NCBI RefSeq assembly: GCF_018141525.1
Contig: NZ_CP064655.1
Location: 3,070,501-3,134,500, forward strand
Length of the DNA stretch: 64,000 bases
Direction of reading: 5' to 3'
Source of the DNA: Miltoncostaea marina
GTDB lineage: Bacteria; Actinomycetota; Thermoleophilia; Miltoncostaeales; Miltoncostaeaceae
A program made the translations under genes and the position numbers. Positions within the stretch are counted from its first letter, which is position 1. Every line of letters starts with the position of its first letter. The notes under the pieces were generated by a model. It searched no databases, was not told the origin of the DNA, and saw only the letters and a list, made by a program, of their open reading frames with translations. Positions 1-64,000 of the stretch are shown here, in pieces.

Positions 1-2
1 GT

Positions 3-140
3 GCCTGCCGCATCTGCAAGGTGTATGACGGCGGCTACAGGGATGAGGAGCGTTGGGAACAAGTCCACGCAGACCTCATCGACGGTGTGGTGCGGCTGGA
101 TCGGGCGTTCAGGTCGAGAATCGCACGCTTGGCGCTCTAG
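3..140 (+). CDS. C-terminal fragment of an unidentified protein, lower GC than surroundings
   Basis: The reading frame entering from the left edge codes 45 residues and ends at a TAG at 138-140. The fragment has a CxxC pair (Cys 2 and Cys 5 of the fragment) and a charged amphipathic end rich in Asp, Arg, Glu and Trp. Its codons (GTG TAT, GAT, CGT, GAA CAA, TCG AGA) are noticeably less GC-biased than any other gene here, which suggests recent acquisition. I do not recognise the family; the Trp/Arg-rich helical end recalls some DUF4268-type restriction or abortive-infection proteins, but that is only an impression. The gene is convergent with the SDR that follows, 61 bases away. Confidence 0.55.
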   Translation, partial: ACRICKVYDGGYRDEERWEQVHADLIDGVVRLDRAFRSRIARLAL

Positions 141-201
141 CGGCCGATCGTTGCACCCGAGCGCTTCTGCCAGCCACGAAGCAACGTCTTCGGCAGGTCG
201 C

Positions 202-957
202 CTACGCGAGCGCCTCCGGCGACTCCGGGAGGATCTGGCCCCCGTCGACGATGAGCGTCTGCCCGGTGATGAACCGCGCCTCGCTCGAGGCGAGGAAGCA
301 GGCGGCGGTGCCGATGTCGCGCGGCTCGCCGAGGGTGCCCGTGGGGACGCTCGCCGCCATCTGGCGGAGGTAGTCGTCGCCCTGCTCGCGGAGGCCCTCG
401 GTGAGGATGTTGCCCGGCATGACGGCGTTGATCGTGATGCCGTCGCGGGCGACCTCGATGGCGGCGCTGCGCATGAAGCCGAGCTGGGCGGCCTTGCTGG
501 CGCCGTAGTGCGACCAGCCGGGGAAGCCGGTGACCGGGCCGGTGATCGACGAGGTGATCACGACGCGGCCGTAGCGCCGGCGGCGCATCGGCTCGATCGC
601 CGCCTGGACCATGAGGAAGGTGCTCCGGGCGTTGACCGCCTGCATCCGGTCCCACTGCTCCACGGTCATCTCGGCGAGGCTGGCCTGGGGGTAGATGCCG
701 GTGTTCGAGCACAGCACGTCGAGCCGGCCGAGCCGCTCGACCACGCGCGCGACGAGGGCGCGGCAGTCGTCGGCCGACGTGACGTCGGTCCGCTCGAAGG
801 TCGCGCCGACCTCACCGGCGGTGGCCTCGCCCGCGGCGACGTCGATGTCGGCGATCACCACGGTGGCCCCGGCCTCCACGAGCGCCTCGGCGATGCCGCG
901 CCCGATGCCCTTCGCCCCGCCCGTGACGATGGCGACCTGGTCCTGGAGCTCGAACAT
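202..957 (-). CDS. SDR-family NAD(P)-dependent oxidoreductase (FabG-like)
   Basis: A 251-residue classical short-chain dehydrogenase/reductase, cytosolic, reducing or oxidising a carbonyl/hydroxyl with NAD(P). The Rossmann motif TGGAKGIG lies at residues 12-19, an Asp after beta-2 at about 37 argues for NAD(H) preference, and the catalytic Ser137, Tyr151 and Lys155 are present. The usual NNAG motif is SNTG (84-87), a mild deviation. The C-terminal FITGQTLIVDGG is typical of the FabG/glucose-dehydrogenase branch. Start chosen at the ATG at 957-955 because the fold begins immediately; the open frame continues upstream only as antisense read-through of the next gene. Substrate is not deducible. 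Confidence 0.9.
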   Translation of the reverse strand: MFELQDQVAIVTGGAKGIGRGIAEALVEAGATVVIADIDVAAGEATAGEVGATFERTDVTSADDCRALVARVVERLGRLDVLCSNTGIYPQASLAEMTVEQWDRMQAVNARSTFLMVQAAIEPMRRRRYGRVVITSSITGPVTGFPGWSHYGASKAAQLGFMRSAAIEVARDGITINAVMPGNILTEGLREQGDDYLRQMAASVPTGTLGEPRDIGTAACFLASSEARFITGQTLIVDGGQILPESPEALA

Positions 958-1052
958 CGGGGCCTCCGCGTCGTCGGGTGAACGGCCGGACAGACGGCAG
1001 CCCCTCTCTATCACCGGCCGCCCGGGCGGGGCCAGTCGCCCGTCGCGGCCGG

Positions 1053-1685
1053 TCAGGCCGCCCGCGCCGAGGGGTGGATGACGGGCGCGTAGCCCGCGGC
1101 GATCGCGGCGACGGTGCTCGGCGGCGTGAGGAGCTCGACCTCGCCGGCGGGACGCCGCGGGCGCGGGTCGGACGCGTAGCCGCCGGGGGTCCACCGGTGC
1201 AGGTGCTCGCCGAGCACGAGGAGGGCCTCGCCGTCGATCGCCACCATCGCGCCGTCGGGCAGCTCGTCGAGCATCGCGCGGTGGCGCCGCGGGTGGCCGT
1301 AGTTGCCCCACCCCTCCCACCGCTCGGCGTGCAGGCGGGCGTCGAGGTCGCGCAGCGCCACCGGCTCGCCGTCGGCGTTGCCCCGCGACCAGGCGGCCCG
1401 GAAGCGGGTGAAGGCCTCCCGGCGGCACTCCCCGCAGGGCCGGTGGCCGGCCGCGAGGGCGGTCGCCTCGTCGAGGAAGAACAGCTCGGTGTACTCGCCG
1501 GGCGTCATCAGCTCGCGCCGCCGGTCCTTGAACTCGGTGCGGCAGGTGATCCACTGCCTGACCCGGTACCGGCGCACCGGCTCGCGCCGGTCCTCGTGGA
1601 GCCGCCCGCGGTTGCCCATGAAGAGGCCGCGGTCGGCCACCGCGACGATCTCGTTGAACGGGGTGACGCGGTTGCGGAGGGGCAT
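1053..1685 (-). CDS. conserved protein of unknown function with CxxC motif
   Basis: A 210-residue soluble protein without signal peptide or membrane segment. It opens with a motif rich in Arg, Asn and Gly (RGLFMGNRGRLH, residues 19-30), and carries GHRPCGECRRE (80-90) with Cys84 and Cys87, plus Cys48. I recognise this as a widespread but uncharacterised bacterial family; the CxxC next to His81 could bind a metal, but I assign no function. The ATG at 1685-1683 is preceded 14 bases upstream by a TAGGGT element (1700-1705 on the plus strand). It is separated by 95 bases from the SDR gene downstream and is divergent from the exported protein at 1824. Confidence 0.8.
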   Translation of the reverse strand: MPLRNRVTPFNEIVAVADRGLFMGNRGRLHEDRREPVRRYRVRQWITCRTEFKDRRRELMTPGEYTELFFLDEATALAAGHRPCGECRREAFTRFRAAWSRGNADGEPVALRDLDARLHAERWEGWGNYGHPRRHRAMLDELPDGAMVAIDGEALLVLGEHLHRWTPGGYASDPRPRRPAGEVELLTPPSTVAAIAAGYAPVIHPSARAA

Positions 1686-1823
1686 CGGCGCGGTCGCAGA
1701 CCCTAGCGGCGGCCGCGGCCGACTCCCGCTGCGGGCCGGCCGCAGCGGGAGTCGCGGGTGGACGGCAGCCGGCCGTCCGTCCGGCCAGTTGTGGGCCGTG
1801 GCGCCGCGCCGTTCCATGTGGTG

Positions 1824-3689
1824 ATGGCCCGTTCGCGCACCCTCCACCGACTCCGCCCGCTCGCGGTCATGGCCGCCGTGCTCGCGGCAGCCCCGGCGAC
1901 CGCGCTCGCGGAGTGGTCGGAGCCGGTCGAGCTGGCGTCGTTCGAGGGCCCGGCGCCGTCGGGCGGCTCGGACGCGCTCGCGCTCGCCGCCCGCGACGAC
2001 CGCGCCGTCGCCGCCTGGTCCGACGCGGGCGGCGACGGCGCGCTCGCCGTGCGCCCGGCGCCCGGCGGCGCGTGGTCGGCCCTCGCGGCGCCCTCGTCGC
2101 GGGCCGAGCTCGTCGGCATCGACGGCGACGGCGACGTCATCGCCCTGGAGCGGACGGCAGGCGCGACGCGGGTGCACCGGAGGCTCGCGGCCGGCGTGTG
2201 GGCCTCGCCGGCGACCGTCCCCGCGGGCGCGCGTGTGGTCGTCGACCACCAGGGATCGACCTGGGCCTCGTGGACCGACGGGGTCACCGGCTGGGTGAGC
2301 GGACACGCCCCCGGCGCCTCCGGCTGGAGCGCGCCTGAGGCGCTGCCGGCGCACGGCGGCGCGATGGCCGGCTCCCCGACCGTGGCGAGCGGCCCGTGGG
2401 GCGCGGCCGTCGCCGCCTGGACCGAGCCGGGCGGCGGCGTGTGGGCCAGCGCGCGCGACGGCTCGGGGTGGCAGGCGCCGGCGCGGCTCGCCGGCGACAT
2501 CGACGGCGGCCGCGTGGTCGAGGCGGCGGCGTTCGGCAGCGACGGCACCGGCCACGTGCTCTGGAGCGCCGGCTCCGACTCGGGCGACCGCTGGGCGCGG
2601 TGGTCGCACACGGGCGGCTGGCAGACGGGCCAGGGACCGGTCGCGGTGCGGGTGGTGGAGCTCGTCGCCGGGCCCGGCGGCCGGCTGGGCGTCGCGGGCC
2701 CGCACCGGATCTCCCGGGAGCTGGCCGCCTGGGTCTACAGCCCGGCCGCCGGGTGGCGCTTCAGCCGGTACCTCTCGACGACGGTCGACGAGCCCGGCGT
2801 CGCGCTGGCCGACGTGGACATGACCTGGGACGCCGGCCTGCGCGCCGTGTGGGCCATCGACCTGCCGGACGAGGGGCTGACCGTCCTCGAGGGGGCGTCG
2901 GCGCTCGAGGACGTGGCGGCGACCGCCTGGGACGAGCCGATCGGGGTCGCATGGCCCGAGGGCGGCGGGTCGCGCGTGCGCCTGGACGCCGACGGCGCCG
3001 CGACGCAGGTCGTGTGGCGCCAGTGGGCGCCGCTGCCCGGCGGCGGGGCGACCCACGACGTGGTGGCGATGACCGACGCCTGGGCGCCGCCGCCCGACCC
3101 GGAGCCCGAGCCGCAGCCCCAGCCGGGGCCGCCCGTGGCGCCCAGCCCCCGCCCGCCACTGCGGACCTCGATCACGCGGCCGCCGCGGCCGCCGTTCACC
3201 GGCGTGCCGGTCTGCCGACTGGCCCTGGAGCCGCTGCGCGGCGAGATGAAGGCCCTGGCCCGCTCGGAGGCGGCCCGCGCGCACCTGATGCTGCGCCGCG
3301 CCGAGGCGCTCGAGCGGGCGCTGGCGGCCGGCGGGCCGCGCCGCCTGCGCACGGCGGCCGCCGCGGCGCGGCTGCAGTCGCGCACGGCGCGGGCGTCGGC
3401 GGAGGCCGCGAACGCCGGCGTGGCGATGATCCAGCTGCGCCGCAGCAGCGGCTGCACGCCCGCCACCCAGGCCGACCTGCGGCCCGCCACGCTGGCGATC
3501 GCGCGGGCGGTGGCGGCGCAGCGGCGGGCGGCCCGGATGGTGCCGCGGCGGCTGCGCGCTCCCGTGCGCGTGCGCCTGCGCGGCGGCGGGCTGCTGGTCG
3601 CCCGGCCCGGGCAGAACCTGCAGGCTCCGCGCCTGGTGCGCGAGCGGCTGCGGGTGGCGCGCCTCGTCGCGCGCCAGCCCGCCGCCTGA
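1824..3689 (+). CDS. secreted propeller-like protein with proline-rich linker and helical C-terminus
   Basis: A 621-residue exported protein. A Sec signal peptide (basic MARSRTLHRLR, hydrophobic stretch, cleavage after TALA near residue 26) precedes about 390 residues with repeated Trp/Gly/Ser-rich strands of the form W(S/T)xPxxL or AVAAWxD, as in BNR/sialidase-like beta-propellers. Residues about 422-455 are a Pro/Glu/Gln linker, then a Cys and about 150 Ala/Arg-rich helical residues that could form a coiled coil, ending in another Cys-containing helix. I chose the ATG at 1824, where the signal peptide starts; a GTG lies at 1821. It is convergent with another exported propeller-like gene 9 bases downstream. 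No enzymatic motif is visible, so the role (cell-surface binding?) is unknown. Confidence 0.75.
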   Translation: MARSRTLHRLRPLAVMAAVLAAAPATALAEWSEPVELASFEGPAPSGGSDALALAARDDRAVAAWSDAGGDGALAVRPAPGGAWSALAAPSSRAELVGIDGDGDVIALERTAGATRVHRRLAAGVWASPATVPAGARVVVDHQGSTWASWTDGVTGWVSGHAPGASGWSAPEALPAHGGAMAGSPTVASGPWGAAVAAWTEPGGGVWASARDGSGWQAPARLAGDIDGGRVVEAAAFGSDGTGHVLWSAGSDSGDRWARWSHTGGWQTGQGPVAVRVVELVAGPGGRLGVAGPHRISRELAAWVYSPAAGWRFSRYLSTTVDEPGVALADVDMTWDAGLRAVWAIDLPDEGLTVLEGASALEDVAATAWDEPIGVAWPEGGGSRVRLDADGAATQVVWRQWAPLPGGGATHDVVAMTDAWAPPPDPEPEPQPQPGPPVAPSPRPPLRTSITRPPRPPFTGVPVCRLALEPLRGEMKALARSEAARAHLMLRRAEALERALAAGGPRRLRTAAAAARLQSRTARASAEAANAGVAMIQLRRSSGCTPATQADLRPATLAIARAVAAQRRAARMVPRRLRAPVRVRLRGGGLLVARPGQNLQAPRLVRERLRVARLVARQPAA

Positions 3690-3698
3690 GGCCCGCCG

Positions 3699-5264
3699 CT
3701 ACCGGAAGAAGCGCAGCCCCCGGATCGTGAGGGTGGCCGGCTTCTCGCCGCGCACCGGCCGCGCCCCCGGCTTGGCGGCCACGGCGATCCGGGTGGGGGT
3801 GCGCACGTCGAAGGTGCGCGCCCGCAGGGGCACACGCACGCAGACCACCTTCGAGCCCGCCGTCGGGAAGACGACCCGCGCCTGGCCGAACAGGCGGATG
3901 CTCCTGCGGCCGGAGAAGATCGACACCTGCACCCGGGCGGCCCGCACGGCGGTGACCTTGACGTGGACGCACTTCGTCCTGGAGGCGCGCAGGGCGCGGA
4001 TGGAGACGCGCTTGGGCGCCACCACGCGGGCGGGGCCGCTGCGGATGGTCTGCGGGTTCTGGATGATCACCTCGGGGCTCACCGTGGCCCACAGCGCGCC
4101 GCGGACCGCGCCGGTGTCCATCACCGCGCCGACCAGCAGGTTCTCGCCCTGGGCGAGCGAGGCCAGCGGGCCGTTGGCGACCGTGCGCGGCGGCTGGCCG
4201 AGCGGGACGTTCACGCCGCCCGCGCCGCGGGCGTTGCCGAGCTTGGCGACCACGCCCGGCCGGTTGGCGCCGCCGGCCTCGCGGTCGTACCAGGCAACCC
4301 AGAGGCGTCCGTCGCGGTGGCGGGCGGCGGTGCCGTAGAACGCGATGCCGATGTCGCCCGGGACGGCGACGGGGGTCGGGGCGCCCTCGCCGGGGCGCCA
4401 GGAGACGATCCGGTACGGCGCGACGGGGCCGGACTGGGCGGCGTAGACCACCCGCGCGCCGGGGCCGGCGGGCTCGGCGACCAGCGCGATGCGCTGGGTG
4501 TTGTTGGCGACGCCCTGGCTCTGGGGCGCCTTGGCCGGGCTGCCGAGGGGCGCGCCGGTGGCCGGGTCGACCGCCTGCACGTAGACGCCGGTCTGGCCGG
4601 CGGCGTTGGAGTACCACGCCACCCACACCCCGCCGGCGGCGTCGAGCACGGCGGCCACGTTGTAGGAGCAGCAGCCGCCGAGCTGCGCCTGCAGGGGGGC
4701 GCCCTCCTGGTCGACCGGGATCGCGCCGCGCTGCACGTGGAGGTCGCCGGCCCAGTCGAGCGCGGTGACCGGCGTGCCGTCGGCCAGGGCGACCGCGTCG
4801 AGGGTGCCGCCGCGCGAGGCGCCGAGCTCGGCGGGCGGGCCGGCCGGGGCCACGCCCTCGGCGAACGGCTCGGAGAGGTACAGGCGGGCGATGCCGTCGG
4901 GACGGGTGGCGCCGTAAACCGCGCGCGGGCCGGCCGGCGTGGCGAGCAGGGCCGGCTGGCTGGCCATCACCGTGAACCCGCTCGCCACGGTCGCGACCGC
5001 GCCGAGGCCGTTGCCCGGGCGGGCGAGCGTGGGCGCGAAGCCGCGCAGCTCGAGGGTGGTGGCCAGGTCGGTGCCCGTCCCCGCCGGCCAGAGGGCCAGC
5101 ACCCGCGGGCCGTGCTGCAGCAGGCTCGGCTGGTGGATGGTGGACACCGCGTCGCCGGAGACCTTGGCCCAGGCGCCGAGCGCCGCGGCCGGCAGGGTCG
5201 CCAGCAGGGCGGCGGCGAGCGCGGTCGCCAGCAGGAGGGAGCGGACGGGTCGCCGGCGTGCCAC
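3699..5264 (-). CDS. secreted BNR/propeller-like protein with C-terminal Ig-like domain
   Basis: A 521-residue exported protein with a clear signal peptide (MARRRPVRSLLLATALAAAL, then a hydrophobic run to about residue 30). The body to about residue 400 consists of repeated blades with motifs such as VWVAWYSN and LWVAWYDREAG, typical of sialidase/BNR-type propellers. It contains an unusual adjacent Cys pair in a CCSYN motif near residue 197. The last 110 residues (VSIRALRASRTKCVHVKVTA onward) look like a beta-sandwich with two further Cys. It converges on the neighbouring exported propeller gene with 9 bases between stops, so the two are not co-transcribed. Function unknown; no Asp-box active site can be asserted. 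Confidence 0.75.
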   Translation of the reverse strand: MARRRPVRSLLLATALAAALLATLPAAALGAWAKVSGDAVSTIHQPSLLQHGPRVLALWPAGTGTDLATTLELRGFAPTLARPGNGLGAVATVASGFTVMASQPALLATPAGPRAVYGATRPDGIARLYLSEPFAEGVAPAGPPAELGASRGGTLDAVALADGTPVTALDWAGDLHVQRGAIPVDQEGAPLQAQLGGCCSYNVAAVLDAAGGVWVAWYSNAAGQTGVYVQAVDPATGAPLGSPAKAPQSQGVANNTQRIALVAEPAGPGARVVYAAQSGPVAPYRIVSWRPGEGAPTPVAVPGDIGIAFYGTAARHRDGRLWVAWYDREAGGANRPGVVAKLGNARGAGGVNVPLGQPPRTVANGPLASLAQGENLLVGAVMDTGAVRGALWATVSPEVIIQNPQTIRSGPARVVAPKRVSIRALRASRTKCVHVKVTAVRAARVQVSIFSGRRSIRLFGQARVVFPTAGSKVVCVRVPLRARTFDVRTPTRIAVAAKPGARPVRGEKPATLTIRGLRFFR

Positions 5265-5511
5265 GGGTGCCTCCTCGACAGGGGCGGGTCGCGGCGATCC
5301 TATGGCGGCGCGATCGCCGGGCGCCAGAGGATCGGCCCCGGTCGTCCTGCGCGCATGCTTTGGTGCCGATGGGGGGACTAGCCCTCCGCACAGCGTTGTT
5401 CACCGTTCCTTAGCCACCTGGCCTAGGGCGCGTCCGAAGGGTTTCTGCCATGGTCAGCTACCGGTCACACCGTGCCGTGTCGCCCGGGACAACCACGATG
5501 AGGGGGAACCG
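5265..5511. other. divergent intergenic region, 247 bases
   Basis: This gap separates the exported protein on the minus strand from the small gene on the plus strand and should hold both promoters. It is less GC-rich than the coding DNA, especially around 5355-5480. I see a Shine-Dalgarno-like AGGGGGAA at about 5500-5508 before the ATG at 5512, but no convincing -35/-10 pair, riboswitch or repeat. Confidence 0.4.
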
Positions 5512-5706
5512 ATGAGTAACGCCATCCTCGATCCCGCCGCCGAGCTCGAGCGGGCCACCAGCGACTACCTCGCCGTGTCCCGGAACGCCCACCTGTACGG
5601 GACCACCGCCGAGTACGACGCCGCCGAGCGCAAGGCGTGGGAGCGCATGTCCGAGGCCGCCGCCGCGGTGCAGGCCCTGGGCGCCCCGGAGGCCGACCGC
5701 TCGTAG
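5512..5706 (+). CDS. small acidic helical protein, unknown function
   Basis: A 64-residue protein beginning MSNAILDPAAELERATSDYL. It is rich in Ala and Glu, probably two amphipathic helices, with no Cys, signal or membrane segment. A good ribosome-binding site (AGGGGGAA, 5-6 bases before the ATG) supports it as a real gene. It is followed by a stem-loop (5715-5761) before the PAC2 gene. I do not recognise the family. It might be a small regulatory or adaptor protein, but nothing in the sequence says so. Confidence 0.7.
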   Translation: MSNAILDPAAELERATSDYLAVSRNAHLYGTTAEYDAAERKAWERMSEAAAAVQALGAPEADRS

Positions 5707-5714
5707 GTCCCCGC

Positions 5715-5761
5715 AGGCGGGGCGCGGCCGCGCATCCGGCGAGCGCGGCGGCGCCCCGCCT
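5715..5761 (+). terminator. stem-loop between small gene and PAC2 gene
   Basis: An 11-base perfect inverted repeat (AGGCGGGGCGC at 5715-5725 and its complement at 5751-5761) encloses a 25-base loop and starts 8 bases after the stop of the small gene. There is no T-tract. It could terminate the small gene or act as a processing structure. Confidence 0.5.
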
Positions 5762-5775
5762 GTCAACATCACCCC

Positions 5776-6654
5776 ATGGCCGATCTCAACTGGGACGAGC
5801 GCCCCACCGACCTCCGGGACCCCGTGATGGTCGCGGCCTTCGGGGGATGGAACGACGCCGCCTCGGCCGCGTCCAACGCGATCGCCTTCATCGGCGAGCG
5901 CTTCGGCGCGCGGCGCATCGCCGCGATCGACCCCGAGGGCTTCTTCGACTTCCAGGCCACCCGCCCGCTGGTGGACCTGACCAGCGAGGGCGGCGCGGGC
6001 TCGCTCGTGTGGCCGGAGGTCGAACTGCTCACGGCCCGCCCGCCCGACGGGCCCCACGACCTGGTGCTGGTGGCCGGCACGGAGCCCTCGATGCGCTGGC
6101 GCACCTTCTGCGCCCTGCTGCTCGACGCCGCCCGTGAGCTCGGCGTGCGGCGCATCATCACGGTCGGCGCGCTGCTGGCCGACGTGGTCCACACCCACCC
6201 CATCCGCCTGACCGGCATGGCGTCCGACCCGGCGTTGATCGAGGATTGGGGCTTCCGGGCGCCCAGCTACGCCGGCCCCACCGGCATCGTGGGCGTGCTG
6301 CACCACGCCGCCACCCAGGCCGGCTTCGAGTCGATCTCCATGTGGGCGCCGGTCTCGCACTACGCGGCCGGCCTGACCAACGCGAAGGGCAGCCTGGCCC
6401 TGGTGCGGGCGCTCGAGGGGCTGACCGGCATCACGGTCGACGCCGCGGAGCTGGAGGAGGCCGCCTCCACCTTCGAGGTGCAGGTGGGCCGCGCCGTGGA
6501 GGCCGAGCCGCGGCTGCGCGCCCTGGTGGAGCAGCTCGAGGACGCCGCCGGGCGCGTGGAGGAGGACCACCCCGGCCCGCTGCCGACCGGCGACGAGCTG
6601 GCCGCCGAGCTCGAGCGCTTCCTGCGCGAGCACGGCGAGGGCGGCGCGTCCTAG
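5776..6654 (+). CDS. PAC2-family protein
   Basis: A 292-residue soluble protein of the PAC2 (proteasome assembly chaperone 2-like) family. Family features: AFGGWNDAASAASNAI near residues 20-35, a central VGALLADVVHTHPIRLTG segment, and APVSHYAAGLTNAKGSLALV where the fold closes. The last 70 residues are a Glu/Leu/Arg-rich helical extension. In actinobacteria PAC2 proteins often accompany proteasome-bearing genomes, but a direct chaperone role in bacteria has not been shown to my knowledge. The ATG at 5776 begins the conserved domain. No obvious Shine-Dalgarno sequence precedes it, so it may be translated from a short leader. It converges on the broken methyltransferase. Confidence 0.88.
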   Translation: MADLNWDERPTDLRDPVMVAAFGGWNDAASAASNAIAFIGERFGARRIAAIDPEGFFDFQATRPLVDLTSEGGAGSLVWPEVELLTARPPDGPHDLVLVAGTEPSMRWRTFCALLLDAARELGVRRIITVGALLADVVHTHPIRLTGMASDPALIEDWGFRAPSYAGPTGIVGVLHHAATQAGFESISMWAPVSHYAAGLTNAKGSLALVRALEGLTGITVDAAELEEAASTFEVQVGRAVEAEPRLRALVEQLEDAAGRVEEDHPGPLPTGDELAAELERFLREHGEGGAS

Positions 6655-6657
6655 CGC

Positions 6658-7384
6658 TCAGCGCCGCCGGCGCGCCAGGCGGGCCGTGACCCCGGGCGGG
6701 AGCGGCCCGCCGGTGTAGCCCCCGGGGGGCGTGCGAGCGGCGAAGCCCGCCCGCCGCAGGGCGGTGAGCACCCGCGCGGGCGGGTGCAGCACCTGGCGAT
6801 GCACCTCCTCGCCGCGGCGGGGGCGCCCGTCGCCGGGGTCGCGGACGGCGACGATGCGGCGGAGGAGCAGGCGGCCCTCGTCGCCCCCCTCCACAGGCAC
6901 GGCCCAGCCGGCGCCCTCGGCCCACCGCCGCCCGCGGGCGCGTGCCCCCGGGCGGGGGTGGCCAGATCGGCCGGCAGCAGGCCCCCGGGGCGCAGCGCGG
7001 GCCGCCGCGCGCCCGGCGAGCGCGGCCAGCGCGGCGTCGCCGGCGCCCACGTCGTCCCCGTAGCCGAGCACCTCGCCGATCGCGGCCACGGCGTCGCAGC
7101 CCGCCGGCAGCGGGTCCTCGCGAACGGCGCGACGCTGAGCGCAGCGCCGGCGCCCGCCGCGGGCCGGCGCCACCATGGCCGAGGCGTCGCTCGCGTGCAC
7201 CTCGTGCCGGCCGCCGCCAGCAGGGACGCCGTGGTGCCGTCGCCGCAGCCGACCTCGGCCACCCGCGCGCCGGGCGGCAGCCGGCCCAGCAGCTCGCGCG
7301 CCGCGGCCCGCGCCGTGGCCGTGTGGCCGGCGGCGTGGATGGCGGCGAGGTGCTCGCCGTAGCGGGACGCGACCCGGCGCTCAC
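6658..7384 (-). pseudogene. class I SAM methyltransferase, broken by multiple frame changes
   Basis: Read on the minus strand, three frames together give one sensible methyltransferase. The likely start is a GTG at 7384-7382 overlapping the stop of the upstream gene. The frame then changes near 7370-7360 to give RYGEHLAAIH and the SAM-binding motif VAEVGCGDGTTASLLAAAG (about 7265-7210). It changes again near 7205 (HASDASAMVA), near 7150 (ALSVAPFA), near 7120 (CDAVAAIGEVLGYGDDVG), near 7010 (ALRPGGLLPADLA) and near 6945 (WAEGAGWAV through to the TGA at 6658). Each segment matches what the fold should contain next, so this was one gene. Either it is decayed or the assembly has several one-base indels here. 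The apparently open minus-strand frames in this interval are fragments. Confidence 0.7.
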
Positions 7385-8064
7385 CGCCCGGCGGGCTCGG
7401 GCGCGGCGTCGGCCGCGGCGCGCCGGCGCGCCCACCGCGACCCCGGCCGCGCGGGCCGCAGCGCGCCCACGAGGGCGACCGGCCACAGCAGGAAGCCGAC
7501 CACGCCCGTCTCCCACTTGCCCTTCGCCAGGCAGATGACGGCGCAGACCACGCTGAGGGCGTGGTAGGCCACGATCAGGAAGCCGCCCGCCGGGTCGGCG
7601 CCCTCGATCACCCGCAGCCAGAAGGGCGCCCCGAGCGCGACCATCGCGATCAGCACCGCGGCGATGATCACGGCGTCGATGGAGCGCCGGCCCTCCTCGG
7701 TCCAGTAGACGTCGCGCAGGTGCAGCCACAGCGCGTACTCGTCGAGCACCAGGGCGGCCCCCACCCCGAAGGCGGTGGGGATGAGCCACCACAGCCAGGG
7801 CGGGAAGTCGGGGTCGAAGGCGATCTCGGTGAAGCCGGCGCCCAGCAGCAGGAAGATGCCCGGCACCATGTGGTGGATGCGGGTGTCGCCCACCGACAGG
7901 TTGCCCGGCCCGCGCCCCTGGCGCGCGGCGTGGGTGTAGGCGCGCACGCAGCCGAACGTGATGAGGAAGGCGGCCAGCACCATCTGCGCGGGCCGGAAGC
8001 CGCGGCCGATGACCTCCTCGTCGAAGGCCTGGACGACGGGGAAGGCGTCCGAGAGCGCGTCCAT
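7381..8064 (-). CDS. multi-pass membrane protein, unknown function
   Basis: A 227-residue integral membrane protein with about six hydrophobic segments (about residues 26-45, 68-85, 88-110, 128-148, 162-180, 185-202). Notable polar features in or near the membrane are RAYTHAARQG (41-50), IHHMVPG (63-69) and VLDEYALWLHL (106-116). His and Asp within helices could bind metal or lipid, but I do not recognise the family. A TAGCGT element lies 6 bases upstream of the ATG, overlapping the stop of the VanW gene, suggesting its own leaderless promoter. It overlaps the broken methyltransferase by four bases (GTGA). Confidence 0.75.
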   Translation of the reverse strand: MDALSDAFPVVQAFDEEVIGRGFRPAQMVLAAFLITFGCVRAYTHAARQGRGPGNLSVGDTRIHHMVPGIFLLLGAGFTEIAFDPDFPPWLWWLIPTAFGVGAALVLDEYALWLHLRDVYWTEEGRRSIDAVIIAAVLIAMVALGAPFWLRVIEGADPAGGFLIVAYHALSVVCAVICLAKGKWETGVVGFLLWPVALVGALRPARPGSRWARRRAAADAAPEPAGR

Positions 8065-8073
8065 CGCCCGACG

Positions 8074-9687
8074 CTACTCCGCCGGCGGGGCCTTGTAGCT
8101 CCAGGTGAAGCGCTCGTCGCGCTTCAGCGCGTCGCCCGCCCACACCTTGCGCGTGTACTCCACCCGGAAGGCGGTGCCCGCCACGGGGTCGCCGATGGTC
8201 TCGGTGGTCACCCGGCGGCCGAGCTTCGACGAGTACATGCGCACGGTCACGCCCGTGTCGGTGGCGCTCACCTTGAGCAGGATCGCCGCCGGCCAGTCGT
8301 TCTCCACGATCATCTCCGGCCCGCCCCACGAGACCGTCGCCTCGCGGCCGGCCGGGTAGCGGGTGATCCAGAACTCGTGCGGCATGTGGGTGACGATGCG
8401 CAGGCCGGCGAAGAAGGCGGCGTTGAAGACCGTGGTGGCCATCTGGCTGACGCCGCCGCCCACCGCGTCCTCGAGCTTGCCCGCGTTGATCTGGGGCGCC
8501 GCCACGAAGCCGCGGGCGCGGGTGCGCTCGCCCATCGCCTCGTTGAGCGAGAACTGCGCCCCAGCGGGGATGATCGTGCCGTCGAGGATCTGGGCCGCCC
8601 GCTTGATGTTCTGCACGCGCGGCTGGCAGCAGGCGTACGGGGTGGAGAACTCGCTCACCAGCTCGCGGATGCGCATGCGGTTGGCGTCGTCGGTCGAGCG
8701 CTCGGGCGGCAGCCGGTCGATCGCCACCCGCACCGCCGCCGCGCCGCCACGCCGCTCGATGCGGTCGGCCAGCGTCGCGGCGTCCAGGCGGCGGCCGTCG
8801 CGCGAGGGCACCACGCTCACCCGGTCGCCCGAGACGGCGAAGGAGGCCGAGACCGGCTCGCGCAGCACGCCCTCGAACGCGGGCACCACCGCGGCGGCGA
8901 TCGTGTCGGGGTCGAGCTCGACGCCGATCGCGCCGTCGGCCGACGGGAAGCGCAGCGCCGAGAGCAGGACCGCGCGGGGCACGACCGCCTCGCGGCCGGC
9001 GCCGCGCACCCGCACCTTGCGGGCGACCATGCGGGCGGCGCGCGCGCGTGCCGCCTCGGCCTCGGCGTCGGTCACCTCGGGCTCGACCACCTCCACGGGC
9101 ACCTCGACCCGATCGGCCAGCCCGGCGATGCGCCGCGACAGCGCGGCGCGGTCGACGGCGCGGCCCCGGCGCGACGGGGTGACGACGACCCTGCCGCCGC
9201 CCACCCCCACCTCGGCCGGGCGGGCGGCCGCGTCGACCCGGCCGGCCACGTCGGCCACGATCCGCTGGGCGCGGGCGCCGGTCACCCTGTAGCGCAGCGA
9301 CACCTCGCGCCCGCGCGGCAGCCCCACCTCGGCCAGCACGCGGTCGAACAGCGACCGGCGCTCCATGGCCTCCCGCACGGCCAGCCGGGCGCGGGGCCGG
9401 GGGCCGAGCTCCTCGACCGGCACCTCCAGCGGGAAGCCGGGCTCGCCGTCGAGCGCGATCCGCATGGTGCCGGGCGGGTCGGGCGCGCCGGCCAGCACCG
9501 CGCGCTCGGCCTCGTCGGCGGTCAGGCCGCCGACCTCCACGCCGGCGATGGAGGTGCCGGCGGGCACCCGGTCGCCGGGCGCGGTGGCCACCCGGTAGGC
9601 GACCACGCCCACGGCGAGCAGCAGCACGGACACCGCGGCCACGAGGGTGACGAGGGTCTCGGGGCGACGGTCACGGAGGAGGCGCAC
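8074..9687 (-). CDS. VanW-family protein with N-terminal anchor and peptidoglycan-binding-like repeats
   Basis: A 537-residue envelope protein. A single transmembrane anchor (about residues 13-33) is followed by tandem YoaR-like putative peptidoglycan-binding domains (about 40-330) and a VanW domain (about 345-480). The VanW signature is clear: FSTPYACCQPRVQNIKRAA, then FSLNEAMGERTRARGF and AVGGGVSQMATTVFNAAFF. Such proteins are associated with the cell wall and, in vanB clusters, with glycopeptide resistance, though VanW activity is not established. The C-terminus adds a small beta-rich G5-like segment. No resistance genes accompany it, so a general wall role is more likely. The AC-C pair (residues about 351-352) in the VanW domain is notable. 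Confidence 0.9.
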   Translation of the reverse strand: MRLLRDRRPETLVTLVAAVSVLLLAVGVVAYRVATAPGDRVPAGTSIAGVEVGGLTADEAERAVLAGAPDPPGTMRIALDGEPGFPLEVPVEELGPRPRARLAVREAMERRSLFDRVLAEVGLPRGREVSLRYRVTGARAQRIVADVAGRVDAAARPAEVGVGGGRVVVTPSRRGRAVDRAALSRRIAGLADRVEVPVEVVEPEVTDAEAEAARARAARMVARKVRVRGAGREAVVPRAVLLSALRFPSADGAIGVELDPDTIAAAVVPAFEGVLREPVSASFAVSGDRVSVVPSRDGRRLDAATLADRIERRGGAAAVRVAIDRLPPERSTDDANRMRIRELVSEFSTPYACCQPRVQNIKRAAQILDGTIIPAGAQFSLNEAMGERTRARGFVAAPQINAGKLEDAVGGGVSQMATTVFNAAFFAGLRIVTHMPHEFWITRYPAGREATVSWGGPEMIVENDWPAAILLKVSATDTGVTVRMYSSKLGRRVTTETIGDPVAGTAFRVEYTRKVWAGDALKRDERFTWSYKAPPAE

Positions 9688-9744
9688 GACCCCCGAGTGT
9701 TGCAGCCCGCGGCCCCTCCGGGTCCGGCGGCGGTCCCGCAGCGG

Positions 9745-10106
9745 CTAGCGGCGGGGCGCGGGGAGCGCGCCGGCGGGCGCGTCCCCCAGGCGCTCCAGCC
9801 CCCGCAGGGCCATCCGCGCCGCGCCCGCGCGCAGCCGGTGGCGGGCCACGAGCAGGTCGAGCTCGCGCCGGGTGCGCGCCCCGGCCACGGCGGCGCTCGC
9901 CCGCTCGTAGCGCTCCACGGCGCGCGCGCAGCGGCGCGAGGTGGCCGGGTCGCCGCCGTCCGTCAGCGCGCCGGCCACGGCGCCGGCCGGGTCGTCGAGC
10001 ACGGCGTCGGCGCGGGCGCGGGCGCGCCTCCCGCCGCGCGGCGGGAGGCCACCGCCGCGCCCGCCGGCAGGCCGCAGGCGACGAGGATGGCGATCAGCTC
10101 GACCAC
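9745..10106 (-). pseudogene. small membrane-anchored protein with an internal frame change
   Basis: Two minus-strand frames join into a protein of about 120 residues. The first starts at a GTG at 10106-10104 and gives VVELIAILVACGLPAGAAVA, a transmembrane helix, then a basic RR stretch. The second frame, from about 10040 down to the TAG at 9747-9745, gives RARADAVLDDPAGAVAGALT and an Arg/Ala-rich helical tail. The switch must occur in the GC-repetitive stretch near 10030-10045. It lies 16 bases downstream of the MarP-type protease stop, so the intact gene would be in its operon. A single indel error is as likely as a true mutation. Confidence 0.5.
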
Positions 10107-10121
10107 GACGCCCAGGGGAGC

Positions 10122-11261
10122 TCAGGCGCAGGGCCCCGGATCGACGGGGGTGAGGGGCGAGGCCAGGCCGCGGCGGATGGGGCCCGGCGGCACCGCGGCG
10201 CCGGACTCCCCGCCGGGGGAGGCGCCGAAGATCATCGCCACCACGCGCCCCCGGTCGTCGATCACCGGCCCGCCGCTCGAGCCCGGCCCGAGCGTGCCGC
10301 GCGTCGCCACCACGCTGCGGGCGACCCGGTCGCGGCCGTAGGCGTCCTGCGAGAGCACCGTGCGCGGCGCGGCCGCCGTGGCGGCCTCGGCGACGAGCGG
10401 GCCGCCGCCGGGGTGGCCCAGCAGCACCACGTCCTGCCCCGAGCCCGGCGGCCCGGCCAGGACGAGCGGCGGGAGCCTGAGCCCGGCCACCCGCACGATC
10501 GCCACGTCGTCGGCGCCGTCGACGTAGACCGGCGTGGCCGGCAGCGAGCGGCCCCCCGGCAGGATCGCCTGCGACCCGCCGCCGCCCGCGACGACGTGGG
10601 CGTTGGTGGCCACGAGCCCCTCCCCCACCACCCAGCCGGTGCCCTGCTTGAGCAGGCCGCAGGCCTGGCCGCGCAGCTGCACCACGCTCCGCGCGGCGCG
10701 CGCGGTGGCCGGGCTGCGCGCCACCGAGGGGTCCGGTTCGGGCAGGACCGCCGCCGGCAGGGGCAACAGCGGGAACGGGTCCACGCGGGCGAGCGCCCCC
10801 AGCACGTCGCCCGGCGGCACGGCGTGGAGGACGGTCGAGAGGATCGCCGAGCGCTGCACCTCGCGCCGCAGGGCGGTGGCCCGGTCGCCGGGCTGGTAGA
10901 TCGCGACGGCGGCGATCAGCCAGGCGAGCGCCAGCCCGAGCAGCGCGCCGAGCACAACGCCGCCGCCCTGGTCGACCGTGCGGGCGGCGCCGTGCAGCAT
11001 CCGCCGGCGCAGCGGCGCGGCCAGCATCAGCAGGAGGGTCTGCACGAGCACCGCGCCCACCAGCGCGCCCGCCAGCGAGGCCAGCGGCAGCCACAGCGAC
11101 TCGCGCCCGCCGGGCAGCAGCTCGGGCGCCAGGCGCGAGCCGGCCAGCGCGCCGGCCACCAGGCCCGCGAACGACAGCGCCTGCTCCACCAGGCCGCGCG
11201 AGGCGCCCACGATCGCCCAGAGCGTCATCCAGGCGATCACCGCCGCGTCGACGGCCGTCAC
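10122..11261 (-). CDS. marP: MarP-like membrane-anchored trypsin-type serine protease
   Basis: A 379-residue protein with an N-terminal CvpA-like four-helix membrane domain (about residues 5-125) and an extracytoplasmic chymotrypsin-like protease domain (about 185-370). The catalytic triad is visible: His222 in ATNAHVVAG, Asp251/252 in GADDVAIVRV and Ser329 in GPGSSGGPV. Cys201 and Cys378 sit where MarP of mycobacteria has its regulatory disulfide. MarP is a periplasmic protease needed for acid and oxidative stress resistance through processing of a peptidoglycan hydrolase. The start is a GTG. It is divergent from the FrnE-like gene, which encodes another disulfide-related protein. Confidence 0.88.
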   Translation of the reverse strand: MTAVDAAVIAWMTLWAIVGASRGLVEQALSFAGLVAGALAGSRLAPELLPGGRESLWLPLASLAGALVGAVLVQTLLLMLAAPLRRRMLHGAARTVDQGGGVVLGALLGLALAWLIAAVAIYQPGDRATALRREVQRSAILSTVLHAVPPGDVLGALARVDPFPLLPLPAAVLPEPDPSVARSPATARAARSVVQLRGQACGLLKQGTGWVVGEGLVATNAHVVAGGGGSQAILPGGRSLPATPVYVDGADDVAIVRVAGLRLPPLVLAGPPGSGQDVVLLGHPGGGPLVAEAATAAAPRTVLSQDAYGRDRVARSVVATRGTLGPGSSGGPVIDDRGRVVAMIFGASPGGESGAAVPPGPIRRGLASPLTPVDPGPCA

Positions 11262-11326
11262 GGGGCGCCCGGCCCTCGCGCCCGTCTACGGTGGGGGCGA
11301 CCCTCGGGACGAGACGGGAGGCATCC

Positions 11327-11959
11327 GTGACCGACGACGACCCCATCCGCGTGGCGATCTGGAGCGACGTGGCGTGCCCCTTCTGCAACGTCGCGCGCGA
11401 GCGCGCCGAGTGGCTGCGCGGCCGGGGCGTCGAGGTGGAGTGGCTGCCCTTCGACCTGCACCCCGAGTACCCGCCGGAGGGCCTGCCGCGGGAGGAGCTG
11501 ATGCGCCGCTTCCCCGCCGGCCTGCACGACACCGTGCGGCGGATGAACGAGGAGGCGGGGCTCCGCTACAACCCGCACCCCGAGCGGGTGCCGAACACCC
11601 GCCGGGCCCTCGAGCTGATCGAGTACGCGCGCACCCAGGGCGCCCACGACCGCCTGCACGAGCGGGTGATGGAGGCCTACTGGGGCGAGGCGCGCGACAT
11701 CACCGACTGGGACGAGCTGGCGCCGCTGGCGGCCGAGGCCGGGCTCGACCCCGACGAGGCGCGCGAGCTGGTGGAGGGCGGCCACTTCCGGGCGGCCGTC
11801 GACGCCTCGACGGGCACCGCCCAGCGGCACGGCATCACCGCGGTGCCGGCGTTCGTGTTCGACGGGCGCCTGCTGGTCAGCGGCGCGCAGCCGCACGAGG
11901 TCCTCGAGAAGGCGCTGGAGCGGGTGGCCGCCATGCGGGCGGACGACGCCGAGGGCTGA
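11327..11959 (+). CDS. DsbA-family oxidoreductase (FrnE-like)
   Basis: A 210-residue cytosolic thioredoxin-fold protein of the FrnE/DsbA subfamily. The redox motif CPFC is at residues 17-20, directly after the first strand (VAIWSDVA). The helical insertion follows, and the cis-Pro loop is TAVPAFVFDG near residue 180. There is no signal peptide, as usual for FrnE homologues, which are thought to be cytoplasmic dithiol-disulfide oxidoreductases. The GTG at 11327 is preceded by GGGAGG at about 11316-11321, which decides the start over an upstream ATG at 11291. A TACGGT element lies near 11287 in the short divergent gap with the MarP-like gene. Confidence 0.9.
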   Translation: MTDDDPIRVAIWSDVACPFCNVARERAEWLRGRGVEVEWLPFDLHPEYPPEGLPREELMRRFPAGLHDTVRRMNEEAGLRYNPHPERVPNTRRALELIEYARTQGAHDRLHERVMEAYWGEARDITDWDELAPLAAEAGLDPDEARELVEGGHFRAAVDASTGTAQRHGITAVPAFVFDGRLLVSGAQPHEVLEKALERVAAMRADDAEG

Positions 11960-12088
11960 CCGGCACGGGGTGAGTGTGGCAGGCGCCGGCGCGGCCCCGT
12001 GACGCCCCCGGCGCACGCGGGTGCTGAATGGCGTCCGGGGCGCGGGTCAGGATCGGCGCACGACGAGCCGCGACCCGGAGGAGCCGAG

Positions 12089-12559
12089 ATGCCGGCCGAC
12101 CTCAACCGCGTCACCCTGGTGGGGCGCCTGACCCGCGACCCCGAGCTGCGCCACACCGCGGGCGGCGACCCGATCTGCTCGATCCGCCTGGCGGTCTCCA
12201 GCCGCGCCCGCGACGAGACGGGCAACTGGGGCGACCGCAGCAACTACTTCGACGTGACCGTCTTCGGCCGCCAGGCCGAGACGGCCTCAACCTACCTCGC
12301 CAAGGGCCGGCGCATCGGCGTCGACGGGCGCCTGTCCTGGCGCGAGTGGCAGGCCCAGGACGGCTCGAAGCGCCAGTCGGTCGAGGTCATCGCCAACGAC
12401 GTCTTCTTCCTCGACAGCCGCGGCGAGGGCGGCGGGGGCGAGGGCGCCGGCTGGTCGCGGCCCGCCCGGCCCGCGGACGACCTGGCGCCGGCCGGCGTGG
12501 GGGCGCCGGCGGGCGGCGCGGGGACGGACGGCGACGGCGAGGGGGAGATCCCGTTCTGA
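12089..12559 (+). CDS. ssb: single-stranded DNA-binding protein
   Basis: A 156-residue SSB. The OB-fold occupies about residues 1-112 (LNRVTLVGRLTRDPELR, SNYFDVTVFG, VDGRLSWREWQAQDGSKRQS). A Gly/Ala/Pro-rich linker follows, and the conserved acidic tail GEIPF recruits partner proteins. It binds ssDNA during replication, recombination and repair. The ATG at 12089 is set by a strong GGAGGAG about 6 bases upstream. It stands alone here, not next to rpsF/rpsR, so it may be a second, non-replicative ssb paralogue; that cannot be decided from this window. Confidence 0.95.
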   Translation: MPADLNRVTLVGRLTRDPELRHTAGGDPICSIRLAVSSRARDETGNWGDRSNYFDVTVFGRQAETASTYLAKGRRIGVDGRLSWREWQAQDGSKRQSVEVIANDVFFLDSRGEGGGGEGAGWSRPARPADDLAPAGVGAPAGGAGTDGDGEGEIPF

Positions 12560-12644
12560 TTCCCTGACGCTCCGTCACGGCGCTCTGCCCGAGGACGGCG
12601 CCCGGCGGATCAAGCGCGGGGCGGCGGGTGCCGAATCCCCATGC

Positions 12645-13856
12645 GTGAGGATCATCGCCACCTCCCGCCTGCAGCCCGGCATGCGCCTCGCCCGGCCCGT
12701 CTACTCGGTCTCCTCGGGCGCCCGCATGCCGCTGCTGCGGCCCGACGCGGTGGTCACCGAGCGGGTGCGCGCCGGCCTGGCGCGGGCGGGCGTCTTCGCC
12801 GTCTACATCGACGACCACCTGTCGGAGGGCATCGCCCCCACCGAGCCGATCTCGCCGGAGCTGCGCGACCACGCGGTGCGCGAGCTGTCGTCGGTGTTCT
12901 CGTCGGTGACCACCGACGGCACCTCCACGCGGGTGGCCGGCGAGCAGGTGGAGCGGCTCGGCGGGCTGGTCAAGTCGGTGCTGGGGGAGCTGCGCGAGAG
13001 CCGCCACATGGTCTCCGCGCTGATGGACCTGCAGGCCTTCGACGCCTACACCCTCGGCCACTCGCTCAACGTGTGCGTGCTCGGGCTGATGCTGGGCGAC
13101 GCGATGATGCGCCAGATGGGCTGGGAGGACGGGCGCGGGGTGCGACGCTTCGACCACCTCGACGACCGCCTCGAGAAGCTCGGCGTGGGCCTGCTGCTGC
13201 ACGACATCGGCAAGCTGGTGGTGCCGGCGCACATCCTGCAGAAGCCCGGCCGGCTGACCGAGGACGAGATGTCCCTGGTGCGCAACCACCCCCAGGCGGG
13301 CCTCGACATGATCGAGCGCGGGGCGCTCTCGGCGCTGTCGCGAGTGGTGATCATCGGCCACCACGAGCGCATGGACGGCAGGGGCTACCCCAACGGCCGC
13401 GGCGCCGACCTGCACCCCCACGCCCAGCTCGCGGGGATGGCGGACGTCTACGACGCGGTCTCGTCGATGCGCGTGTACCACGCGCGGCGGCCCACCCACG
13501 AGGCCTGGGAGCTGGTGCTGAGCCTGGCGGGCAGCGCGTTCCCGATCGAGCTGGTCGAGATCTTCAAGCGCACCATCGCCCCCTATCCCGAGGGCGTCGC
13601 CGTGCGGCTCAGCGACGGCCGCCGCGGCATCGTGGCGCGCACGTCGCGCGAGCACATCACGCGGCCGCGCATCCGGGTGACCCACGACGCGGACGGCGCG
13701 GCGGTGGCCCCGCACGACATCGAGCTCTACGAGGAGCTCCACGTGACGATCGCCGACACGCTGCAGGACCTGGAGGGCGCCGACGACCCGACGCCGCCGC
13801 CCGCCGAGCGCACCCCCGACGAGCTGCACGAGCAGCGGATGGCCGCCGTCGTCTGA
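12645..13856 (+). CDS. HD-GYP domain cyclic-di-GMP phosphodiesterase-like protein
   Basis: A 403-residue cytosolic protein. The N-terminal 110 residues resemble the DUF3391-type domain often found before HD-GYP. The catalytic domain has HDIGK at 186-190 and HHERMDGRGYP at 239-249, with HSLNV at 139-143, so metal-binding and GYP residues are intact. HD-GYP enzymes hydrolyse c-di-GMP to GMP. A C-terminal acidic extension (after about 315) contains a small beta domain with RLSDGRRGIV. The start is GTG at 12645. A second c-di-GMP protein lies at 35.3 kb. It is convergent with the propeller gene at 13898. Confidence 0.92.
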   Translation: MRIIATSRLQPGMRLARPVYSVSSGARMPLLRPDAVVTERVRAGLARAGVFAVYIDDHLSEGIAPTEPISPELRDHAVRELSSVFSSVTTDGTSTRVAGEQVERLGGLVKSVLGELRESRHMVSALMDLQAFDAYTLGHSLNVCVLGLMLGDAMMRQMGWEDGRGVRRFDHLDDRLEKLGVGLLLHDIGKLVVPAHILQKPGRLTEDEMSLVRNHPQAGLDMIERGALSALSRVVIIGHHERMDGRGYPNGRGADLHPHAQLAGMADVYDAVSSMRVYHARRPTHEAWELVLSLAGSAFPIELVEIFKRTIAPYPEGVAVRLSDGRRGIVARTSREHITRPRIRVTHDADGAAVAPHDIELYEELHVTIADTLQDLEGADDPTPPPAERTPDELHEQRMAAVV

Positions 13857-13861
13857 GCGGG

Positions 13862-13890
13862 GCCCGCGCGGGCGCCCCGCGGGCGCGGGC
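13862..13890. terminator. hairpin between convergent genes
   Basis: An 8-base perfect inverted repeat (GCCCGCGC at 13862-13869, complement at 13883-13890) with additional inner pairing sits between the convergent stops at 13856 and 13898. No T-tract is present, as usual in this DNA. It could serve both genes. Confidence 0.45.
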
Positions 13891-13897
13891 GCGGCGG

Positions 13898-14737
13898 CTA
13901 CCGCCAGCGGCGCCCGACCACCTCGCCGCGGCCGCGGTTGACGTTCCAGCGGGTGACGTAGGCGCGGCTGGCGCCGAGGGCGGTGGTCCAGAGGATGCGC
14001 CTGGCGCCCCGCTGCGAGAGCAGCGTGCGCACCGGCCCGCCGCGCACCGCGCGGATGCGCAGGAACGAGTCGGAGCCCGCGTGCTCGACCCAGGCGACGC
14101 GCCCCTGGGCCAGCGAGGGGTTGACCTGCAGGCCGGTGACCGAGGTGGCGATCACCCGGCCGCGGGTCAGGCGGCGGACCGGGGAGACGCGGATCTCCGA
14201 CCAGCGCCCGGCGGCCACGTGCCAGGCGATCAGCCCGCCGCGCAGGGCCGGCCGGCCGAGGTCGACGTGGCGGCCCACCCGGGCCACGACGCGCGTGCGC
14301 CGGGTGACGAGGTTCACGAGCTCGAGCACCTGGCCGCCGGTCCGGGTGCGGCGCACGTAGGCCAGGTCGGGCCAATCGAGGGCCGGCTTCATCAGGCGCG
14401 CGCCGTCCACGCGGCCGAGCTCCTGGCCCGAGCGCCAGGCCACCAGGCGCACGCCGGCCGAGTCGACGTACGCCAGGCGCTCGCCGTCGATGGCGGGCGA
14501 GCGGGCGTCCTCGTAGCGCAGCGGCGGCCCGCCCGGGCGGCGCACCAGCACCACGGGCCCCGCGGCGCCGGAGCCCGCCACGGCCACGTGGGCGCCGGAG
14601 GCGGCCGGGTCGAAGGCGCCGCTCAGGCCGGACGGGGCCTGGGCGGCGGCCGGGCCGGCGCCGGCGACCAGCGCGGCCGCGGCCGCCACGAGCGCGGCCG
14701 CGCCGGCCGCCGCCGGGCGCGGGCGCGGGCCGGTCAG
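13898..14737 (-). CDS. secreted small propeller-like protein of the Mau-like cluster
   Basis: About 279 residues. A signal peptide (TGPRPRPAAAGAAALVAAAA, cleavage after AAAQA) precedes about 245 residues of repeating beta motifs such as RLAYVDSAGVRLVAW, DLAYVRRTRTGGQVLELVN and GRVAWVEHAG, giving four to six short blades as in TolB or YVTN-type propellers. There is no ATG/GTG at the head of the frame; a CTG at 14737 overlapping the upstream TGA is the natural start, and a GTG at 14689 would truncate the signal peptide, so the start is uncertain. It is the last gene of a tight minus-strand trio with the MauA-like and MauE-thioredoxin genes. In true methylamine dehydrogenase the heavy chain is also a propeller, but this one is much shorter. 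Confidence 0.65.
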   Translation of the reverse strand: MTGPRPRPAAAGAAALVAAAAALVAGAGPAAAQAPSGLSGAFDPAASGAHVAVAGSGAAGPVVLVRRPGGPPLRYEDARSPAIDGERLAYVDSAGVRLVAWRSGQELGRVDGARLMKPALDWPDLAYVRRTRTGGQVLELVNLVTRRTRVVARVGRHVDLGRPALRGGLIAWHVAAGRWSEIRVSPVRRLTRGRVIATSVTGLQVNPSLAQGRVAWVEHAGSDSFLRIRAVRGGPVRTLLSQRGARRILWTTALGASRAYVTRWNVNRGRGEVVGRRWR

Positions 14738-15360
14738 CAGGGCACCCCGGTGTCGACGTACATCACGCAGAACACCCGCCGGCCCGGGCGGCAGTAGCCG
14801 CGCAGCGAGGCGTCGCCGTTGATGCGCACCCGGCTCGTCGAGCAGCAGTCGGCGAGCTTGCGGATCTGGTTGTCGCAGCAGCGGTACCAGGCGCCCTGGG
14901 TGACGGTCGTGATGCCGAAGCGCTTCGGCACCCAGTCCTCGCACAGGCGGGTGCGCGGCGCCTTCGGCAGCGGGGTGCCGTCGCGGCGCACCAGCGGCGC
15001 GCCGGCCTCGTCGACCGGCCGGCCGAGCGCGTCGACCAGGCGGCCGCGGTCGTCGATCGGGCGCCCGTCCGTCGGCCGCACCGGGTAGCCGCGCGGGTCG
15101 ACCCGGGGCAGCGGGCCGGGCGCCGGGCAGGAGCCGGTGGTCCAGGTGTGGCCGCAGAAGCCGTACCAGCCCTGCTTGGTGCGCCTGGTGCCGTAGACGC
15201 GGCGGCGGCGCGCGCCCTCCGCGGGCGCGGCGCCCACCAGCGCAAGCGCGCCGGCCGCCACCGCGGCCAGGAACGAGCGGCGCGTGGCGCGCGACGCCAG
15301 GCCGTGGGCGAGGCCCCGGGCGGTGCGGTCGATGGCCCGCTCGCCGTCAGGCGACCGCAC
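14734..15360 (-). CDS. Tat-exported cysteine-rich protein resembling methylamine dehydrogenase light chain
   Basis: A 208-residue protein. A long leader with a canonical twin-arginine motif (TRRSFLA, Arg27-Arg28) and hydrophobic stretch ends near residue 48, as in MauA. The mature part has ten Cys (69, 78, 140, 161, 162, 172, 173, 190, 198, 208), including two CC pairs, a pattern recalling the six-disulfide MADH light chain. Residues 88-131 form about six short repeats of the type DxxGxPV. Trp residues are at 65, 73, 143 and 158; the spot matching the second cofactor Trp of MADH appears to be Phe197 (VFC), so a tryptophan tryptophylquinone cofactor looks unlikely. The GTG start overlaps the MauE-like gene by 14 bases. 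Assignment to the MADH-L fold is by pattern only. Confidence 0.55.
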   Translation of the reverse strand: MRSPDGERAIDRTARGLAHGLASRATRRSFLAAVAAGALALVGAAPAEGARRRRVYGTRRTKQGWYGFCGHTWTTGSCPAPGPLPRVDPRGYPVRPTDGRPIDDRGRLVDALGRPVDEAGAPLVRRDGTPLPKAPRTRLCEDWVPKRFGITTVTQGAWYRCCDNQIRKLADCCSTSRVRINGDASLRGYCRPGRRVFCVMYVDTGVPC

Positions 15361-16219
15361 CGATGCGCTCCTCCCCCAGCGAGATCAGCTCCTCGATCTG
15401 CTCCAGCGTGTTGACCAGGCCCTTGGCCACCACGACGCCGTCGATGGCGAAGACCACGTACGGCGTGCCGGGCACCCGGAAGTCGGCGAAGACGCCGGGC
15501 GACGCGTGCTCGTCGACCCGCACGACCTCGATGCCCTCGCGCTCGACGGCCTCGAGGGCCGGGCGCAGGTCGGCGCACAGGCGGCAGCCCGGCGAGGAGA
15601 AGGCCACCAGCTCGGCGCCGCGGCCGCGCAGGGCGTCGAAGGCCGGCGCCGGGCCGCCGAGCGGCGGGCCCTCGTGCTCCAGCTCGAGCGCCGGCCGGGG
15701 CCCGAGCCGGGCCTCCAGCACGCCCACCTGGCGGTAGAGCGCCAGCACGAGCACGGCCAGCGCCACCACGGCCAGCGCCAGGGCGGCGAGGGCGACGGCG
15801 GTCAGCACCCCGCCCGAGGGCGCGGGCCGGTCGGCGACGCCCGAGGCGACCACGGCGCCGAGCGCCGCCAGCAGCAGGGCGCGGACGGCGAGCAGCGCCA
15901 CGGGCCGCTCGCGCGTGCCGCCGAAGCAGCCGCAGGGCGCCCGGCGCCGCCCGCGGGCGCGCATGAGCCCCAGCGAGCCGGCGAACACCAGCCCCAGGGC
16001 GGCGGTGCCGGCGCCGGCGGCGCGGGCGGCCGGCTCCACCAGCAGCAGCGCGCCGAGCGCGGCCTCGACGGCCACCAGCGCGGCCGCCGCGGCACCGCGC
16101 AGCGGCCGCGGGACGCCGTGGTCCGCGACGGCCGCGGTCAGCGCCCGGGGGTCGCGGAGCTTCGCCGCCGCGGCGGCGAGCAGCACGACGGCGAGCACGA
16201 TGCGGAGCGTCAGTTCCAC
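15347..16219 (-). CDS. MauE-like membrane protein fused to a thioredoxin-like domain
   Basis: A 290-residue protein. Residues 1-128 are a four-helix MauE/DoxX-like redox membrane domain with the family motif CGCFGG (96-101). A further helix at about 138-160 leads into a thioredoxin-like domain (about 185-285) with redox motif CRLC (Cys212, Cys215) and cis-Pro253 in GTPYVV. MauE and MauD are separate proteins in classical methylamine utilisation, where they form the disulfides of the light chain. Here both functions are fused and sit directly upstream of a Cys-rich exported protein, so I infer it is the dedicated disulfide donor. A TACCGT element lies 9 bases before the GTG start, overlapping the DegV stop. 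Confidence 0.8.
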   Translation of the reverse strand: MELTLRIVLAVVLLAAAAAKLRDPRALTAAVADHGVPRPLRGAAAAALVAVEAALGALLLVEPAARAAGAGTAALGLVFAGSLGLMRARGRRRAPCGCFGGTRERPVALLAVRALLLAALGAVVASGVADRPAPSGGVLTAVALAALALAVVALAVLVLALYRQVGVLEARLGPRPALELEHEGPPLGGPAPAFDALRGRGAELVAFSSPGCRLCADLRPALEAVEREGIEVVRVDEHASPGVFADFRVPGTPYVVFAIDGVVVAKGLVNTLEQIEELISLGEERIGAVA

Positions 16220-16234
16220 CGGCGGGCGACGGTA

Positions 16235-17137
16235 TCAGGAGGGATCGCCACCGCCATGGGGCGCGGGCGGATCGTGGACGAACGCCACCACGTAGGCGCC
16301 CGGCCCGGCGTGGGTGCCGACCGTCGGCCCCACCTCGGCGACGAGCTCCGTGACCGCCAGCGGGCGCACGCCCGCGACGAGCGCCTCCAGCTCCGGCACG
16401 ACCTCCGGCCGGCGCGAGTGGCCGTAGGCGACGCGCAGCGGCCGGTCGTCGCGCGAGTTCTCGGCCACGAACCGCTCGATCGCCGGCAGCACCCGGTGGG
16501 CGCCCCGCACCCGCGAGTGCGGCGCCACCTCGCCGTCGAGGATCTGCAGGATCGGGCGCACCCGCAGCAGCGACCCGGCCACCGCCTGGGCGCGCCCGAT
16601 GCGCCCGCCGCGCAGCAGGAACTCGAGCGTCTCGAGGGTGAAGACCGCCCGGTGGGCGGCCGACAGCGCGGCGACGTGCGCCGCCGCCTCGCCCGCCGTG
16701 CAGCCGCGCTCCAGCAGCGCCTGCAGCCGCAGGGCGATCAGCCCGAGCGCCACCGTCACCGACCCGCTCTCGAGCACGAGGGTGCGCGCCGGGTCGACCG
16801 CCTCGGCGGCGGCCCGGGCGCGCTCGACCGTGCCCGACATGCGCCCCGACAGCGGCAGCACCACGGCGCTGTCGTGGTCCTCCAGGGCCCGGCGCATGAC
16901 GTCCTCGAGCACCCCGGGCGAGGGCTGGGCCGTGGTCGGCAGGCGCCCGGCGCGGGCGAGGCGCTCGTAGAAGGCGGCGGCGTCGATGTCGACGCCGTCG
17001 GCGAACGCCCGGTCGCCGAAGATCACCGGGATCGGCACCACGCGCCAGTTGGCCGGCCGGCGCTCCGGCGGCACGTCGCACGAGGAGTCGACCACCAGCG
17101 CGGTGCGGCCCGCGTCGAGCGGGCGGCCGGGGTCCAT
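16235..17137 (-). CDS. DegV-family fatty-acid-binding protein (FakB-like)
   Basis: A 300-residue DegV-family protein. It has the N-terminal TALVVDSSCDVP strand-turn, TTAQPSP at 68-74 and LSGRMSGT at 96-103, which in FakB contact the fatty-acid carboxylate. The second domain follows. FakB proteins present bound fatty acids to the kinase FakA, yielding acyl-phosphate for phospholipid synthesis. The ATG overlaps the stop of the upstream DAK2 gene by one base (TGATG), strong support for a FakA-FakB operon with translational coupling. In FakB the segment GRIGRAQAVAGSLLRVRPIL is also characteristic. Confidence 0.88.
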   Translation of the reverse strand: MDPGRPLDAGRTALVVDSSCDVPPERRPANWRVVPIPVIFGDRAFADGVDIDAAAFYERLARAGRLPTTAQPSPGVLEDVMRRALEDHDSAVVLPLSGRMSGTVERARAAAEAVDPARTLVLESGSVTVALGLIALRLQALLERGCTAGEAAAHVAALSAAHRAVFTLETLEFLLRGGRIGRAQAVAGSLLRVRPILQILDGEVAPHSRVRGAHRVLPAIERFVAENSRDDRPLRVAYGHSRRPEVVPELEALVAGVRPLAVTELVAEVGPTVGTHAGPGAYVVAFVHDPPAPHGGGDPS

Positions 17138-18642
17138 CACTCCACCCCCACCCAGAGCGCCGGCGCCGCCTGGCCGCCGGCGTGGGCCTCGACCTCCACG
17201 CCGGCGCCGGCGGCCGCGCGCACCCAGCCCTCCACCACGGCCGGGTCGACCGCCGGGGCCGCCCCGACGAGCACGGTGACGAGGGCGTCGCCGCCCGGCG
17301 CGACCAGCGGCGCCAGCGCCCGGGCCAGCGCCTCGCGCAGCGCGCCCGGGTCGTCGCCGTCGACGGCGGCGACCGCCACGGCGCCGGCCGCGGCGCGCAT
17401 CCGCTCGGCCGCCTCCGCGGCCGACGCCGCCGGGTCGAGCTCGACCAGGGCGCTCAGCATCGCGGGCGGCCCGCTGACCGCCACCACCTCGACGCCCGGG
17501 TGCCCCTCGGCGGCCTCGCGGGCGTCGGCGGCGTCGGCCCCGCACGCGAGCACGACCACCTCCAGCCCGTCCAGCGCGCCGATGGCCGCGGCGATCGGGG
17601 CGGGGTCGCCTGCCGGCGCGAGCGGGGTGGCGCCGAGGCCCTCGGTCAGGGCCCGCAGGCCGTCGCCGCCCGCCACCGCCAGCGCCGCGCAGCGCGCCGC
17701 CGGGTGGGCGCGGCGGGCGATGCGCGCCGCCCGCTCGGCCTCCTGGCGGCGCATGTCGTCCCAGCGCACGCCGTCGACCGCCCCCCAGGCGGCCGCGGCG
17801 GCCGCCGCGCGCTCGGGCGCGTCGGTGTGCACGTGCACCTTCGCCCGGCGGGCGTCGCCCATCACCAGCAGGCTGTCGCCGAGCGGCAGCAGGGCGGCCT
17901 CGAGGGCGGGCAGGTCGATCGCCTCGCCCTCCACGAGGAAGGTGGTGCAGTAGCGGAAGCGCGAGGGCGGGTGGTCGGTCGCCGGGGCGCGCGGAGCGGC
18001 CGCCGGCGGCGCGGCCGGCGGCTCGCGCCCGGCGAGCGCGGCGGCGAGGCCCTCGAGCAGGATCGCCACGCCGAGGCCGCCCGCGTCGACCACGCCCGCC
18101 TCGCGCAGGGCCGGGAGCATGCCGGTGGTGGCCGCGACCGCGTCGCGCGCGCCGGCCAGGGCGGCCTCGAGCGCCCCGAGCGGCCCGCCTCCGGAGGCGT
18201 CGGCGGCCGCCTCGGCGGCGGCGCGCGCGACCGTCAGCATCGTGCCCTCCACCGGGGCGCGCACCGCGCCGTAGGCCGCATCGCTCGCGGCGCGCAGCGC
18301 CTCCGCCACGGCCGCCCCGCCGGGCGGCCCCGTCGCGGCGGCCATCGCCTCGGCGGCGCCGCGCACGAGCTGGGAGAGGATCATGCCGCTGTTGCCGCGC
18401 GCGCCCATGAGGGCCGCCCGGGCGATCGCGTCCCAGCGCTCGGCCGACGGCATTCCCGCCGTGGCGCGCGCGGCCTCCTCGACGGCCGCGGCCGTCATCA
18501 GCATGTTGGTGCCGGTGTCGCCGTCGGCGACCGGGAAGACGTTGAGGTCGTCCAGCTCGCCGGCCCTCGCCGCGAGCGCGGCGCGGGCGGCGGCGATGCA
18601 GCGCGTGACTCGCTCGTCCGGGAGCGCGGCCGTGCCCGTCAT
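17137..18642 (-). CDS. fakA: DAK2-domain fatty acid kinase subunit (FakA/YloV-like)
   Basis: A 501-residue protein with an N-terminal DhaL/DAK2 kinase domain. The nucleotide/metal signature LNVFPVADGDTGTNM spans residues 33-47 (Asp40, Asp42), followed by GARGNSGMILSQ (about 90-101). A linker with Ala/Pro and a C-terminal FakA-type domain follow; it ends with LWVGVE. FakA phosphorylates FakB-bound fatty acids. It is coupled to the downstream DegV gene by a one-base overlap. A TAGGGT element sits 9 bases before the ATG, indicating a very short leader. Confidence 0.9.
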   Translation of the reverse strand: MTGTAALPDERVTRCIAAARAALAARAGELDDLNVFPVADGDTGTNMLMTAAAVEEAARATAGMPSAERWDAIARAALMGARGNSGMILSQLVRGAAEAMAAATGPPGGAAVAEALRAASDAAYGAVRAPVEGTMLTVARAAAEAAADASGGGPLGALEAALAGARDAVAATTGMLPALREAGVVDAGGLGVAILLEGLAAALAGREPPAAPPAAAPRAPATDHPPSRFRYCTTFLVEGEAIDLPALEAALLPLGDSLLVMGDARRAKVHVHTDAPERAAAAAAAWGAVDGVRWDDMRRQEAERAARIARRAHPAARCAALAVAGGDGLRALTEGLGATPLAPAGDPAPIAAAIGALDGLEVVVLACGADAADAREAAEGHPGVEVVAVSGPPAMLSALVELDPAASAAEAAERMRAAAGAVAVAAVDGDDPGALREALARALAPLVAPGGDALVTVLVGAAPAVDPAVVEGWVRAAAGAGVEVEAHAGGQAAPALWVGVE

Positions 18643-18669
18643 GGTGTGCCGACCCTACCCCGGAACCGG

Positions 18670-19707
18670 TCAGAACAACGTCAGCTGGCGCTCCGCGCTG
18701 AGCCCCGAGACGCCGACGCCCATCAGGCGCAGCGGCCCGGCGCGCTCGGCCAGCGCGCGGGCGAGCAGGGCCCGCGCGGCCGTGCGGATGACCGACGGGT
18801 CGTCGGTGGCCGCGCGCACGGTCTGGCCGCGGGTGACCGTGCTGAAGTCGGCGTAGCGCAGCTTGAGCGTCACCGTGCGGGCGGCGCGCTCGCGGCGCAC
18901 CAGCGACTCGGCCACCCGGTCGGCGAGCTCGGCCACGATGCCCTCCATCTCGGCCGGCTCGCGGACGTCGCGGGGGAAGGTGCGCTCGGACGAGATCGAC
19001 ACCCGCTCGGCGGGCACCGGCTCGACCGGCCGCGGGTCGACGCCGCGCGCCCGCCGGCGGAGCTCCTCGCCGTGGCGGCCGGGCAGCAGCGCCGCCGTCG
19101 CGGCCTCGTCGAGCGCCGCCAGCTCGCCCACCGTCGCGACGCCCGCGGCGCCCAGCCGCTCCTCGGTGCGCGGGCCCACGCCGGGCAGCGCCCGCACCGG
19201 CAGCGGGGCCAGGAAGGCGGCCTCCTCGCCGGGCGCCACCACCGTCACCCCGCCCGGCTTGTCGCGGTCGGAGGCGACCTTCGCGACCACCTTGCACGTC
19301 GCCACGCCGAGCGAGCACGACAGGCGCACGCGCTCGGCCACCGCCCGCCGCACGGCGTCGGCCGCCTCGGCCGCCCCCGCGTCGGGCAGCTCGAGGTAGC
19401 CCTCGTCGAGCCCCAGCACCTCCACCGCGGGCGACAGCTCGCGCACGAGGTCCCAGACCCGCCCGGACCACTCGCGGTAGTGGGCGATGTCGGGGCGCAC
19501 GAACACCACGTGCGGGCAGCGGCGCAGCGCCTCGGCTGCGCTCATCGCCGAGCGGATGCCGAACCGGCGCGCCGCGTAGTTGGCCGTCGCGACCACCCCG
19601 CGCCCGTGCGGGTCGCCGCCCACCACCACCGGCCGCCCGCGCAGCTCGGGCCGCCGGTGCATCTCCACGGCCGCGAAGAACGCGTCGATGTCGAGGTGCG
19701 CGATCAC
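18670..19707 (-). CDS. dinB: DNA polymerase IV
   Basis: A 345-residue Y-family translesion polymerase. The palm has HLDIDAFFAAVE with Asp6 and Asp8 and GLDEGYLEL with Asp101-Glu102; the usual Ala before Tyr is Gly103. The thumb has helix-hairpin-helix-like LPGVGPRTEERLGAAG. The little-finger domain follows. The last five residues, QLTLF, are a beta-clamp-binding motif. It copies across damaged template and contributes to mutagenesis. The GTG start gives VIAHLDIDAF directly. It is divergent from addB, with 68 bases between starts; no SOS box is evident to me there. Confidence 0.96.
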   Translation of the reverse strand: MIAHLDIDAFFAAVEMHRRPELRGRPVVVGGDPHGRGVVATANYAARRFGIRSAMSAAEALRRCPHVVFVRPDIAHYREWSGRVWDLVRELSPAVEVLGLDEGYLELPDAGAAEAADAVRRAVAERVRLSCSLGVATCKVVAKVASDRDKPGGVTVVAPGEEAAFLAPLPVRALPGVGPRTEERLGAAGVATVGELAALDEAATAALLPGRHGEELRRRARGVDPRPVEPVPAERVSISSERTFPRDVREPAEMEGIVAELADRVAESLVRRERAARTVTLKLRYADFSTVTRGQTVRAATDDPSVIRTAARALLARALAERAGPLRLMGVGVSGLSAERQLTLF

Positions 19708-19763
19708 GGCCGGGTCGGGTCCGAGCGTACCCGGGCGCGCCGGACGGCGTCCGCCCCCGGGGC

Positions 19764-19769
19764 TACCGT
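19764..19769 (+). promoter_or_regulatory. TACCGT -10-like element before addB
   Basis: TACCGT ends 6 bases before the addB GTG at 19776. With a start site about 6-7 bases downstream of a -10 box, the message would be leaderless. No -35 element is obvious. No Shine-Dalgarno sequence is present. Confidence 0.5.
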
Positions 19770-19775
19770 GGGCGG

Positions 19776-22733
19776 GTGAGCACGACCGCCCCGTCGCGGG
19801 AGGCCATGCTCGACGCGATCGCCGCCGGACGCCGCGCGGACCCGCTCGCGCCGGTCACGGTCATCTCGCCGTCCCACCTCGCGGCCCTCCAGATGCGCCG
19901 GGCCCTCGCCGAGCGCGGGCCGTACGCGGCCGTGCGCTTCGAGACGCTGCCGCGCCTGGCCGAGCTGCTCGGCGCCGGCCGCCTGGCGGCCGAGGGCCGC
20001 CGCCCGCTGGCGCGGCCGATCGGCGACCACCTGGCGGAGCGGGTGGGCGAGGAGGCCCGCGGGCCGCTGGCGCCGATCCGCGAGCTGCCCGGCTTCGGCC
20101 GGGCCCTGCGGCGCCTGTTCGCCCGGCTGCGGCGCGGCGGCCTCGTGGGCGGCGAGCGGCCGCCGGAGGGGGTCGGCGAGCACCTCGCCGAGGTGATGCG
20201 GCTCTACGGCCGCTGGCGGGAGGCGATCGCCGCCTTCTACGACGAGGACGACCTGCTCGACGCGGCGGCCGACGCCGTCCGGGACGACCCCGCGGCCGCC
20301 GCGGAGCTCGGGGCCGTCCACCTCGTGCCCACCGGCCCCTTCTCCGCCGCGGGATGCCGGCTCGTGGAGGCGATCGCGGCGGCCCGCGGGCCCGTCACCC
20401 GGGTCGCCGAGCCGGAGGCCGGCGACGATGTGCGCATCCTCCTCGCCCCCGACCGCGCGAGCGAGGTGCGCGCGGCGGTGCGCGAGGTCGTGGTGGCGCT
20501 CGAGGAGGGGGTGCCGCTGCACGAGATCGCCCTGCTGCACGGCGCCGACGACGGCTACGCCCGGCCGCTGCGCGAGGCGATGGAGGCCGCCGCCGTGCCG
20601 GCCGTCGCCATGCCCGGCCTGCCGCTGGTGGAGACGCCGGCGGGGCGCGGCGTGCTCGCCCTGCTCGAGGTCGCGCTCGATGACCTGTCGCGCACCGCGT
20701 TCATCGACGCGCTCAGCGTCGCGCCCGTGCGGCGCGAGCTGCCGGCGCGCGCCGGGACGGTCCCGCTGCGCATCGGCCGCTGGGACCGGCACTCGCGGGC
20801 CGCCGGGATCACCCACGGCATCGCCCGCTGGCGCGAGGGCGTGCGGGCGCTCAACGAGGAGCGCCGGGCGCAGCTCGACGCCGGCCGCCGCGACGGGGCG
20901 CAGAAGGGCTGGCTCGAGGACGAGATCGCGGAGGCCGACGAGCTGCTGGCCGTGGTGGAGACCCTCTGGGCGCGCCTCGTGGAGCTGCACGAGCCGTCGC
21001 CCGCGGCCGAGTTCCTGCGCCGCCTGCGGCGGCTCGTGTCGGAGTACCTCGACACCTCGGCCCCCGGGATGCCGGAGGTGCTGGCCGAGGTCGAGCGCCT
21101 CGGCACCATCGACGCGGTCGGCGGGACCTTCACGCTGGCGCGCTTCCACCGGGCCCTGCGGGTCAACCTCGAGGCGGCCGCGGTGCGGGAGGGACGGTCC
21201 GGCGAGGGCGTGCTGGTCGCCGACCACCGCCGCGCCGCGGGGCTGCGCTTCACGCGCGTGGTGCTCTGCGGCGCGGTCGAGGGGCTCCTGCCGGCCGGCC
21301 CGGGCGCCGACACGCTCGTGCCCGACGCGGCCTGGGCGCGCCTGCGGGCGGCGGGCCACCCGCTCGTCGAGGACGCCGCCCTGCGGGTGGAGCGGCGGCG
21401 CGCGGCGGCCGAGCGGGCCGTCGCATGCGGCGCCTCGGCGGTGCTGACCTGCCCGCTCTACGACGACGGCGGGGCGCGCGACCACTACCCCTCGCCGGTG
21501 GCGCTCGCCGCCGCCCGCCGGCGCGACCCCCGCATCGCGACCGCCACCGAGCTGCGGGGGCACCCCGGCGCGAGCTGGCTGATCCGCCCGCCGTCGCCGC
21601 TCGCGGCCCACCTGGCCGGTCCGGCGCTCGACCGCTGGGAGGTCGGCCTGCGCGCCGCCGTGCGGCGCGTGGCGTCCGGTTCGCGGGCCCCCGGCGGGGA
21701 TCCGCTCGCGCGCCCGCTCGCCATGCTGCGCGCGCGCCGGGGCGCCGCGCTCAGCGAGTGGGACGGCAACCTGGCCGCGCTCGCGGGCGCGGACTGGCTG
21801 CGCGTGCCGGAGGTGGTCTCGCCCACCCGGCTGGAGCACTACGGCGCGTGCGGCTTCCGCTTCCTCATGGCCACGCTGCTGCGCCTGCGCGTGCCGGAGG
21901 AGCCGTCCGACGACGAGACCATCGACCCCGTCACGCGCGGGAACCTCATGCACGCGACGCTCGAGGACTTCTTCCGCGAGCAGCAGGCCGCCGGCCGGCC
22001 GGGCGTGGGTGAGGCGTGGACCGCCGCCGACGAGGCGCGTGCCCAGGCGATCCTCACCGGCCGCCTCGCGGAGGCGCGGGCCCGCGGACGGGCCGGGCTC
22101 GCCGTCTTCTCGCGCCAGGACGAGCGCACGCTGCGGGCGGAGCTGCGCCGCTTCCTCGCCGAGGACACCCGCTTCCGCCGCGCGACCGGCGCGGTGCCCC
22201 ACCGCTTCGAGCACCCGATGGACGCGGTCGGCCCGGGCGGGCAGCGCTTCCGGGGGTTCATCGACCGCATCGATCGCGACCCGGCCACCGGGCGGCAGTG
22301 GATCATCGACTACAAGACCGGCCGGCCCATCGAGATCGGCGACGACGACCCGTTCGACGAGGGCAGGCGCCTGCAGCTGCCCGTCTACCTGCTCGCCGCC
22401 GACGGCGCACCCGCCTCGGCGCTCTACTGGTTCATCTCGGAGCGCGGCGACTTCGGGATGGCCGTCTACGCGCCCGACGCCGACCGGGAGGCGCGCTTCG
22501 CGGCCACCCTCGCCGCGGTGGCCGGCGGCGTCGCCGCCGGCGCCTTCCCCGCGGTGCCCGGCGAGTTCGACGAGCACTGGGGGGAGTTCGACAACTGCCG
22601 CCACTGCGACTTCACCCGCATCTGCCCGCGCGCGCGGGGGGACGACTTCGCGCGCAAGGCGGCCCACGACGGCGTGCGGCCGTGGCACGGGGTGCGGACG
22701 GCGGCCACGGCGGCGGAGGCCCCGGCGCCGTGA
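19776..22733 (+). CDS. addB: AddB-type helicase/nuclease subunit (PD-(D/E)XK family)
   Basis: A 985-residue protein. The N-terminal two thirds resemble an inactivated UvrD-like helicase (no Walker A Lys; VISPSHLAALQMRRAL in its place). The C-terminal RecB-like nuclease (about 715-935) has GNLMHATLEDFF, FRGFIDRIDR and the catalytic DYKTG (Asp845, Lys847). Cys692, Cys941, Cys944 and Cys950 make the CxxCx5C iron-sulfur arrangement of AddB. With AddA it processes double-strand breaks for RecA loading. Its stop overlaps the AddA start (GTGA). addB-addA order matches the usual operon. Confidence 0.92.
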   Translation: MSTTAPSREAMLDAIAAGRRADPLAPVTVISPSHLAALQMRRALAERGPYAAVRFETLPRLAELLGAGRLAAEGRRPLARPIGDHLAERVGEEARGPLAPIRELPGFGRALRRLFARLRRGGLVGGERPPEGVGEHLAEVMRLYGRWREAIAAFYDEDDLLDAAADAVRDDPAAAAELGAVHLVPTGPFSAAGCRLVEAIAAARGPVTRVAEPEAGDDVRILLAPDRASEVRAAVREVVVALEEGVPLHEIALLHGADDGYARPLREAMEAAAVPAVAMPGLPLVETPAGRGVLALLEVALDDLSRTAFIDALSVAPVRRELPARAGTVPLRIGRWDRHSRAAGITHGIARWREGVRALNEERRAQLDAGRRDGAQKGWLEDEIAEADELLAVVETLWARLVELHEPSPAAEFLRRLRRLVSEYLDTSAPGMPEVLAEVERLGTIDAVGGTFTLARFHRALRVNLEAAAVREGRSGEGVLVADHRRAAGLRFTRVVLCGAVEGLLPAGPGADTLVPDAAWARLRAAGHPLVEDAALRVERRRAAAERAVACGASAVLTCPLYDDGGARDHYPSPVALAAARRRDPRIATATELRGHPGASWLIRPPSPLAAHLAGPALDRWEVGLRAAVRRVASGSRAPGGDPLARPLAMLRARRGAALSEWDGNLAALAGADWLRVPEVVSPTRLEHYGACGFRFLMATLLRLRVPEEPSDDETIDPVTRGNLMHATLEDFFREQQAAGRPGVGEAWTAADEARAQAILTGRLAEARARGRAGLAVFSRQDERTLRAELRRFLAEDTRFRRATGAVPHRFEHPMDAVGPGGQRFRGFIDRIDRDPATGRQWIIDYKTGRPIEIGDDDPFDEGRRLQLPVYLLAADGAPASALYWFISERGDFGMAVYAPDADREARFAATLAAVAGGVAAGAFPAVPGEFDEHWGEFDNCRHCDFTRICPRARGDDFARKAAHDGVRPWHGVRTAATAAEAPAP

Positions 22734-25700
22734 GCGCCCCGAGCCCGGACGCGGCGGCCCGGCGGGCGATCGCCGAGCAGCTCGACGCCACGATGCTGGT
22801 GGAGGCCGGCGCCGGCACCGGCAAGACGCGGGCGCTGGTCGACCGCGTCGTCGCCCTCGTCGCCCGCGGCACGCCGATCGACCGGATCGCGGCGATCACG
22901 TTCACCGAGCGCGCGGCGGCCGAGCTGCGCGAGCGGGTGCGCGCCGGGCTGGACGCCCGGATCACCGCGGCGGCCGACGACCCGCGGGCCGCCGCCCGCT
23001 GCGCGCAGGCGCGCGACGGGCTCGACCGCGCGCAGCTCTCCACGATCCACGCCTTCGGTCAGGCGCTGCTGCGGGCGCTCGCGGCCGAGGCGGGCATCGA
23101 CCCGGACATGACCGTGCTCGACGCGCTCGCCGCCGAGCGGCGATTCGACGAGCGCTGGCGGGCGGCACTCGAGGACCTGGACCCCGACGGCCCCGACGGC
23201 GCGGCGATCGACCTCGCGCTGCGCAGGGGCCTCACCATCGACGGGCTGCGGACGCTGGCCGCGCGGCTCGCCGATCGCGAGGACGTGGCCGCGGCCGTCG
23301 TGGCCGCCCCTCCCGCGGCACCCCCGCCGCCCTGGGGGGCGATCGAGCGGCTGATCGGCGCGGTGGCCGCGATCGACTGCTCCGGCGTCGCCGACGAGGA
23401 CGCCTGCGTCGTGCACGTCCACGCGCTGCTCGACGCGCTGGAGGGGCTGCGCGGGGCGGAGGGCTGGGAGCGCGACGCGCTGCTCGCGTCCGCCGCCGCG
23501 CTCGGCGCCAGGAGGCTGGGCCGCACCGGGACCGCCGGCGCATGGGGCGGCAAGCCGCGCCTCGACGCCGCGAGGAGCGTCGCGCTCGAGGCCGGCGCAG
23601 AGCTCGGGCGGCTGCTCGAGGCGGCGCGCACCGAGGCCCTGTGCGGCGTGCTGCCCTGGCTGGCCCGCACGATCCTCGCCGACGCCGGGCGGCGGCGTCG
23701 CGACGGCACGCTCGTGTTCGGGGACCTCATCCTCTGGACGCGCGAGCTGCTGCGCCGGCCGGACGCGCGCGCCGCGCTGCGCGAGCGCTACGACGTCCTG
23801 CTCATCGACGAGTTCCAGGACACGGACCCCTGGCAGATCGACATCGCCGAGGCGTTCGCCCGCGGGCCCGGCGGCGACCTGGAGCCCGGGCGGCTGTTCC
23901 TGGTCGGCGACCCCAAGCAGTCGATCTACCGCTTCCGCCGCGCCGACATGGCGGCCTACGCCGACGAGCGGCGTCGCGTGCGGGAGGGCGGCGGCCTCCT
24001 CCCGGCGCTCACGGAGAACCGGCGCTCGCGCTCGGTGATCGTCGACTGGGTCAACGCGGTCGTGGGGCGGGTGATCGAGGAGACCGGCGACCCGGCCCTG
24101 CAGCCGCCGTACGTGCCGATCGCCGCCGAGCGCGACGTCGAGCTGACCGGACCGGGCGTCGTGTGCATGGGCGGCCCGACCGACGCGCGGGCCTGGGAGA
24201 TCCGCATGGCCGAGGCGACCGAGGTGGCCGCCGCCTGCCGCGCGGCCATCGACGAGGGCTGGCAGGTGCAGGACCGCGACGCCGGGCCACGGCCGGCGGA
24301 GCTGCGCGACATCGCGGTGCTGATCCCGGCGCGCACCGGCCTCAGCACGCTCGAGCGCGCCCTGCGGGCCGCGGGGGTCCCGTTCCGGGTGGAGGGCGGC
24401 AGCCTGGTCTACCGCACCCAGGAGCTGCGCGACCTCATCAACTGCCTGACGGCGATCGACGACCCGAGCGATGAGGTCGCGGTGGTCGGCGCGCTCCGCG
24501 GCGTCGCGTTCGCCTGCTCGGACGTCGAGCTCGCCGAGCACCGGCGCGCCGGCCTGCGCTTCAACTACCTCGCCCCCGCGATCGACGACGCGGCCGGGCC
24601 CGTCGCCGAGGCCCTCCGCTGCCTGCGCGCCCACCACCGGCGGCGGCACGACACCTCGCTCGCGACGCTCGTCGAGCGCTTCGTCGCCGAGCGGCGCATG
24701 GTCGAGGTGGGCCTCGTCGACGGGCGCAGCCGCGACGCCTACCGGCGCGCCCGCTTCGTGGTCGAGCAGGCGCGGGCGTTCGAGGCCGACCGGCCGAAGG
24801 GCCTGCGGGCCTTCGTCCTCTGGCTGGAGGAGCGGACCACCGGGCCGATCCTCGAACGCGACGGCTCCGGGCTCGACGACGACGAGGACGCCGTCCGCGT
24901 CCTCACGATCCACGCCTCGAAGGGGCTCGAGTTCCCCATCGTGATCGTCGCCGGCATCGGCACCAGCCCGCCCTACGCCGCCCCGCCCACCGTGGCGCTC
25001 GACGCGGCCGGCGAGCTCGTCGCCACCATCGGATCGAAGTCCCGCGGCATGCGCCTGTCCGTCGGCGACGTCGCCGGGGCGGAGGCGCGCGAGGCCGACC
25101 ACCAGCACGCCGAGGGCGCGCGCCTGCTCTACGTGGCCGCGACCCGCGCCCGGGACCACCTCGTGGTGTCGCTGCACCACCACCACAGCCGCGCCCGCAG
25201 GAGCGGCGCCTGCCGGCTGATCGCCGCCGGCGCCCTGGACCACGCGCCCGCGTGGGCGCCCCCCGCTGCGCCGGCGCCGGACGTCACGCCGCTTGGCGAC
25301 CTCCCCGTCGAGGGCGCCGACGCGTCGCCCGAGGAGCACGACGCGGCGCGGGCCGCGCTCGTCGCGGCGGCCCGGACCGTGCGCTACACCAGCGCCACGG
25401 GGATGGCCGCCGCCGCCCGGGCCGCCGAGGAGGCGCCCCCCGACGAGGAGCGCGGCTCGGAGAACGGCGACGAGCCGTGGTCGCGCGGCCGCGGGGGCTC
25501 GCGCGTGGGGCGCGCCGTGCACGCGTCGCTGCAGAGCCTGGCGCTCGCGGCGGGGCCGGACGAGGTCGACGCCGTCGCGGCGGCGCAGGCGGTCGCCGAG
25601 GCCGTGCCCGATCGGGCCGCAGAGGTGGCGGGGCTGGTGCGGTCGGCGCTGCTGTCGGACGCCGCCATGCGGGCCCGCGCCGCCGCGGGCACCCTGCGCG

Positions 25701-26008
25701 AGGTGCCCTTCGCCCTGCGCCGCGGCGACGCGGTGGTGGAGGGCTTCATCGACCTCGTCGTCCCCACCGCGGCGGGCCTGGAGATCGTCGACTGGAAGAC
25801 CGACGACGTGGCCCCCGGCGACGTGGCCGACCGGCTGGCCGGCTACCGGCTGCAGGCCGGGCTCTACGCCCTGGGCCTGGCCGAGGCCACCGGGATGCCG
25901 GTGGCCCGCATCACCTACGTCTTCCTGCGCGCCGGCGTGGAGGTGTCGCCCGGCGACCCGGTCGCGCTGGCACGCGCCGCCGCCGACCGGGTGGCCGCCC
26001 CCGCGTAG
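22730..26008 (+). CDS. addA: AddA-type UvrD/RecB helicase-nuclease
   Basis: A 1092-residue superfamily 1A helicase with C-terminal nuclease. Motifs in order: Walker A GAGTGKT (27-33), Walker B IDEFQDTDPWQ (Asp360-Glu361), GDPKQSIYRFRRAD (about 390-403), TIHASKGLEFPIV (about 725), VAATRARDHL (about 801), and the nuclease GFIDLVV with IVDWKTD (Asp1021, Lys1023). It is the motor and one nuclease of the break-resection complex. The GTG at 22730 overlaps the addB stop by four bases; a long extension of the frame upstream is antisense to nothing real and only runs through addB. Confidence 0.94.
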   Translation: MSAPSPDAAARRAIAEQLDATMLVEAGAGTGKTRALVDRVVALVARGTPIDRIAAITFTERAAAELRERVRAGLDARITAAADDPRAAARCAQARDGLDRAQLSTIHAFGQALLRALAAEAGIDPDMTVLDALAAERRFDERWRAALEDLDPDGPDGAAIDLALRRGLTIDGLRTLAARLADREDVAAAVVAAPPAAPPPPWGAIERLIGAVAAIDCSGVADEDACVVHVHALLDALEGLRGAEGWERDALLASAAALGARRLGRTGTAGAWGGKPRLDAARSVALEAGAELGRLLEAARTEALCGVLPWLARTILADAGRRRRDGTLVFGDLILWTRELLRRPDARAALRERYDVLLIDEFQDTDPWQIDIAEAFARGPGGDLEPGRLFLVGDPKQSIYRFRRADMAAYADERRRVREGGGLLPALTENRRSRSVIVDWVNAVVGRVIEETGDPALQPPYVPIAAERDVELTGPGVVCMGGPTDARAWEIRMAEATEVAAACRAAIDEGWQVQDRDAGPRPAELRDIAVLIPARTGLSTLERALRAAGVPFRVEGGSLVYRTQELRDLINCLTAIDDPSDEVAVVGALRGVAFACSDVELAEHRRAGLRFNYLAPAIDDAAGPVAEALRCLRAHHRRRHDTSLATLVERFVAERRMVEVGLVDGRSRDAYRRARFVVEQARAFEADRPKGLRAFVLWLEERTTGPILERDGSGLDDDEDAVRVLTIHASKGLEFPIVIVAGIGTSPPYAAPPTVALDAAGELVATIGSKSRGMRLSVGDVAGAEAREADHQHAEGARLLYVAATRARDHLVVSLHHHHSRARRSGACRLIAAGALDHAPAWAPPAAPAPDVTPLGDLPVEGADASPEEHDAARAALVAAARTVRYTSATGMAAAARAAEEAPPDEERGSENGDEPWSRGRGGSRVGRAVHASLQSLALAAGPDEVDAVAAAQAVAEAVPDRAAEVAGLVRSALLSDAAMRARAAAGTLREVPFALRRGDAVVEGFIDLVVPTAAGLEIVDWKTDDVAPGDVADRLAGYRLQAGLYALGLAEATGMPVARITYVFLRAGVEVSPGDPVALARAAADRVAAPA

Positions 26009-26011
26009 GGT
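26006..26011 (+). promoter_or_regulatory. TAGGGT element before the zinc-ribbon gene
   Basis: TAGGGT begins with the addA stop codon and ends 6 bases before the ATG at 26018. It would give a leaderless message if used. Confidence 0.45.
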
Positions 26012-26017
26012 GCGCGG

Positions 26018-26626
26018 ATGGGCGCCGCCGTCACGCTCCCCGAGCGCGTGGTCGTGCCGACCTGCATGGGGTGCGGCGCGATGGGCCGCGCCGAGGGCTG
26101 CGAGGGGGCCTGCTCGGAGCACCGGCTCGACCTGGTGCGGGCCGCCGAGCTCGAGGCGCTCGAGGCGGCCGCGGCGATCGCGCGGGCCCGGGTGGCGCGG
26201 CTCGCCCCGCTGGCCCGGCGGCTGGCCGGCGACCCGCCGCCGGGCGACCCGGACGCGGCGTTCGCCGCGCTGCGCGACGACGCCCGGGCGGCCCTGCGCG
26301 CCCTGGCCGCCGCCGGGCCCGCGCCGGCCTGGGGCGAGGGCGAGGCCGTGACCGGCTGGTGGTGCGCGGAGTGCGGCAACGTCGACGTGCCCCGGCCCTG
26401 CATCGGCGTCTGCGTGTGGCGGCCGGCCGGGTGGGTGCGGCTGGACGTCGTGGAGCGGGCCGCCGGGCGGGCGGCGCCGGCCATGGAGGCCGACGCGCCC
26501 CTGTCGCGGGTGCTGTCCCGGCTGGCGGCCGTGCGCCCGCGCGCCGGGCAGGCGGAGCGCAACTGGCGCGCCCTGGGCGCGCACGCCGCCGTCGCGCTGG
26601 CGGCGCCCGGCGCCGCGGCCGCGTAG
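26018..26626 (+). CDS. Cys-rich zinc-ribbon-like protein, unknown function
   Basis: A 202-residue cytosolic protein. Two Cys clusters frame a helical middle: CMGCGAMGRAEGCEGAC with a following His (residues 16-35), and WWCAECGNVDVPRPCIGVC (about 114-132). These look like zinc ribbons. The middle (40-110) is Ala/Arg-rich helix. I do not recognise the family. It follows addA by 9 bases and could be co-transcribed with it, but also has its own -10-like element. A nucleic-acid or protein-binding role is plausible, not shown. Confidence 0.75.
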   Translation: MGAAVTLPERVVVPTCMGCGAMGRAEGCEGACSEHRLDLVRAAELEALEAAAAIARARVARLAPLARRLAGDPPPGDPDAAFAALRDDARAALRALAAAGPAPAWGEGEAVTGWWCAECGNVDVPRPCIGVCVWRPAGWVRLDVVERAAGRAAPAMEADAPLSRVLSRLAAVRPRAGQAERNWRALGAHAAVALAAPGAAAA

Positions 26627-26638
26627 GGGCGGCGGGGC

Positions 26639-26851
26639 CTAGCGGGTCGGCGCCGCGGAGCCGATGCGGCGCACCAGCGCCTCGCGCTGGGCGGGCGTCA
26701 GGCGGTGCAGGCGGCGGCGCACCTCGTGGAGCGCCGCCTCGACGCCGCGGCCCCCGAGCAGGGCCTCGCGCACGGCGACGCGCGTGCGCGCGGCCTCGCG
26801 GGTCGCCACGTCGGACGCCCAGCGCTCGATGTCGATGCCACCCGTGCCCAC
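26639..26851 (-). CDS. small helical protein, unknown function
   Basis: A 70-residue, Arg/Ala/Glu-rich protein (MGTGGIDIERWASDVATREA at the start), predicted helical, with LTPAQREALVRRIG near the end. No Cys, signal or membrane segment. It is convergent with the zinc-ribbon gene (12 bases apart). Coding is supported by the codon bias, but there is no family match I can name, and no strong ribosome-binding site. Confidence 0.5.
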   Translation of the reverse strand: MGTGGIDIERWASDVATREAARTRVAVREALLGGRGVEAALHEVRRRLHRLTPAQREALVRRIGSAAPTR

Positions 26852-26927
26852 CGCGGACCCCCTGTGCGGCGCCCGGCCCCGTGCCGGGGCGCAGCCCCAC
26901 GGTACGACGGCCCGGACGCCCGGTCCG

Positions 26928-26943
26928 CCCCCCGCGAGGGGGG
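26928..26943 (-). terminator. hairpin downstream of the PilB-like gene
   Basis: Six C, a four-base loop (GCGA on the plus strand) and six G form a compact GC hairpin 35 bases after the PilB-like stop. A further GC-rich inverted stretch follows toward 26960. No T-tract. Confidence 0.45.
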
Positions 26944-26978
26944 TTCGCCACCCCCCTGGCGGCCGGGCGGCGCGGGGA

Positions 26979-28715
26979 TCAGGCGACGGTGCGGGCCAGC
27001 TCGTTGAGGGTGGTCTCGCCGGCCAGCACCTTGAGGACGCCGTCCTCGCGCATGGTGCGCATGCCCTCGCGGCGGGCCTGGCGGCGGATCTCCGACGAGG
27101 GGGCGGACGCGGCGGTGAGGCGCTCGACCTCCTCGCTCATCGTGAGCATCTCGTAGATGCCGACGCGGCCCCGGTAGCCGGTCTGGCGGCAGTGCCTGCA
27201 GCCCACCGACTTGTGGATGGTGGCCGTCTCGCCGACCCCCTCCGGCAGGGTGGCGGTGCCGGCGAACTCCCGCAGGGTGGTGGCGGGCACGGTGACCGGC
27301 GTGCGGCACTCCGGGCACAGGCGCCGCGCCAGCCGCTGGGCGAGCACGCCCAGCACGCCGCTGGCGGAGATGAACGGCTCGACGCCCATCTCGGTGAGCC
27401 GGGTGAGCGCGCTGGCGGCGTCGTTGGTGTGGATGGTGGCCATGACGAGGTGGCCGGTGAGCGCCGCCTGCATCATGATCTGCGCCGTCTCGCCGTCGCG
27501 CACCTCGCCGATCATCAGCGTGTCGGGGTCGCTGCGCAGCAGCGAGCGCAGGCCGGCGGCGAACGTCAGCCCGGCCTTCGTGTTGACCTGGACCTGGTTG
27601 ATGCCGGCCAGGCGGTACTCGACCGGGTCCTCGATCGTGATGATCTTGCGGTCGCCGGTGTTGAGGGCGTGTAGCGCGCCGTAGAGGGTCGTCGACTTGC
27701 CCGAGCCGGTCGGGCCGCTGACCAGCACCGCCCCGTAGGGGCGGCGGTAGCAGGCGGTGAAGCGCTCCAGCGTGTCGCGCGCGAAGCCCAGCTCCGAGAG
27801 CTTGCGCATGGCGTTGGAGGTGTCGAGGATGCGGATGACCACGCCCTCGCCGTGCACCGTCGGCACGGTGACCACGCGCAGGTCGAGGCGGTGGCCGGCG
27901 GCGGTCAGGCTGACGCGCCCGTCCTGAGGCAGCCGGCGCTCGGCGATGTCCATGTCGGCCATCACCTTGATGCGGCTCACGACCTCGCGCGAGAGGGCGG
28001 CGGGGATGGCGGCCACGGTGCGGATGACGCCGTCGATGCGGTAGCGCACCAGCATCTCGTCGGCCTGCGCCTCGAGGTGGATGTCGGAGGCGCCCTCCTC
28101 CACCGCCCGGGAGACGACCGACCCCACCATCCGCACGACCGGCGCGGCCTCGCCGTCGATGCGGCCGAGGTCGGCGGTGAAGTCCAGCTCGCCGCCGGCG
28201 CGGCCCGCCGCCGGGGCGGCCTCGCGCACGAGCCCGGAGAGGAAGTTGTCCGCGTGGACGTCGCCGGCGTTGAGGAAGGCGTCGATCTCGGCGTCGAGGG
28301 CGAGCGCCGGGCGGATGTCGCGCCCGACCAGCATGCGCAGGTCGTCGAGGGTGAGGACGTCCGACGGGTCGGCGGTGGCGAGCAGCAGCGCGCCGCCCGG
28401 CTCCACCGCGAGGGGGATCACGCGGTACCGCTGGCGGCTGCGCTCGTCGAGCAGGTCGAGGACGGCCGGGTCGACGCCGCCGGACAGCCGGGCGCGCGGC
28501 ACCCCCAGGCGGCGGGCCAGGCCGTCGGCCATCGTCTGGGCGCTGATCGTGCCCTGCGCGACGAGGATCTCGCCCAGGCGGCCGCCGTGCTGGCGCTGGT
28601 GCGCGAGCGCGGCCTCGAGGACGGGCCGCGTGATCGCGCCCATCTCGATGAGCACCTCTCCGAGCCCGGCCTTCGGCGGGGAGGCGACCGCCCGGGGGGC
28701 TGTGGCCTGCGACAT
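26979..28715 (-). CDS. GspE/PilB-family type II secretion or type IV pilus assembly ATPase
   Basis: A 578-residue cytosolic hexameric ATPase. An N-terminal GspE/MshE-type domain (about 15-160; a candidate c-di-GMP binder in this family) is followed by the ATPase core with Walker A SGPTGSGKST (about 330-340), Walker B SDPDTLMIGEVRD (about 392-404) and the His box HLVMATIHTND. A zinc-binding tetracysteine is visible (CPECR then CRHCRQTGYRGR). It powers pilus or pseudopilus assembly. The ATG at 28715 follows GAGGGAG. No pilC, pilin, pilM or pilT gene is nearby in the window, so it appears solitary or far from its partners. Confidence 0.9.
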   Translation of the reverse strand: MSQATAPRAVASPPKAGLGEVLIEMGAITRPVLEAALAHQRQHGGRLGEILVAQGTISAQTMADGLARRLGVPRARLSGGVDPAVLDLLDERSRQRYRVIPLAVEPGGALLLATADPSDVLTLDDLRMLVGRDIRPALALDAEIDAFLNAGDVHADNFLSGLVREAAPAAGRAGGELDFTADLGRIDGEAAPVVRMVGSVVSRAVEEGASDIHLEAQADEMLVRYRIDGVIRTVAAIPAALSREVVSRIKVMADMDIAERRLPQDGRVSLTAAGHRLDLRVVTVPTVHGEGVVIRILDTSNAMRKLSELGFARDTLERFTACYRRPYGAVLVSGPTGSGKSTTLYGALHALNTGDRKIITIEDPVEYRLAGINQVQVNTKAGLTFAAGLRSLLRSDPDTLMIGEVRDGETAQIMMQAALTGHLVMATIHTNDAASALTRLTEMGVEPFISASGVLGVLAQRLARRLCPECRTPVTVPATTLREFAGTATLPEGVGETATIHKSVGCRHCRQTGYRGRVGIYEMLTMSEEVERLTAASAPSSEIRRQARREGMRTMREDGVLKVLAGETTLNELARTVA

Positions 28716-28838
28716 GGGTCTCCCTCGTGTCGTCCGACGTTCGCCGCCCGTATCGGCCGGCGGCGCGCGCATCTGAGCCCGCAGGCCCCCCACGCGAGGG
28801 CCGCCCTCGCGACGGCGCCGTCCACGCGCCCCGGGGGC

Positions 28839-29579
28839 TCAGCCGGCCCGGCGGCCCCAGATCACGACGGCGCCGCCGAACGAGAGCCGGCGCACGCGCA
28901 GCTCGCCCAGCCCGGCGGCGCGGTGCAGCTCGAGCAGCGCCGGCAGCGGGTGGCGCCGGTAGAGGTCGGGGATGCTGCGGTGCAGGAACCGCCCGGCCCG
29001 CCACCAGGGCGCCCCGCCCACGACCGCGCCGGCGGCCGGCAGCACCGCGCCGGTGTAGAGCCGCCACAGCGCGCGGGGCAGCGCGCGCGGCGGGACGCCG
29101 AACTCGAGGCTCGCGAACGGCGCGCCCGGACGCATGACCCGGGCCAGCTCGCGCAGGGTGGCGGCGGGGTCGTCGACGTAGCGCAGCAGGTAGGTCACGG
29201 TGAGCCCGTCGAAGGACGCGTCGGCGAACGGCAGGCGCTCCGCCTCGGCCCGCACGAGCGTCACGCGCTGGGCCAGCCCGGCGTCCGCGAGGCGCGCGCG
29301 GGCTGCGTCGAGCATCTCGAGGCTCTGGTCGACGCCGGTCACGGCGCACCGGCGCTCCAGCACGAGGCGCTCGGCCACGGCGCCCGTGCCGGTGGCAACG
29401 TCGAGCACGCGGTCGCCGGGGCCGGCCGGCACCCGATCGACCAGGAACCGATGCCAGCGCGGCTCCTGCCCCAGCGAGAGCAGGGCGGCCCGGCGCGAGT
29501 AGGCCGGCCCGGCGAGCCCGGCGAACAGCCCCTGGGTGGCGGGCTTGTCCGGCGGGCGGAAGCCGGGCCGGTCGCTCAC
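28839..29579 (-). CDS. UbiE/MenG-family SAM methyltransferase
   Basis: A 246-residue class I methyltransferase. SAM motif I is VLDVATGTGAVAE (about 59-71), motif II GVDQSLEML, and FDGLTVTYLLRYVDDP plus a later GxPxxxxP-like region follow the UbiE/COQ5 pattern. The family C-methylates demethylmenaquinone or ubiquinone precursors; in actinobacteria menaquinone would be expected. The GTG start is 12 bases after the thioredoxin-TPR stop, so the two likely form an operon. Some divergence from strict MenG (PPDKPATQGLF rather than MF..IA..YD) means another small-molecule substrate is possible. Confidence 0.75.
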   Translation of the reverse strand: MSDRPGFRPPDKPATQGLFAGLAGPAYSRRAALLSLGQEPRWHRFLVDRVPAGPGDRVLDVATGTGAVAERLVLERRCAVTGVDQSLEMLDAARARLADAGLAQRVTLVRAEAERLPFADASFDGLTVTYLLRYVDDPAATLRELARVMRPGAPFASLEFGVPPRALPRALWRLYTGAVLPAAGAVVGGAPWWRAGRFLHRSIPDLYRRHPLPALLELHRAAGLGELRVRRLSFGGAVVIWGRRAG

Positions 29580-29591
29580 GCGCGGGGCGCC

Positions 29592-30332
29592 TTAGTAGAG
29601 GGCCTGCGCCAGGCGGCGGCGGAAGCGCACGGCGAGCGGGTGGTGCTCGCCGATCTCGGCGAAGACGCCGAGCATCGCGGCGCGGACGTCGTCGCGCAGC
29701 TCGGGCGCCACCCGGACCGCGTCCAGCAGGTGGGCGAGCCCCGTCTCCACGTCGCCGCGGCCGAGCGCGGCGATGCCGGCGGCCACGTCGGGCTGGTCGG
29801 CCGACGCCAGGCGGGCCCGCGCGAGCAGCGCCGCGGCGCCGGCGTCGAAGGCGACCGGGTCGAGCAGCGCCACGATCTCGTCGGCGCGGCCGTCGGCCAC
29901 CAGCAGGCGGGCGAGCGCCACGCGTGCGCCCACGTGGCCCGGCTCGAGCTCGACCGCGGCACGCAGCGACGCCTCGTCGCCGGCCGCGATGAGCTTCTCC
30001 GTCTCGGAGGGCACCAGCCGGTCGAGGAAGGCCTCGACCGCCGGGGGCGGCTGCATGCCGACGAACTCGGCCACGGCCACGCCGTCGCGGAAGCCCTTCA
30101 CGTACGGGATGCTCATCACCCGGTGCTCGCGGGCGAGGTTCGGGTTGGCGTCGATGTCCACCTTCGCCAGCAGCACCGCGCCGGCCCGGCGCTCCACGGC
30201 CGACTCGATCACGGGCGCGAGCTGGCGGCAGGGCCCGCACCAGCCGGCCCAGAAGTCGACCACCACCGGGACCTCATGCGAGCGCTCGATCACCTCGGCG
30301 CCGAAGCTGGCCTCGGTCACGTCCACGTGCAC
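29592..30332 (-). CDS. thioredoxin with C-terminal TPR (CnoX/YbbN-like)
   Basis: A 246-residue protein. The thioredoxin domain (1-108) has WCGPC with Cys32 and Cys35 and the cis-Pro in SIPYVKGF. The rest (about 110-246) is TPR-like helical repeat as in CnoX/YbbN, which joins chaperone holdase and redox functions under oxidative stress. Many CnoX proteins have a modified active site, but here the classic CGPC is intact, so it should be an active reductase. It precedes the UbiE-type gene in the same direction. Confidence 0.88.
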   Translation of the reverse strand: MHVDVTEASFGAEVIERSHEVPVVVDFWAGWCGPCRQLAPVIESAVERRAGAVLLAKVDIDANPNLAREHRVMSIPYVKGFRDGVAVAEFVGMQPPPAVEAFLDRLVPSETEKLIAAGDEASLRAAVELEPGHVGARVALARLLVADGRADEIVALLDPVAFDAGAAALLARARLASADQPDVAAGIAALGRGDVETGLAHLLDAVRVAPELRDDVRAAMLGVFAEIGEHHPLAVRFRRRLAQALY

Positions 30333-30404
30333 ATCCCTCCCGTTCGCCGTCTGCCGTCCGCCACTGACGGTAGCGGAGGTGACGAGCGGGCCGCCGCCCG
30401 GCGG

Positions 30405-30641
30405 CTAGGCGGCGTGCGAGCGCCCGAGGGCCGCCGGCACCGGCGGCGCGCACCGCGGGCACGGCGCCCAGTGGCTCGCCAGGTAGCGCCACGGCCCGTG
30501 CACCACGTCGCGCACGCCCGGGTCGCCGCGGTGCGGCGCCTCGGGGCAGTCGTGGCGATGGTACGGACCCCATCCGCCCGCGCTCATGTGGGCGACACGG
30601 CCGGTCCCTCCGGCGGGACGCCCGTCGTCGAAGCTCGTCAT
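30405..30641 (-). CDS. small His/Cys-rich protein, possible zinc binder
   Basis: A 78-residue protein. HRHDCPEAPHRGD (about 28-40) and HWAPCPRCAPP (about 57-67) provide Cys and His that could make one zinc site. A strong GGGGGAGGGGA directly precedes the ATG at 30641, better than for most genes here, which supports it as real. It sits divergent from ettA and downstream-facing the thioredoxin gene start region. No family recognised. Confidence 0.6.
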   Translation of the reverse strand: MTSFDDGRPAGGTGRVAHMSAGGWGPYHRHDCPEAPHRGDPGVRDVVHGPWRYLASHWAPCPRCAPPVPAALGRSHAA

Positions 30642-30752
30642 GTCCCCTCCCCCGGGGATGCCACCGCCGCGGCCCTCCGCGGCTCCTCGTTCGTCGTCGC
30701 GTCTCGACGGTAGCGCATACGGACTTGAGGGTCGGGGTCCTGCAACCTTCGT

Positions 30753-30758
30753 TACCCT
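30753..30758 (+). promoter_or_regulatory. TACCCT -10-like element before ettA
   Basis: TACCCT ends 7 bases before the ettA ATG at 30766; no Shine-Dalgarno sequence lies between. Transcription starting about 7 bases after the box would begin at the A of ATG. A TTGAGG at 30725-30730 is 22 bases upstream of the box, too far for a standard spacer. Confidence 0.55.
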
Positions 30759-30765
30759 GGCACCC

Positions 30766-32448
<1,683 letters not shown>

Positions 32449-32452
32449 GCGG

Positions 32453-32483
32453 CGCCGCCCGGGCGCGCGGCGCCCGGGCGGCG
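32453..32483 (+). terminator. terminator hairpin after ettA
   Basis: A 14-base perfect stem (32453-32466 with 32470-32483) around a 3-base GCG loop begins 4 bases after the ettA stop. No T-tract follows. It isolates ettA from the aconitase gene. Confidence 0.65.
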
Positions 32484-32537
32484 ATCGCCCTGCGATAGGA
32501 TCTCCTGCTGGACTGCCGACCGTCAGAGGAGATCGTC

Positions 32538-35237
<2,700 letters not shown>

Positions 35238-35241
35238 GCCG

Positions 35242-35285
35242 CATCGGCAGGGGCGCCGGCCGGCGGGCCGGCGCCCCTGCCGATG
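35242..35285 (+). terminator. strong terminator hairpin after aconitase
   Basis: A 19-base perfect inverted repeat (35242-35260 and 35267-35285) with a six-base CGGCGG loop begins 4 bases after the acnA stop. It is the strongest hairpin in the window. No clear T-run. An ATG at 35283 lies inside the right arm and so is a poor start for the next gene. Confidence 0.75.
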
Positions 35286-35345
35286 TTCCACCGCCACGTC
35301 GGCGCTCACGGATCGCCGCGCGGTACCGACACAGACGCGGTGACG

Positions 35346-37217
35346 ATGTTGCCGCGGCGACGCGCCCCCCGACCCGCCGACGCCCCCGCCGACCCCGGCT
35401 GGATGCGCGCGGCCCACACCGAGCGCCGGCTGCAGGCGGCGCAGTCCGCGCTGTTCGTGGTGCTGGCCGCGGTGGTCGTGGCGGTGGCCGTCTGGGCCGG
35501 CCGCGGGACCATGGAGGAGCTCCACCGCTACGGCGTCGAGCAGGCCCGCTTCGAGGGCGTGAGCGAGATCCGCATCACCCTCCAGGACGAGGAGACGGCG
35601 ATGTGGATGCGCCGGGCCGGCGGCGAGGCGGGCACGCCGCTCGAGTCGACGCGCGACGTGCTGGCGGCGGCGGGGCGGGCCGCCGGCCTCGCACGCGAGG
35701 AGATCGCCTCGGAGCCGGGCGACTCGCCCGAGCGGCGCGCGGCCGAGGAGACCGTCCGGGCCCTCGACGACCTCGTGCGCTTCGTGGCCACCACCCCCGC
35801 ATCGACCGTCGTCGGCTCGGCCGCCGACCGCCGCTACATCGCCGCGCTGGCGCCGATCCGCGGGCGCCTGGTCGACGCCGCCGACCGGTGGGCCGCCGCC
35901 GACGGCGCCGAGCTGCGCGCGGCCAACGCCGACCTGCGGGCGACGCTGCGCCGGCTGATGACCATCGCCACCGCCGTCGCGCTCGCCGGCGTGCTGGTGG
36001 CGGGGCTCGGGTGGCTGCTGATCGCCCGGGTGCGCCGGCGCGTGGTCGGGGCGCTGCAGCGAGCGACCGTCGACCTGCGGCGCCTCGCCGAGACCGACCC
36101 GCTGACGGGCCTCGCCAACCAGCGCACCGTGCACGACACGCTCCGGTCGGCCGTGCCCGAGGCGCGCGCGAGCGGCCGGCCGCTCAGCGCGGTCATGCTC
36201 GACCTGGACCACTTCAAGCGGATCAACGACACCCACGGCCACGCGGCCGGCGACGCCGTGCTGGTCGAGACGGCGCGCCGCCTGACGGCCTGCTCGCGCG
36301 CCGACGACCTCGTGGCGCGGATCGGCGGCGAGGAGTTCCTGATGCTGCTGCCCGGCACCGACGGGGCGGCCGCCCTGGCGATCGCCGAGCGCGTGCGGGC
36401 CGCCGTCGTCGCCACGCCGTTCGGCGCGGCGACCGGGCACCTGACGGTCTCGCTGGGGGTCGCGACGCTCGGCCCGGGCCTCGACGCCGACGCCCTGCTG
36501 GGCCACGCCGACACCGCGCTCTACTGGGCGAAGGCCCACGGCCGCAACGCGGCCTACCGCTACGGCGAGGACGGCATGCGGGGGCTCGCGCCGGTCGACG
36601 AGGCGCTGCGCCGCGACCGCGCGGAGGGGCTCGTGGCGCTGCGCGCCCTCGCCCGCGCCATCGACGCCCGCGACGCCGCCACCCAGCGCCACTCGGTGCG
36701 CGTGGCCGACATGGCGGTGGCCCTCGCCGCCGAGCTCGGGTGGAGCCCCGCCCAGCGGGCCCGGCTGCGCGAGGCCGGGCTCGTGCACGACGTGGGCAAG
36801 ATCGGCATCCCCGACGCCATCCTGCTGAAGCCCGGCCGGCTGGACGACGCCGAGTGGAAGGTGATGCAGGGCCACGCCGCGCTCAGCGCGCGGATCGTGG
36901 CCGAGGCGCTCGACGGGGATCAGGTCGCCTGGGTCGCCCACCACCACGAGCGGTGGGCCGGCGGCGGCTACCCCGACAACCGCTTCGGCGAGGACATCCC
37001 CGAGGGGGCGCGGATCCTCGCGCTGGCCGACGCCTGGGACGCGATGACCACGATGCGCGACTACGCCTATCCGCTGGACCGGATGAATGCCCTGGCGGAG
37101 TGCCGCCGCTGCTCGGGCACGCACTTCTGGCCGGCGGCCGTGCGCGCCCTGGAGGCGCTCCACGAGGCCGGGCGGCTCGCGCCGCAGGAGCCGCGGGAGC
37201 AGCCCGCACTGGCGTGA
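35346..37217 (+). CDS. membrane GGDEF-HD-GYP cyclic-di-GMP protein
   Basis: A 623-residue protein. Two transmembrane helices (about 30-52 and 202-224) bracket a helical sensor region of about 150 residues. The GGDEF domain (about 240-400) has GGEEF and, five residues upstream, an RADD product-inhibition I-site, so it should be a diguanylate cyclase. The HD-GYP domain (about 425-590) has VHDVGKIG and HHERWAGGGYP; the Asp before GxGYP is replaced by Ala, so phosphodiesterase activity is less certain. I prefer the ATG at 35346 (or GTG at 35340) over 35283, which lies in the terminator. Confidence 0.88.
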   Translation: MLPRRRAPRPADAPADPGWMRAAHTERRLQAAQSALFVVLAAVVVAVAVWAGRGTMEELHRYGVEQARFEGVSEIRITLQDEETAMWMRRAGGEAGTPLESTRDVLAAAGRAAGLAREEIASEPGDSPERRAAEETVRALDDLVRFVATTPASTVVGSAADRRYIAALAPIRGRLVDAADRWAAADGAELRAANADLRATLRRLMTIATAVALAGVLVAGLGWLLIARVRRRVVGALQRATVDLRRLAETDPLTGLANQRTVHDTLRSAVPEARASGRPLSAVMLDLDHFKRINDTHGHAAGDAVLVETARRLTACSRADDLVARIGGEEFLMLLPGTDGAAALAIAERVRAAVVATPFGAATGHLTVSLGVATLGPGLDADALLGHADTALYWAKAHGRNAAYRYGEDGMRGLAPVDEALRRDRAEGLVALRALARAIDARDAATQRHSVRVADMAVALAAELGWSPAQRARLREAGLVHDVGKIGIPDAILLKPGRLDDAEWKVMQGHAALSARIVAEALDGDQVAWVAHHHERWAGGGYPDNRFGEDIPEGARILALADAWDAMTTMRDYAYPLDRMNALAECRRCSGTHFWPAAVRALEALHEAGRLAPQEPREQPALA

Positions 37218-37225
37218 CGGCGGGG

Positions 37226-37254
37226 GGCGCCCCACCCGGACGGGTGGTGGCGCC
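37226..37254 (+). terminator. hairpin after the GGDEF-HD-GYP gene
   Basis: A 12-13 base near-perfect inverted repeat (37226-37237 with 37242-37254, one bulge) around GGAC follows the stop by 8 bases. Confidence 0.55.
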
Positions 37255-37269
37255 GGCGCGGCGAGGCCG

Positions 37270-37275
37270 TACCCT
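37270..37275 (+). promoter_or_regulatory. TACCCT element before the secreted protein gene
   Basis: TACCCT ends 8 bases before the ATG at 37284, with no Shine-Dalgarno sequence between; another likely leaderless start. Confidence 0.5.
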
Positions 37276-37283
37276 GCCGCGCC

Positions 37284-38357
37284 ATGACCCCCTCCGCGCC
37301 CCGCCTGCTCGCCGCCGCCGGCGCCCTCTGCGCGGCGGCCGCCGCCCTCGCCGCGACGGCCCCGCCGGCCGGCGCCGTGCCCGCCGGGACCGGCGTGCGC
37401 GGCACGCTGACGGCCTCGTGGGGCGGCATCGCCGGCGAGCCGATCACCGCCTGGTCGGGCGAGCTGACGATGACGTTCGACCCCTCCGCGGCCGCCCGGG
37501 CCGACACCCTCGCCGCCGTCGCGCGCCCGGAGCTGGGCGAGGCCGTGCGGCGCCCGTTCGCGCCGCAGGTGCAGGCGGCACGCGTCACCCGGCTGCGCAG
37601 CGACAGCGCGACGACGGTCATCTGCACGGGCACGGACGCCGAGGGCGAGGCCATCGAATGGCGGGCCACCGCGACCTCGTCGGTCGCGTCGATCGCCGAC
37701 GGCCGCGTGGCGTGGGAGCTCGTGGCGCCGCGCTTCGACCTGCTCAGGGGCCGCGGCGACGTCTGGCTCGAGCCCCACGGCACGTCCGACCCGCAGGGGT
37801 GGTACGTCAACGACCGGTTCACCCTGCCCGGCCGCTACGCCGCGTCGGACGCCTGGCCCTGCCCGGGCGACGGCGCGCCGGCCGCGCGGCTGCCGCGCAT
37901 CATCGCTCTGAACGGCGGCGGCGCGGTGCCCCGCGCCGTCTCGTACCGGTTCAGCGAACCCGAGGTCAAGCCCCTGCGCAGGACGCCCCGCGGGTGGCGG
38001 ATCGTGATGGGGACCTCTCGGCGGGAGGCGTTCGCCGAGTCGCCGTTCGGGCCGCAGGACCGCCAGTCGATCGACGTGCGCATCGCGTCCGACCTCTACC
38101 TGACCGGCAGCCCGGCGGCCCTCGGGGCGCGGTGCCAGGCGCCGGTCGAGGAGGTGCGGCGGGCCCGCACGTCGGCCGCGGCGCTGCGGCTGGCCCGGCG
38201 GGCCGGCATGACCCGGGTGCGGTTCGCCGGCACCCGCCGCACCCTGCCCCGGGGCTGGCGCCCCCACTTCCGGCTGACCGGGCCGATCGACAGCATGAGC
38301 CACTACCGCTGCGGGACGGGCGCCTTCCGCATCACCCGGTACGCCCCCCGCGCCTGA
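37284..38357 (+). CDS. secreted protein of unknown function
   Basis: A 357-residue exported protein. Signal peptide MTPSAPRLLAAAGALCAAAA with cleavage near residue 34 (after AGA). The mature part is beta-rich with four Cys (about 112, 191, 289 and 346) that may pair, a region with Trp and Tyr (GWYVNDRF), and a C-terminal HYRCGTGAFRITRY. No catalytic motif is recognised. It converges on tatA with 16 bases between stops. It could be a cell-surface or lipid-binding protein, but this is not deducible. Confidence 0.75.
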   Translation: MTPSAPRLLAAAGALCAAAAALAATAPPAGAVPAGTGVRGTLTASWGGIAGEPITAWSGELTMTFDPSAAARADTLAAVARPELGEAVRRPFAPQVQAARVTRLRSDSATTVICTGTDAEGEAIEWRATATSSVASIADGRVAWELVAPRFDLLRGRGDVWLEPHGTSDPQGWYVNDRFTLPGRYAASDAWPCPGDGAPAARLPRIIALNGGGAVPRAVSYRFSEPEVKPLRRTPRGWRIVMGTSRREAFAESPFGPQDRQSIDVRIASDLYLTGSPAALGARCQAPVEEVRRARTSAAALRLARRAGMTRVRFAGTRRTLPRGWRPHFRLTGPIDSMSHYRCGTGAFRITRYAPRA

Positions 38358-38373
38358 GCGGGCCGCGCGCCGT

Positions 38374-38601
38374 TCATCCGCCCGCGACACCATCGGGCCC
38401 GTGCGCGTCCGGTGGGACCCCGGCCATCGGCCCGGCGGGCTCCGTGTCCCGGGGTACGGCTGTGTCGCCGGTGAGGCCGCTCCGGAAGTCGCGGATCCCC
38501 GAGCCGAGGCCGCGGCCGAGCTCGGGCAGCCTCCGGGGCCCGACGATCAGCAGGACGATCGCCAGCACGATGACGATCTGGACGGGCGAGGTGTCAAGCA
38601 T
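38374..38601 (-). CDS. tatA: Sec-independent translocase subunit TatA/E
   Basis: A 75-residue TatA-type protein: N-terminal membrane helix (PVQIVIVLAIVLLIV, 6-20), the hinge GPRRLPELGRGLG (21-33), an amphipathic helix and an acidic/Pro-rich tail. It forms the pore-like assembly that moves folded twin-arginine substrates. It sits 72 bases downstream of the PhoX-type gene on the same strand and has GGAGA before the ATG. No tatB or tatC accompanies it, so it depends on TatC elsewhere. A dedicated TatA next to a Tat-type phosphatase is known in other bacteria (for example tatAd with phoD), which supports phosphate control. Confidence 0.88.
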   Translation of the reverse strand: MLDTSPVQIVIVLAIVLLIVGPRRLPELGRGLGSGIRDFRSGLTGDTAVPRDTEPAGPMAGVPPDAHGPDGVAGG

Positions 38602-38673
38602 GGATCGTCTCCGAGGGGGGTCGGGGAACAGGGCGTGGCCCACCCGCCGACGACAGCCGGCGGGTCGGTGCGC

Positions 38674-40014
38674 TCAACCGCGGCGCACGCGCGCCCAGGG
38701 GCCGGTGATCGCGTAGGTGCGGGCGAGCACCTTCTGGCCCTCGCCGTCGCGGTTGCCCTGCTGGTTCACGAACAGCACCGAGCCCGAGGGATCGAAGCAG
38801 GCGCCGCAGAACTCGGACTCCGGGGCGTCGATCGCGCGCGCGAAGTCGGAGATCTCCCCGCTCGTCGTGAGCAGCCGCAGGTACATCGGCGGGTCCGCGT
38901 CCTCGCAGAGGAGCAGGTCGCCGGTCGGCGTGACCACGAGGTTGTCCGGGTTCTTGAGTTCGTGGGGGCCCGGCGACTCGTAGATCAGCGTCAGCGTGCC
39001 CGCCGCGGGATCGAGCTCCCACACCTGCCCGAGGTCGACGGGGCCGCCGGAGGTGCAGCAGAAGTAGAAGCGGCCGCCCGCGACCCAGCAGCCCTCCTGC
39101 CGGTCGAAGATGGCCGCGCCCTTGCCGGCGGCCTCGAGCCGAAGCGTGTCCGCGGCGGGCTCGGGCTCGTCGATCCGGACCCACCGGACCGCCATCGGAC
39201 GCCCCACGGAGAGCCCGGACGAGGTGTCGAGGCCCGGCCGCCCGTCGACGGCCAGCGCCTCGAGGACTCCCGTCGATCGGGCGAGGTCGCCGGCGCGCCG
39301 CGGCCGCGTGGACGGGACGTAGCGGTACAGGCACGCGTTGGGGCCGCGGTCCTCGGTCTGGTAGAGCGCGCCGCCGAGCCAGCCCACCGCCTCGTGCACG
39401 AACCGCCCGGCGCCGCGGATCGGCTCGGCCTTCACGGGCCCGTCGGCCGACGCGTCGATCTCGAAGTTGTAGCCGTGCCGGACGCCGGTCGCGCCGGCGT
39501 CGACCACCTCCTCGGAGGTGATCCAGCTGCCCCACGGCGTGCGCCCGCCGGCGCAGTTGGTCGACGTGCCGCCCTGGATCGCGAAGCTCCGGGCGATCCG
39601 GCCGCCGCGCGTGACCACGACCTTGGTGCAGCCGGCGTTGTAGGTCGGGTCGGCGTCGTAGCGCAGGTCGTCGGGCACGACGACGGGCGACTCCCCGGGG
39701 CGGCGGCGGTTCTCGTGGTTGCGGATGAGGACCGTCGTGCTCGTCGGCCCGCGGAACGCCGCCATGCCGTCGAAGATGCCGGGCGTCGGCGATCCGTCGC
39801 TCATCAGGTCGCCCTCGCGGGAGATGACGCGGTGGTGAAAGCCCCGGGGCAGGGCGAGCTCGCCCTGTTCGATCAGCGGCCCGTAGCCCTCGCCGTCGAC
39901 GGGGGCGCCGACGGCGGCGCGCGCCCGGAACGCCGTGAGCGGCCCCGCGACCGCGAACCCCGCCGCCGCCGCCGCGCTGCGCTTGAGGAATGTCGATCGG
40001 TCGATCGTCGTCAC
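38674..40014 (-). CDS. PhoX-family (DUF839) alkaline phosphatase-like protein
   Basis: A 446-residue exported protein of the PhoX/DUF839 family. A leader with STFLKRSAAAAAGFAVA resembles a Tat signal, but the twin arginine is Arg6-Ser7, so only one of the two Arg is present. The propeller body has NHENRR (about 99-104), the TSTNCAGGRTPWGSWITSEE motif of PhoX active sites, and HELKNPDNLVV near residue 352. PhoX is a monomeric calcium/iron phosphatase induced in phosphate starvation. Gene neighbours tatA and pst fit this. A pair of PHO-like repeats lies about 100 bases upstream. Confidence 0.85.
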   Translation of the reverse strand: MTTIDRSTFLKRSAAAAAGFAVAGPLTAFRARAAVGAPVDGEGYGPLIEQGELALPRGFHHRVISREGDLMSDGSPTPGIFDGMAAFRGPTSTTVLIRNHENRRRPGESPVVVPDDLRYDADPTYNAGCTKVVVTRGGRIARSFAIQGGTSTNCAGGRTPWGSWITSEEVVDAGATGVRHGYNFEIDASADGPVKAEPIRGAGRFVHEAVGWLGGALYQTEDRGPNACLYRYVPSTRPRRAGDLARSTGVLEALAVDGRPGLDTSSGLSVGRPMAVRWVRIDEPEPAADTLRLEAAGKGAAIFDRQEGCWVAGGRFYFCCTSGGPVDLGQVWELDPAAGTLTLIYESPGPHELKNPDNLVVTPTGDLLLCEDADPPMYLRLLTTSGEISDFARAIDAPESEFCGACFDPSGSVLFVNQQGNRDGEGQKVLARTYAITGPWARVRRG

Positions 40015-40111
40015 CCGCCGCTCCCCTCGTCCGTGGGCCGGCCCGCGCCGGCCCGTTCGCGACGCAGAGGCTCACCGGCGGGCCCGAGCGGCGGAAGGGC
40101 CTCGCCGCGGC

Positions 40112-40133
40112 CTTCACCGACCTGTCACGCGCG
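40112..40133 (+). promoter_or_regulatory. possible PHO box half (two 11-base repeats)
   Basis: Two adjacent 11-base units with TTCAC and GTCAC at the same offset (40112-40122 and 40123-40133). They resemble the units of the clear PHO box before pstS but are fewer and more divergent. They read toward the plus strand, while the PhoX gene is on the minus strand. Confidence 0.3.
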
Positions 40134-40197
40134 CGGGACGGACCGGGAGTCGGGATCGAGAGCGGGTTCGGCGGCGGTTCGGCGGCGGTCGGGTTTC

Positions 40198-41399
40198 ATG
40201 GAGTTGTCACAGCGGGCGACCGGGACACGGCGGCGGGCGCGGACCGGCACGCCGACCGCATGGCGCGAGAGCGCGACACCCCTCGCGCCGGCCGCCCTCG
40301 CCCCGGCGACGCGGCGGTGGTTCGGCGCTGCTCGTCGGGCTCAGCGAGGCGTCGCTGGTCGCCCGCCGCAGCGCCACCTCGTCGGCGCGCCCGGGCGCGC
40401 GGCACCCCTCGCCGGGCGGCACGTACGTGCACGGGCGCGAGCGCCTCGGCCCGTTCCGGGGCCACCCGGCGGACGGGGCCGCGTGGTCGCACGACCGCCT
40501 CCTGCGCCGCGATCGCGCTGGCCGTGAGCGCCGACGCCTGGCCGAAGCACCCGCGGGCCGTCGCGCCGGGGGCCGTGGTCGCCTCGACGCTCCTCGCCTC
40601 GACCGGGGTGGAGCGGTCCGCCCGGGCGACCGCCGTGATCGTCGCCGCCGTCCCGGCCGCGGTGGCCGCAGTGGCCGTCGCCCGGCGTGGGACCGGGCGG
40701 ACACCGCGCGCGCCGGCGTGTGCGGTGGCGCGGACGGCGGCGGCCTGCTCCGGGTCGGCGGCGTGCCCCAGGCCGCCGGCCTGCTGTTCGTGGCGTCTCG
40801 CCGGCTCCGCCCGCACCCGGGCCGCTCGGCGAGAGGTGCGCGAGCGGGCGCGGACGGATCCCGCGGGCCGTCACCACCGCCCTCGAGAGCACCCTGCCCG
40901 TCAACGCCGCCCTGGCAGTGACCGCCCTCGGCGCCCTCGGCGCCCGGCTGCGGCTCCTCCTCGGGGTGTCGCGGACCGTGCTCGGCCATGGCGCGACGGC
41001 CACCCGCCCCCGGACCCTCGTCGTCGTGCACCCGAGCGCCCGGGGCCGCACCGCCTGGCGCTCGTCGGCGGCACGGCCGTCGTCGTCGTGGTCGCGGCCG
41101 GGCGACGCGCGACGCGCGATCGGCCGCTGGCCCGTCACCGTCCTCGCCGACTCGGCGATCGCCACCGCCGGCGCGTGGGGCCTGCCGCGCGCGGAGGGCC
41201 GCCCTCCACGGCTCGTGCCCCTCGCCGGGTTCACCGGCTGCGTCCCGCTCGCGTTCGCCCTCCCCCTCCGTCATCGGCCGGGGCGGGCGCGGCCGTGCTC
41301 CTCGCCGTCGTCACGTACACCGTACGGCGGTCCAGCGCGGCACCGCGCGGACGGACTCTCAGGGCCGTGCCGGCGGCGAAGCGCTCGTCGTGCCGCCGT
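40198..41399 (+). pseudogene. degenerate 1.2 kb stretch, possible remnant of a membrane protein gene
   Basis: No intact gene is convincing between the PhoX start (40014) and the pstB stop (41400). On the plus strand, hydrophobic stretches appear in changing frames: SCAAIALAVSADAWPKHP and VASTLLASTGVERS (about 40505-40620), then NAALAVTALGALGARLRLLL (about 40898-40960), RLALVGGTAVVVVVAAG (about 41058-41108) and RWPVTVLADSAIATAGAWGL (about 41125-41190). Order and composition vaguely recall a PAP2-type membrane phosphatase, but I would not assign it. The open frames reported by length alone here are low-complexity Arg/Ala/Pro shadows. Either a decayed gene or a misassembled one. Confidence 0.3.
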
Positions 41400-42281
41400 T
41401 CACCCGAAGCGCCCGGTGATGTAGTCCTGCGTTCGCTGGTCGCGTGGGGCGGAGAAGATCTGCTCCGTGTCGCCGTGCTCCACCAGCACGCCGTACCGCT
41501 GGTTGTCCTCCATGCCGGCGACCGTGAAGAAGCCGGTCGTGTGCGAGACGCGCGCCGCCTGCTGCATGTTGTGGGTCACGATCACGATGGTGTAGCGGGA
41601 GACGAGGTCGTGCATCAGGTCCTCGATCGCCAGCGTGGAGATGGGGTCCAGCGCCGAGCAGGGCTCGTCCATGAGGATGACCTCGGGCTCGACCGCGATC
41701 GCGCGCGCGATGCAGAGGCGCTGCTGCTGGCCGCCCGAGAGCGCGAACGCGTCCTGGTCGAGCTTGTCCTTCACCTCGTCCCAGAGGGCGGCGCGGCGCA
41801 GGACCTCCTCGATGCGGTCGTCGGTGACCTTCATCCCGTTGACCTTCATCCCGAAGCCGAGGTTGTCGCGGATGGACTTCGGGAACGGGTTGGGCTTCTG
41901 GAAGACCATGCCGATGCGCCGGCGCACGTCGACGGGGTCGACGTCGGAGGCGTAGAGGTCCTCACCGTGGAACAGGATCTCGCCGTCGACGCGGGTGCCC
42001 GGGATGAGGTCGTTCATCCGGTTGAGGCAGCGCAGGAACGTCGACTTCCCGCAACCGGACGGCCCGATCAGCGCCGTGATCTGGTTGCGCATGATGCGCA
42101 GGTCGATCCCCTTGAGCGCGGCGAAGTCGCCGTAGTGGAAGTCGAGGCCGCGCGCCTCGAACACGACCTCGTGCGCGCCGGGCGGCCGGGGAGGCGCCGC
42201 GGGCTCGGGCGTGATGGCCACCCTCCCGTTGCCGGCCACGGTGGCCGCCGCGCCGGAGGACGTGGTCGGGTCGTCGTGCAT
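41400..42281 (-). CDS. pstB: phosphate ABC transporter ATP-binding protein
   Basis: A 293-residue ABC ATPase. An N-terminal extension of about 38 residues is followed by the PstB core with Walker [10 protein letters not shown] (73-81), Q-loop FQKPNPFP, signature LSGGQQQR and Walker [14 protein letters not shown]. It energises high-affinity phosphate import with PstA and PstC. It is the last gene of pstSCAB, 14 bases after pstA. phoU, which usually follows, is not present. Confidence 0.97.
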
Positions 42282-42295
42282 ACGGAAGGCGCTCC

Positions 42296-43345
42296 TTACC
42301 AGCGTCGGCTGAACTTGTTGCGGAGGACGATCGCGACGAGGTTCATCACGATCAGCGTACCGAGCAGGACGATGATCCCGGCGGCGGCCAGATCCTGGAA
42401 CTCCTGCCGCGGCTCGCCGGCCCAGAAGAAGATCTGCAGCGGCATCGCCAGCAGCGGGGTGTCGTCGGCGTGGAGAGGGTTGAGGCTCGGCACCTGGGTG
42501 GCGAAGACGACGCCGCCCACCACGATGAGCGGGGCCGACTCGCCGATCGCGCGCGACAGCGCGAGGATCGTGCCCGTCAGCATGCCCGGCAGGGCGGCCG
42601 GGAAGACCTGCCGCGAGACGGCCTGCCAGCGCGTCGCGCCGAGCGCCATCGCGCCCTGCTCGATCGAGACGGGCACCGCCTTCACGGCCTCGCGGCTCGC
42701 GATGATGATGATCGGCAGGACGAGGAGCGCGAGGGTGAGCGCACCGGCCAGCATGTTCTTCTGCAGGCCCACGATCGACACGAACAGGGCCAGGCCGAGC
42801 AGGCCGTAGATGATCGACGGCACGGCCGCCAGGTTGGAGATGTTGACATCGACCGCCCGGTTGACCGGAGGGCCCAGGCGGGCCCAGGCGAACGACATCC
42901 GGGTGCGCGCGACCGCCAGCGCCAGCCGGGGGAGGCCGGCGTCGGCGGCGCGCAGCTCGGCGAGCCGCCGCTCGCGCGCCCGAGCCGAGGTCAGGAGCTG
43001 GTCGCGGCTCAGGTTGGCGAACTTCTCGAGGTAGAGCGCCGCGGCGAAGCCGATGGGCACGGCCGCGGCGAAGGTGATCACCATCATCACGAAGGTGACC
43101 CGGATCGATGAGTTGAACCCCGCCCGCTCCGGGTTGGTGGAGGTGCGGTTCGTCAGGAAGTCCCAGTCGAGCACCGGCAGGCCCTGGACCAGGATCGAGA
43201 CGAGCAGCCAGACGAGCGCGCCCATCGAGATGAGCACCGCGGTGAGCACGCCGCCGAAGAACAGCGCATCGGCCGGGCGGATGCGCTTCTTGGCGAGCGG
43301 GCGCGGGGCGGCGAGGCCGCGCCCGGAGGGGGTGTCGATGGCCAT
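42296..43345 (-). CDS. pstA: phosphate ABC transporter permease PstA
   Basis: A 349-residue permease with about six membrane helices. PstA features are clear: [20 protein letters not shown] and the EAA-type loop around [24 protein letters not shown]. Compared with typical PstA there is an extra charged/Arg-rich stretch of about 45 residues (about 127-175: [17 protein letters not shown] onward) before the ISNLAAVPS motif, which would extend a cytoplasmic or extracytoplasmic loop. It is 13 bases from the pstC stop. Confidence 0.95.
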
Positions 43346-43358
43346 GCGGGAGCGCCCC

Positions 43359-44300
43359 CTACTGGTAGACGGTGCGGAAGCGGCGCACGATGCGCACCGC
43401 GACCAGGTTGATGAGCAGGGTCACCACGAAGAGCAGGATGCCGACGGCGAAGATGGAGGTGTAGGTGAGGCTGCCGCGGGTCGCCTCGCCCTGGGACACC
43501 TGGACGATGTAGGCGGTGATCGTCTGCATCGGCGCCGTGGGGTCACCCGACAGGTTGGGCTGCGCCCCGGCGGCGAGGGTCACGGCCATCGTCTCGCCCA
43601 CCGCCCGCGAGAGCCCGAGGACGACGCCGGCCGCGATGCCCGACAGGGCCGCGGGGAACACGATGCGGGTCGCCACGTGGCGCCGGGTCGCGCCGACGCC
43701 GTACGCGCCCTCGCGCATCGACCGCGGCACCGCGCGCATCGCGTCCTCCGCCAGCGAGCTGATCAGGGGCGTGATGAGGATGCCGACCACGATGCCGGCC
43801 GCCAGCGCGCTGAACAGCTGCGTCTCGTCCAGCACCCCGATCGCCTTCAGCGCGGGGACGAGCGACTCGAGGGCGAAGAAGCCGAGCACGATCGTCGGCA
43901 TGCCGGCCAGCAGCTCCAGCACCGGCTTGACCGTGCGGCGGACGCGCTCGGGCGCGTACTCGGACAGGTAGACGGCCGAGCCGAGGCCCAGGGGGATGGC
44001 GACGAGGGCCGCGATGCCGGCGATGTACAGCGAGGCGACGAGCAGCGGCAGGACGCCGAAGGAGTCGTTGACCGGCTGCCAGACCGTCCCGGTGAGGAAC
44101 TCCCACACGGAGACGTCACCCTCGGTGAAGAACGGCAGGCCCTCGTCGAGCAGCGTGACGACGATGCCCACCGTGACCAGCACGGAGATCGTCGCCGCCG
44201 CCGCCAGGAGCAGGATCGCGACCTGCTCCAGCGGGCGGCGGCGGCGACGCCGCAGCGGCGCCGGCCCCTCGGCCGGCGGGGTGGTCCCGGCGCGCGCCAC
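43359..44300 (-). CDS. pstC: phosphate ABC transporter permease PstC
   Basis: A 313-residue permease. After an Arg-rich cytosolic N-terminus come six membrane helices with PstC motifs (LLAGMPTIVLGFFAL, SMREGAYGVGATRRHVATRI, GLSRAVGETMAVTLAAG). I chose the GTG at 44300-44298, 7 bases after the pstS stop; the frame extends upstream to 44453 only as antisense-like read-through of pstS. It pairs with PstA. Confidence 0.95.
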   Translation of the reverse strand: MARAGTTPPAEGPAPLRRRRRRPLEQVAILLLAAAATISVLVTVGIVVTLLDEGLPFFTEGDVSVWEFLTGTVWQPVNDSFGVLPLLVASLYIAGIAALVAIPLGLGSAVYLSEYAPERVRRTVKPVLELLAGMPTIVLGFFALESLVPALKAIGVLDETQLFSALAAGIVVGILITPLISSLAEDAMRAVPRSMREGAYGVGATRRHVATRIVFPAALSGIAAGVVLGLSRAVGETMAVTLAAGAQPNLSGDPTAPMQTITAYIVQVSQGEATRGSLTYTSIFAVGILLFVVTLLINLVAVRIVRRFRTVYQ

Positions 44301-44307
44301 GTCCGTC

Positions 44308-45285
44308 CTACTGCTCCGCCGGCAGCTTGGCCAGCGCCTCGTCCAGCGAGTCCTGCGGTGCCGGCACGTACTGGGCGTCCTCGGCGAGCTGGACGGCGTT
44401 CTCGAGGTAGTAGCGGACGTACCCGGCCACCTCGGGCCGCTCGAGCGAGGCATCCTTCACGTAGATGAAGAGCGGCCGCGAGAGCGGGTAGTCGCCGGAG
44501 GTGATCGTCTCGGCCGACGGCGCCACGCCGTCCACCGACAGCGCCTTCAGCGTGTCCTGGTTCTCCTCGAAGTACGAGAACCCGAAGTAGCCCATGCCCG
44601 CCTCGGCGCTCTGGACGGCGCGCACGATCACGTTGTCGTCCTCCGAGGCCGTGTAGTCCTGCCGCGGGGTGATCGTCTCGCCGCTCGCGTCCTCGCCGAG
44701 GACCTCCTCGTTGAAGAAGTCGTACGTGCCCGACTGCGAGCCGGGGCCGGCGAGGGTGAGCGGCGCGCTGGTGAACGAGCCGCCCGGGATGTCGGCCCAG
44801 TTCTTGACCTTCGAGTCGGGCATCCAGACCGCCTTCAGCTGGTCCATCGTGATGTCGTCGGAGCCGACGTCCGCGCCGGCGCCGGTGACGACCGTGATGC
44901 CGTCGGAGGCGACGCGCAGCTCCTGGTAGGTGACGCCGGCCTGCTCGCAGGCCGCCGCCTCGTCCTCCTTGATGGCGCGCGAGGCGTCCGAGATGTCGGT
45001 CTCGCCCGCGCAGAAGCGCTCGAAGCCGCCGCCGGTGCCGGACGTGCCGACCGTGATGTTGACGCCGGAGTGCTCGCCGGCGAAGGCCTCGGCGGCCGCC
45101 GAGGAGAGCGGCGCGACGGTCGAGGAGCCGTCGATCAGGATGTCCCCGGAGAGCGAGGCGGCGCCTCCGCCGCCGGTGGTGTCCGCCGAGCCGTCGTCGT
45201 CGTCGCCGCATGCGACGAGGCCGAGCGAGCCCACGGCGAGCGCCGCGGCTGCGGCGACCGTGGCCAAGCGACGTGCACGAGCCAT
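44308..45285 (-). CDS. pstS: phosphate-binding lipoprotein
   Basis: A 325-residue substrate-binding lipoprotein. Lipobox LVAC with Cys26. The PstS fold: IDGSSTVAPL (phosphate-binding Ser/Thr), GTSGTGGGFERFCAGETDISDASR with the phosphate loop, and SGTYDFFNEEVLGED. It captures phosphate outside the membrane and delivers it to PstAC. The ATG at 45285 follows AAGGAG by 9 bases. It heads pstSCAB and lies downstream of the PHO box and a TACCGT -10 element. Confidence 0.97.
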   Translation of the reverse strand: MARARRLATVAAAAALAVGSLGLVACGDDDDGSADTTGGGGAASLSGDILIDGSSTVAPLSSAAAEAFAGEHSGVNITVGTSGTGGGFERFCAGETDISDASRAIKEDEAAACEQAGVTYQELRVASDGITVVTGAGADVGSDDITMDQLKAVWMPDSKVKNWADIPGGSFTSAPLTLAGPGSQSGTYDFFNEEVLGEDASGETITPRQDYTASEDDNVIVRAVQSAEAGMGYFGFSYFEENQDTLKALSVDGVAPSAETITSGDYPLSRPLFIYVKDASLERPEVAGYVRYYLENAVQLAEDAQYVPAPQDSLDEALAKLPAEQ

Positions 45286-45349
45286 GTGGTGGTGCTCCTT
45301 CCGACGTGTGCGGGGCCGCCCGGATCGGCGCCCCGTGGAAACCGCGGCG

Positions 45350-45355
45350 ACGGTA
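45350..45355 (-). promoter_or_regulatory. TACCGT -10 element of pstS
   Basis: Read on the minus strand, TACCGT lies 17 bases downstream of the PHO box, so the box occupies the -35 region, as in activator-dependent Pho promoters. The leader to the ATG would be about 58 bases and contains the AAGGAG. Confidence 0.6.
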
Positions 45356-45372
45356 TCCCCAGGGTCGCGCAG

Positions 45373-45416
45373 CACAGGTGACGACGGTGTGACGCTGTCG
45401 TGAACGACCTGTGAAC
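45373..45416 (-). promoter_or_regulatory. PHO box: four 11-base direct repeats
   Basis: On the minus strand four consecutive 11-base units share TCAC at the same offset: GTTCACAGGTC, GTTCACGACAG, CGTCACACCGT and CGTCACCTGTG. This matches the direct-repeat-unit design of actinobacterial PhoP boxes. It lies between pstS (minus) and the first ATP-grasp gene (plus). Confidence 0.8.
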
Positions 45417-45436
45417 CGGCCCCCGGGCGCTGCGAA

Positions 45437-45442
45437 TAGACT
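45437..45442 (+). promoter_or_regulatory. TAGACT -10-like element of the ATP-grasp pair
   Basis: TAGACT lies 20 bases to the right of the PHO box and 31 bases before the ATG at 45474. With the box at about -35 on this side too, the promoter could be shared. Confidence 0.45.
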
Positions 45443-45473
45443 CACGCGCGGCCACCACGACCCGAGGCGAGCG

Positions 45474-46607
45474 ATGATCGACGAGGCCCGTCGGCAGTCA
45501 CTGCGCGTCGCGCGCGGCCTCGCGCGCCGCGGGCGCGACGGCGCCGCGCGGGCGCGCCGCAGCGCGTGGATCGCCGGCGCGGTCCTGCGCGACGGCGGCC
45601 CGGGGGCGGCCCTGCCGCTCGCCCGCCGCGCGGCCCACCTGCTGGGGCCTCGCCGGTTCGGGCTGGAGGAGGCCTACACCCTCGGGCTGCTCGACCCGCG
45701 CGCGGCGGACGACCTCGTCGACGCCTCGGTCAGCAAGCGGGAGCTGATCGCGCTGCAGGCCCGCCTCAACCCGAACGAGTTCTGGTACCTGACCGAGGAC
45801 AAGGCGGTCTTCTCCCGCCTCGCCGAGGCGGTCGGCGTGCGGGTTCCGGCGCTGCTGGCGATCCTCTGCGACACCGGTCCCGGCTGGTCGGCGACGGGCG
45901 AGCCGCTCGCCCGCGCCGGCGACTGGGAGCGCCTGTTCGCCGAGGGCCTGCCCGACACGTTCGTGGTCAAGCCGGCCCGCGGCTACCACGGCCTGGGCGT
46001 GCGGGTGGTCGAGCGGCGCGACGGGCTGCTGCACCAGCTCGGCGGCGAGGCGGTCACGCCCGCGCAGCTCGCGCGCGAGCTCGTCGCCGATCGCCAGTTC
46101 CACATCCACGTGGTGCAGGAGCGGATCACCAACGCGCCCGGGGTGCCCGGCGCGCGCAGCGCCGTCCAGACGGCCCGCATCGCGACGCTCGTGGAGCGCG
46201 ACGGGTCCGTCCGGCCGCTCAACGCGTTCTTCAGGTCGGCGCTCGAGGGCAACGTCATCGACAACTTCCGCCACGGGGCGACCGGGAACCTGGTCGCGCC
46301 GCTCGATCCCGCGTCGGGCACGGTCCTGGGCCTCACCGCGGTCGGCGACGACGGCGTCCTGCGCGAGGTGGAGCCGCCGCCCGGGACGAACGCGCCGGCG
46401 CCGGGCACGCGGATGCCGATGTGGGACGAGTGCCTGGAGCTCGTGCGCTTCGCGGCGCCGCGCTTCCTGCCCATGCGCACGCTCGGCTGGGACGTGGCCG
46501 TGACCCCCGACGGGCCGACGATCGTGGAGGCGAACATGTGGTGGGACCCGGTCGGCTCCGTGCACGGGGTGCGCGCCGCGCTCGACGCCCTGAGGGCTGC
46601 GGCGTGA
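45474..46607 (+). CDS. sugar-transfer-associated ATP-grasp protein, first of a tandem pair
   Basis: A 377-residue cytosolic protein of the ATPgrasp_ST type. An Arg/Ala-rich helical N-terminus (1-70) precedes the ATP-grasp core: WYLTEDKAVFSRLAEAVGV (about 104-122), the nucleotide-binding FVVKPARGYHGLGVRVV (about 161-177), VIDNFRHGATGN (about 262-273) and the metal-binding end GWDVAVTPDGPTIVEANMW (about 341-359). The family is linked to exopolysaccharide and glycan loci, where it may ligate a carboxylate. The ATG at 45474 follows CGAGGCGAG. It shares the PHO box region with divergent pstS. Confidence 0.82.
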   Translation: MIDEARRQSLRVARGLARRGRDGAARARRSAWIAGAVLRDGGPGAALPLARRAAHLLGPRRFGLEEAYTLGLLDPRAADDLVDASVSKRELIALQARLNPNEFWYLTEDKAVFSRLAEAVGVRVPALLAILCDTGPGWSATGEPLARAGDWERLFAEGLPDTFVVKPARGYHGLGVRVVERRDGLLHQLGGEAVTPAQLARELVADRQFHIHVVQERITNAPGVPGARSAVQTARIATLVERDGSVRPLNAFFRSALEGNVIDNFRHGATGNLVAPLDPASGTVLGLTAVGDDGVLREVEPPPGTNAPAPGTRMPMWDECLELVRFAAPRFLPMRTLGWDVAVTPDGPTIVEANMWWDPVGSVHGVRAALDALRAAA

Positions 46608-47749
46608 GCGCGCTCGCGGCGGCCGCCCGGCTGCGGGGAAGGATCGCCCACGCGGCCGGCTGGCGCCTGCGCGAGGCGCGCTCGTGGGCCGGCCGGACCG
46701 CCGAGATCGCCCGCGCGACGCGCGCCGAGCACCCCGGGCGCGACGCCGCGCTGGCCCGGCGGGCGGTCGACCTGCTGGCACGGCGGGGCTTCACGCTGGA
46801 CGAGGCGTACACGCTGGGGCTGTTCGACCCCTCGCTCGGGCAGGCGGAGCTCGACGACCGGGTCCCCAAACGGCGGATGGTCCGCGAGCAGGCCGCGCTC
46901 AACCCCAACGAGCTCTGGTACCTGACCGAGGACAAGGCGATCTTCTACCGCTACGCCGAGGCGGTCGGCGTGCGGGTGCCCGTCCTCCACGCCATCCTCT
47001 GCGAGTCCGGGCCGGCGTGGACGCGCACCGGCGCCGTGCTGACCGGCCCGTCCGACTGGGCCCGGCACCTCGAGACCGCCGTCCCGGACGAGTTCGTGGT
47101 CAAGCCGGCGCGCGGCTACTACGGGCTCGGCGTGCGGCTGGTGTCCCGCCGCGACGGGGCCCTCCACGTGGTGGGCGCCGGCCCGACGAGCGCCGACGCG
47201 CTGTGCCGCGAGCTCGCGGAGGACCGCCAGTTCCACATCCACCTCGTGCAGGAGCGCCTGCGCGACCACCCCGAGATGCCGGGGGGCGGGCGCGCCCTGC
47301 AGACGCTGCGGGTGATCACGCTGATGGACCGGCTCAACGAGCCGCGCGTGATCAACTCGCAGTGGCGGCTCGCCGTGGGCGGCGGGGTCATCGACAACTT
47401 CCACGGCGGCACGACCGGCAACGTGCTGTCGATCGTGCAGGACCTCCGGGACGGCACCCTCGGCCCCGTGATCCGCGCCGGTGAGCGGCGGCGCTTCGAG
47501 CTGGTGCCGGCCGGCAGCATCCCGGGCACCCCGGCCCCCGGGGCGCGGGTGCCGCTGTGGGACGAGGTGGTCGACCTCGTGCACACGGCCGCCCGGCGGT
47601 TCCTGCCGATGCGCTGCATCGGCTGGGACGTGGCGGTCACGCCCGACGGCCCGGTCATCGTCGAGGCCAACATCTGGTGGGACCCGCCCTCGCCGCAGCG
47701 CGGCACCGGCGAGCTCGTGCGGCTGATGCGCGAGTCCCTGGGGGACTGA
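46604..47749 (+). CDS. sugar-transfer-associated ATP-grasp protein, second of a tandem pair
   Basis: A 381-residue paralogue of the preceding gene. The same landmarks are present: AYTLGLFDPSLGQAELDDRV, LNPNELWYLTEDKAIFYRYA, FVVKPARGYYGLGVRLV, LQTLRVITLMDRLNE, VIDNFHGGTTGN and GWDVAVTPDGPVIVEANIWW. The GTG at 46604 overlaps the previous stop (GTGA). The two copies have diverged, which fits different substrates or a heteromeric enzyme. A role in making a phosphate-poor wall or surface polymer in phosphate starvation is an inference from the PHO box. Confidence 0.82.
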   Translation: MSALAAAARLRGRIAHAAGWRLREARSWAGRTAEIARATRAEHPGRDAALARRAVDLLARRGFTLDEAYTLGLFDPSLGQAELDDRVPKRRMVREQAALNPNELWYLTEDKAIFYRYAEAVGVRVPVLHAILCESGPAWTRTGAVLTGPSDWARHLETAVPDEFVVKPARGYYGLGVRLVSRRDGALHVVGAGPTSADALCRELAEDRQFHIHLVQERLRDHPEMPGGGRALQTLRVITLMDRLNEPRVINSQWRLAVGGGVIDNFHGGTTGNVLSIVQDLRDGTLGPVIRAGERRRFELVPAGSIPGTPAPGARVPLWDEVVDLVHTAARRFLPMRCIGWDVAVTPDGPVIVEANIWWDPPSPQRGTGELVRLMRESLGD

Positions 47750-47753
47750 GCCG

Positions 47754-48257
47754 GTGGCCCGCTTCGCCGGCATGGCCGACGGCGCGCCCTCCGACGAGGT
47801 GCGGCGCATCCTCGAGCGCCACCGGCGCATCGCGATGGTGGGCCTGTCGCCGCGCGAGGACCGCCCCAGCCACCGCGTGATGGTGCACATGCGGGCCCAG
47901 GGCTACGCGATCACGCCGGTCAACCCGACCTGCGACGCGGTGGACGGGCTGCCCTGCGCGGCGAGCCTCGACGAGGCGGCCGAGCGCGGGCCGCTCGGCA
48001 TCGTCAACGTGTTCCGGCGCGCCGTGGACATCCCGCCCGTCGTGGACGACGCGATCCGGCTGGGCGCCGAGGTCGTCTGGCTGCAGCTCGGGCTGCGCGA
48101 GGAGGGGTCGGCCGCCCGGGCCGCCGCGGCCGGCCTGCAGGTGGTGCAGGACCGCTGCATCAAGATCGAGCACTGCCGCTTCTTCGGCGGCCTGGACGTG
48201 GTCGGGCTCTCGACCGGCGTCATCGGCTCGCGGCGCATGGCGGCGTTCCGGCCGTGA
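47754..48257 (+). CDS. CoA-binding domain protein (YccU-like)
   Basis: A 167-residue Rossmann-fold protein of the CoA-binding family (KLT/YccU type): IAMVGLSPREDRPSHRVMVHM (about 26-46), GYAITPVNPTCD (about 49-60), IVNVFRRAVDIPPVVDDAI (about 83-101) and VVQDRCIKIEHCRF near the end. The last motif (C and H residues) is characteristic. It binds CoA or a related nucleotide; no reaction is proven. The GTG at 47754 follows GGGGGAC; an ATG at 47772 is an alternative. It overlaps metY by four bases. Confidence 0.88.
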   Translation: MARFAGMADGAPSDEVRRILERHRRIAMVGLSPREDRPSHRVMVHMRAQGYAITPVNPTCDAVDGLPCAASLDEAAERGPLGIVNVFRRAVDIPPVVDDAIRLGAEVVWLQLGLREEGSAARAAAAGLQVVQDRCIKIEHCRFFGGLDVVGLSTGVIGSRRMAAFRP

Positions 48258-49555
48258 GCGGCCGGGCCGACGAGCGCCGCGCCTTCGGCTTCGACACGCG
48301 CGCCCTGCACGCCGGCCAGCGCGTCGACCCCGTGACCGGCTCGCGCGCCGTGCCGATCCACCAGACCGCGGCCTACGTGTTCGAGGACGCCGACCACGCG
48401 GCCGACCTGTTCGACCTCAACCGCTTCGGCAACATCTACACGCGCCTCATGAACCCGACGACCGCGGTGTTCGAGGAGCGCATGGCGAGCCTCGAGGGCG
48501 GCGTGGGCGCGCTCGCCACGGCCAGCGGCCTGGCCGCCCAGATGGTCGCGATCGTGACCCTGCTGCGCAGCGGCGACCACATCGTGGCCTCGCGCCACCT
48601 CTACGGCGGCAGCCACAACCAGCTCGCGATCACGCTGGCACGGTTCGGCATCACCACGACGTTCGTCGACCCGGCCGACCTCGGCGCCTGGCGCGCGGCC
48701 GTCACGCCCGCCACCCGGTTGCTCTACGGCGAGACGATCGGCAACCCCCGCCTCGACGTGCTCGACATCGCGGCGGTGGCCGGGGTCGCCGACGAGCACG
48801 GCCTGCCGCTGCTGATCGACAACACGTTCGCCACGCCCTATCTGTGCCGGCCGCTCGAGCACGGCGCGCACCTGGTGTGCCACTCGGCCACGAAGTGGAT
48901 CTGCGGGCACGGCACGAGCATCGGGGGCGTGCTCGTGGACGGCGGCGTCTACCCCTGGGCCGAGGGACGCTTCCCCGAGATGGTGGAGCCGAGCGCGGGC
49001 TACCGGGGGCTGCGCTACGCCGAGACCTTCGCCGACTTCGCGTTCATCATGCGGGCTCGGGTCGAGACGATGCGCGACCTGGGCCCGGTGATGTCGCCGT
49101 TCACCGCCTTCCTGATGCTGCAGGGGCTCGAGACCCTGTCGCTGCGCATGGACCGCCACGTGGAGAGCGCGCTCGCCCTGGCGCGGATCCTGCGCGACCA
49201 CCCCGGCGTCGACTGGGTCGCCTACCCGGGCCTCGACGACAGCCCCGAGGCGGCCCGGGTGGCCCGCTACCTGCCGCGCGGCGCGGGCGGCGTGCTGACC
49301 TTCGGCGTGAAGGGCGGCCGCGAGGCCGGCAGGCGGCTGATCGAGGCCTGCGAGCTGTGCTCCCACCTGGCCAACGTCGGCGACGCCAAGACGCTCATCA
49401 TCCACCCCGCGTCCACGACCCACCGCCGCCTCGACGAGGCGGGCCTCGCCGCCGCAGGCGTCACCGACGACATGGTGCGGGTCGCGGTGGGCCTGGAGAC
49501 GCTCGACGACATCGCGTGGGACCTCGACCGCGCGATCCGCGCGGCCGCCGCCTAG
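48254..49555 (+). CDS. metY: O-acetylhomoserine sulfhydrylase-type PLP enzyme
   Basis: A 433-residue Cys/Met-metabolism PLP enzyme. PLP Lys214 is in CHSATKWICGHGTSIGG, with NTFATPYLCRPLEHGAH before it, and R/Y substrate residues in RFGNIYTRLMNPTTAVFEER. The length and HxTS..GG motif favour O-acetylhomoserine aminocarboxypropyltransferase (MetY), making homocysteine from O-acetylhomoserine and sulfide. The GTG overlaps the upstream CoA-binding gene, an arrangement that suggests co-function. Confidence 0.93.
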   Translation: MSGRADERRAFGFDTRALHAGQRVDPVTGSRAVPIHQTAAYVFEDADHAADLFDLNRFGNIYTRLMNPTTAVFEERMASLEGGVGALATASGLAAQMVAIVTLLRSGDHIVASRHLYGGSHNQLAITLARFGITTTFVDPADLGAWRAAVTPATRLLYGETIGNPRLDVLDIAAVAGVADEHGLPLLIDNTFATPYLCRPLEHGAHLVCHSATKWICGHGTSIGGVLVDGGVYPWAEGRFPEMVEPSAGYRGLRYAETFADFAFIMRARVETMRDLGPVMSPFTAFLMLQGLETLSLRMDRHVESALALARILRDHPGVDWVAYPGLDDSPEAARVARYLPRGAGGVLTFGVKGGREAGRRLIEACELCSHLANVGDAKTLIIHPASTTHRRLDEAGLAAAGVTDDMVRVAVGLETLDDIAWDLDRAIRAAAA

Positions 49556-50847
49556 CGGACGGTCGCCCGCAGGGGCACGCGCTCGCGGCCGGCGCCCGCC
49601 CAGGGGCGGACGGCGGCGACGGCGATCGCCGCCACGACGCCGGCGGCCGCGACGAGCAGCGCGAGCGCCCCGGCGCGCGCCAGGCCGGCGGAGCCGGCGA
49701 GCGTGCCCGAGGCCAGCAGGGCCACGCCGATCGCGAAGGCCGCACCCTCTGCGCGGGCGAGCGGGGCGGGCGCCAGGTGGGCGACCGGGGGCGGCGTCCC
49801 GCCGCCGCGGCGCAGGCCGCCGAAGCGCGCCACCCAGCACATCGTCGGCACCATCACCAGGATGTGCCCCGCCGTCACGCCCGCCGCGAAGCCGACGAGA
49901 GCGAGCAGGAGCGCGGCCGGGGCGGCGCGCCACGCCGGCAGGGCCAGCACGAGGACCGCCGCGGCGACGAGCGCGGCGAGGCCCGCCGCCAGGTGCTGCA
50001 CCGCGGGCGGCGGGCGCCGCCGGCCGCGGCGCGCGGCGCCCGCCACGTGGACCACGAACGCGCCGATCGCGGCCACGATCAGGGCGGCCCCCGCCAGGGC
50101 GGGCGGGCGGGCGCCGGCGACGAGGCCCGCCACCAGCAGCGCGACGCCCGCGTGCCAGCCGGCGATGGCCGCGCGGGCCGCGCGCACCCCGCGCACCGGC
50201 GCGATGAGCATCATCGGCGCCATCCGGGTCGCCATCGCCACGATCAGGCCGCCCGCCCAGCCGAGCGTCGCCATGACGGCGTGCGCCCCGATCAGGCGCG
50301 CCCGGTCGACGTCCCAGACGTCCCAGCGCCGGTCGGCCACCATCACGAGGCCCAGGAGGAGCACGCCGGCGAGCCAGAGCGCCGAGGCCACCAGGCCCGC
50401 CAGCGGCTCCGGCCACGACCCGCGGCGGCCGCGCCAGAGGCCGGCGACCGCCACGAGCAGCCCGCCGACGCCCGCCGTCAGCAGCAGGCCGCCCAGCGCC
50501 TCGAGCGCGCCCGCCCCGAGCCCCAGGCCGCTCGCCAGCGCCACGGCGCCGAGCCAGATCAGGAGCCCGGGCCACCGCCCGCCCCACGGCGGGCGCGACG
50601 ACATGTTGGGCGCCAGGTGGAGCAGGGCCCCCGCGATGGTGACGGTGAGGAAGCCGAGGCCCACAAGGTGGCTCGCCGCCAGCAGCCGCGGCGTGTACCA
50701 GCGGCCGTCGGCGAGCTCGCCCGCCGCCGCCGCCAGCACCGCGCAGCCGGCGAGCCACGCGAGCGCCGCGAGCGCCATGAGCCCCGCGGAGCGATGGCCC
50801 AGCAGCAGCCTCACCGGGGCTCCAGCCCGGTGACCAGCACCCGGCAC
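49552..50847 (-). CDS. heme-copper/NnrS-like 12-helix membrane protein
   Basis: A 431-residue integral membrane protein with about 12 helices. Intramembrane His residues occur in ASHLVGLGFLTVTIAGALLHL (about 58-78), LIGAHAVMATLGW and TAGHILVMVPTM, the kind of placement seen in cytochrome oxidase subunit I-like and NnrS-type proteins. It is near the NirK-like gene and the Fe-S-type regulator, both nitrogen-oxide themes, so a role in NO or nitrite respiration or detoxification is plausible. It overlaps the metY stop by four bases (convergent) and the regulator gene at its own start. Family assignment is tentative. Confidence 0.6.
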   Translation of the reverse strand: MPGAGHRAGAPVRLLLGHRSAGLMALAALAWLAGCAVLAAAAGELADGRWYTPRLLAASHLVGLGFLTVTIAGALLHLAPNMSSRPPWGGRWPGLLIWLGAVALASGLGLGAGALEALGGLLLTAGVGGLLVAVAGLWRGRRGSWPEPLAGLVASALWLAGVLLLGLVMVADRRWDVWDVDRARLIGAHAVMATLGWAGGLIVAMATRMAPMMLIAPVRGVRAARAAIAGWHAGVALLVAGLVAGARPPALAGAALIVAAIGAFVVHVAGAARRGRRRPPPAVQHLAAGLAALVAAAVLVLALPAWRAAPAALLLALVGFAAGVTAGHILVMVPTMCWVARFGGLRRGGGTPPPVAHLAPAPLARAEGAAFAIGVALLASGTLAGSAGLARAGALALLVAAAGVVAAIAVAAVRPWAGAGRERVPLRATVR

Positions 50848-51548
50848 CCGGCCGTGACCGGGTGCTTGGGCTCGAAGATCGACAGCTCGGCGTCGTAGTC
50901 GACCCGCTCGAGGGCCCCGCGCACCAGGCCGCGGTGCAGGGCGCAGATCAGGTGCCCGCCCGGGGCCAGCACGGCGTCCTTGAACGGGCAGGCGCGCAGG
51001 CGCACGTCCCGCTCACCCGCCCGCCGGCCGGCGGCCGAGGTCACCTCCTCGGGCGCGAAGCCGAGGCCCGCGAAGGCGGCGGTCAGGTCGTCGACGTCCG
51101 CGTCGTCGCCGACCAGGCGCCGGCCCTGCTCCCAGCCGAACGCCTCGACGCCGTCCTCGTCCGTGCCGGCCCGGCGCACCAGCTCCAGCAGCAGGCGCAC
51201 GAGCTCGCGGTGACCGACCGCGGCGACGCCGTGCGGCGCGGCGAGCGCGTAGCGGGCGCTGGGCCGCCCGCGGCGGCCGGTCGGCGGCGACGGCGCCTTC
51301 ACCACCACCCCGGCGCGCTGCAGCACCTCGAGGTGCTGGCGGACGGCGTTGGGGTGCAGCTCCACCCGCTCCGCGAGCTCGGACACGGTCAGCCCGCCGG
51401 TCGCCGCGCCGAGCGCCTCGGTGATGCGCCGGCGCGAGGGGTGCGCCACCGCGCGGGCCTCCTCCGGCGAGAGCCCGGGACGTTCGTCCGGGTTGCCGGT
51501 GTCATCCGGCGTTTTATTCCGTTGGTGACTGGTCGAAATGTTCGGCAT
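50811..51548 (-). CDS. SufR/ArsR-type HTH regulator with Cys-rich C-terminus
   Basis: A 245-residue regulator. The winged helix-turn-helix (about 33-100: TVSELAERVELHPNAVRQHLEVLQRAG) is of the ArsR/SufR type. The C-terminal domain has Cys187 in RACPFKDAV, Cys202 and His205 in HLICALHRG and Cys235, a pattern shared with SufR-like Fe-S sensors that respond to iron-sulfur state, oxygen or NO. It is divergent from the NirK-like gene, so probably controls it and the membrane protein it overlaps. The short gap between them is AT-rich. Confidence 0.8.
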   Translation of the reverse strand: MPNISTSHQRNKTPDDTGNPDERPGLSPEEARAVAHPSRRRITEALGAATGGLTVSELAERVELHPNAVRQHLEVLQRAGVVVKAPSPPTGRRGRPSARYALAAPHGVAAVGHRELVRLLLELVRRAGTDEDGVEAFGWEQGRRLVGDDADVDDLTAAFAGLGFAPEEVTSAAGRRAGERDVRLRACPFKDAVLAPGGHLICALHRGLVRGALERVDYDAELSIFEPKHPVTAGCRVLVTGLEPR

Positions 51549-51618
51549 AGGGTTTATTACATTACATCACAGAGAAATCCGGCCGAGCGGCCCCGCCGCC
51601 ATCGGAGAGGAAGCGCAG
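51549..51618. promoter_or_regulatory. AT-rich divergent promoter region with ATTAC repeats
   Basis: The 70 bases between the regulator and the NirK-like gene hold the most AT-rich tract in the window (about 51553-51580), including two adjacent ATTAC units (51556-51565) followed by ATCAC. It is a candidate operator for the Cys-rich regulator. I cannot define a palindrome. The NirK-like gene has GGAGAGGAAG before its ATG. Confidence 0.4.
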
Positions 51619-52701
51619 ATGTTCGATCCGGGCACGCCCCACCCCACCCGTCGCAGCCGCGGTCGCGTCGCCGTCATGCTGATCGCCGCGTTGGGGCTCT
51701 CCGCCACCGGCCTGAGCGCCGCCATCTCGGCCGGCGGATCCGACGCGGCCGCCCCGGTCGCGGCGGCCGCCCCGGCCGCGGCCGAGGGGCACGGCGGCCA
51801 CCCCGGGACCGTCGCCGCGGCGGCCGAGGTGCCGGCCGCCCCGAAGAACACGATGAGCGCGGACGCGCCGGCCTACCGCGCGGCGAAGGTGCACGAGATC
51901 GACTGGGACATGACCGAGAAGCTCGTCGAGATCGCACCCGGCAAGGTCGTCAAGGTGTGGACGTTCGACGACTCGGTGCCCGGGCCGGTCGTGCGCGTGC
52001 GCGTCGGCGACACCGTCAAGGTGACGATCCGCAACAGGACCAAGCTCCCCCACTCGGTCGACTTCCACGCCGCCCGGATCGCGCCCGACAAGGCGTTCCG
52101 CGACGTCGCCCCCGGCGACAGCTTCACCTTCAGCTTCGAGGCCACCACGCCCGGCGTCTTCATGTACCACTGCGGCACCGCGCCGGTCGTGCACCACATC
52201 GCCAACGGCATGTACGGGATGATCATCGTCGAGCCCGAGGGCGGCCTGCCCGCCGTCGATCGCGAGCTCGCCCTCGTGCAGTCCGACTTCTACGTCTCCG
52301 ACACCCCCGGCAACCCGGCCGACAACGAGAAGCTCATGAGCGGCATCCCGGACGTGGTCGCCTTCAACGGCTACGCCGGCCAGTACAAGGACGACCCGAT
52401 CGTCGTGAAGAAGGGCGAGCGCATCCGCGTCTTCCTCCTCGCCGCCGGGCCCAACACCTGGTCCGCCTTCCACGTGGTCGGCACGATCTTCGACAAGGCC
52501 TGGATCGACGGGGTCCACGACGAGAACCTCTCGATCGGCAACCAGACCCTCAACCTCTCGGCCTCGCAGGGCGCCATCGCGGAGTTCAGGCTCGACCAGG
52601 AGGGCACCTACCCCTTCGTGACCCACGACTTCACCAACGCGACGAAGGGCGCGGTCGGCCTCCTCAGGACCGAGAACGCCACGGGCACCATGACCCACTG
52701 A
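51619..52701 (+). CDS. two-domain copper oxidase resembling nitrite reductase NirK
   Basis: A 360-residue exported cupredoxin protein. An uncleaved anchor or signal (about 16-38) and a His/Gly/Ala linker precede two cupredoxin domains. Type 1 copper ligands: His145, Cys185, His193, Met198. Type 2 ligands: His150, His184 and His336. Catalytic residues equivalent to NirK Asp98 and His255 appear as Asp148 and His285. This full set fits nitrite reduction to NO. Two-domain multicopper oxidases of other function share some of these. The ATG at 51619 is set by GGAGAGGAAG. The regulator is divergent. Confidence 0.82.
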   Translation: MFDPGTPHPTRRSRGRVAVMLIAALGLSATGLSAAISAGGSDAAAPVAAAAPAAAEGHGGHPGTVAAAAEVPAAPKNTMSADAPAYRAAKVHEIDWDMTEKLVEIAPGKVVKVWTFDDSVPGPVVRVRVGDTVKVTIRNRTKLPHSVDFHAARIAPDKAFRDVAPGDSFTFSFEATTPGVFMYHCGTAPVVHHIANGMYGMIIVEPEGGLPAVDRELALVQSDFYVSDTPGNPADNEKLMSGIPDVVAFNGYAGQYKDDPIVVKKGERIRVFLLAAGPNTWSAFHVVGTIFDKAWIDGVHDENLSIGNQTLNLSASQGAIAEFRLDQEGTYPFVTHDFTNATKGAVGLLRTENATGTMTH

Positions 52702-52708
52702 CGGGGAC

Positions 52709-54256
52709 GTGACACCCACCCGCACCGACGGGGCGCCCAGCGGGCGCCCCGTCACCGTCCCGGCCGGGAGGCGGGCCCCGCGGCGGGCCAACCTCTCGGC
52801 CGTGCTGCTGGACGACAACCCGGCCCTCCTCAGCGACGGGCCGGCGCTGCGCTGGGCGGGCGGCGCCTGGAGCTACGGGCGCCTGGCGGGGGCGAGCGGG
52901 CGGGCGGCCGGCTGGCTGCGCGGGCGCGGCGTCGGCCGCGGCGACGTGGTGATGATCGCGCTGCACGACGGCCCCGGATGGGTGGCGCTGTTCCTCGGCG
53001 CGGTGCGGGCGGGCGCGGTGTGCGCGCTCGCCAGCCCGCTGCTCGAAGCGGAGGCCGTCGCGGGGCTGGCCGCCCGCCTGCGGCCCGCGCTCGTGGTGAG
53101 CGACCGGCCGCTGCCCGGCGCGGGCGCGCCGGTCGCGGACGACGACGAGCTCGCTGCGGCCCTCGAGGGCGCGTCGACCGACCCGGGGCCGGCCGACGTG
53201 CGGCGCGAGGACCCCTGCTACATGCTCTCGACCTCCGGCACCACGGGGCCGCCGAAGTGGGCGGAGCACCGCCACGGGGACATCCCCGCCTGCCTGGCGA
53301 CGTACGGCCGCCGCGTGCTGCGCCTGCGCCCGGACGACGTCACCTGGTCGATGGCCGGGCTGTCCTCCTCGTACGGGCTCGGCAACTCGCTCTACTTCCC
53401 GCTCGGCGCGGGCGCGAGCGCCCGCCTGGAGCCGGGGCCGCGCACGCCCGCCGCCGCGGAGCGCGCCTGCCGCGAGGGCGTCACGGCGCTGTTCGGGGTG
53501 CCCACCGGCTGGAGCCGCCTGGCGCGCCACGCCGCCGACGGCCGGGTGGACCCGGCGGCCTTCGCCGGCGTGCGGCTCGCCGTGTCGGCCGGCGAGCCGC
53601 TGCCCGAGGCGGTCTGGCGCGAGGTGAGCGAGCATCTCGGGCTGCGGATCGCCGACGCCCTCGGGTGCTCGGAGGCCACGAACCTCTACCTGGCCGAGCG
53701 CCCCGGGTCGGCGCGGCCCGGGTCGGTCGGCACGCCGGTGCCGGGCTACGCGGTGCGGCTCGCCGGCGACGGCGAGCTGCTGGTGCGCGGGCCGACCGTC
53801 ATGACGGGCTACCGCGGCGACGCCGCGGCCACGGCCCGGGCGCTGCGCGGCGGCTGGCTGCACACCGGCGACATCGTGCGGCGCCGGCCGGACGGCCGCT
53901 ACGCGTTCGTCGCGCGCGCCGGCGACCGCTTCAAGGCCGGCGCGCTGTGGGTCGAGCCCGCGCGCGTGGCGGCCGCGCTGCGCGCCGACCCGGCGGTGGC
54001 GGACGCCGCCGTGGTGGGCGTGCCCGACGCGCACGGCATCGTGCGGGTGGGCGCCGTCGTGGCGGCGCCGGGCGCGCCGCCCGGGCTGCGGGACGCCCTG
54101 CACGCGCGCTGCGCGGCGGCGCTCGCCCCGCACGAGCGGCCCCGCGCGCTGGTCGTCGCGGACGAGCTGCCGCAGACCGGATCGGGCAAGGTCGACCGGG
54201 CGGCGGTCGCCCGGCTGGTGGCCGGCGCGGGCGCCGGCGGAGAGGGGGGCTCGTGA
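52709..54256 (+). CDS. AMP-dependent acyl/aryl-CoA ligase
   Basis: A 515-residue ANL-superfamily ligase. The P-loop-like STSGTTGPPKWAEHRH is at about 173-188 and the A8-type motif GDRFKAGALWVEPARVAAAL with catalytic Lys in TGSGKVDR near the end. The shape (short, WAEHRH after the P-loop) resembles benzoate-CoA and cyclohexanecarboxylate-CoA ligases. It activates a carboxylic acid to its CoA thioester. It starts 7 bases after the NirK-like stop and overlaps the thioesterase gene (GTGA). Confidence 0.85.
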   Translation: MTPTRTDGAPSGRPVTVPAGRRAPRRANLSAVLLDDNPALLSDGPALRWAGGAWSYGRLAGASGRAAGWLRGRGVGRGDVVMIALHDGPGWVALFLGAVRAGAVCALASPLLEAEAVAGLAARLRPALVVSDRPLPGAGAPVADDDELAAALEGASTDPGPADVRREDPCYMLSTSGTTGPPKWAEHRHGDIPACLATYGRRVLRLRPDDVTWSMAGLSSSYGLGNSLYFPLGAGASARLEPGPRTPAAAERACREGVTALFGVPTGWSRLARHAADGRVDPAAFAGVRLAVSAGEPLPEAVWREVSEHLGLRIADALGCSEATNLYLAERPGSARPGSVGTPVPGYAVRLAGDGELLVRGPTVMTGYRGDAAATARALRGGWLHTGDIVRRRPDGRYAFVARAGDRFKAGALWVEPARVAAALRADPAVADAAVVGVPDAHGIVRVGAVVAAPGAPPGLRDALHARCAAALAPHERPRALVVADELPQTGSGKVDRAAVARLVAGAGAGGEGGS

Positions 54257-54675
54257 GCGACGCGGATCGCGGGGCGGCGCTGCTGCGCCGCTGGAACGAA
54301 TGCGGCTGGTACCGCACCGTGGGCATGCGGGTGACCCGCGCCGACGAGGCCGGCAGCGAGATGGCGCTCGAGGTGACGCCGGCCCTGCTGCAGGCGTACG
54401 GCACCGCCCACGGCGGCGCCGTGGCCGGGCTCATCGACGCGGCCATGGGGCTCGCCATCCTGGGCCGCCTGCCCGGGGGCGAGGGCTGCGCGACGGTCGA
54501 GATGAAGCTCAACTTCACCGCGCCCGCGCCGCCGGGCACGCTGCGCGCGCGGGGCCGCGTGCTGCACGAGGGGCGGCGGACCGTCGTGGCCGCCGCCGAG
54601 GCCGAGGACGCGGAGGGACGGATGGTGGCGTGCGGGCAGGGGACCTTCCAGCGCTTCGCGGAGCCGGCGCCATGA
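54253..54675 (+). CDS. hotdog-fold acyl-CoA thioesterase (PaaI-like)
   Basis: A 140-residue hotdog thioesterase. The helix motif AYGTAHGGAVAGLIDAAMG (about 49-67) and strand VEMKLNFTAPAPPGTLRA mark the PaaI family. It hydrolyses aryl- or acyl-CoA, often as a rescue enzyme in aromatic degradation. It overlaps its neighbours on both sides by four bases, so it is translationally coupled to the ligase and the SDR. Confidence 0.88.
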   Translation: MSDADRGAALLRRWNECGWYRTVGMRVTRADEAGSEMALEVTPALLQAYGTAHGGAVAGLIDAAMGLAILGRLPGGEGCATVEMKLNFTAPAPPGTLRARGRVLHEGRRTVVAAAEAEDAEGRMVACGQGTFQRFAEPAP

Positions 54676-55433
54676 GCGCCGACCCCGCCCGCATGGACGG
54701 CCGGGTCGCCGTGGTCACCGGCGGCGCCGGCGGCATCGGTGCCGCGATCGCCGCCGCGCTCGTCGAGCGCGGCGCCCTCGTGGTCGCCACCGACCTCGAC
54801 CCCGCGGTCGCCGACGTGCCGGGCCCGCTCGCCGGGCGGCTGGAGGGCGTGGCGCACGACGTGACCGACCTCGCCGCCACCCGGGCGGTGGTGGAGGGGG
54901 TCCTCGCCCGGCACGGCCGCCTCGACCTGTGGGTCAACAACGCCGGCTGGGACCGGCCGGCGCCCTTCGCCGAGACCGGCCCCGAGCTGTGGGACCGCAT
55001 CGTGGCGATCAACTACACCGGCGTCCTCAACGGCTGCCTCGCCGCGCTCGACGCCCTGCGGGCCGCCCCGGACGGGGGCGCGATCGTCTCGATCGCCTCC
55101 GACACGGCGCGCGTGGGCGGCTGGGGCGAGGCCGTCTACGCGGGGGCCAAGGCGGCGGTGGTGGCCTTCTCCAAGTCGCTCGCCCGCGAGGTGGCCCGCG
55201 ACGGCGTGCGCGTCAACTGCGTCTCGCCCGCGGTCACCCGGACGGCGTTCGAGGAGCGCCTGCGCGCCGACCCGGTCGGCGCCCGCATCGTGGAGGGCGC
55301 GGTGCGCGCCACGCCCATGCGCCGCGCCGCCCGGCCGGAGGAGGTGGCGCAGGCGGTGGCCTTCCTCGGCTCGCCGGCGGCCGGCTTCATCACGGGCCAG
55401 GTGCTGTCGGTCAACGGCGGCGTCGTCATGTGA
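54672..55433 (+). CDS. BadH-like SDR, hydroxyacyl-CoA dehydrogenase
   Basis: A 253-residue SDR. TGGAGGIG (16-23), NNAGWD (89-94) and Ser143-Tyr156-Lys160 are present. The GWD after NNAG and the SDTARVGGWGEAVYAGAK segment are close to 2-hydroxycyclohexanecarboxyl-CoA dehydrogenase (BadH). Together with the ligase and thioesterase it suggests oxidation of an alicyclic or aromatic acid via CoA esters. The stop overlaps the convergent membrane protein gene by 8 bases. Confidence 0.85.
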   Translation: MSADPARMDGRVAVVTGGAGGIGAAIAAALVERGALVVATDLDPAVADVPGPLAGRLEGVAHDVTDLAATRAVVEGVLARHGRLDLWVNNAGWDRPAPFAETGPELWDRIVAINYTGVLNGCLAALDALRAAPDGGAIVSIASDTARVGGWGEAVYAGAKAAVVAFSKSLAREVARDGVRVNCVSPAVTRTAFEERLRADPVGARIVEGAVRATPMRRAARPEEVAQAVAFLGSPAAGFITGQVLSVNGGVVM

Positions 55434-56214
55434 AGCGATCCCAGCTCACCTCGACGCCGGCGAGGGCGAGCGCCCCCGCCACCAGCGGGATGAGCAGCGG
55501 CTGGTGCACCAGGTAGATCGGCAGCGCGTGCCGCCCGGGCGCGCCGAGCGCCCGGGCGCCGCGCGGCTCGCGCAGCCGCGCGCCCCAGGGCCCGCGCCGG
55601 CCGCCCGGGTAGAGCGCCAGGCCCGCGGCCAGCCCCAGCAGCAGCGGCGCCAGCCACGGCAGCAGCGGGTACCAGTCGACGCCCTCGCCCCCGCCGGTCG
55701 GCACGCCGACCACCATCAGGCCGGGCACGTCCGACGGCCCGGCGTCGCGCACCAGCAGGCCCGCGGCGAGCACCGCCGCGGCCAGCGCGGCGTTGCCCCC
55801 CGGGCCGAGCGGCACCAGCAGCGGGGCGATCACCATCCCGGCCGCGATGCAGTGGAGGATGCCGAACCGCACGTAGTCGTCGCCCAGCGCCACCCGGGTC
55901 GCGGCGCTCACCAGCAGCGCGGCCGCGGCCACCTCGCCGGCGCGGCGCAGGCGGCGCCGGTAGACCGCGCGCGCGCCGAGGCCGCGCGCCCGGGCCCGGC
56001 CGCTCGCCACGGCCACGCTCACGCCCACCACGGCGAGGAACGACGAGCCGGTGGCGACCTGCAGCGCCCGCCACCCGCCCGAGAAGGGGTCGATGTCCAC
56101 GCCGGGCCCGAGCAGGTCCACGTCGTAGGCCGCGTGGTAGGCGACCATCATGAGGATCGCCACGGTGCGGGCGAGGTCGACCTCCCAGAGCCGCGCCGCG
56201 GCCGGGGCGCTCAC
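55426..56214 (-). CDS. DUF1624-type acyltransferase-like membrane protein
   Basis: A 262-residue membrane protein with about seven helices. VDLARTVAILMMVAYHAAYD (about 13-32) with an intramembrane His-Ala-Ala-Tyr-Asp is the signature of the heparan-alpha-glucosaminide N-acetyltransferase-like (DUF1624/YeiB-type) family; GILHCIAAGMV and LPIYLVHQPLLIPL are also typical. It may transfer acyl groups to surface sugars. The GTG start overlaps the inositol-phosphatase stop by four bases. Confidence 0.82.
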   Translation of the reverse strand: MSAPAAARLWEVDLARTVAILMMVAYHAAYDVDLLGPGVDIDPFSGGWRALQVATGSSFLAVVGVSVAVASGRARARGLGARAVYRRRLRRAGEVAAAALLVSAATRVALGDDYVRFGILHCIAAGMVIAPLLVPLGPGGNAALAAAVLAAGLLVRDAGPSDVPGLMVVGVPTGGGEGVDWYPLLPWLAPLLLGLAAGLALYPGGRRGPWGARLREPRGARALGAPGRHALPIYLVHQPLLIPLVAGALALAGVEVSWDRFT

Positions 56215-56975
56215 CCCCCGGTGCCCTCGACCAGGTCGCGCAGGGGCCCGATCAGCGACGGCCCGGCCGCGACGAGCCCCGCGGGCCCGAGGCGCTCCAC
56301 GGCGCCGCCGGCCTCGCGCACGAGCAGGTCGCCCGCCGCCCAGTCCCAGGGGTTGAGACCCCACTCGTAGTAGCCGTCCACGCGCCCCGCCGCCAGCCAG
56401 GCCAGGTCGAGCGCGGCCGAGCCGAAGCGGCGCACGTCGCGCACGGCGGGCAGCACCCGGGTCAGCACCCGCGCCTGGCGGGCGCGCTCCTCGGCGCGGT
56501 AGTCGAAGCCGGTCGCGACCAGGGCCTCGCCGAGCGGCGCGCCGTCGCGCACCCGCAGGGGCGCGTCGCCCAGAGAGGCGCCACCGCCCCGCACGGCGTG
56601 GAACGTCTCGCCGCGCGAGGGGTCGTGCACGACGCCCGCCAGCGCCCCCTCCGCGTCGCGCACCGCCACGCTGACCGACCACTGGGGGATCGCCCAGAGG
56701 TAGTTGATGGTGCCGTCGAGCGGGTCGACCACCCACTCGAGGCCCGACCGCCCCGCGCCCCCGCCGCCCTCCTCGGCGAGGATCGCGTCGTCGGGCCGCG
56801 CCTCGCGGATGACGCCGAGCACGAGCGCCTCCGCGTCGCGGTCGGTGTCGCTGACGAGGTCGGTGCGGCTGGACTTCGACGCGAGGCCGCTCACCGGCCC
56901 GCCGGCGCGCTCCAGCAGCAGGTCGCCGGCGGCGCGGGCGGCGCGCAGGGCGACGTCGAGCAGCGCGCCGGTCAT
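56211..56975 (-). CDS. inositol monophosphatase family protein
   Basis: A 254-residue member of the FIG/IMPase superfamily. Metal ligands: Glu68/69 in LAEEGG and Asp84, Asp87 in WVVDPLDGTINYLWAIPQWS; the second site WDWAAGDLLVREAGG (about 216-230) completes it. It hydrolyses phosphate from myo-inositol-1-phosphate or related sugars or nucleotides (CysQ/SuhB-like). It is coupled by four-base overlaps to the hydrolase and the acyltransferase-like genes. Confidence 0.92.
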   Translation of the reverse strand: MTGALLDVALRAARAAGDLLLERAGGPVSGLASKSSRTDLVSDTDRDAEALVLGVIREARPDDAILAEEGGGGAGRSGLEWVVDPLDGTINYLWAIPQWSVSVAVRDAEGALAGVVHDPSRGETFHAVRGGGASLGDAPLRVRDGAPLGEALVATGFDYRAEERARQARVLTRVLPAVRDVRRFGSAALDLAWLAAGRVDGYYEWGLNPWDWAAGDLLVREAGGAVERLGPAGLVAAGPSLIGPLRDLVEGTGG

Positions 56976-57784
56976 CGCAGGTGCTCCACGACGGCCGGCA
57001 GCACCTCGCCGGGGCGCTCGATGTGCGGGAAGTGCCCGGCGCCCGGCACCCGCAGCAGGCGCCCGCGGGGGAACGCGGCCGCCAGGCGCGCGGCGCCATC
57101 GGCGCGCGTGACACGGTCGCGGTCGCCGGCCACCACGAGCGCGGGCGCGGCGATCCCCGCGGCGAGGGGCCGCACGTCGAGCCGGATCCCGCTCGCGGCC
57201 CAGTCGGCCATGGCCCGCACGTCGGCCCGGGCCAGGCGCGCGGCGGCTTCCTCGAGCAGCGCGGCCGCGGCCGGGTCGCGCGCGAGCGCGGCCGGGTCGC
57301 CCAGCGCGCCCGCGAAGGCGGCGCGCCGGCGCGCGGGGTCGCGCCGCATGGCGCGGATGGCCAGCCGGGCGAGTGGACGGCCCACGAGCGGCAGCGCCAG
57401 CAGGTCGGCGACGCCGCGCGGCGGCATGCGCCGGCGGTGCGGCTCGACCCACGGCGCCAACAGCACCAGGCGGCGCACGAGCGCGGGGCGCGCCCGGGCG
57501 GCGAGCATCGCCACCTGCGCGCCCAGCGAGTGCGCCACGAGCGCGAGCGGCCCCAGCCGGTCGGCCAGGGCCTCGACCGCGCGCGCGAGCGCGGCGGGCG
57601 CCGCGCGGCCGCGCGCCGGCCGCGGGCTGGCGCCGCTGCCGGGGAGGTCGGCCGTCACGGCGCGCATGCCGGCGGCGGCGATGGCGCCGGGCAGCGGCCC
57701 CCACCCCTCCTTGAAGCCGTTCAGCCCGTGCAGGAGCAGCACCGGGGGGCCCTCGCCCCGCTCCGTGATCGCCACCTCGCCCAT
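56972..57784 (-). CDS. alpha/beta hydrolase
   Basis: A 270-residue alpha/beta-hydrolase with oxyanion motif LLLHGLNGFKEGW (16-28), nucleophile Ser86 in AHSLGAQVA, acid Asp in VAGDRDRVT and His in GAGHFPHIERP. Substrate unknown; Ala/Arg-rich cap. A TATCGT element lies 7 bases before the ATG, suggesting a leaderless promoter in the short divergent gap with ispH. Confidence 0.88.
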   Translation of the reverse strand: MGEVAITERGEGPPVLLLHGLNGFKEGWGPLPGAIAAAGMRAVTADLPGSGASPRPARGRAAPAALARAVEALADRLGPLALVAHSLGAQVAMLAARARPALVRRLVLLAPWVEPHRRRMPPRGVADLLALPLVGRPLARLAIRAMRRDPARRRAAFAGALGDPAALARDPAAAALLEEAAARLARADVRAMADWAASGIRLDVRPLAAGIAAPALVVAGDRDRVTRADGAARLAAAFPRGRLLRVPGAGHFPHIERPGEVLPAVVEHLR

Positions 57785-57812
57785 GCCGGGGACGATACGG
57801 GCTCGCGTGGGG

Positions 57813-57818
57813 TACCCT
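57813..57818 (+). promoter_or_regulatory. TACCCT -10-like element before ispH
   Basis: TACCCT ends 7 bases before the ispH GTG at 57826; same spacing as at ettA. A TATCGT element (minus strand, 57792-57797) for the hydrolase lies just to its left, so two near-leaderless promoters are back to back. Confidence 0.55.
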
Positions 57819-57825
57819 GGGTGCC

Positions 57826-58764
57826 GTGAGCACCGAGCTCGACCTGATCGCCCCGCGGGGCTACTGCGCCGGCGTGGAGCGGGCCATCGAGACCGTCGAG
57901 CGGGTGCTCGACGAGCTCGGCCCGCCGGTCTACGTGCGCGGCGAGATCGTGCACAACCAGTACGTGGTGCGCTCGCTGGCCGCCAAGGGCGCCGTGTTCG
58001 TGGACAGCGAGCACAAGGTGCCGCGCGGCGAGACGCTCATCCTCTCGGCGCACGGCGTCTCGCCCGAGGTGCGCCGGGTGTGCGCCGAGCGCGAGCTGCG
58101 CGTCATCGACGCCACCTGCCCGCTCGTCTCGAAGGTGCACGCCGAGGTGCGCCGCTACGCCGGCAGGGGGCACACCGTGCTGCTCGTTGGCCACGCGGAC
58201 CACGAGGAGGTCATCGGGACCCGTGGCGAGGCGCCGGGGTCGGTGATCGTCGTGGAGAGCGTCGAGGACGCCGAGCGCGTCGAGGTGCCCGACCCCGAGG
58301 CCGTCGCCCTCACCACGCAGACCACGCTCTCGATCGACGACACCACCGCGATCGTGGACGTGCTGAAGCGCCGCTTCCCCGCGCTGCGCGGCCCCAAGTC
58401 GAGCGACATCTGCTACGCCACCCAGAACCGGCAGGACGCGGTGCGCGAGAGCGTGCGCGAGGGCGCCGACCTGGTGCTGGTGGTGGGCTCGCGCAACTCC
58501 TCCAACTCCAACCGCATGGTGGAGGTGGCCCGCACGGCCGGGGCGGAGTCCCACCTGATCGACGACGTCGACGAGCTCGACCCGGCGTGGCTCGATGGCA
58601 AGCGGCGGGTCGCCCTGACCGCCGGCGCCTCGGCGCCCGAGGTGCTCGTGCAGGAGGTCGCCACGGCGCTCGTCATCGCGGGCTACGCGCGCGGCGGCGA
58701 GGAGGTCCCCTCGGCGGAGGGCGTCTTCTTCCACCTCCCCCGCGAGGTGCGCGTCCGCCGGTAG
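57826..58764 (+). CDS. ispH: 4-hydroxy-3-methylbut-2-enyl diphosphate reductase
   Basis: A 312-residue IspH, last enzyme of the MEP isoprenoid pathway, giving IPP and DMAPP. The three Fe-S Cys are Cys14 (PRGYCAGVERA), Cys98 (IDATCPLVSKVH) and Cys196 (SSDICYATQNRQ). GHADHEEVIGT and SRNSSNSNRMVEVA are the substrate sites. The GTG start begins directly in the domain. Confidence 0.97.
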   Translation: MSTELDLIAPRGYCAGVERAIETVERVLDELGPPVYVRGEIVHNQYVVRSLAAKGAVFVDSEHKVPRGETLILSAHGVSPEVRRVCAERELRVIDATCPLVSKVHAEVRRYAGRGHTVLLVGHADHEEVIGTRGEAPGSVIVVESVEDAERVEVPDPEAVALTTQTTLSIDDTTAIVDVLKRRFPALRGPKSSDICYATQNRQDAVRESVREGADLVLVVGSRNSSNSNRMVEVARTAGAESHLIDDVDELDPAWLDGKRRVALTAGASAPEVLVQEVATALVIAGYARGGEEVPSAEGVFFHLPREVRVRR

Positions 58765-58860
58765 GACCCGGCCGCGATCCGCGGGGCTCATGGCGGCCCC
58801 GGATCGGCCGATCGATGGGATGCCCCCGCGTCCCGCACGGGCGGGCGCCCGGGCCACCGC

Positions 58861-60003
58861 ATGCGTCGAGCCCTCCCCGCCATCCGCCTGGCCGCGCTCG
58901 CGGCCGTCCTCCTCGCCCTCGCGGCGGCCTGGCCGCACGGGCGTGCCGCGGCGGCGCCCTCCCTCGCCGGCTCGCGCGCCGAGGTCGCGGCGCTCGGGCG
59001 CGAGGTGGCCGCCCTCGACCTGCGCATGGGCGCGGCGGCGGCGGCGCGCAACGCCGCGCTCGACCGCCTGGACGCCGCCCGCGCCGAGGCGCGCGCCACC
59101 CGGCGGGGGCTGGACATCACGGGCCGCGAGCTCGGGCGCCTGCGCGGCGCGCTCGCCGACCGGCTGGTGTCGCTCTACGTCGCCGGCTCGCCCTCGTTCG
59201 TGGAGGTGCTGCTGTCGAGCGGGGGCCTCGCCCAGGCCGAGGAGGTGGGCGCCGCGCTCGACGGCGTCGCGCGCCGCGACGCCGCGACCGTCGCGGGGCT
59301 GCGCGCACGGCGGGACCGGCTGCGGCGCTGGAGCGGCGCCGGGCCGAGGCCCAGCGCGCGGCCGAGCGCGAGCTGGCCGCCGCGCAGGCCCGCGGCGACG
59401 AGCTCGCCGCCCTGCGCGCCGAGCGGCGTCGCCTGCTGCGCGCGGCGCGCGCGGAGCTGCGCCGCCGCGGACGAGGAGCACGGGCTGCGGGAGCGCCTGG
59501 CCGCGCTGGCCCGCGCGCGGGACGCCGCGCTCAGCGCCCTGCCCGTCGCGGGCGGCCCCGCGCCGCTCCCCGGCGCGCTGCCGGCGGGCGACCACCTGTT
59601 CCCGGTGGCCGGCCCGGCGACGTTCGCGGACGACTGGCTCGCGCCCCGGGCGGGCGGGCGCTCGCACGAGGGGATCGACCTGTTCGCCGACCGCGGCACG
59701 CCGGTCGTGGCCGTGGCCGACGGCACGCTCTTCAAGGTGGGCGCCAACGGGCTCGGCGGCTGGCGCCTGTGGCTGCGCGACGACGCCGGCACCGAGTTCT
59801 ACTACGCCCACCTCGACGCCTACGCGGCCGCGGCGGTTGAGGGGGCCCGGGTGTCGCGCGGCACCGTGATCGGCTACGTCGGCGACAGCGGCGACGCGCG
59901 GGGCACCCCCACCCACCTGCACTTCCAGATCCACCCCGGCGGCGGCGGCCCCGTGCCGCCGTTCCCGCTGGTCAGCGCCTGGCCCCGGCCCGGCCCGCGC
60001 TGA
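58861..60003 (+). CDS. M23-family peptidase with coiled coil; central part in the wrong frame
   Basis: A 380-residue exported murein peptidase. A signal peptide (to about residue 32) and coiled-coil region are followed by LytM/M23: His269 and Asp273 in SHEGIDLF, and HLHF with His352 and His354, so the zinc site is complete. Between about 59325 and 59470 the frame encodes Ser/Pro/Cys-rich sequence, while another frame gives the expected coiled coil (LERRRAEAQRAAERELAAAQ). Two opposite one-base shifts would restore it. The open frame survives, so the catalytic domain is still made. Confidence 0.85.
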   Translation: MRRALPAIRLAALAAVLLALAAAWPHGRAAAAPSLAGSRAEVAALGREVAALDLRMGAAAAARNAALDRLDAARAEARATRRGLDITGRELGRLRGALADRLVSLYVAGSPSFVEVLLSSGGLAQAEEVGAALDGVARRDAATVAGLRARRDRLRRWSGAGPRPSARPSASWPPRRPAATSSPPCAPSGVACCARRARSCAAADEEHGLRERLAALARARDAALSALPVAGGPAPLPGALPAGDHLFPVAGPATFADDWLAPRAGGRSHEGIDLFADRGTPVVAVADGTLFKVGANGLGGWRLWLRDDAGTEFYYAHLDAYAAAAVEGARVSRGTVIGYVGDSGDARGTPTHLHFQIHPGGGGPVPPFPLVSAWPRPGPR

Positions 60004-60010
60004 CGCGCGC

Positions 60011-61423
60011 TCAGCCGGGCGGGCCGATCACGGTCGGTCCGTCGACCGTGAAGCCGGGCGGCAGCGAGGCCGCCAGCTCGTGCGGGTCGAGCGCCCGGCG
60101 GGGGTCGATCTCGAGGTCGACCGGCTCTCCGGCGGCGTCGCGCGGCACCATCACGCCGGCGTCGGCGAGCCAGCGCGCGTAGAGCCGGTTGAGGTCGCGC
60201 CGGGCGGTCGCCGGCGAGTCGGCGCCCTCGGCGTTCTTGATCGGCGAGAACTCGTCCTCGCGCGCGGCCTCGACCGTGACCGTGCGCTCGGCGGCCGGCA
60301 GGGCGTCGAAGAGGAAGGTCTCGAACTTGACCGCGTTCGGCGCATCGGGCTCCACGGGCGCGCCGTCCTCGGCGACGTACGGCACCTTCTTGACCGCCCG
60401 GTGGTACGGCAGCTGCAGCCCGCCGTCGGTGAGCCGGCGGGCGAAGGCCACGTCGACGCAGTGCACGGCGATCGAGCCGGCCCAGAGGACCAGCTCGCCC
60501 CTGTCGTCGCGCTCGGCCGCCATCTCGGGCGAGAGGTCGCTGTACTCGACGACGCCGGTGCGGCCGTCGACGCGGGCGATGACGCCCATCTTCTCCTCGG
60601 GCCCCACCTTTCGCACCACGACCGACGACATGTCGGCCGCGCCGAGGAAGTGGTGGCCGAGCAGCTCCGGCCGGCAGACCCGCACGAGCGGGTTGTCGAC
60701 CTGGAAGGTGAACATCGTCCGCACGCCCTCGCGGGCCATCTCGTCGAGCGCCCCGGCGTCGCGCAGCGCCGACAGCAGGCCGCCGTGCCCGTTGGGCGAC
60801 AGCGCCAGGCGGTCGGGCGCCTCCAGCAGGATCCGCCCGGTGGCGCGGTCGACCGCCGGCAGCGTGCCCTGCACCACGAAGCGCACCGACTCGGGCGGCA
60901 GCCCGTACCAGCCGGCCTCGCGGAAGGCCTCGCGGGTGACCGCGTCGTTCTGCGGCGAGGTGAGGATGTACCAGGGCAGCGCCGCGCCGTACCGCTTCCG
61001 CACCGCGGCGATCTTGGCGGCGTGGTGCTCGAAGAGCACCCGGCCGGTGATCGGCGCGAACGGGAAGAGGCCCTTGGGGCCCTCGAAGCCGAGCCGCGTG
61101 CCCTGGCCGCCGGCGAGCAGCACGGCGGCCATCGCGCCGGAGCGCAGCAGCTCCTCGCCGGCCTCGCGGGCCCGGGCGTCGCGCACCACGTCCCCGTCGT
61201 CGCGCGGCAGCGCCACCAGCCCGTCGGGGTCGGGCGGCTCGATCGCGCCCTCGTGCGGGGGCGCGCCGTCGCCGACCAGCTCGCCGACGAGCCGGCCGAT
61301 CAGGTCGAGGTCGAGCGCGTCGATCTCGGCCTGCAGCCGCGCGCGCGCCTCGCCGTCGAGGCGCTCCAGGCGGTCGGCCAGGTGCTCCTGTCCGGCGGCG
61401 GCCAGCCGGGCGCGCGAGGTCAT
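60011..61423 (-). CDS. UTP-dependent UDP-sugar/UDP-N-acetylhexosamine pyrophosphorylase (UDPGP type)
   Basis: A 470-residue nucleotidyltransferase with the UDPGP/UAP1 signature LLAGGQGTRLGFEGPKGLF (102-120), LSPNGHGGLL and the VDNPLVRV metal-binding region, and FSPIKNAEGADSP late in the fold. The eukaryotic-like UAP form uses UTP and GlcNAc-1-P or another sugar-1-phosphate. It starts with an ATG overlapping the alcohol dehydrogenase stop. Substrate is not fixed by sequence. Confidence 0.9.
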   Translation of the reverse strand: MTSRARLAAAGQEHLADRLERLDGEARARLQAEIDALDLDLIGRLVGELVGDGAPPHEGAIEPPDPDGLVALPRDDGDVVRDARAREAGEELLRSGAMAAVLLAGGQGTRLGFEGPKGLFPFAPITGRVLFEHHAAKIAAVRKRYGAALPWYILTSPQNDAVTREAFREAGWYGLPPESVRFVVQGTLPAVDRATGRILLEAPDRLALSPNGHGGLLSALRDAGALDEMAREGVRTMFTFQVDNPLVRVCRPELLGHHFLGAADMSSVVVRKVGPEEKMGVIARVDGRTGVVEYSDLSPEMAAERDDRGELVLWAGSIAVHCVDVAFARRLTDGGLQLPYHRAVKKVPYVAEDGAPVEPDAPNAVKFETFLFDALPAAERTVTVEAAREDEFSPIKNAEGADSPATARRDLNRLYARWLADAGVMVPRDAAGEPVDLEIDPRRALDPHELAASLPPGFTVDGPTVIGPPG

Positions 61424-62508
61424 CGCCCGGGCTGCAGCGCCACCTTCGTGACGCCCTCCACGCGCTCGGCCATGAGCCGGTAGCCCTCGGCAGCGTCCTC
61501 GAGGGGCAGCCGGTGCGAGAGCATCGGCGCCGGGTCGATGCGGCCGGCCTCGAGCAGGCCGAGCAGCTCCGGCAGGTACACCGCCCCGGGCACCAGGCCG
61601 CCCGTCACGGAGATGTTGCGGGTGAACTGGTCGAACCAGTTGATGCCCGGCACCTTGCCCATGAAGTGGTCCATGCCGAGGCACGCGATGGTGCCGCCGG
61701 CGCGCACGCAGGCGTGCGCGGTGGCCATCGACGCGTCGCCCGAGATCGTGTCCACGACCACGTGGGCGCCCTCGCCGCCGGTGTGCTCGCGCACGGCCTC
61801 GCGGATCTCCTCGTCGTCGCGCGAGTCGATGACCAGCGTGGCGCCGAGCGCCGTCGCCGTCTCGAGGCGGTCGGGGTGGTGCCCCAGGCAGACGATGCGC
61901 TCGGCGCCCTTCGCGCGCGCGCCGTGGACGGCCGCCAGGCCGACGGCGCCGTCGCCGATCACCGCGACCGACCACCCGGCCTGCGTGCCGGCGGCGGTGA
62001 GCCCGTGCCAGCCGGTGGACATCACGTCGACCAGCGGCAGCAGCGAGGCCTCGCGGTCCTCGCCGGCCAGCGCCTCGGGCATGCGGTGCAGGGTGGTGGC
62101 GGCCAGCGGCACGCGCACGAACTCCGACTGGCCGCCCTGCACGTCGCCGCCGTGGCGCCAGGTGCGCGGCGCCCAGCCGAACATCGACCAGCGGACGCAG
62201 GCGTAGGCCTTGCCCTCGCGGCAGAACCCGCACTCGCCGCACATCGTGGAGACGGAGGCCATCACGCGGTCGCCGGGGCGGACCCCCGCCTCCGGGCCGG
62301 CCTCCTCGACGGTGCCGATGAACTCGTGCCCCAGGCGCGCGCCCGGCTGGAAGCCGAAGGCCTCGCCCGCGTTGAAGATGTGCAGGTCGGACCCGCAGAT
62401 GCCGGCCATGGTGACCCGGACCACCGCGTCGCCCGGGTCGGCGATCCCCGGATCCGGCACGTCGGCGACGCGCACCTCGCGCGTGCCCTGGAAGGTGAGG
62501 CCTCTCAT
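61420..62508 (-). CDS. zinc-dependent alcohol dehydrogenase
   Basis: A 362-residue MDR-family dehydrogenase. Catalytic zinc ligands Cys38, His61 and Glu62; structural zinc Cys90, Cys93, Cys96 and Cys104. The Rossmann VAVIGDGAVGLAAVHGARAKG is at about 180-200. It oxidises an alcohol or polyol with NAD(P). The ATG at 62508 follows GGGGGAG. It overlaps the pyrophosphorylase, suggesting a joint sugar pathway. Confidence 0.92.
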   Translation of the reverse strand: MRGLTFQGTREVRVADVPDPGIADPGDAVVRVTMAGICGSDLHIFNAGEAFGFQPGARLGHEFIGTVEEAGPEAGVRPGDRVMASVSTMCGECGFCREGKAYACVRWSMFGWAPRTWRHGGDVQGGQSEFVRVPLAATTLHRMPEALAGEDREASLLPLVDVMSTGWHGLTAAGTQAGWSVAVIGDGAVGLAAVHGARAKGAERIVCLGHHPDRLETATALGATLVIDSRDDEEIREAVREHTGGEGAHVVVDTISGDASMATAHACVRAGGTIACLGMDHFMGKVPGINWFDQFTRNISVTGGLVPGAVYLPELLGLLEAGRIDPAPMLSHRLPLEDAAEGYRLMAERVEGVTKVALQPGR

Positions 62509-62574
62509 CGCTCCCCCGCATCGATGCCCTGGACCGCCGCAGGATACGCGCCGCGCCGGGCGTGTGCGGATCGC

Positions 62575-62580
62575 TACGAT
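62575..62580 (+). promoter_or_regulatory. TACGAT element before the OsmC gene
   Basis: TACGAT ends 8 bases before an ATG at 62589, which lies in a different frame from the OsmC domain. This suggests that the true start is 62589 and that a one-base indel separates it from the domain near 62611. Confidence 0.4.
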
Positions 62581-62611
62581 CGCCCTCGATGGCCGAGGCG
62601 CCGCACGCGGC

Positions 62612-63082
62612 GTGGCCGCCCGGTACCGGGACGACCCGGACCGGGCGCGGGTCACCGTGCGCGTCGCCACGGAGCTCACCGACGGGATGCGCTGCTCCAC
62701 GACGGCCCGCTCGCACGTGGTGCACGCCGACGAGCCCCGCTCGCTCGGCGGCACCGACACCGCCCAGAGCCCCGTGGAGCTCATGCTCACCAGCCTCGCC
62801 ACGTGCCAGGCGGTCACCTACCGGCTGTGGGCGTCCGAGCTCGGCATCGCGGTCGGGCGCATCGCGGTCGACGTGGAGGGCGACATCGACCTGCGCGGCT
62901 TCCTCGGCGTGGCGGACGCCCCCGCGGGGTACGGCGCGATCCGCATCCGGGTCGCCGTGGAGGGCCCGGAGGCGCCGGAGCGCTACCGCGAGCTCGCCGC
63001 CGCCGCCGACGAGCACTGCCCGGTGCTGGACGTGCTGCGCCGGCCGGTGCAGGTGACGCGCGAGCTGGCGACGCCGGCGTGA
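62612..63082 (+). CDS. OsmC-family peroxiredoxin-like protein
   Basis: A protein of about 156 residues as read. The OsmC active-site Cys pair is Cys65 (LTSLATCQAVTYR) and Cys136 (DEHCPVLDVLRRPV). OsmC/Ohr proteins reduce organic hydroperoxides. The GTG at 62612 is the first start in the frame, with no good ribosome site. The ATG at 62589, 8 bases after TACGAT, would add a few residues if one G were missing in GCGGCGTGG. The domain is complete in either case. Convergent with the ABC permease. Confidence 0.85.
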   Translation: MAARYRDDPDRARVTVRVATELTDGMRCSTTARSHVVHADEPRSLGGTDTAQSPVELMLTSLATCQAVTYRLWASELGIAVGRIAVDVEGDIDLRGFLGVADAPAGYGAIRIRVAVEGPEAPERYRELAAAADEHCPVLDVLRRPVQVTRELATPA

Positions 63083-63088
63083 GCCGGG

Positions 63089-63889
63089 TCAGGTGATGAG
63101 CCGCGCGGTGATCGCGGCCACCGCCAGCCGCCAGGTCAGCAGGCCGAACGCCACCAGCACGCCGAGGTGCAGCAGGTCGACCGCCCCCTCCCAGCCGAAC
63201 ACCGCGTGCCGCACGAGCTCCACGAGGTGGTACAGCGGGTTGAACTGGGCCAGCACGCGGGCCCAGCCGGGCAGCTCGTCGAGCGGGAAGAAGGTGCCGG
63301 CCACCAGGAACAGCGGCGTCAGCACCGCGCTGATGACGTAGTTGAAGTTCTCGATCGCCTTCATGCGGCCGGCGATCGTGATGCCGAAGGCCGACCAGCC
63401 GAGCCCGGCGATGAAGGCGATGAACGGCACCGTCAGCATGCCCCAGCTCGGGTCGAGGCCGAAGACCATGGCGACGACCATCGGCGCGCAGCCGTAGACG
63501 CCCGCCCGGGCGGCCATCCACAGCATCTCGCCGGTGACGAGCTCCTCCGTGTCGACCGGCGCGGCGAGGATCGCGTCGTAGGTGTGCTGGTACTGGTACT
63601 TCACGAACGTGCCGAACATGGCCGGGAAGGCGCTCGAGAACAGGACCGCGGTCGCGACGGTCCCCGTGCCGACGAACTCCACGTAGCGGTAGCCGGCCAC
63701 GGTCGACACCAGCGAGCCGAAGCCGAAGCCGAACGCGAGCAGGTAGATGGTGGGCTCGACGGTCGACGAGAACGTCGTGGAGCGCCAGTACGACGAGAAG
63801 TTGATCACCTCGCGCACGAGCACGCCGGCCAGCGCCGGCCCCTCCAGGCGGCGCAGGCGCCGGCCGCCGGCGACCGGTCGGGTCGTCAC
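63089..63889 (-). CDS. ABC-2 family transporter permease
   Basis: A 266-residue permease with six membrane helices (ABC-2 / NodJ type: TFFPLDELPGWARVLAQFNP near residue 210 and YHLVELVRH). It works with the ATPase whose end is at the right edge, exporting a lipid, polysaccharide or drug. The GTG at 63889 overlaps the ATPase stop by four bases. Confidence 0.92.
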   Translation of the reverse strand: MTTRPVAGGRRLRRLEGPALAGVLVREVINFSSYWRSTTFSSTVEPTIYLLAFGFGFGSLVSTVAGYRYVEFVGTGTVATAVLFSSAFPAMFGTFVKYQYQHTYDAILAAPVDTEELVTGEMLWMAARAGVYGCAPMVVAMVFGLDPSWGMLTVPFIAFIAGLGWSAFGITIAGRMKAIENFNYVISAVLTPLFLVAGTFFPLDELPGWARVLAQFNPLYHLVELVRHAVFGWEGAVDLLHLGVLVAFGLLTWRLAVAAITARLIT

Positions 63890-64000
63890 GCGATGTCCTC
63901 CCCGGTGAGCAGCACGAAGACGTCCTCGAGGTTGGCCGGGCGGCGCTCCCCGTCGGGCGGCGGCGCGGTGCCGCGCTCCAGGGCGAGCACCGACACCGAC
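63886..64000 (-). CDS. ABC transporter ATP-binding protein, C-terminal fragment
   Basis: The last 37 codons of an ABC ATPase entering from the right edge. The ending RRPANLEDVFVLLTGEDIA is typical of NodI/DrrA-like exporters. It overlaps the permease start by four bases. Confidence 0.9.
   Translation of the reverse strand, partial: SVSVLALERGTAPPPDGERRPANLEDVFVLLTGEDIA

Follow-up and report, generated by a model that had tools for sequence, protein, structure and literature searches.

The three-gene cluster on the minus strand of the Miltoncostaea marina DNA analysed here (64,000 nucleotides, referred to as the window) is probably the local part of a four-part system that matures a single exported, disulfide-rich protein. 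The four parts are a MauE-MauD fusion (gene A), the exported protein itself (gene B), a beta-propeller protein (gene C) and MauF. Judged from sequence comparisons, MauE, MauD and MauF most likely form a dedicated thiol or selenol relay that would build the disulfides of B. In those relatives whose mauF carries an in-frame TGA codon, MauF is very probably a selenoprotein. An earlier sequence-only reading of this locus had proposed a rearranged set of Mau proteins serving another exported disulfide-rich protein, and this core idea is supported by the MauE-MauD fusion, the leader of B and the conserved synteny.

The gene cluster and its exported cysteine-rich protein

All three genes lie on one strand, at the place where they had been read from the sequence (Table 1). 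They had also been described as overlapping end to end, which is true of A and B (14 nt, with a GTG start for gene B). B and C abut, and would overlap only if gene C began at the unusual CTG at 14737, which would overlap the stop codon of B; the start of gene C is uncertain between this codon and the GTG at 14689, the first standard start. The GC3 value is 0.99 in genes A, B and C.

Table 1. Genes of the cluster and neighbouring features (window coordinates)
Feature	Position	Strand	Basis or remark
Gene A: MauE-MauD fusion, 290 aa	15347..16219	-	PF07291, PF13192 and TIGR02661 matches
Gene B: Tat-exported Cys-rich protein, 208 aa, 10 Cys	14734..15360	-	AlphaFold2 models, TTQ light chains as first structural matches, leader similarity
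Gene C: exported TolB-like beta-propeller, at most 279 aa after the N-terminal Met	13898..14737	-	Family profile against PDB
DsbA/FrnE-like thiol oxidoreductase	11291-11959	+	By eye, DVACPFCNVA motif; about 2 kb from gene C
Flanking HD-domain (HD-GYP-type), DegV family and DAK2/FakA-like proteins	12645-13856 and 16235-18642	+ and -, respectively	

Residues 3-124 of gene A match the MauE family (PF07291; E 9.1e-23, 81.4 bits against a cut-off of 27) and residues 209-279 match a thioredoxin family (PF13192; E 1.2e-6), which confirms the fused MauE-thioredoxin membrane protein of the earlier reading. Against the NCBIfam MauD model (TIGR02661), gene A scores 50.2 bits (E 2e-13), under the cut-off of 188.6, and the separate mauD-like gene of a relative (L075) reaches 90.5 bits with the same cut-off. 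On these profile scores, the thioredoxin part is MauD-like rather than MauD sensu stricto. The MauE membrane domain contains a CGCFG motif, while the membrane-tethered thioredoxin domain contains SPGCRLC (CxxC) and a PGTP cis-proline motif. Both CxxC and PGTP are also present in the A proteins of those relatives where the pattern search matched.

The product of gene C combines a beta-propeller with an N-terminus that looks like a signal sequence. Searched by itself, the window protein matches nothing in Pfam, but a profile of its family finds TolB propellers in the PDB (E 1.3e-8). Homology of this propeller to MauB was rejected in favour of TolB (hhalign prob 0.2 against a set of MauB/PF06433 heavy chains). 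A short secreted propeller had been predicted, and its N-terminus and propeller fold are borne out, but the gene is a shortened form of a larger MauF-propeller gene. In most relatives, approximately 600 bases between B and the propeller region encode a membrane domain that is fused to the propeller. In two genomes (G157, locus L149, and G233), the MauF-propeller gene does not follow its B gene immediately but lies about 4 kb away.

A genome search recovered B with strong scores in 38 of the 299 genomes sampled from the class Thermoleophilia. A homologue of A is located directly upstream of B in 32 of 33 loci, the one exception being at a contig end, so the genes do stay together in relatives. 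The protein has an RR-type Tat leader, and its ten cysteines (C69, C78, C140, C161, C162, C172, C173, C190, C198 and C208) are invariant among relatives. W158, D171 and Y189 are invariant in all 47 mature B sequences, and the N181-G-D183 motif is likewise invariant. The leader resembles that of the methylamine dehydrogenase (MADH) light chain (hhalign prob 94.7, E 5.7e-8), in agreement with the Tat-exported, Cys-rich protein with a MauA-like leader that had been recognised from the sequence. Mature B gives no hhalign signal against the MADH light chain. The direct Pfam search that had been suggested as a check, with the light-chain family Me-amine-dh_L (PF02975), found no match in B, in 28 relatives or anywhere in the whole window genome; the positive control, Paracoccus MauA, scored 2e-53 in the same search. 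The light-chain model TIGR02659 matched one B relative only, in the leader region (E 0.04), and direct sequence searches of B against Pfam, NCBIfam and PDB gave nothing meaningful.

Structure prediction was the second suggested check. AlphaFold2 models were obtained for window B (pLDDT 80) and for the mature domain of a short B relative (pLDDT 90, pTM 0.82), and Foldseek found no significant match for either. VIA-align, by which about 770 and about 1,000 chains were re-aligned for the two models, returned a TTQ light chain first in both cases, namely the AADH light chain 2agy_H (Z 4.2 for window B; Z 4.5, rmsd 2.7, 69 aligned for the second model). The next match of the second model was the MADH light chain 1mda_L (Z 3.8, rmsd 3.7, 75 aligned), and the next unrelated row had a Z of 2.7. 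With Z values this modest, the structural matches alone would not establish homology between B and the MADH light chain. Combined with the Mau partners, the cysteine order and the leader, they make a light-chain-like fold of B likely.

In the MADH light chain, Trp57 and Trp108 form TTQ and Asp76 is catalytic. Seven B cysteines (C69, C78, C162, C172, C173, C190 and C198) can be paired in order with its C36, C46, C61, C77, C78, C109 and C121, a pairing that would place W158 on Trp57, D171 on Asp76 and Y189 on Trp108. The VIA-align end-points agree only in part, since the 2agy_H range fits C198 on the Cys of the light-chain YHC motif and the 1mda_L range would be shifted by two residues; the assignment of Y189 to the position of the second TTQ Trp is therefore one that we infer. 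With this pairing, an invariant Tyr apparently occupies the position of the second TTQ Trp, and as the genome also has no MauG, B is unlikely to contain TTQ.

MauF and its in-frame TGA codon

In the relatives, the N-terminal domain of the C proteins contains WSPCG and R-x-QVP motifs and is homologous to the MauF proteins of Paracoccus and Indioceanicola (prob 99.2 and E 5.9e-20 by hhalign; blastp E down to 2e-17). The earlier list of Mau parts had missed MauF, which is fused to C in most relatives and is encoded in trans here. The domain is absent from C in the window genome and in the congener G119, and each of the two has a stand-alone mauF instead. That of the window genome (L102; G000:C1:3226994-3227644) matches profile A5 with E 5.6e-61 and is located about 92 kb beyond the right edge of the window, 140 kb from its presumed partners. 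Total loss of MauF from the window genome, which had been considered, was accordingly rejected. The second gene is found at G119:C1:3553133-3553774 (L103). Both of these Cys-type genes adjoin futalosine/menaquinone-type genes. Sensory rhodopsin matches of profile A5 were taken as membrane-composition noise.

In the class sample, MauF is encoded in 38 of 38 genomes with B and in 16 of 261 genomes without B (Fisher p 1e-35, uncorrected for relatedness). It is this co-occurrence that points to a role in B maturation for the distant MauF of the window genome. Other Actinomycetota families lack the propeller and have the order mauD-B-mauF; their mauE is fused to mauF or lies on the opposite strand. 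The constant parts of the system are therefore MauE, MauD, MauF and B, to which the propeller has been added.

In many relatives, the mauF reading frame breaks exactly at the WSPCG cysteine. The codon at this position is TGA in 41 distinct sequences and TGC or TGT in 20, with no case of TAA, TAG or any other codon (L082, a false pattern match, was left out of the census). Third positions account for 55% of substitutions in the 19 codons before the TGA and for 55% in the 50 codons after it, and this equal codon-position bias indicates that both sides are translated in one frame. A six-pair SECIS-like hairpin starts approximately 9 nt downstream of the TGA; its complete form occurs in 28 of the 41 TGA sequences vs. 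2 of the 20 Cys sequences. Its mean energy is -6.4 kcal/mol in the former and -3.0 kcal/mol in the latter, with a p value (4.5e-6) that is only a guide as the sequences are related. SelA is found in 30 of 34 TGA-type genomes, compared with 6 of 13 Cys-type genomes, and most of the exceptions are incomplete assemblies. In G128, which belongs to the window's own family, tRNA-Sec (selC) lies on the same 10-kb stretch as the cluster (L080, 35-6818); there, the same-strand genes immediately upstream of A-B-MauF are selD, a 226-codon open frame, selA and selB. A MauF tree built with the Sec/Cys column masked requires at least 3 to 4 changes between the Sec and Cys states.

The codon census, the two-sided codon bias, the hairpin, the SelA distribution and the selDAB linkage together make it very probable that MauF is a selenoprotein in the TGA-type relatives. 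No description of MauF as a selenoprotein was found, and the selenoproteome papers that were term-searched contained no mention of methylamine or Mau, which is not proof of absence; MauF would be an apparently undescribed family of membrane selenoproteins in Actinomycetota. The probable selenocysteine is invisible from the 64-kb window alone. We know of no biochemical role for MauF, a methylamine-utilisation gene product. The repeated occurrence of Sec at its sole conserved Cys identifies this position as a probable redox centre, which brings the role of MauF within reach of experiment.

The window genome has no SelA (PF03841), and a SelB search gave only an EF-Tu-level match. Its best tRNA-Sec candidate was rejected as a tRNA-Ser. 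The absences of PF03841 and of PF03150 rest on one complete genome, the other genomes being partly incomplete. In the MauF tree, the Cys-type MauF of the window genome falls among Cys-type proteins from other families and apart from the Sec-type MauF of the congener G105. The sequence data make it very probable that the window lineage abandoned selenocysteine and acquired its Cys-type MauF from a different lineage. The simplest history is that the fused Sec-MauF domain was lost and replaced by a Cys-MauF in trans, and that the Sec machinery was lost. The congener G119, which has a Cys-MauF yet keeps SelA, SelB and tRNA-Sec, looks like an intermediate step of this replacement. The genus is a clean natural experiment, in which loss of the Sec machinery coincides with replacement of Sec-MauF by Cys-MauF.

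Wider family, proposed relay and alternative explanations

MauF homologues without B adjoin other Tat-type proteins (12 to 28 Cys), together with MauE and MauD, and mostly have TGA in mauF. Paralogous clusters in other genomes of the class (L132-L137, L146 and L147) encode a cargo, B', with 24 to 28 Cys and a Tat-type leader. The B' loci are flanked by MauE, MauD and a mostly TGA-type MauF, and in L146 and L147, MauE is fused to the cargo. Unrelated-looking Tat-type Cys-rich proteins (12 to 21 Cys) are found beside MauE/MauD/MauF-like genes in L138, L139, L141, L142, L144 and L145. Leader and mature part together, B' aligns with the MADH light chain at E 6e-8; bridging by the mature part alone scores 20.4, vs. 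at most 19.1 in 60 column shuffles, and B' aligns weakly with B around the W..C and DCC motifs. The resemblance of B to the MADH light chain thus draws on the leader, the modest VIA-align scores, the cysteine order and a weak bridging by B'. Candidate RiPP clusters of Streptomyces (decRiPPter, PMC7794033) are also reported to contain MauE and MauD homologues. These clusters and the other Tat-type cargo loci suggest that MauE/D/F are a general module for exported Cys-rich proteins, from which methylamine dehydrogenase may be a specialised offshoot.

DsbD/CcdA proteins use a Cys pair, whereas MauF has one conserved Cys/Sec only. Its similarity to DsbD_TM (PF02683) is weak, with a match in 1 of 12 members (19.6 bits for the best member, cut-off 27.1; Pfam E 6e-4), and against CcdA E is about 1. 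A membrane thiol relay is nevertheless suggested by Sec at the sole conserved MauF Cys, by the DsbD/CcdA-like first-Cys motif and by the weak DsbD_TM match. PMC7794033, citing van der Palen 1997, gives MauE and MauD a presumed part in forming the disulfides of the MADH light chain. We infer a relay in which MauF would move thiol or selenol redox equivalents across the membrane and pass them to MauE (CGC) and then to the MauD thioredoxin domain (CxxC), which would form, or reshuffle and correct, the five likely disulfides of B. Mature B would then act together with the propeller on the outer side of the membrane, arranged as the light and heavy chains of MADH are but without TTQ. The order of transfer and the pairing of B with the propeller are, like the relay itself, part of this model. 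The modest fold match between B and the MADH light chain, the weak relation of MauF to DsbD, its single conserved Cys/Sec, the 140 kb that separate MauF from its presumed partners in the window genome, and the presence of SelA in some Cys-type genomes count against it.

A broader proposal is held tentatively, as a possibility that falls short of an even chance. MauF could be a transmembrane (seleno)thiol oxidoreductase, MauE/D/F a widespread and separately evolving oxidative-folding pathway for Tat-exported Cys-rich proteins with a light-chain-like ancestor, and B might also carry a new Trp-Tyr cofactor.

The very different Cys-rich cargoes of the other clusters (12 to 28 Cys) and the Streptomyces candidate RiPP clusters would also agree with B being a secreted disulfide-rich effector or peptide-like product, either RiPP-like or signalling, for which MauE/D/F would be tailoring enzymes. 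However, B retains a long conserved folded domain (pLDDT 90 in the relative's model) and a Tat leader, it has a dedicated propeller in one class, and no RiPP enzymes or exporters are linked to the cluster. We consider this explanation unlikely, though not far-fetched.

It is distinctly unlikely that B carries a different protein-derived redox cofactor, such as a Trp158-Tyr189 crosslink made with the aid of MauE/D/F or of some oxidase. In favour of such a cofactor are the invariance of W158, Y189 and D171 and the proposed match of these residues to the TTQ pair and catalytic Asp when the cysteines are aligned in order. That alignment depends on cysteine order and a modest fold match, however, and one invariant Trp and one invariant Tyr may be merely structural; no oxidase is linked to the cluster, and MauG is absent.

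The cluster product is probably not an amine dehydrogenase, and a minimal enzyme of that kind, with B as the TTQ light chain and C as the heavy chain, oxidising an amine outside the membrane, is very unlikely. MauE, MauD and MauF are MADH biogenesis factors, the leader of B is MADH-like with hints of a shared fold, and a propeller gene adjoins; but Y189 apparently stands in place of the second TTQ Trp, B and its relatives lack a PF02975 match, and the propeller lacks MauB similarity. As had been remarked of the surroundings of the cluster, mauG is not near, and CCP_MauG (PF03150) is in fact absent from the whole window genome and from 10 of 11 other genomes searched. Likewise, the cluster showed no amicyanin or amine genes, in line with the earlier statement that no amine-utilisation gene is near. 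The sole positive among those 11 genomes is the congener G105, which has two CCP_MauG family genes (on C49 and C214). The earlier description of a minimal, rearranged Mau system fits the fused MauE and MauD, the leader, and the TTQ light chains at the top of the structural comparison, but not the propeller. Lastly, a Met codon often follows closely after the mauF TGA and Sec is predicted from sequence, but a translation start at Met three codons later, or reading of the TGA as another residue, is extremely improbable given a TGA exactly at the conserved Cys in 41 sequences, an upstream TM1 that is conserved as protein with the same codon-position bias as the downstream part, and a hairpin, SelA distribution and selDAB linkage that all fit Sec.

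Comparison with known systems

The relay system preferred here shares MauE, MauD and MauF with the mauFBEDACJGMN cluster of Paracoccus denitrificans and with the aau system for aromatic amines, as well as a small, Tat-exported, Cys-rich and light-chain-like protein whose long leader is similar. As in mau, there is a gene for a propeller protein too, here in Thermoleophilia. Unlike in mau, the genes are fused and reordered (MauE-MauD and MauF-propeller), and genes for MauG, amicyanin, MauJ and ferredoxin are missing. The propeller is TolB-like without detectable likeness to MauB, the second TTQ Trp is apparently Tyr in B, and MauF mostly contains predicted Sec.

MauF and DsbD/CcdA have in common a membrane domain of several helices, an S-P-C motif early in it, and a thioredoxin-like partner on the outer side of the membrane; MauF differs in keeping a single conserved Cys/Sec, in its weak similarity and in having MauE and MauD as partners. 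With known bacterial selenoproteins (DsbA-like, DsbG-like, SelW-like, and the AhpF N-terminal domain; PMC1794560), it shares a presumed redox site at which Sec and Cys alternate, a hairpin that closely follows the UGA, and the presence of selABCD in most of the genomes, but MauF is a polytopic membrane protein. The Streptomyces candidate RiPP clusters (PMC7794033) likewise have MauE or MauD homologues outside methylamine metabolism, there beside a short precursor. In contrast, the set described here also includes MauF and is conserved in many genera, and its cargo combines a Tat leader with a larger folded domain.

Follow-up and report, generated by a model that had tools for sequence, protein, structure and literature searches.

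The four-unit direct repeat lying between pstS and a divergent pair of ATP-grasp genes very probably serves the pstSCAB promoter as its PhoP/PhoB operator, and the adjoining ATP-grasp pair probably carries its own -10 element, TAGACT. The genes and elements concerned are located as follows in the window (i.e. the whole 64-kb stretch of DNA that was analysed):

41400..42281, minus strand: pstB (TIGR00972, 375.5 bits)
42296..43345, minus strand: pstA (TIGR00974, 220.6 bits)
43359..44300, minus strand: pstC, start codon uncertain (TIGR02138, 264 bits)
44308..45285, minus strand: pstS, phosphate-binding protein (TIGR02136, 259.5 bits; PF12849)
45350..45355, minus strand: TACCGT, putative -10 of the pstSCAB promoter, 22 nt past the last TCAC
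45373..45416, minus strand: PHO-box-like array of 4 x 11-nt direct repeats, reading toward pstS
45411-45414, 45400-45403, 45389-45392 and 45378-45381, minus strand: TCAC cores of the array
45437..45442, plus strand: TAGACT, putative ATP-grasp -10, separated by 20 nt from the end of the array
45474..46607, plus strand: ATPgrasp_ST gene 1 (PF14397, 104.7 bits), ATG at 45474, preceded by GAGGCGAG
46604..47749, plus strand: ATPgrasp_ST gene 2 (PF14397, 90.5 bits on 46628-47749)

The ATG codons of pstS (45285) and of the first ATP-grasp gene (45474) have 188 bases between them. The first ATP-grasp gene encodes 377 aa, equal in length to the corresponding open reading frame of the congener G019, and the second, whose translation was inspected manually, is taken to start at a GTG near 46604 that overlaps the stop of the first. 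Downstream of pstB lies a PhoX-family alkaline phosphatase gene (38674-40014, minus strand; PF05787, 198 bits); about 100 bp upstream of that gene, a two-unit box, TTCACCGACCTGTCAC (40113-40128, plus strand), faces away from it and may be due to chance.

Read on the minus strand from 45416 to 45373, the array consists of four consecutive 11-mers, GTTCACAGGTC, GTTCACGACAG, CGTCACACCGT and CGTCACCTGTG, in which TCAC keeps a constant offset. The preliminary description of this DNA had reported four in-phase 11-base TCAC repeats, which is exact to the base, as are the gaps that it gave between the array and the two hexamers (17 nt to TACCGT on the pstS side and 20 nt to TAGACT on the ATP-grasp side). 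The units are graded, two being strong (GTTCAC) and two weaker, and the best GTTCAC pair is nearest the ATP-grasp side. Four TCAC motifs at 11-nt spacing occur at one site in the window, whereas none of 100 dinucleotide shuffles produced them, and 11 is the sole period among those from 6 to 20 that yields a four-unit TCAC chain in the window. The genome (3.37 Mb, a single contig) holds no second four-unit TCAC array; the three-unit form is found at three sites in the whole genome, two of them within the pst array itself and the third upstream of a PhoB-like response-regulator gene, and the three-unit pattern read backwards has 0 matches in the same 3.37 Mb. The four-unit array is far beyond chance.

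For the relatives, 42 genomes of the order were searched, with a PstS match in 31, and TCAC-like units recurring every 11 nt were sought upstream of pstS. Comparison of the intergenic region bears out that the repeats are conserved upstream of pstS: 12 genomes of the order have arrays of at least three units ahead of the gene, 13 in all since G021 is represented by two contigs, and two-unit boxes are present at pstS in several further genomes. No upstream array was found for the weaker PstS homologues or on some contigs that are cut at the gene. Past the last unit slot, a TAnnnT hexamer follows at 22 nt in nine of the 13 arrays, at 21 nt in three and at 11 nt in one, the spacing in G013, G007 and G018 (three of the 12 arrays at 21-22 nt) being counted from a degenerate fourth slot that has lost its TCAC. 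Five further three-unit arrays of relatives, at loci L170, L173, L174, L175 and L177, show TAnnnT at 21 nt in 5/5 cases; where the gene behind the array was checked (by Pfam, in L170), it encodes a response regulator. Among the arrays compared, the orientation toward pst is the conserved one.

Retention of the array in the congener G021 and in other genera whose pst locus has no ATP-grasp neighbours indicates that it is an ancestral pst operator. Sequence, orientation, near-fixed -10 spacing and order-wide conservation together strongly support both the earlier proposal of a PHO box driving pstS and the assignment of the array as a PHO box of the PhoP/PhoB type directed at pstSCAB. Under low phosphate, a phosphorylated PhoB-family regulator would bind the repeat units in head-to-tail order and recruit RNA polymerase to TACCGT, 22 nt from the last TCAC. 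The binding and recruitment steps are taken over from the PHO-box literature; the anatomy, orientation, spacing and conservation are seen in the DNA itself. Among the papers listed by literature searches on Pho regulation in Thermoleophilia and on Miltoncostaea, none dealt with such PHO boxes by its title or abstract, and the present comparison would extend the actinobacterial PHO box with near-fixed unit-to--10 spacing to an order of that class.

A candidate regulator is at hand. The genome encodes PhoU as well as the PhoB-like response regulator (MEILIVEDDES..., gene at G000:C1:668362-669093), for which the best NCBIfam model is TIGR02154 PhoB at 183 bits, below the cut-off of 296. The three-unit box is in this gene's own promoter; the G019 orthologue keeps three TCAC units upstream, and the G021 orthologue has two GTTCAC units followed by TCAC at 10-nt spacing. 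This distribution suggests that arrays of this type mark a phosphate regulon whose PhoB-family gene is under its own control. At the boxes of the regulator and of pit in this genome, no TAnnnT was found at the distance that holds for pst. At another locus (L146:4900-5200, i.e. G000:C1 near 697000), a phosphate transporter gene of the PHO4 family diverges from a gene with a CHAP domain, and the intergenic region holds two short boxes in opposite orientations, with TAnnnT not found at the usual spacing. Two-unit pairs were tried as a finder of Pho promoters and rejected as mostly noise, both as KTCAC pairs (18 matches vs 2 reversed) and with two mismatches allowed (93 matches vs 22 reversed); most of the extra two-unit loci inspected (seven from the mismatch search plus the KTCAC ones) lay inside or away from gene starts. 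The Pho sites relied on in this genome are only those of pst, the regulator and pit.

A sigma-70 consensus promoter with its two hexamers was looked for on each side of the array in this genome and not found, so both promoters are placed by a TAnnnT -10 alone. TAGACT occurs once in the window, where chance would give a mean of 1.76 copies, so its count alone is that of chance. The heptamer TAGACTC is common to the flanks of this genome, where its distance from the array is 20 nt, and of G019, where it is 22 nt, with flanks of relatives compared by anchoring on the array. Of 20,000 shuffles of the bases, a fraction of 0.00025 had TAnnnT in the two flanks at positions agreeing to within 3 nt, and none had a heptamer with TAnnnT common to both. 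TAGACTC was not present in either G021 flank examined (one of them only ~50 nt long), and the conservation of TAGACT is that between two species. Inspection by eye of the two flanks compared showed no TTGACA-like hexamer at a distance of 16-18 nt from TAGACT. In the other nine arrays, TAnnnT on this second side lies at 34, 40 or 55 nt, or not within 90 nt; the array-to--10 distance is 20 and 22 nt in the two species and has no common value in the other 11 arrays. In G020 and G021 (L220, L222), a second response-regulator gene has TAGACT ahead of it, with six bases between this hexamer and the GTG start codon, which looks like a leaderless promoter with the same -10 and fits TAGACT being a genuine -10 of the genus. 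The TAGACT promoter is probably real.

Among the loci examined, an ATP-grasp pair diverges from pstS only in this genome and in G019, of the same genus. A tblastn search (1e-5) found no ATP-grasp neighbours of pstS in the 60 loci L005-L064, with flanks of up to 6 kb that in many cases were ended by contig ends, and with L065 and L066 lacking a full pstS; relatives of the ATP-grasp genes are present in 8/119 genomes of the class sample. In G021 a Cys_Met_Meta_PP gene takes the place of the pair beside the pst array, and in G019 that gene comes after the pair; in G007 a CoA_binding_2 gene is divergent from pstS. The pair looks, we infer, as if it had been inserted beside a pre-existing operator, the alternative being its loss in G021. 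A literature search by the Pfam name and accession of ATPgrasp_ST found no paper.

The array lies between two divergent promoters, an arrangement of the phoRP-phoU type known from Streptomyces, and the preliminary description had placed it at about -35 for both. That geometry is correct, and TAGACT is kept in G019. Basal transcription of the ATP-grasp pair would most likely proceed from its own TAGACT -10 with a short leader, and given the start site so predicted, the outer GTTCAC would fall at about -39 to -34, where bound PhoP may help, hinder or leave the promoter unaffected. It is quite possible, if somewhat short of an even chance, that the array serves pst alone and that the ATP-grasp promoter is constitutive or otherwise controlled. 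The array occurs without ATP-grasp genes alongside, and in G010-G012, where a gene of the pyridine nucleotide-disulphide oxidoreductase family is divergent, the nearest TAnnnT is at 34-55 nt and the geometry is not fixed; however, with TAGACT only 20-22 nt away in the two species, the promoters are close enough to make interference likely. An opposing role, with PhoP repressing the ATP-grasp promoter by covering its -35 region so that the genes are on when phosphate is plentiful, appears rather unlikely though not negligible. The outer GTTCAC (45411-45416) overlaps the site that a -35 hexamer would take at 17-18 nt spacing, and Streptomyces PhoP is described as directly binding the promoters of some genes to repress them (PMC4415409), but sigma may still have space for contact at the edge of the array.

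Activation of both directions by the single array, with PhoP on the outer units recruiting polymerase to TAGACT and the ATP-grasp operon thereby belonging to the Pho regulon, is a rather doubtful though not negligible prospect. The geometry is nearly mirrored (core to -10, 22 nt on the pst side vs 20/22 nt on the other), the two best units are those nearest the ATP-grasp side, the gene pair and TAGACT are kept together in two species, and the Streptomyces phoRP-phoU region (PMC6283541) offers a precedent in PHO boxes of phoU direction beside a self-activated phoRP. Against this, the repeats are oriented the wrong way for the ATP-grasp gene, toward pstS only; the spacing on its side differs between the species (20 vs 22 nt); the array persists in relatives without ATP-grasp genes; and a PHO box was found at 0/12 other ATPgrasp_ST loci examined, including this genome's third copy. 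Moreover, four relatives in which a PhoB-like gene diverges from its neighbour (L170, L174, L175 and L177; regulator identity scanned in L170 only) use two outward arrays, each toward its own gene. The neighbour, scanned in L170, L174 and L177, is a PBP_like_2 protein in all three and was identified as PstS by TIGR00975 in L170; TAnnnT was found in the 45 nt next to the neighbour-side array in 0/4 of these loci. They show two arrays to be, apparently, the way of this clade where the genes on the two sides both look phosphate-related, with which a single array serving two would still be compatible. Overall, the comparison of relatives lends little support to shared two-way control.

A narrower proposal, that a newly arrived ATPgrasp_ST pair took over the pst-oriented PhoP array and joined the Pho regulon in reverse orientation, seems improbable. 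If true, the pair would have a phosphate-starvation function, perhaps in the remodelling of envelope glycopolymers. With its two species, the arrangement offers a natural experiment on whether an adjoining gene pair can make use, from behind, of an activator array that is specific for one direction.

As an operator of pstSCAB, the array can be set beside its closest known systems. The pho box of Escherichia coli consists of tandem repeats beside the -10 that replace the -35, as in the array described here, but it has a CTGTCAT core and a different repeat-to--10 spacing. The PHO box of Streptomyces PhoP (GTTCACC) shares 11-nt head-to-tail units, the GTTCAC core, a location ahead of both pstS and the regulator gene, and two strong plus two weaker units. 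It differs in having C after the core, where the two strong units here have A or G, and the lineage here is Thermoleophilia. The tandem repeat structure is also what is shared with the E. coli PhoB pho box (PMC4415409). In Streptomyces, four repeat units in phoU direction lie between phoU and the phoRP operon, which PhoP itself activates (PMC6283541). That region and the present one have in common a PHO-box array of one orientation between two divergent promoters. They differ in that phosphate-signalling genes occupy both sides there, their starts having been mapped and PhoP binding shown, whereas the second side here is an uncharacterised ATP-grasp pair.
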